DNA of 18,405 nucleotides from Rodentolepis nana (taxonomy: Eukaryota > Platyhelminthes > Cestoda > Cyclophyllidea > Hymenolepididae). The notes under the pieces were generated by a model that saw nothing but the letters and a program-made list of their open reading frames with translations, was not told the origin of the DNA and did not search any database. Location: contig UZAE01000776.1 in assembly GCA_900617975.1 (NCBI GenBank), forward strand, positions 1 through 18,405. The letters are read 5' to 3'. How positions within the stretch are numbered: position 1 is the first letter of the stretch; each line of letters starts with the position of its first letter. Of the stretch, positions 1 to 18,405 are shown in pieces. A program made the translations under genes and the position numbers.

Positions 1-2
1 AT

Positions 3-987
3 GAGAAGGCCTTGATCCTGTATGAGAAGCTACTACGCATCTCCATGGATAAGTTCTTCAGCACATATGAGAATAGACCAAGACATCTGAAAACGCAATC
101 TGGTCTAATACAGAAAGCCATAGAACTGAAGAAAGCATTACAAATCGATAACAAACCAAAAAGCCTCTCTCTCCCCATGAACCCATTAGCAGACACTGAT
201 GTAGTGTGTAGCACCCAACTGCTTGACTACTTCAGGAAGTCAAACACCATTCGTTTCACTTACATAAAAAAGCAAACGTTGGTTTAGATTTCTACTCTGA
301 ACTCTTTTCTTTCTACGCAGCAGTAGGACACAATAGATCCGCTTTTGAAGGAGAAATAGAGGCCATTAGGATAGCACTATGCCAATTATGTTGCCTGGAT
401 ACGAAATTCACCAAAGCGGTGATACTTTCAGACTCACAATCAGCAATAAACTCAATCGGAAACAGAGAGCCTTTCAAAACAGCTGAGATAACGGAATGTA
501 GAAAACTCTATGAGCTGCTGAGAGAGAAAAACAAAGCGCAGTCCTACAATGGATTCCTGAACACTGTGGCATTAAAGGCAATGAGCTTGCTGACACACTT
601 GCTAAGAAGGGGACAACGATTTTGCAATGCATGGACCAGCCGATGTCTTTCCACACAATGAAGGCCTTAATCAAGAGAGGATTCAAGACCTCAAGGTGCA
701 ACGAACTCAAAGCTCGAACAAAGGAGAAACAGTGGACAGTGACACTCCCCGATATAGCCGACTGGCCAAGAATCGAAGCCGTTGCTAAGTTTAGACTACG
801 TGCCGGACACGATTGCCTGGCAAAAATCCTTCACAGATTAGGCGTATACACTCAACCCACATGCCCTGTATGTAACCTACAGGAGGAAATGGAGAAGACC
901 CACCTGATTCGGTGTCCAGCCCTGAAGACAATGACGGAAAGCCAGAGATACTGGGAAGCAAGAAGACAGCTAATGAGCAGCTATTAA
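3..987 (+). pseudogene. LINE ORF2 C-terminal fragment: RT end, RNase H, CCHC tail; frameshifted
   Basis: Three frames must be joined. Positions 3 to about 270 (frame 3) encode a region typical of the end of LINE reverse transcriptase (EKALILYEKLLRISMDKF). From 281 (frame 2) RNase H begins, with the Glu motif FEGEIEAIRIAL and the Asp motif LSDSQSAI. From about 541 to 987 (frame 1) come the last RNase H motif (HCGIKGNELADTLAKKG), then GHDCLAKILHRLG, then a Cys-x2-Cys...His-x4-Cys tail (CPVCNL...THLIRC). The first RNase H aspartate (the usual TDGS motif) is missing, apparently lost near 240-280. A 1-nt frameshift lies near 535-541. The copy is therefore inactive. RNase H in this class removes RNA from the RNA/DNA hybrid during target-primed reverse transcription. 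Clade assignment is tentative; identity as a LINE ORF2 remnant is secure. Confidence 0.9.
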
Positions 988-1032
988 TTAACTGCTATAC
1001 ATGTACCCCCCCCCCTACCCATGGAGGAAGCT

Positions 1033-1080
1033 GAAGTCAGAGCTTAAGGGCTAATGATAAATGTCATAAAGCCTGCCATT
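1033..1080 (+). repeat. LINE 3'-UTR tail shared with the SINE family
   Basis: This 48-nt segment lies 46 nt after the LINE stop codon. It aligns with the 3' ends of the five SINE copies: after the common GAAGTCAG and a 2-nt gap, 33 of 38 positions match the SINE consensus, ending in GCCTGCCATT. In LINE/SINE pairs such a tail is the site recognised by the LINE reverse transcriptase. The sequence between the stop codon and this tail does not look like the SINE body, so it reads as LINE 3' UTR and not an inserted SINE. A degraded SINE remnant cannot be fully excluded. Confidence 0.75.
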
Positions 1081-1090
1081 CGAACAAAAA

Positions 1091-2844
1091 TATTAACAAT
1101 AAGCCATGGAAGATTACTGTCCTACAACGCACTAAAATGAGATAATGGGTACAAGTGAATGATCAAAATGGAATCCAAAGTGTGGCTTCCAAGGGGAACA
1201 GCAAACGAAATGAAATCAAGGTAATATCGGGTTAGTCGTAGTTTCAAATGATGGAGGGTTCCCTTTAAGGCATCCATTTATTCAGTCTCCATTATTGTGG
1301 GTGGAATTGTGTTGGACCGGCTTAATCTTTGACTGTCGGAGGAATGTTGTACACTATTTAAACTATAAGAGAATTGAGTTGCCATTTTTCTGATGGAATA
1401 TAGTTTTGTTAGGCATAAATCAACTCTCCAAAAGCTCATTTTATTTAATTAGATCAATGGATTTCTGATAGCATACTTTATCACGATTTTGAAGTTCGCT
1501 CAACAATTGATTATGGAAATTCGAACCATGCGCGTATTATCATAGCCATATGTAAGTAACTATGCCTGACACAGTCTTTTAAACTACAACAGAGTTCACA
1601 AGATCTCACAAGCAACGTAAAATCGTATAAAAATTTATTTTGTGCATTTAATTTCTAATGCCTTTTCAACCTTTTCTTTGAAGGAAGCTGAAGTAATATG
1701 GTTACAATAATTTTAATGATATTTTACGCTATCACCATCACCTAAAAGCCGATAAATCTCTTAGGTGGAAGAAAACTACAGCTTTCTTTTGTTATCACTG
1801 AAAGTAATTACATTTCAATGATTATTAAACTCTGAATTCATTTAATCAAGTGAAATGATTGCTTACAACAAATTATAAACCACACTAAATTCTACAGGAA
1901 ACCTCACATCTAAATTTATCCTTCCATGTAGAATTTCGTCTTAAGCACCACATGCAGTTTTCTCTTTCATTCACGATTCCATTTAAATATTCAGGAAAGT
2001 AGTCAGATTACTGATTCGTTTTTGGTCTTCCCCTATTTTCAGTCGGTAATTCCTCTAAAGATATTCCACCCAGCGTTCGTTGTGAGAACTTTAAAAGTGT
2101 ATTTATAAGTGTTTAAACCGAATCAGAGATGACCCAAAACCTTAGTTAAACTGAAATACCAAAAGAAATGAATGCCAATTCGGAATTAAAAGCAAGAATG
2201 ACCTGGAGACGAGTTTCACTGAGAGCCAAATTCGATCAAACTTGTAGTCCCATATTCAAATCATGCGAATACAGTCCCATGCCAGCCAATGAGTTCTCTT
2301 TTAAGTGACTAAGATATGTTTAGGTAATTGAAGTGATCCAATGTGAGTTTAACAGAGATGTGACATAAAAGAGCAAATTGAGCTTGTGAATTTTTTTTGT
2401 TTCAACTGAAAATATTAGTAAGTCATTGTACTAAACTAAGCAAATGCTAAAACACTTAATAAAGTATATTGTTTTGCTCTAATTCTTTCAAAAATTGAAG
2501 CTCAATAAAGTACCTTGAGCTGTTCTTTGTTAAAATAACTCAGATGTCCTTTGAACATCCTTTTCCACTTGCAAAGTCCATAAAGTACTGGAGAAGTTCA
2601 TTCAAAGCATCAACTTATTTCTATCTATTGCATTAAAAATATAGCTCGCAACTTTTAAATTGAGATCCAAATTAAATCTTTTAATCGATACCATGCAGAT
2701 TATGTGCTAAAAGGGTAGTTCAATTACCGAGTTTTCACTCTTATGTTACGTGCCCCGGCATATCTACATTTCTTCAGTACTCCCTCGCCCATTTTTAGAT
2801 CCTTGTGGCCTGTCTTGTTACTCAGGTGTGCATCTTTAGTTTTA
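1091..2844. other. AT-rich intergenic stretch, no gene seen
   Basis: No ORF of coding character, RNA gene or repeat copy was found here. The sequence is AT-rich, with frequent stops in all frames and homopolymer T and A runs. Confidence 0.6.
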
Positions 2845-2857
2845 ATGATTATTAAGT

Positions 2858-3188
2858 GGGGTGTACAATAGATTTACCTCCACGTGGTGCACCCTGGGCA
2901 ACGTATTCTCATACGGCAAAAGAGTCTATTAACCGGCAGTTGACTTCTCACTTCAAACTACCATCACCCCACTCTATAACATATTCAACTACTTCCACAG
3001 TACTCACCTCACATTTTTTTCTACCTTTGCGTCTGCCCGTTTTACATCCTTGAAACACTCTTCTATCCCACCACCTCCTCTCAACTTGTTTCACTTGGAT
3101 GTTCCTCATCTCCTCAGTGAAGTCTGAAGTCAGCTAAAGGGCTAGTGATAACTATCAAAACGCCTGCCATTTGATATCAATAAAAAAA
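2858..3188 (+). mobile_element. SINE copy A, full length, diverged target-site duplication
   Basis: This 331-bp copy starts with GGGGTGTACAATAG. It has the head containing CCACGTGG and GGTGCACC, the second head module (AACCGGCAGTTGACTTC), a pyrimidine-rich body, and the LINE-like tail ending CGCCTGCCATTTG plus an A-rich end. Flanking 13-mers at 2845-2857 (ATGATTATTAAGT) and 3189-3201 (TTGATTACCAAGT) match at 10 of 13 positions, as expected for an old duplication. An apparent 65-codon ORF starting at 2856 is read through the SINE and is not a gene. No clear tRNA-, 5S- or 7SL-like promoter was seen in the head. Confidence 0.85.
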
Positions 3189-3201
3189 TTGATTACCAAG
3201 T

Positions 3202-4102
3202 TACCATGGGAGACACGGCAACTTTTAAAATACAGCAATGATAATCATAAAATGTAGTTCTTTGAATACTTCAATTTGTTATGCTTTTGTTATGGCCTAA
3301 TTGGTGGGCGCGATGCAGGCAGAATTTATCAGCTGCTAATAAAATTGGACGTCTTTAAGAGGCATAAATATGCCATCTATTGACATTCAACGACTTTTCT
3401 CATCTTATATAACTGCCAACGGTAACGTTCAAAATTCGCAACTTTATGAAAGTAAACCTTCCTAGCCGAATTCCTACTTTGAAAATGATTATCAAGCCTC
3501 AAGTTTTACGTTCAGCAAGAAAAGAATGGCGATTTTGGTATCTTGGGCCAATTGCTTTTATTACGAGGGTCAAATTAAAACTGGTGCTTTTTATGTTCAC
3601 TAGTTCTTCACCTACCAACCCTTTAGAGGACTCAGTTCAGCCAAGTCTTCGTTTTTTAAGAAGCACCAATGGTATTGACCTGCAATGTTGGTTTGGAAAA
3701 GTGGAGGTTTGCTTGTGTCTGCGTTTTTGAAGGCCCGGAAATTCGCAGACAATTTCGCACTTATTAAAGAAAATTTGTTCTCAAATTTTTGCTTTGTTCA
3801 AACTATTCACAATTAGAACCTACTACATAGGCTACAGATATAGGATTGTATTGCCTTCTAATAGAAAAACTCTCCATTTTCAAAGATCCAATCGCCTGAA
3901 TAATGACTATTAGTATTAAATGTTTAATAAGTTCAAGACATTTATCTAAAGTTTAAATGAACACAAAAGCCAATTGGATTGAAAAAAGATGGTATATTTT
4001 TAGCGTTAGTGCATGCAAATTGAGGAAAATGCAAAAGTTGTGGAACGTGGGGAGTAAGGCGACAGTAGGGAGAGAATTTGAGGACAATTGGACTATTTTT
4101 TT
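3202..4102. other. Intergenic region downstream of glycogenin, no gene recognised
   Basis: It contains a 94-codon plus-strand ORF (3446-3730) with no recognisable domain and no supporting splice or promoter evidence, so I do not call it. On the minus strand an ATTAAA hexamer (plus-strand 3923-3928) lies about 175 nt beyond the glycogenin stop codon and could serve its polyadenylation, but the evidence is weak. Confidence 0.5.
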
Positions 4103-4291
4103 CTATTTCTTCTTTTCTAGGGATTTTTCCAACTTCTCCTTGATTTTCTCGAAACGCTCACTTTCGGTGTAGTCAATTTCTCCACGCTCCCATTTGGCCA
4201 TACTTTTGCCCGGTGGGCTTGGATCACGTTGCATATTCACTATCGGTCCGTGCGTCACTTCCATTTGCGCGAGTTCTCCAACTCTGCCGGT
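4103..4291 (-). CDS. GYG: glycogenin exon 5 (C-terminal tail and stop)
   Basis: 189 nt. The acceptor is TCCGCGCAG, and the reading frame is phase 0, consistent with exon 4. It encodes a short linker ([15 protein letters not shown]), the conserved tail [20 protein letters not shown], a Lys/Glu-rich helix and TAG at 4103-4105. In the family this tail binds glycogen synthase. It is GC-richer than the flanking DNA. Confidence 0.9.
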   Translation of the reverse strand, partial: TGRVGELAQMEVTHGPIVNMQRDPSPPGKSMAKWERGEIDYTESERFEKIKEKLEKSLEKKK

Positions 4292-6809
4292 CTGCGCGGA
4301 TGGATGAAATGTGCAGGATTAAATGATAAAGGAAATTTATGTTGATCGAGCCAAAAAAATGACTCTTATGACTAGACAGAAAGTGCAGCATTCGATTACA
4401 TACACACTCCTGTTGCAATTATTTAATATTTTTAATCATTTCTGAGACTGAAATATTTAAGAAAATGGAAATAAATTATTGTTAATTATGGTTGAGAGTC
4501 ATAAATTAAGTAATCGCTTTGGTAGTCATTTCAGCAATAACTTTTAATTAAGTTTTTGATATTCTGTTTTAAGCAAACTAACTTATTTTGCCCACTCGAA
4601 CAAATAAGAAATTCGGTGAAAATACACATTATCAACATCGCTAGCATTGAAGCTCTTAACTTAGGGCTTAATTTAAAGGATGTGATAGAAGAAATTGAAC
4701 AAAATTAAAACTGTAGCGATGAGGAGAAATTTATCGGAAATGTAAAATGTTGATCCAGACGGTGGAACGTATCCGGTAAAGGAATACAGATCTCCCCAAT
4801 TAAAATATAAGCGCAAACTTAATGGCTACCGAGACTGGTAATTATTCCTATTATTATGGATAAATTTTTGAGATAATAGATAATCAATATAAGTTGCTTA
4901 GTTTCAATATTGGCGGTTGGTGAAATTCAATATTATTAATTTCATTAAAAAATATGAAATATACCACCTTACCACTTTTGGCTCATTTTCACATTTTATT
5001 TCTGTCTCCATATCTAAAAGTTCAAAGGTCAATTTATAAAGTGCAAATAATTTAAAGCACACATTTTTTTCGGTTAGAAGTGCTACAAATCTAATCTTAC
5101 CGGCTTTCGATTTCGGCTAAAATGGAAATGTATTTGTGTGTCATTATGGAAATAGTAAATCAATTGACAATGACATAAGTGAGTTTATAATTTTCAAAAG
5201 GCAATGCCCAATTAAAGATGATTTAAGTCATATTAATTAAAAAGTTTTGCTGATACATCTTGCTTTCTATGCATAATCGGCTTACGAATGACTTTAGAAG
5301 GATAGGCTAGTGAAAGCGTCTATATCTCCTAAAGTCGTCTAGACAATCGTTTTCCAACCCGTTCCTTGAATACAGAGGTAGCATGATGGAGCGTTTCAAA
5401 CTGAATTTAGACGCAAGGGTTGTTTTTAAGTACTACGGGCAATTATAAATAGGAAGTGATGTCGAAATCTCTAAAATTAACCAATGCAGACATAAACTGT
5501 TGAATAAAAATATTGGATCTACATTTTTAAGTCTTAAGTATGAAATGCTGTCTCTTAACAACGAATTATAAGCCTACATAAGTTTATACTATGGAGTAAA
5601 ACTGGTTGGGCTTCTACTTTACGTTTGCCTATTGATAGACTCCGAATGCTTTTCTATTGTTCATAATTGTGCCTAATTTTACTTTACCATAAGAAATGGT
5701 GACACAACTTGTTGTGTAATCTCAAGACCAGGGTTTGAAAATGCATACAACAACAATAACAACTCTTATTCATCTATTTGAAATGGTTCTAGATTGAAGG
5801 TTAAGCGGGTAAAATATAAGTGTAGACAACTAACCCAAAATGATTTTATTTGAGGTTGAACTTCGGTGAGGAAATAATGCCACCAGAGATTTAGGAACCT
5901 CAGAGATTGGGGATCGATATATTCACGAATGTTCAAGCCACCTGTATGTTTATTAATGGAATATTTCCAGGGTTTATTTTGTCCAATAAAGTGAATAACG
6001 CGAACACTCCACCCAAAATTCTTGAGAGCCGGCAAATAGGTATAGAAGGTGTGGGTACAGCAGTTATCGGTGTATGGCAGTCGATGCTTTGCCCCTTGTA
6101 CGCGCCAGTGAGGAAAAAATGCATTAAGAAGTCCCTAAATCAGAGTAATTGTTAAATATCAATGGGATATTAGAGGTCTGGTGGATGAAATGAGATATAT
6201 CTAACCTGATCACCCCCATCGAAGCTGCCTTCTTTAAGCGCAAAATCTAGCAGAGCCCGGTAGGTGTCCAAGCTTGGCGTGAAGACGAAAACACCTGAGT
6301 TGAAGCAGTCAGGCCATCCTGGATCCGGAGCGGCAGTGATCTCCTCCCCTTTAAACATGTCATCAATATTTTGGATAACCATTGTATCAGCATCCATGAA
6401 GACACATTTAGTGTATTGTTTCAGACGCCAGCAATGAAGTTTTGTGAAGGTGACACCGAGATCAATTCTTTTAAGGAGTTTCAAGTTTTCCTCATCTCTG
6501 CTATCAAGCACATCTACCATGACAACTTCATCGAAAGCCTGCCTAACTACCTCCCTATTTATGATCACCGAGGATAAGAAAAGAATATGACAACTTACAC
6601 GATGGGATTGTCGACTGTGTTAGTAACCATGCAGACAATCTTTTTGTTCGTTTTTGTATGCCTTAAGGAGGCTGCCAGAACCATGGCTCCCACAGCGTAT
6701 TCATTACTTGTTGCCAAAGTGACAAAAGCCTCAGTCACTAAAATGGAAAGATAGGGTTTTGAAATTGAATCAAAGTGGTAATTTGAGGTATGAGAATTGG
6801 AGACTCACT
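4103..6809 (-). CDS. GYG: glycogenin (self-glucosylating glycogen primer), five-exon model
   Basis: Glycogenin is the GT8-family glucosyltransferase that attaches glucose from UDP-glucose to its own tyrosine and extends a short chain for glycogen synthase in the cytosol. The joined exons are 6809 (the A of ATG), 6599-6737, 6206-6554, 5835-6134 and 4103-4291. They give 978 nt, or 325 residues, close to the roughly 330-350 of animal glycogenins. The N-terminus reads [15 protein letters not shown]. The metal-binding DxD motif (FMDADT) is at about residues 98-103, [14 protein letters not shown] at about 124-137, and FDGGDQG at about 158-164. The acceptor tyrosine context FYTYLPAL puts the acceptor at about Y194. 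KPWKYS and FLNLWWHYF follow. The C-terminus ([10 protein letters not shown]...) matches the glycogen-synthase-binding tail of the family. All junctions obey GT-AG and keep phase. The linker after exon 4 is shorter than in mammals, so a missed small exon in the 1.5-kb intron is possible. Confidence 0.93.
4292..5834 (-). other. glycogenin intron 4 (about 1.54 kb)
   Basis: It is bounded by a GTTAGT donor and a GCGCAG acceptor. It is far longer than the other three introns (44-71 nt). No SINE copy was found in it. I searched the minus strand for a missing linker exon and saw no convincing one. Confidence 0.7.
5835..6134 (-). CDS. GYG: glycogenin exon 4 (acceptor tyrosine and LWW region)
   Basis: 300 nt, phase 0 at both ends. 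The acceptor is TCTGATTTAG and the donor is GTTAGT. It starts [10 protein letters not shown], continues through [12 protein letters not shown] (self-glucosylated tyrosine), [14 protein letters not shown] and FLNLWWHYF, and ends IKSFW. Confidence 0.95.
6206..6554 (-). CDS. GYG: glycogenin exon 3 (catalytic core with DxD)
   Basis: 349 nt, from an acceptor after AAATAG to a donor GTTAGA. It encodes [17 protein letters not shown] through [11 protein letters not shown], the DxD motif (FMDADT), [24 protein letters not shown] and GSFDGGDQ. It is the best conserved part of the gene. Phase is 0 at its 3' end. Confidence 0.97.
6599..6737 (-). CDS. GYG: glycogenin exon 2 (N-terminal nucleotide-binding strand)
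   Basis: 139 nt. It begins with TG of the split start codon and ends with the first two bases of a Val codon before GTAAGT. It encodes [18 protein letters not shown] and onward to NTVDNPIV, the Rossmann-like N-terminus that contacts UDP-glucose in the family. Intron 2 downstream is only 44 nt (6555-6598). Confidence 0.92.
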
Positions 6810-6830
6810 TTTAATGTGTCTGCTCTAGTA
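6809..6830 (-). CDS. GYG: glycogenin exon 1: short 5' UTR plus first base of the start codon
   Basis: A donor at 6808 (AAAA then GTGAGT) follows an A at 6809. The next acceptor (CCATTTTAG) is followed by TG ACT GAG, so splicing creates ATG ACT GAG, the expected family start (Met-Thr). The transcription start near 6830 is inferred from a TATA box about 30 nt upstream. The exon would be only about 20 nt. A cDNA is not available to confirm it. Confidence 0.6.
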
Positions 6831-6852
6831 ATTCACACCACGAGGGCACCTA

Positions 6853-6860
6853 CTTATATA
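6853..6860 (-). promoter_or_regulatory. TATA box of the glycogenin gene
   Basis: The minus strand reads CCTATATAAGTAG here. It lies about 50 nt before the exon 1 donor and about 30 nt before a plausible start site near 6830. Spacing and orientation fit a focused RNA polymerase II core promoter. It is inferred by position only. Confidence 0.6.
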
Positions 6861-9064
6861 GGCTTTGTATGCATCGCTGAATAAAACGATAATGTCATAT
6901 TAAAATTTCCAATTCCTTTATTTATTATTTCGAATATTTAACTTTTTCCAAATATTTACTTGAAATTTTAAACTTAATAATATATGTAAAAAATAATATA
7001 CAATAGTTTTAAATAGTAATTTCATGCATGCTTTCAGTTTATTAAGACGCATTTGTAATTTGTTACCTTATGACAAACTATATGCTTTTAAAATTATTTC
7101 CGTAGTGTTTACATTAATCCAAAGTATTTCGCAACTAAATAAAATTTCATTTCATCTTACAATCTAATAGAAGCGGGCTCTTCACCAATTGTTTTAAATT
7201 GCAATTTTATACCAACATAGCTTAAGGCGCAGCAAATAATTTTGGAAACGTCTAAGCATTTGGCATATCGATTTAATTAGGCGGAACATATTTTCCATTA
7301 AAATCACTATCGAATGCATTAGGAGCTGGTGTTTTATAAAATGGAAAAGACAATATTTGCCGACAGAGCGAAAAACTACAAATCCTTTGTTAATTGCATT
7401 GCTTATTCCACGGAGTGCTCTTGTGGCTTATTCCCTGTGTCAAACTTTTGCCTTAATGCATGACAAAGTTGAAACACAATGACATTTTGCTTCAAATTCA
7501 AGATACTCGGTCCGATGGGATATTGATTTTCATTAAGGTTATCTGAGTGGGACCTAAGATCAAAGGAATGATTGCTTTTGGCCTATGTGTGGATATTACC
7601 AATACTTTCGGTGAAGTAGCAACACAAAGTTGCTTAGGTCGTTCCGCACAAGTAGTTTTTTCTTCATATGTTTTACGATCATGAAATTCTGTTGAAATTT
7701 CTCACATTGAAGTGTAGATAGGTGCTGTATCTCATTAAGGGGAATATACGCATGACTTGATTCCTATTGTCTTCAATGCATTGGATGGACATTCTATTCA
7801 CGCAAAGTTAGGAAGAATGAGGAGATTTGTTGAGAGCATTAGACAATTTAAGGCAAATAAAATCCCATTTTTAGCGAAAATTTCGCATTTCTTCTCAACC
7901 CGAAACTTTAAAGTGAGGTTTTTAAGGCATCCGCTGAAAACTCTAGAGGAATAATTTAATTTAAATTCTCTTTGAACTTAGGTATATTGTTCCCTCCTTT
8001 TGATCCCTCTTTCTCTCCCATATTTATTCAAGTTACCGACATAGTTGACTGGGAATTTTCCTTTGCTCTGGAGCGTTATGGCTACTTTCATAATTTATTT
8101 TATAAATGATAAACTAATTGCGAAAAAAACACATGTTTCGGCAGTGCATATCAAATTTAAGCACATTGAAGGCGTTGGAAGTGTAAAAACGAATGCAAGT
8201 TTTGCTAACAAGACGTATGAAAATTTGAATAGTCGGCCGGAATTATGATAAGGCAATATCTAATTTAAAAGTGAGACAATCTGGCTTGAAAGTGCTTGAA
8301 AAAATTTATTTTATAAAAGTTGTCGCCGCAAATGTGTATAAGACGAAAAGATTTATGACACGAAGTGAGTTATGAAATAGTGAATTTTTACAGTTTTTTA
8401 GCCGTGTTTCATCACATCTTGTTTTTCATCTCTTGAATCTGTTTACTGAATTTCATCACCTCACTCATATTGATTGCCTTCATTTCGATCTTCATGTTCA
8501 TCACTTCACAAGCTGAAAGACCTCAATTTCAAAATTATCTATTCCATCTCAACATTTAGTACAGTGGTTTAGGTGGGCCATAACGGACTTCTTTGATCAT
8601 AAGCTCCATTGCTATTGATTCTTTGAGATGATGCTTTTGAATCATTGGTTGACCGACTTTATCGACGTCGAAATAGAATCTTCCTTAGGAGACCCTGTTA
8701 TTCAAATTGTTATTTTGTCCGATCAGAAAAAATGCATTCCATTCCATAGTTAGTAATGTCAAGTGAAAGATATGTTATCAAGTATTGGTAAGTTAACTTT
8801 GCTAAATGTGCTAATCGCACGATTTCCTGACTTAGCCTGAGAAGTACTTCTATCGAGACGTTTCACGTTGCCGTTTGTTTGTTTGTTTCTTTTTTCAATT
8901 GTTCATTCAATCATATTGTTTAACCATAGAGGGCCTGACGAAATTTATGGGGGAAAATAGTGTGAAGATTGCTCATTATTCACTGCCAATCGAGAAAATA
9001 ATCAACTATGGAACCAAATTTGCGAAAATTTTCAGGAATGGGAAAAAATCTTCCATTGGAGACA
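6861..9064. other. Upstream intergenic region, no gene recognised
   Basis: AT-rich DNA beyond the glycogenin promoter. Short ORFs at 7757-7954 and 8045-8248, and one that starts at 8875 and runs into SINE copy B, show no known domain. A minus-strand Met/Lys-rich open stretch at 8412-8512, preceded by a possible splice acceptor, is too short to call. Confidence 0.5.
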
Positions 9065-9079
9065 AAATCAACATATCAT

Positions 9080-9382
9080 CATTTCAAGTGGCAGGCGTTT
9101 TGATAGTTAATATTAGCTCATTAACTGACTTCGGGCTTCACGGAGGGAAGGAACATCAAAGTAACAGAAAGTCGAGGGGTGGGGCACAGATGTAAAAGAG
9201 ACAAACAGAAGCAAAATTAGAGAAAAGGTAAGATGAGTACTGTTAAAGTGGTTGAATATGATATACACTCGGGTCATGGTAGTTTGAAGTGAGAAGTCAA
9301 CTGCCTGTTAATAGACTCTTTTGCCATATGAGTATACGTTTCCCAGGGTGCACCACGTGGAGGTAAGTCTATCGCACACCCC
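9080..9382 (-). mobile_element. SINE copy B, full length, exact 15-bp target-site duplication
   Basis: This 303-bp copy has the standard order on the minus strand: GGGGTGTGCGATAG start, one CCACGTGG/GGTGCACC head unit, one TTAACAGGCAGTTGACTTC module, a pyrimidine-rich body and the LINE-like tail. The duplication AAATCAACATATCAT is exact at 9065-9079 and 9383-9397, so this is a fairly recent insertion. It interrupts a plus-strand ORF of unknown meaning that begins at 8875. Confidence 0.92.
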
Positions 9383-9397
9383 AAATCAACATATCAT

Positions 9398-10440
9398 GAT
9401 ATTGGGTATTAAGCTAATTTTGCCCATAGGGTCACATTGACATTACCAGGCCATCCTCTTTTTCAGACTCCTATAAAATTTTTCTCCCCTTCAGTTGTAA
9501 CGTGTAAACCGGATCTCCACTCTGAGCCATCAATTCCATATTAACTTTGAAATAAACTCTGGTAGTTGAGTTTGAAGCTTTACATTATTTACTCTTTGTT
9601 CTCTTGTTTCTGTTCAATCGTCCAATAGAATTCTAGACCATCTCCTCTTACTTCTCTTCCGGTAGTTAAGAATGCAATACATCTAGGTTTAATTAAAAAA
9701 CCCGCGCTACCTCCCCCGTTGCTTTTACTGTAAGGCATTTATTCGTTAATATAATAGATTTTCCTTTCGATAATTGGCCAGTGACAAGCTATTCACAAAC
9801 AAAGAGTTTGAAACTACTTCCATTGATTTAAACTTAGATTTCATTGAAGCTTCCTGTGGTTTCAGTCTGTTTTCTTTCTTTCAAGTTCTCGCTGCTGAAA
9901 TTTAAAGTTTAATAAATAGATTACATACTTATTAGAGGCGTCTAAAGTCGATATTTTTGGGTTCAGGATTTGCTTGATGTGGTGTCTTGGAATGAGCTGG
10001 GCAGCTAACCAGTTTGTGATGTTTCAAGTAAATGCCTTTTCCCAGCATCATATGTACCCAAGGTCTTCTGTGGGTTCTGGTTCAAGCATAGTTTCCTGAT
10101 TTTAAAGAAATTCCCTTTCCCAGGTCCTCCATGAGTGTGTGTTGGACGAGAAGGAAGATAACCGATTAAATCCTTAAAACTATCAAGAAATTTCAGTTAT
10201 ATTTGCTTTGGAAGTGGTGGCTAATTGTCCTTTTAGCGGCACAGACAATACTTGCTTATCTTTTAACCAATTCATTAACGTTGTCACCTTCTAAGCACAT
10301 TGTGAAATTATTACTATCTGGAAGTTGAAATTTTCAAAAATAAGCCCCATAAGATAAATAAATTTGAATGACTTAGAGGAAGAAGGAGGGAGTTTATTCG
10401 ACGCTTTTGACAAAAATGGAAGTATCTGAGATAAGGATAT
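9398..10440. other. Intergenic stretch, no gene seen
   Basis: AT-rich DNA between SINE copies B and C. No sustained reading frame, RNA gene or repeat copy was recognised. A slightly GC-richer patch at about 9960-10140 has stops in the frames I checked. Confidence 0.5.
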
Positions 10441-10453
10441 ATATTTGAAGAAC

Positions 10454-10777
10454 GGGGGTGTGCGATAGACTTACCTCCATGTGGTGCATCCTGGGCAACG
10501 TATAATCATACGGCAAAAAAGTCTATTAACTGGCAATTGACTTCTGACTTCAAGCTACCATAACCCCACTGTATGTCATATTCCACAATTTCCACAGTAC
10601 TCACCTCACCTCTGTCCCTACCTTTGTGTCTGTCTGTCTCCTCTTCATCTGTGAATCACTCTTTTGCTCCCCCTCTCGAATTTTTCTCACTTTGATGTTC
10701 CTCCCTCTGTAAAGCCCGAAGTCAGCTAAATGGCTAATGATAACTATTCAAAACGCCTGCCATTTGGAATAATAATA
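10454..10777 (+). mobile_element. SINE copy C, full length, exact 13-bp target-site duplication
   Basis: This 324-bp copy begins GGGGGTGTGCGATAGACTTA and ends CGCCTGCCATTTGG plus an (AAT)n-like tail. The duplication ATATTTGAAGAAC is exact at 10441-10453 and 10778-10790. The simple-repeat 3' tail, variable-length duplications and absence of terminal inverted repeats identify the family as a retroposon and not a DNA transposon. This copy defines the 5' end of the family most clearly. Confidence 0.95.
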
Positions 10778-10790
10778 ATATTTGAAGAAC

Positions 10791-12557
10791 AAAAGAGCTA
10801 ACGAATAGGAATAACTCCAGTTTTGGAGTTGGGCTGAATTTTTACTCTCATCTCAATAATAATTACAGATGCACCTCAAAATGATTTAAGGTGGTTCCAG
10901 TGCTGAAATGTCCCAAGGAATTGGATAGAATCGCTAATTTTACCAAGGAAAATCAGCATTATTTTGAATTAATTTCTTGTTATAACTGAGTTTTATAAAT
11001 TTTTTTCCTATTGAGAGGTCAATTACCGGTTTCATAACATAGTTTCATAATTTCAAATCACTCAATGGCGTCTGGAAAATCGGAATATTGAAAGAATTCA
11101 GCCGGAGACTATTCAAAGTCAAGAGAGTGGCATAGATGAATACGATGTTGTCATATCAAAAAGACATCATACACCATATAAATTCGCGGGAGTTTTGAGT
11201 TGCTCTTTCTCTTCTAAAGGCAAAGTGCTCACTTTAGACTTCCGAAATGCCCCAAAGCTACATTTTTGTGATTTTTTGCCTTCTCTCATCTGAAAAACAA
11301 ACACAAACACAAGAGCATTAATCAACTCTTCCTAATTAAATTTTCCATCTTAAAATTCATCCAATTTCAAGGCTGTTTTATGAGCTACTTAGAAACTCTT
11401 AATCTTTAAGGGTAGGAACCTCCTTTGACAGCGCAAATTTTGAAAGACCTGTCCCTCACAAACTTTGGGAGCTCCAAACAAAAATTCATAGCCTTTGATT
11501 CCAGATTCATTTGCCATGAGCCCCTGTGTGAGTTCATAAGCAGGATATTCAGTTATAACTTCTGCGAAGCCACGAAGTTTCCCTTGTAAGGCCCGAAACA
11601 GGCAGATGACATTGTCAAAAGCCAGTATTGCTCATGTTTAATTAATAAAAATTCACCTCCTCTTCTTCCAATAATACTGTAGAATTTATGTACTATGGTG
11701 GTTGCATAAAGTGAAGCCTAACTTTATTGAATCCAGTGGGATCAACTAAACTTTCGAGTTGACCAGCCAACTGGGATGAATTAAAAAAAGATTAGTTATC
11801 AATTTATAACTGCCTAACTAAAGACCAATTAGCTCTAGAAAGGTGTAAAGCAAGAGTTAATGGGGATGCCCAAGAAATAACCTGAAATTTCAAAAGCCTA
11901 TTCCAAGGATATTGCTTATATAAAGGTTCTCATCTTTACGTAAAATTATAGCTTTGAAGACAATCGGAGTACAACAAGAATTCAAGCAATGAAACTAAGA
12001 TTTTCAAATGAATCAGTGGTTATTGGGTCCACCTTCTTTAAAAAACATTAATAGGGTCGTTAAAAAGAGTGTTGAATGCATGAATTCGAATTCGAATTGA
12101 AATTTTCAAGGTCGCTAAGCGGTATATGCATCAGTCAATTAATTTTAAAGACTTGGAATCTTTCACCTCAGATGATTTGATCTAACAGTGCTTTAGAACT
12201 TAAGCTAGCTTCGTCTGATTAGGTAGGAATCGTATAGTTTTTGAGTTTTCTGAACTAAGATTTGCTATATTTTTTGTCAGCAATTTTTACTATCTTAATT
12301 GAGGAATTAGAAAAATCCGAAGAGCCACCATTTTTGTTGGCTCTTTGACAATTATATGAGGTAGATCGAGACTATTGGCTGAACCAGAGTTCTCTACGAT
12401 TAGAAAGAAGCAATCAAGAATTCCACAACCTGGATTTTAATCTAATTGGCTTATGACCACGAGAAAACTGTCCTCTCTAAGAGGACCATCAGATATTATA
12501 TCACTGCAGCATCTGATAACACTGGTGTGATTTCACTAAATAATTTTAAATTTAACT
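10791..12557. other. Intergenic stretch with one coding-like patch
   Basis: AT-rich DNA between SINE copy C and the expanded copy D. The only notable item is the minus-strand open frame at 11389-11631, listed separately. A TATATAAAGG at about 11914 on the plus strand has no convincing ORF downstream. Confidence 0.5.
11389..11631 (-). CDS. unrecognised coding-like open stretch, possible terminal exon
   Basis: The minus strand is open for 80 codons, from just after a TGA (11632-11634) to a TAA at 11389-11391. It begins AILAFDNVICLFRALQGK and later reads GYEFLFGAPKVCEGQVF. Composition is protein-like and visibly GC-richer than the surroundings, unlike other chance ORFs here. The first Met is internal, so it would need to be an exon or a degraded retrocopy. 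A possible acceptor (CATGAG) at its start lacks a good pyrimidine tract. I do not recognise the family. No neighbouring exon was found, so a pseudogene or chance ORF remains possible. Confidence 0.3.
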   Translation of the reverse strand, partial: AILAFDNVICLFRALQGKLRGFAEVITEYPAYELTQGLMANESGIKGYEFLFGAPKVCEGQVFQNLRCQRRFLPLKIKSF

Positions 12558-12591
12558 TGTTCCGTATATTTATTTATTTCAAATGTCAGGC

Positions 12592-12660
12592 ATTTTGATA
12601 GTTATCATTAGCCCTTTAGTTGACTTATTTGATAGTTATCATTAGCCCTTTAGTTGACTT
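12592..12660 (-). repeat. 34-bp tandem duplication of the SINE tail in copy D
   Basis: The plus strand reads ATTTGATAGTTATCATTAGC and onward to GTTGACTT twice in succession. The unit is the same LINE-like tail found once in all other copies, so it is a local duplication specific to this copy. Confidence 0.85.
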
Positions 12661-12816
12661 CGGGCTTCTCAGAAGAGAGGAACATTACAGTGAGAAAAAT
12701 TTGACAGGGGGAAAGAAGAGCGATTCACAGATGTAACAGACAGACAGACAGACACAAAGGCAGAGAAAAGGCTAGATGAGTACTGTGAATGGTGTTGAAT
12801 ATGACATACAGTGGGG

Positions 12817-13000
12817 TTATTGAAGTTTGAAGTCAGAGGTCAACTGCCAGTTAATAGACTTTTGGTAGTTTGAAGTCAGAAGTCAACTGCCGAATAATAA
12901 AGTGGCAGTTTGAAGTCAGAAGTCAACTGTCGGTAAATGTAATTTTGCATAGTTTGAAGTCAGAAGTCAACTGCCAGTTAATAGATTTAGTAGTTTGAAG
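12817..13000. repeat. cluster of second SINE-head module (TTTGAAGTCAGAAGTCAACTG)
   Basis: Four to five tandem copies of the module (TTTGAAGTCAGAAGTCAACT, then GCC), which other SINE copies carry once. Further clusters lie at about 13425-13605, 13935-14050, 15890-16003 and 16325-16400. Linkers such as GAATAATAAAGTGG and GGTAAATGTAATTTTGCATA are repeated with them. Confidence 0.85.
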
Positions 13001-13213
13001 TGAGCATACGTTGCCCAGGGTGCACCACGTGGAGGTGCCGTTTGAGTATACGTTGTCCAGGGTGCACCACCTGGAGGTAAGTCTATCGTGAGTATACGTT
13101 GCCCAGGGTGCACCACGTGGAGGTGTATGAGTATACATTGCCCAGGGTGCACCACGTGGAGGTAGCCGAATGAGAATACGTTGCCCAGGGTGCACCACGT
13201 GGAGGTAAGGTGT
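12839..13213. repeat. higher-order duplication H1, second copy at 13444-13818
   Basis: About 375 bp recur 605 bp downstream, apparently without differences, including non-unit linkers. This shows a block duplication and not unit-by-unit slippage. The copies diverge after GGTAAGGTGT (next GTATAC versus GAGTGTAC). Confidence 0.85.
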
Positions 13214-13291
13214 AGTATACATTGCCCAGGGTGCGCCACGTGGAGGTAAGACCGTATGATTATACGTTGGCCAGGGTGCACCACGTGGAGG
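13037..13291. repeat. higher-order duplication H4, second copy at 15046-15300
   Basis: About 255 bp recur at an offset of 2009 bp. The block starts at GCCGTTTGAGTATACGTTGT and ends after the GGCCAGGG variant unit. Its first ~175 bp recur six times in the array. Confidence 0.8.
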
Positions 13292-13641
13292 TACCTTTTG
13301 CCATATGTGGATACGTTGCCCAGGGTGCACCACGTGTATACGTTGCCCAGGGTGCACCAGTTTGTTTGCCGTATGAGTATACGTTGCCCAGGGTGCACCA
13401 CGTGGGCAGTTTGAAGTTGGGTGATGGCAGTTTGAAGTGAGAAGTCAACTGCCAGTTAATAGACTTTTGGTAGTTTGAAGTCAGAAGTCAACTGCCGAAT
13501 AATAAAGTGGCAGTTTGAAGTCAGAAGTCAACTGTCGGTAAATGTAATTTTGCATAGTTTGAAGTCAGAAGTCAACTGCCAGTTAATAGATTTAGTAGTT
13601 TGAAGTGAGCATACGTTGCCCAGGGTGCACCACGTGGAGGT

Positions 13642-14177
13642 GCCGTTTGAGTATACGTTGTCCAGGGTGCACCACCTGGAGGTAAGTCTATCGTGAGTAT
13701 ACGTTGCCCAGGGTGCACCACGTGGAGGTGTATGAGTATACATTGCCCAGGGTGCACCACGTGGAGGTAGCCGAATGAGAATACGTTGCCCAGGGTGCAC
13801 CACGTGGAGGTAAGGTGTGAGTGTACGTTGCCCAGGGTGCACCACGGACTCTTTTGCCGTGTATACGTTGCCCAGGGTGCACCAGTTTAGACTTTTTTGT
13901 CGCATGAGTATACGTTGCCCAGGGTGTACTCATGGTAGTTTGAAGTCAGAAGTCAACTGCCGGTTAATAGATGGTAGTTTGAAGTGAGAAGTCAACTGCC
14001 AGTTAATAGTATGGTAGTTTGAAGTCAGAAGTCAACTGCCGGTTAATAGGGATCTTTTTGCCTTATGAGTATACGTTGCCCAGGGTGCACCACATTTTGC
14101 CGTATGAGTATGCGTTGCCCAGGGTGCACCACGTTTGTTTGCCGTATGAGTATACGTTGCCCAGGGTGCACCACGTG
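13642..14177. repeat. higher-order duplication H2, second copy at 15596-16131
   Basis: About 536 bp recur at an offset of 1954 bp. The block includes the odd unit ending GGGTGTACTCATGG and a three-copy second-module cluster. By eye the two copies look identical, implying recent duplication or conversion. Confidence 0.85.
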
Positions 14178-14519
14178 ATAGACTTACTTGCCGTATGAGT
14201 ACACGTTGCCCAGGGTGCACCACGTGGTGCCTTATGAGTATACGTTGCCCAGGGTGCACCACGTGGAGCCGTATGAGTAAACGTTGCCCAGGGTGCACCA
14301 CGTGGAGCCGTATGAGTATACGTTGCCCAGGGTGCACCACGTGCCGTTTGAGTATACGTTGTCCAGGGTGCACCACCTGGAGGTAAGTCTATCGTGAGTA
14401 TACGTTGCCCAGGGTGCACCACGTGGAGGTGTATGAGTATACATTGCCCAGGGTGCACCACGTGGAGGTAGCCGAATGAGAATACGTTGCCCAGGGTGCA
14501 CCACGTGGAGGTAAGGTGT
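14133..14519. repeat. higher-order duplication H3, second copy at 15386-15772, partial third from 14931
   Basis: About 387 bp recur at an offset of 1253 bp. The inner part, starting at TGCCTTATGAG, is present a third time from 14931. H3 partly overlaps H2, so the array grew by nested rounds. Confidence 0.8.
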
Positions 14520-16249
14520 AGTATACATTGCCCAGGGTGCGCCACGTGGAGGTAAGATAGCTTGAACTCAGAAGTCAACTGCCGGTTTATAGACTTTTTT
14601 GTCACATGAGTATACGTTGCCCAGGGTGCACCACGTGGAGGTATGTCATTTGAGTATACGTTGTCCAGGGTGCACCACCTGGAGGTAAGTCTATCGTGAG
14701 TATACGTTGCCCAGGGTGCACCACGTGGAGGTGTATGAGTATACATTGCCCAGGGTGCACCACGTGGAGGTAGCCGAATGAGAATACGTTGCCCAGGGTG
14801 CACCACGTGGAGGTAAGGTGTGAGTGTACGTTGCCCAGGGTGCACCACGGACTCTTTTGCCGTGTATACGTTGCCCAGGGTGCACCAGTTTTTGCCGTAT
14901 GAATATACGTTGCCCAGGGTGCACCACGTGTGCCTTATGAGTATACGTTGCCCAGGGTGCACCACGTGGAGCCGTATGAGTAAACGTTGCCCAGGGTGCA
15001 CCACGTGGAGCCGTATGAGTATACGTTGCCCAGGGTGCACCACGTGCCGTTTGAGTATACGTTGTCCAGGGTGCACCACCTGGAGGTAAGTCTATCGTGA
15101 GTATACGTTGCCCAGGGTGCACCACGTGGAGGTGTATGAGTATACATTGCCCAGGGTGCACCACGTGGAGGTAGCCGAATGAGAATACGTTGCCCAGGGT
15201 GCACCACGTGGAGGTAAGGTGTAGTATACATTGCCCAGGGTGCGCCACGTGGAGGTAAGACCGTATGATTATACGTTGGCCAGGGTGCACCACGTGGAGG
15301 CCGTATGATTTTTGCTGTATGAGTATACGTTGCCCAGGGTGCACCCGGACTCTTTTGCCGTGTATACGTTGCCCAGGGTGCACCAGTTTGTTTGCCGTAT
15401 GAGTATACGTTGCCCAGGGTGCACCACGTGATAGACTTACTTGCCGTATGAGTACACGTTGCCCAGGGTGCACCACGTGGTGCCTTATGAGTATACGTTG
15501 CCCAGGGTGCACCACGTGGAGCCGTATGAGTAAACGTTGCCCAGGGTGCACCACGTGGAGCCGTATGAGTATACGTTGCCCAGGGTGCACCACGTGCCGT
15601 TTGAGTATACGTTGTCCAGGGTGCACCACCTGGAGGTAAGTCTATCGTGAGTATACGTTGCCCAGGGTGCACCACGTGGAGGTGTATGAGTATACATTGC
15701 CCAGGGTGCACCACGTGGAGGTAGCCGAATGAGAATACGTTGCCCAGGGTGCACCACGTGGAGGTAAGGTGTGAGTGTACGTTGCCCAGGGTGCACCACG
15801 GACTCTTTTGCCGTGTATACGTTGCCCAGGGTGCACCAGTTTAGACTTTTTTGTCGCATGAGTATACGTTGCCCAGGGTGTACTCATGGTAGTTTGAAGT
15901 CAGAAGTCAACTGCCGGTTAATAGATGGTAGTTTGAAGTGAGAAGTCAACTGCCAGTTAATAGTATGGTAGTTTGAAGTCAGAAGTCAACTGCCGGTTAA
16001 TAGGGATCTTTTTGCCTTATGAGTATACGTTGCCCAGGGTGCACCACATTTTGCCGTATGAGTATGCGTTGCCCAGGGTGCACCACGTTTGTTTGCCGTA
16101 TGAGTATACGTTGCCCAGGGTGCACCACGTGGGCAGTTTGAAGTACCAGTCAATAGACTTTTTTCCGCATAAGTATACGTTGCCCAGGGTGCACCACATG
16201 GAGGTTGTAAGTACACGTTGCCCAGGGTGCACCACGTGGAGGTATGCCG

Positions 16250-16500
16250 TTTGAGTATACGTTGCCCATTGGTTTATAGACTTGTTTGCCGTATGAGTAT
16301 ACGTTGCCCGTCAATGGGGTGATGGTAGTTTGAAGTGAGAAGTCAACTGCCACAATGGGGTCATGGTAGTTTGAAGTTAGAAGTCAACTGCCTTTAATAG
16401 ACTTTTTTGCCGTATGAGTATACGTTGCCCAGCGGTTTATAGACTTTTTGCCGTATGAGGTCACGTTTCCAAGCCATTTAATAGACTTTTTTGCCGTATG
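16250..16500. repeat. degenerate edge of the array
   Basis: Units here are truncated inside the core (GTTGCCCATTGG, GTTGCCCGTCAATGG, GTTGCCCAGCGG) and joined to second-module pieces. Diverged edges next to a homogeneous centre are typical of arrays maintained by unequal exchange. Confidence 0.7.
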
Positions 16501-16585
16501 AGTATACATTGCCCAGGGCGTACCACGTGGAGGTAAGTCTATCGCACACCCCACATTGCTATTTTCACCACGTGTTCCGTATATT

Positions 16586-17760
16586 GAAGGGAAAATGTTT
16601 GCTTGGATTACATCTCTAGAATTGAAATTTGATATTAAAGACCTGCAAACCTCTTTCCATTCAATGAGCTTTAATTTGTAAGCAATGCAATTTTTACTCG
16701 TTTTCTTCAATCGATACTATCTTTAGCTAGATTGATTAATTAAATATATGCTCCTGTCAGTCATATCTATTTGTTTCATAGCAAGAAGACGTTTCAAATT
16801 AATGAAAGTGATATTCAATCAAATGGTCAAAATTGGTTTGGGATAGATTTTATCATCAAGGAGTGGTTTTTAAAGCACATAAGTGTTGAAACCTTAAGAT
16901 TTTCAGATTTTTACCAGAGAATGCTATTCTTACCTCATTATGCGATCCGTTTAAACCCCGGTTTGGCATAAACTTGATTATTTTGCACTTTTTCAGTCAA
17001 AAGAGTAAAAGCACGATAGAATTTTATATGATAATCTCTTATCCCAAAAGGTTATACTAAGTTTGATAAATCAAATCTAACAAATGAATTAATTTTAGTC
17101 TAATCTAGCTTTAACTTCCGTTCGACGTTATCTTAATGACATGTCACGTGATATGCAGCTTAAAATTGGAAGGCGGACTTATCCATCGACTGTCTAAGGA
17201 ACTCTTCCTCCTACACCAATCATCATTCAAGTGTAAAGCTCCTATTAAGAATGGTACAACTCCTTAGAGTGAAGTTCTTATTTACTTCAAAGAATGAAAT
17301 TGAACAAGTCTGTCTACGAAAACAAGTCCTGCTTAACATGGAAATCAGCCTTGTAAATAACAATTCATTTTTTCCTTTCTTTAAGTGCTTTGGAAGACAA
17401 ATGATCCTAAATGATATTCAGCAAAGATACGAATTTTAATAACTTCTGAGTGCGAGGGAGAGCTTTACTAAAACTAAAACTGTGGTAGATTATAGAGAAG
17501 TGATAGTTCAAGCCTTTGCTTTCTTTCGATCTTGGATTCCAATTGTGACAATTCGGATACGCCTAGAAATGTCATATTTATCTCCTTTTATCGCCTTTGT
17601 TGGTAGTGCTGTTAGCCAATAACTATGGTACCTGCAAAAAATTCTGGTTCCGATTAACTATCTCCCCCCCCCGGTTCGCTCACCAAAAGACGCAACAATT
17701 TGATGGCACTGAAAAAAGCCTATATCTTCCTGACAAATGACTTTATTTCACCCACCTTTG
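16586..17760. other. Intergenic stretch, no gene seen
   Basis: AT-rich DNA between SINE copies D and E. Short plus-strand ORFs at 16771-16971 and 17251-17439 have no recognisable domain. A run of ten C lies at about 17664-17674. Confidence 0.5.
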
Positions 17761-17774
17761 ATTAATGTATCTTA

Positions 17775-18088
17775 TTTATATCAAATGGCAGGCATCTTGA
17801 TGGTTATCATTAGCCCTTTAGTTGACTTCAGGCTTCACAGAGTTGAAGAAGCATCAAATTGAAAAAGTCGACAGGGGGGGGGGACAGAAGAGTGTTTCAA
17901 AGATGTAAGAGACAAACAGAAATGTAGAGCAAAGGTGAGGTGAGTACTGTGAAAGTGGTCGAATATGGCATCGAGTGAGGTGATTGCAGTTTGAAGTGAG
18001 AAGTCAACTGCCAGTCAATAGACTTTTTGCCATATGAATATACTTTGCCCAGGGTGCACCACGTGGAGGTAAGTCTATCGCGCACCCC
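17775..18088 (-). mobile_element. SINE copy E, full length
   Basis: It has the same architecture as copies B and C: a start complementary to CGCGCACCCC at 18088, one head unit with CCACGTGG and GGTGCACC, one second module (TTGACTGGCAGTTGACTTC), a body with a C-run, and the LINE-like tail ending near 17775 in ATTTGATATAAATAAG. Flanks (TTAACTTAATATC to the right, TTGATTAATGTATC to the left) may be a decayed duplication with small indels, but this is not certain. An apparent 62-codon ORF at 17897-18085 is SINE sequence. Confidence 0.85.
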
Positions 18089-18103
18089 TTAACTTAATAT
18101 CAT

Positions 18104-18405
18104 ATTTGAGAGAGTTTCGCTATGATTGAGGCGCTGTTTCGTGTTCACAAAATAACCAGTTAGAAAGTGCGATTTGCCTGACCTCTCCACAATGACCCTC
18201 TGAAAATGCTTCGCACATTACGAGGAAGAAGAAAAAAGAAGAAACACAAAATTCAAAATTGGTAAATACTTCTAAACCTCTTCACTTGAAAACAAAGTAT
18301 TAATAGGTAGAACAACTTCAAAAAAGTGGTAACTCTGCAGTTTACCCTTACGCTCTGACTCTTATTGCAAAAAAATTTTTGTAGCAATTCTATTAATTAT
18401 AATAA
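18104..18405. other. Window end, no gene seen
   Basis: About 300 nt of AT-rich DNA with an AGAAGAAGAAAAAAGAAGAAA-like purine run near 18222-18245. Nothing else is supported. Confidence 0.5.

Follow-up and report, generated by a model that had tools for sequence, protein, structure and literature searches.

The window considered here, an 18,405-nt stretch of Rodentolepis nana DNA (contig UZAE01000776.1), holds five related retroposons, four with a single head and one with 65 head cores within 4,002 bp, raising the question of what this head is and how it came to be multiplied inside an inserted element. The first-pass annotation had described the long copy as a composite retroposon with an internal variable-number repeat derived from its own head, a description that stands, with the addition that the element is non-autonomous. 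Very probably, it represents a non-autonomous R. nana retroposon with LINE-derived ends and a predicted ribozyme head, in which an array of head fragments is copied along with the element.

Anatomy of the arrayed element and its short relatives

The four short relatives, reported previously, each have one head and span 302–318 bp (2856–3173, 9085–9386, 10455–10766 and 17782–18088); as elements they are placed at 2858–3190 (plus strand; ribozyme at 2858–2929), 9082–9382 (minus strand; 15-bp target-site duplication), 10455–10770 (plus strand; 13-bp target-site duplication) and 17778–18088 (minus strand). The 4,002-bp element (12571–16572) runs 5′ to 3′ on the minus strand from its ribozyme end at 16572 to its tail end at 12571. 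Twenty nucleotides (16553–16572) precede the only HDV-like ribozyme predicted to be complete in this copy (16481–16552; RF02682, 34.1 bits; RF00094, 32.3 bits; P1 with 7/7 pairs), a variant named Rz-m, which is followed by an array of ribozyme fragments extending from L3 to the catalytic C (12823–16480; 64 cores without the P1 5′ strand), the units of about 39–42 bp being interspersed with units of a second type and with repeats of higher order. The core count agrees with the earlier estimate of about 65 head units, and the body and LINE-like tail are retained as had been proposed, the former once (12665–12822) and the latter (12580–12660) with a 34-bp unit duplicated at 12594–12660; a BLAST unit map gives 70 first-type hits, 17 second-type hits and one body.

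The exact 13-bp duplication noted at both sides was recovered, with TGTTCCGTATATT at 12558–12570 (element 3′ end) and at 16573–16585 (element 5′ end), and no third site was found elsewhere in the window even when 2 mismatches were allowed; a 13-bp match arose by chance in 71 of 20,000 random 20×20 comparisons within the window. Exact flank matches of at least 10 bp, low-complexity matches included, occur in 24/71 real flank pairs vs 12/475 mismatched pairs, consistent with insertion with target-site duplication as in elements of the SIDE/NARTc type. The left flank of the long copy is unique in the genome, on which ground segmental duplication of the locus was rejected.

Ends shared with a LINE and a predicted ribozyme head

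The 3′ part of a putative partner LINE occupies 1–1093 of the window (plus strand), with RNase H reading frames and a tail resembling that of the SINE; the partner LINE encodes EN, RT and RNase H, and the LINE proteins are from tapeworms. Identity between SINE and LINE is 78–92% over 71–109 bases at the 5′ ends (four SINE copies vs LINE starts) and 73–83% over 43–96 bases at the 3′ ends, such that both terminal homologies of a LINE-derived short element of the SIDE/NARTc type are present, while the SINE body has no match to the LINE pieces compared, which come from copies containing gaps. The SINE tail has about 11,000 matches in the genome. Because the head is common to the LINE 5′ end and the tail matches the LINE 3′ end, the element is, by sequence, best classed as a non-autonomous retroposon derived from a LINE, comparable to NARTc/RIME of trypanosomes or the R2 SIDEs. 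A tRNA head was rejected on the basis of ARAGORN, which finds no tRNA in the window.

Searches of Rfam return HDV ribozyme matches in all five elements of the window, with P1, P3, L3 and P4 of the heads in register and P2 present, and the head is thus predicted to be an HDV-like self-cleaving ribozyme common to the 5′ end of the EN-RT-RNaseH LINE. The nested double pseudoknot of P1, P2, P3, P1.1 and P4 is in register, with 92.7% of cells pairing in 48 of 64 distinct copies, the other 16 (array-internal, gapped or worn) having been removed by hand. SINE 5′ ends coincide exactly with the predicted cut in 19/39 other scored copies and fall within −1 to +2 nt of it in 32/39, and LINE 5′ ends fall within −4 to +1 nt in 33/39 other scored copies; read from these copy starts at G1, cleavage would occur 5′ of G1, which in Rz-m places the predicted cut directly 5′ of 16552. 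Neither the predicted ribozyme, nor its presence in the partner LINE, nor the origin of the array units as its pieces featured in the first-pass annotation. In the single literature collection searched, no tapeworm ribozyme SINE was found among the matches listed, and ‘ribozyme’ and ‘Hymenolepis’ were not found together.

The same 5′ ends would also be expected if G1 marked a transcription start and the head were a non-cleaving sequence fossil or DNA promoter, a reading that appears unlikely. Rfam scores below the curated cut-offs (window best 41.3 vs 44 and 39.7 vs 50 bits; L032, 41.7 vs 44 bits) accord with it, as does covariation that equals the shuffled expectation within the 48 hand-picked copies, which are too alike; Rz-m, seemingly complete, is evidently uncut in copies extending past it, the window copy included, and trypanosome Pr77 is described as acting as both promoter and ribozyme (PMC4035085). 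Against it, P1, P2, P3, P4 and the G1–U pair are kept in most copies, the latter as G–U in 42/48 of the hand-picked set, and, across the four window copies, conservation is higher in the ribozyme region than in the body (90.8% vs 82.5%).

An array lineage dispersed through the genome

Helix P1 can be formed by only one of the 65 cores of the window copy, the 5′-most, the 64 others reaching at most 4/7 pairs; the array repeat unit is without G1 and the P1 5′ strand, and contains no body or tail. Across 21 sources, P1 with G1 is kept in 48/65 single-core elements vs 1/209 internal cores vs 10/31 group-first cores, in a tally where cores at most 200 bp apart were grouped, which splits long arrays, and where the arrays share ancestry. 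That array units are without P1 may reflect a filter, or only an accident of the fragment that was first duplicated.

Array blocks identical to the window copy occur at four other loci (1,184, 759, 746 and 525 bp) and Rz-m is exact at 25 loci, never at the 5′ end of its own element. Duplications of at least 10 bp flank 10/18 Rz-m copies read, the remainder comprising 3 without duplication, 2 with 7–8 bp only and 3 not judgeable. Given the shared blocks, the 25 Rz-m loci and these separate target-site duplications, the array had already spread. The 5′ end of the latter, 20 nt upstream of G1, differs from the family start; at 17 other loci read, the inner 12 of these 20 nt are identical, the outer part is merely similar, and repeat sequence extends further upstream, on which grounds a full-length element was rejected and 16572 taken as a 5′-truncation point. 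By sequence, therefore, the window copy appears to be a 5′-truncated daughter of an already spread array lineage. The earlier statement that it keeps the family start holds in part only, and neither alternative offered for its status, a single expanded locus as the whole story or the founder of a mobile family, survives these observations. A second lineage, at 90 loci, has a head without G1 and carries along at least 39–41 bp of upstream sequence.

Growth in place, whereby an ordinary single-head SINE inserted and its head became a minisatellite at this one locus, is compatible with recent duplication in the array or its source, as shown by stretches of 538, 387 and 375 bp that recur exactly within the array; as sole cause it is contradicted by the blocks and Rz-m copies held in common with other loci, by the target-site duplications that other array copies bear and by a start within a repeat away from the family start, and is very improbable. 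The same internal repeats, reaching 538 bp, mean that a short-read assembly may misjudge array length or order, and together with the identical blocks elsewhere they exceed short-read lengths; an array collapsed, extended or chimeric from reads of many similar arrays would also fit the single Ns or N runs in 16 of the retrieved loci. Such an artefact is nonetheless improbable, as the window is without N, the exact 13-bp duplication brackets the entire array, and shorter arrays with duplications occur at other loci. Retrozymes are characterised by ribozyme repeats in tandem (PMC7229834), a feature that would point to rolling-circle amplification of a self-cleaved circular RNA, but the unit here is not cut-to-cut, lacking as it does G1, the P1 5′ strand, body and tail, and Rfam matches up to E 1 include no hammerhead ribozyme in the window; a retrozyme or hammerhead identity was accordingly rejected, and array origin by this route is extremely improbable.

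Proposed mechanism and known counterparts

In the favoured reading, the retroposon joins the first ~97 nt of the LINE (the predicted ribozyme) to the last ~45–95 nt of the same LINE through a body of ~150 nt. The ribozyme would cleave a longer transcript just 5′ of its own first base, so that the element 5′ end would be set there, and the LINE protein, as putative helper, would bind the RNA via the tail for insertion through target-primed reverse transcription. In certain lineages the L3-to-catalytic-C fragment, without the P1 5′ strand, would have been multiplied at the DNA level; such fragments are expected not to cut RNA because they are unable to form P1, and arrays would be copied along with the element because the stretch from ribozyme to tail seems dispensable, the window copy being a 5′-truncated offspring of one such array. 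A more speculative extension, possible though doubtful, casts the ribozyme as gatekeeper of element length: an active ribozyme would trim upstream sequence at every jump, keeping heads single, and one that is blocked, or broken through loss of its first base or of a P1 strand, would render arrays and upstream flank heritable, such that SVA-like composite families would arise here by ribozyme failure, with Rz-m (25 loci) and the G1-less head (90 loci) as two natural experiments.

Trypanosomatid NARTc, RIME and SIDER elements likewise retain both LINE ends in a short element and pair with an EN-RT-RNaseH LINE (L1Tc/ingi) bearing a 5′ HDV-like ribozyme, and SIDER2 carries two ribozyme heads in tandem (PMC4035085); the tapeworm element belongs to another phylum, has up to 65 head cores rather than two, nearly all without P1, and differs from NARTc/RIME in a body without match to the LINE pieces compared. 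Drosophila R2 SIDEs also combine a 5′ ribozyme with a LINE 3′ end, are mobilised in trans and have a middle free to vary, but R2 is site-specific in rDNA and its SIDEs are rare (PMC3414825), whereas the tapeworm insertions are dispersed, with thousands of tail matches and arrays. SVA/LAVA of hominoids are likewise still-mobile retroposons that contain a variable-number repeat with units of ~40 bp, for which DNA-level remodelling is reported (PMC4432496); the comparison with SVA made initially is thus a fair analogy of build, but the tapeworm element would depend on another LINE, its repeat consists of its own ribozyme, and SVA identity was rejected, as the SVA modules (Alu-like part, VNTR, SINE-R) are represented by nothing more than a VNTR-like array, the Rfam search of the window has no Alu/7SL-type match, and tapeworm LINE proteins are at odds with a hominoid host. 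Squamate SINE-derived satellites are similarly tandem repeats grown from SINE parts, presented in PMC10702118 as satellite-like loci, in contrast to arrays inside copies with target-site duplications. Retrozymes share non-autonomy, self-cleaving ribozymes and tandem repeats, but are hammerhead-based with a whole ribozyme per repeat unit (PMC7229834), unlike the predicted HDV-like fragments here.

If this account is right, the L1Tc/NARTc pair of trypanosomes would have a parallel in an animal, and SVA would be joined by a second, unrelated build in which a component of the retroposon itself has turned into a travelling variable-number repeat. A single genome would hold thousands of single-head copies beside lineages with broken or multiplied heads, and the role of the ribozyme in setting the 5′ end would therefore be testable via copy starts. 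Should cleavage be confirmed, the dwarf tapeworm would offer a natural library richly stocked with variants of HDV-like ribozymes.

The arrayed copy and its predicted ribozyme head

Between exact copies of the 13-mer TGTTCCGTATATT at 12558-12570 and 16573-16585, which confirm the duplication described in the first-pass annotation, lies a 4,002-bp minus-strand element (12571-16572; 50% G+C vs 39% for the window), in which a script counts 65 head cores, as against the roughly 65 head units claimed; this arrayed element inside a duplication is real, 4 kb being its length as assembled. A BLAST unit map of the element holds 70 first-type matches, 17 second-type matches and one body, and its tail is a perfect 34-bp tandem duplication (12594-12660). 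Four one-head relatives, expected at about 300-330 bp, were found in the window at 302-318 bp each, with clear target-site duplications in two (13 and 15 bp) and none seen at the flanks of the other two. The 'family start' attributed to the 4-kb copy stands in part: the copy's first 20 nt precede G1 (the first base of the ribozyme, 16552), the inner 12 of these being family sequence and the outer 8 only similar.

The SINE head, which precedes the body and LINE-like tail, is predicted to be an HDV-like ribozyme. Screened against Rfam at E up to 1, the window gave 12 matches. Two HDV ribozyme families account for 11, and HDV matches (full-length models) are present at all five window elements; the best reached 41.3 bits (E 9e-5), two array-internal matches were weak (27.3 and 27.9 bits), and no HDV match in the window reached the Rfam cut-offs. 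The Rfam alignment displays P1, P3, L3, the GGGCAAC joint and P4, and a script check pairs AUAGACUU with AAGUCUAU as P2. Across the helices, 92.7% of cells pair in 48 copies (of 64, 16 being left out by hand), among which covariation is no higher than in shuffles. The prediction is supported by copies of the family starting at the predicted cut: SINE ends fall exactly on G1 in 19 of 39 other scored copies and within -1 to +2 nt in 32 of 39, and LINE starts within -4 to +1 nt of the predicted cut in 33 of 39, from a scoring of 40 of 6,130 SINE and 40 of 1,996 LINE candidates with ends taken from BLAST, which can overrun true ends. Identity among the four window copies is 90.8% in the ribozyme region, 82.5% in the body and 85.9% in the tail.

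The array consists of broken pieces of the predicted ribozyme. Its main unit (∼39-42 bp) spans L3 through the catalytic C and lacks the 5' strand of P1; one of the 65 cores in the window copy, the 5'-most (16530), can form P1 (7/7 pairs, normal spacing), the remaining 64 reaching at most 4/7, and all four single-head window relatives have 7/7. Across 21 sources, P1 with G1 kept occurs in 48/65 single-core elements, 1/209 internal cores and 10/31 group-first cores, where cores ≤200 bp apart form one group and long arrays are thereby split. Expansion of the SINE middle takes more than one form: at two comparison loci, L015:6306-9399 and L028:1119-2004 (38 and 8 second-type matches, respectively), it is second-type units and pieces of the body that have multiplied instead of the first-type unit. 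Head-repeat matches in contigs C26, C432, C689, C1125 and C1853 show an exact 704-bp spacing, a higher-order repeat within other array copies.

Putative partner LINE and host

Window positions 1-1093 are the 3' part of a LINE, the last ∼600 bases of which are 91-92% identical to 39 other scored places. Copies of this putative partner encode reverse transcriptase (PF00078), RNase H (PF00075) and endonuclease (PF14529), begin with the same predicted ribozyme as the SINE head, and resemble the SINE at both their starts (78-92% over 71-109 bases) and ends (73-83% over 43-96 bases). The SINE body matched no LINE piece compared, several LINE copies containing Ns such that interiors may be incomplete, and no intact full-length LINE was present among the copies read. 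Single Ns or N runs occur within L032, L035-L040, L043-L045 and others, as if assembly gaps had fallen in the high-copy LINE interior. At L030:5465-6655, a LINE 3' part is lodged in a SINE body, with head and body before it and SINE tail after. Allowing up to 3 mismatches, the SINE tail has 11,002 matches in the genome (control 0).

The host is taken to be the dwarf tapeworm Rodentolepis nana (Cestoda): the LINE RNase H frame is 90% identical to R. nana proteins along 71% of its length, with shorter stretches reaching up to 97%, and matches Hymenolepis microstoma at 72% over 90%. On the minus strand at 6170-6760, the window also has exons belonging to a glycosyltransferase family 8 (PF01501) gene, probably glycogenin, with an apparent ∼45 bp intron judged by eye.

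Spread of arrayed copies

Other arrayed insertions, a search for which the first-pass annotation proposed, were found in the 107-Mb assembly G000 (4,701 contigs, the window being C776). Rz-m, the window copy's one complete predicted ribozyme variant (16481-16552), has an altered, still pairing P1' and occurs exactly at 25 loci. AATAGCAATGT precedes it at 33 loci (≤1 mismatch), all 25 exact ones included, so G1 is nowhere the element's own 5' end there. The 60 upstream bases are identical in 16/18 copies read, L014 and the window differing; the half-head directly upstream of the complete-looking, uncut Rz-m might compete for its strands. The longest array blocks identical to the window are in C4236 (1,184 bp), C1667 (759), C1710 (746) and C1496 (525). 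By script, exact 10-13 bp duplications flank 7 of the 18 (window, L009, L014, L022, L024, L027, L028); by eye, L015 has 15 bp with one mismatch, and L017 and L026 have 11-12 and 13-14 bp, with the element end placed at the second tail. Duplications are short at L023 (7 bp) and L025/C1667 (8 bp), none was seen at the flanks of L010, L020 and L011/C4236, and the flanks of L013, L016 and L019 allowed no judgement; a 15-bp duplication flanks L021, an arrayed copy that lacks exact Rz-m. The window copy's left flank is unique in the genome. The shared variant, the identical blocks and the separate duplications show that the array was already spread. The CA at the 5' junction of the window copy may be common to target and element; microhomology at 5' junctions has been postulated for R2 (excerpt of PMC3774820).

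In five copies, T replaces the first G in a ribozyme-like unit downstream of Rz-m (L022:6998-7087, L023:6091-6181, L024:6466-6541, L025:7221-7306, L027:1550-1626). Three array-lineage pattern searches of G000 split 10/33, 55/114 and 21/69 (forward/reverse), unlike the SINE-tail matches (5,550/5,452), an imbalance that is perhaps an assembler habit.

A second lineage lacks G1: in the three members read (L017, L048, L049), each holding several ribozyme pieces, the outermost ribozyme reads UGGGUGUGCG, with the first G missing and the same 41 bp before it. A 39-base pattern for the upstream stretch hits 90 places (89 exact), a 50-base pattern spanning its joint with the head also 90 (82 exact), and ∼30 more upstream bases are common to 34 places. 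These sequences fit a loss of cleavage that would have let upstream sequence travel; spread of the upstream stretch by plain DNA duplication is a possible alternative.

Proposed mechanism and likeness to known systems

Most likely, the transcript would be trimmed by cleavage at G1 and the LINE protein would take the tail of the SINE RNA, leaving the middle free to change; a fragment unable to form P1 could then multiply without cutting the RNA. By analogy with SVA/LAVA (excerpt of PMC4432496), array expansion would occur at the DNA level. The SVA comparison of the first-pass annotation holds for the SVA-like repeat; the element has neither the parts nor the host of SVA, which rules out SVA identity. 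In the literature library searched, no paper combines 'ribozyme' and 'Hymenolepis'. In its workings the tapeworm SINE resembles trypanosome NARTc/L1Tc (excerpt of PMC4035085) and the SIDEs of R2 (excerpt of PMC3414825), and adds an SVA-like repeat to their plan; SIDER2 already has two heads (same excerpt of PMC4035085). The arrayed tapeworm element is a known kind of retroposon with an unusual twist.
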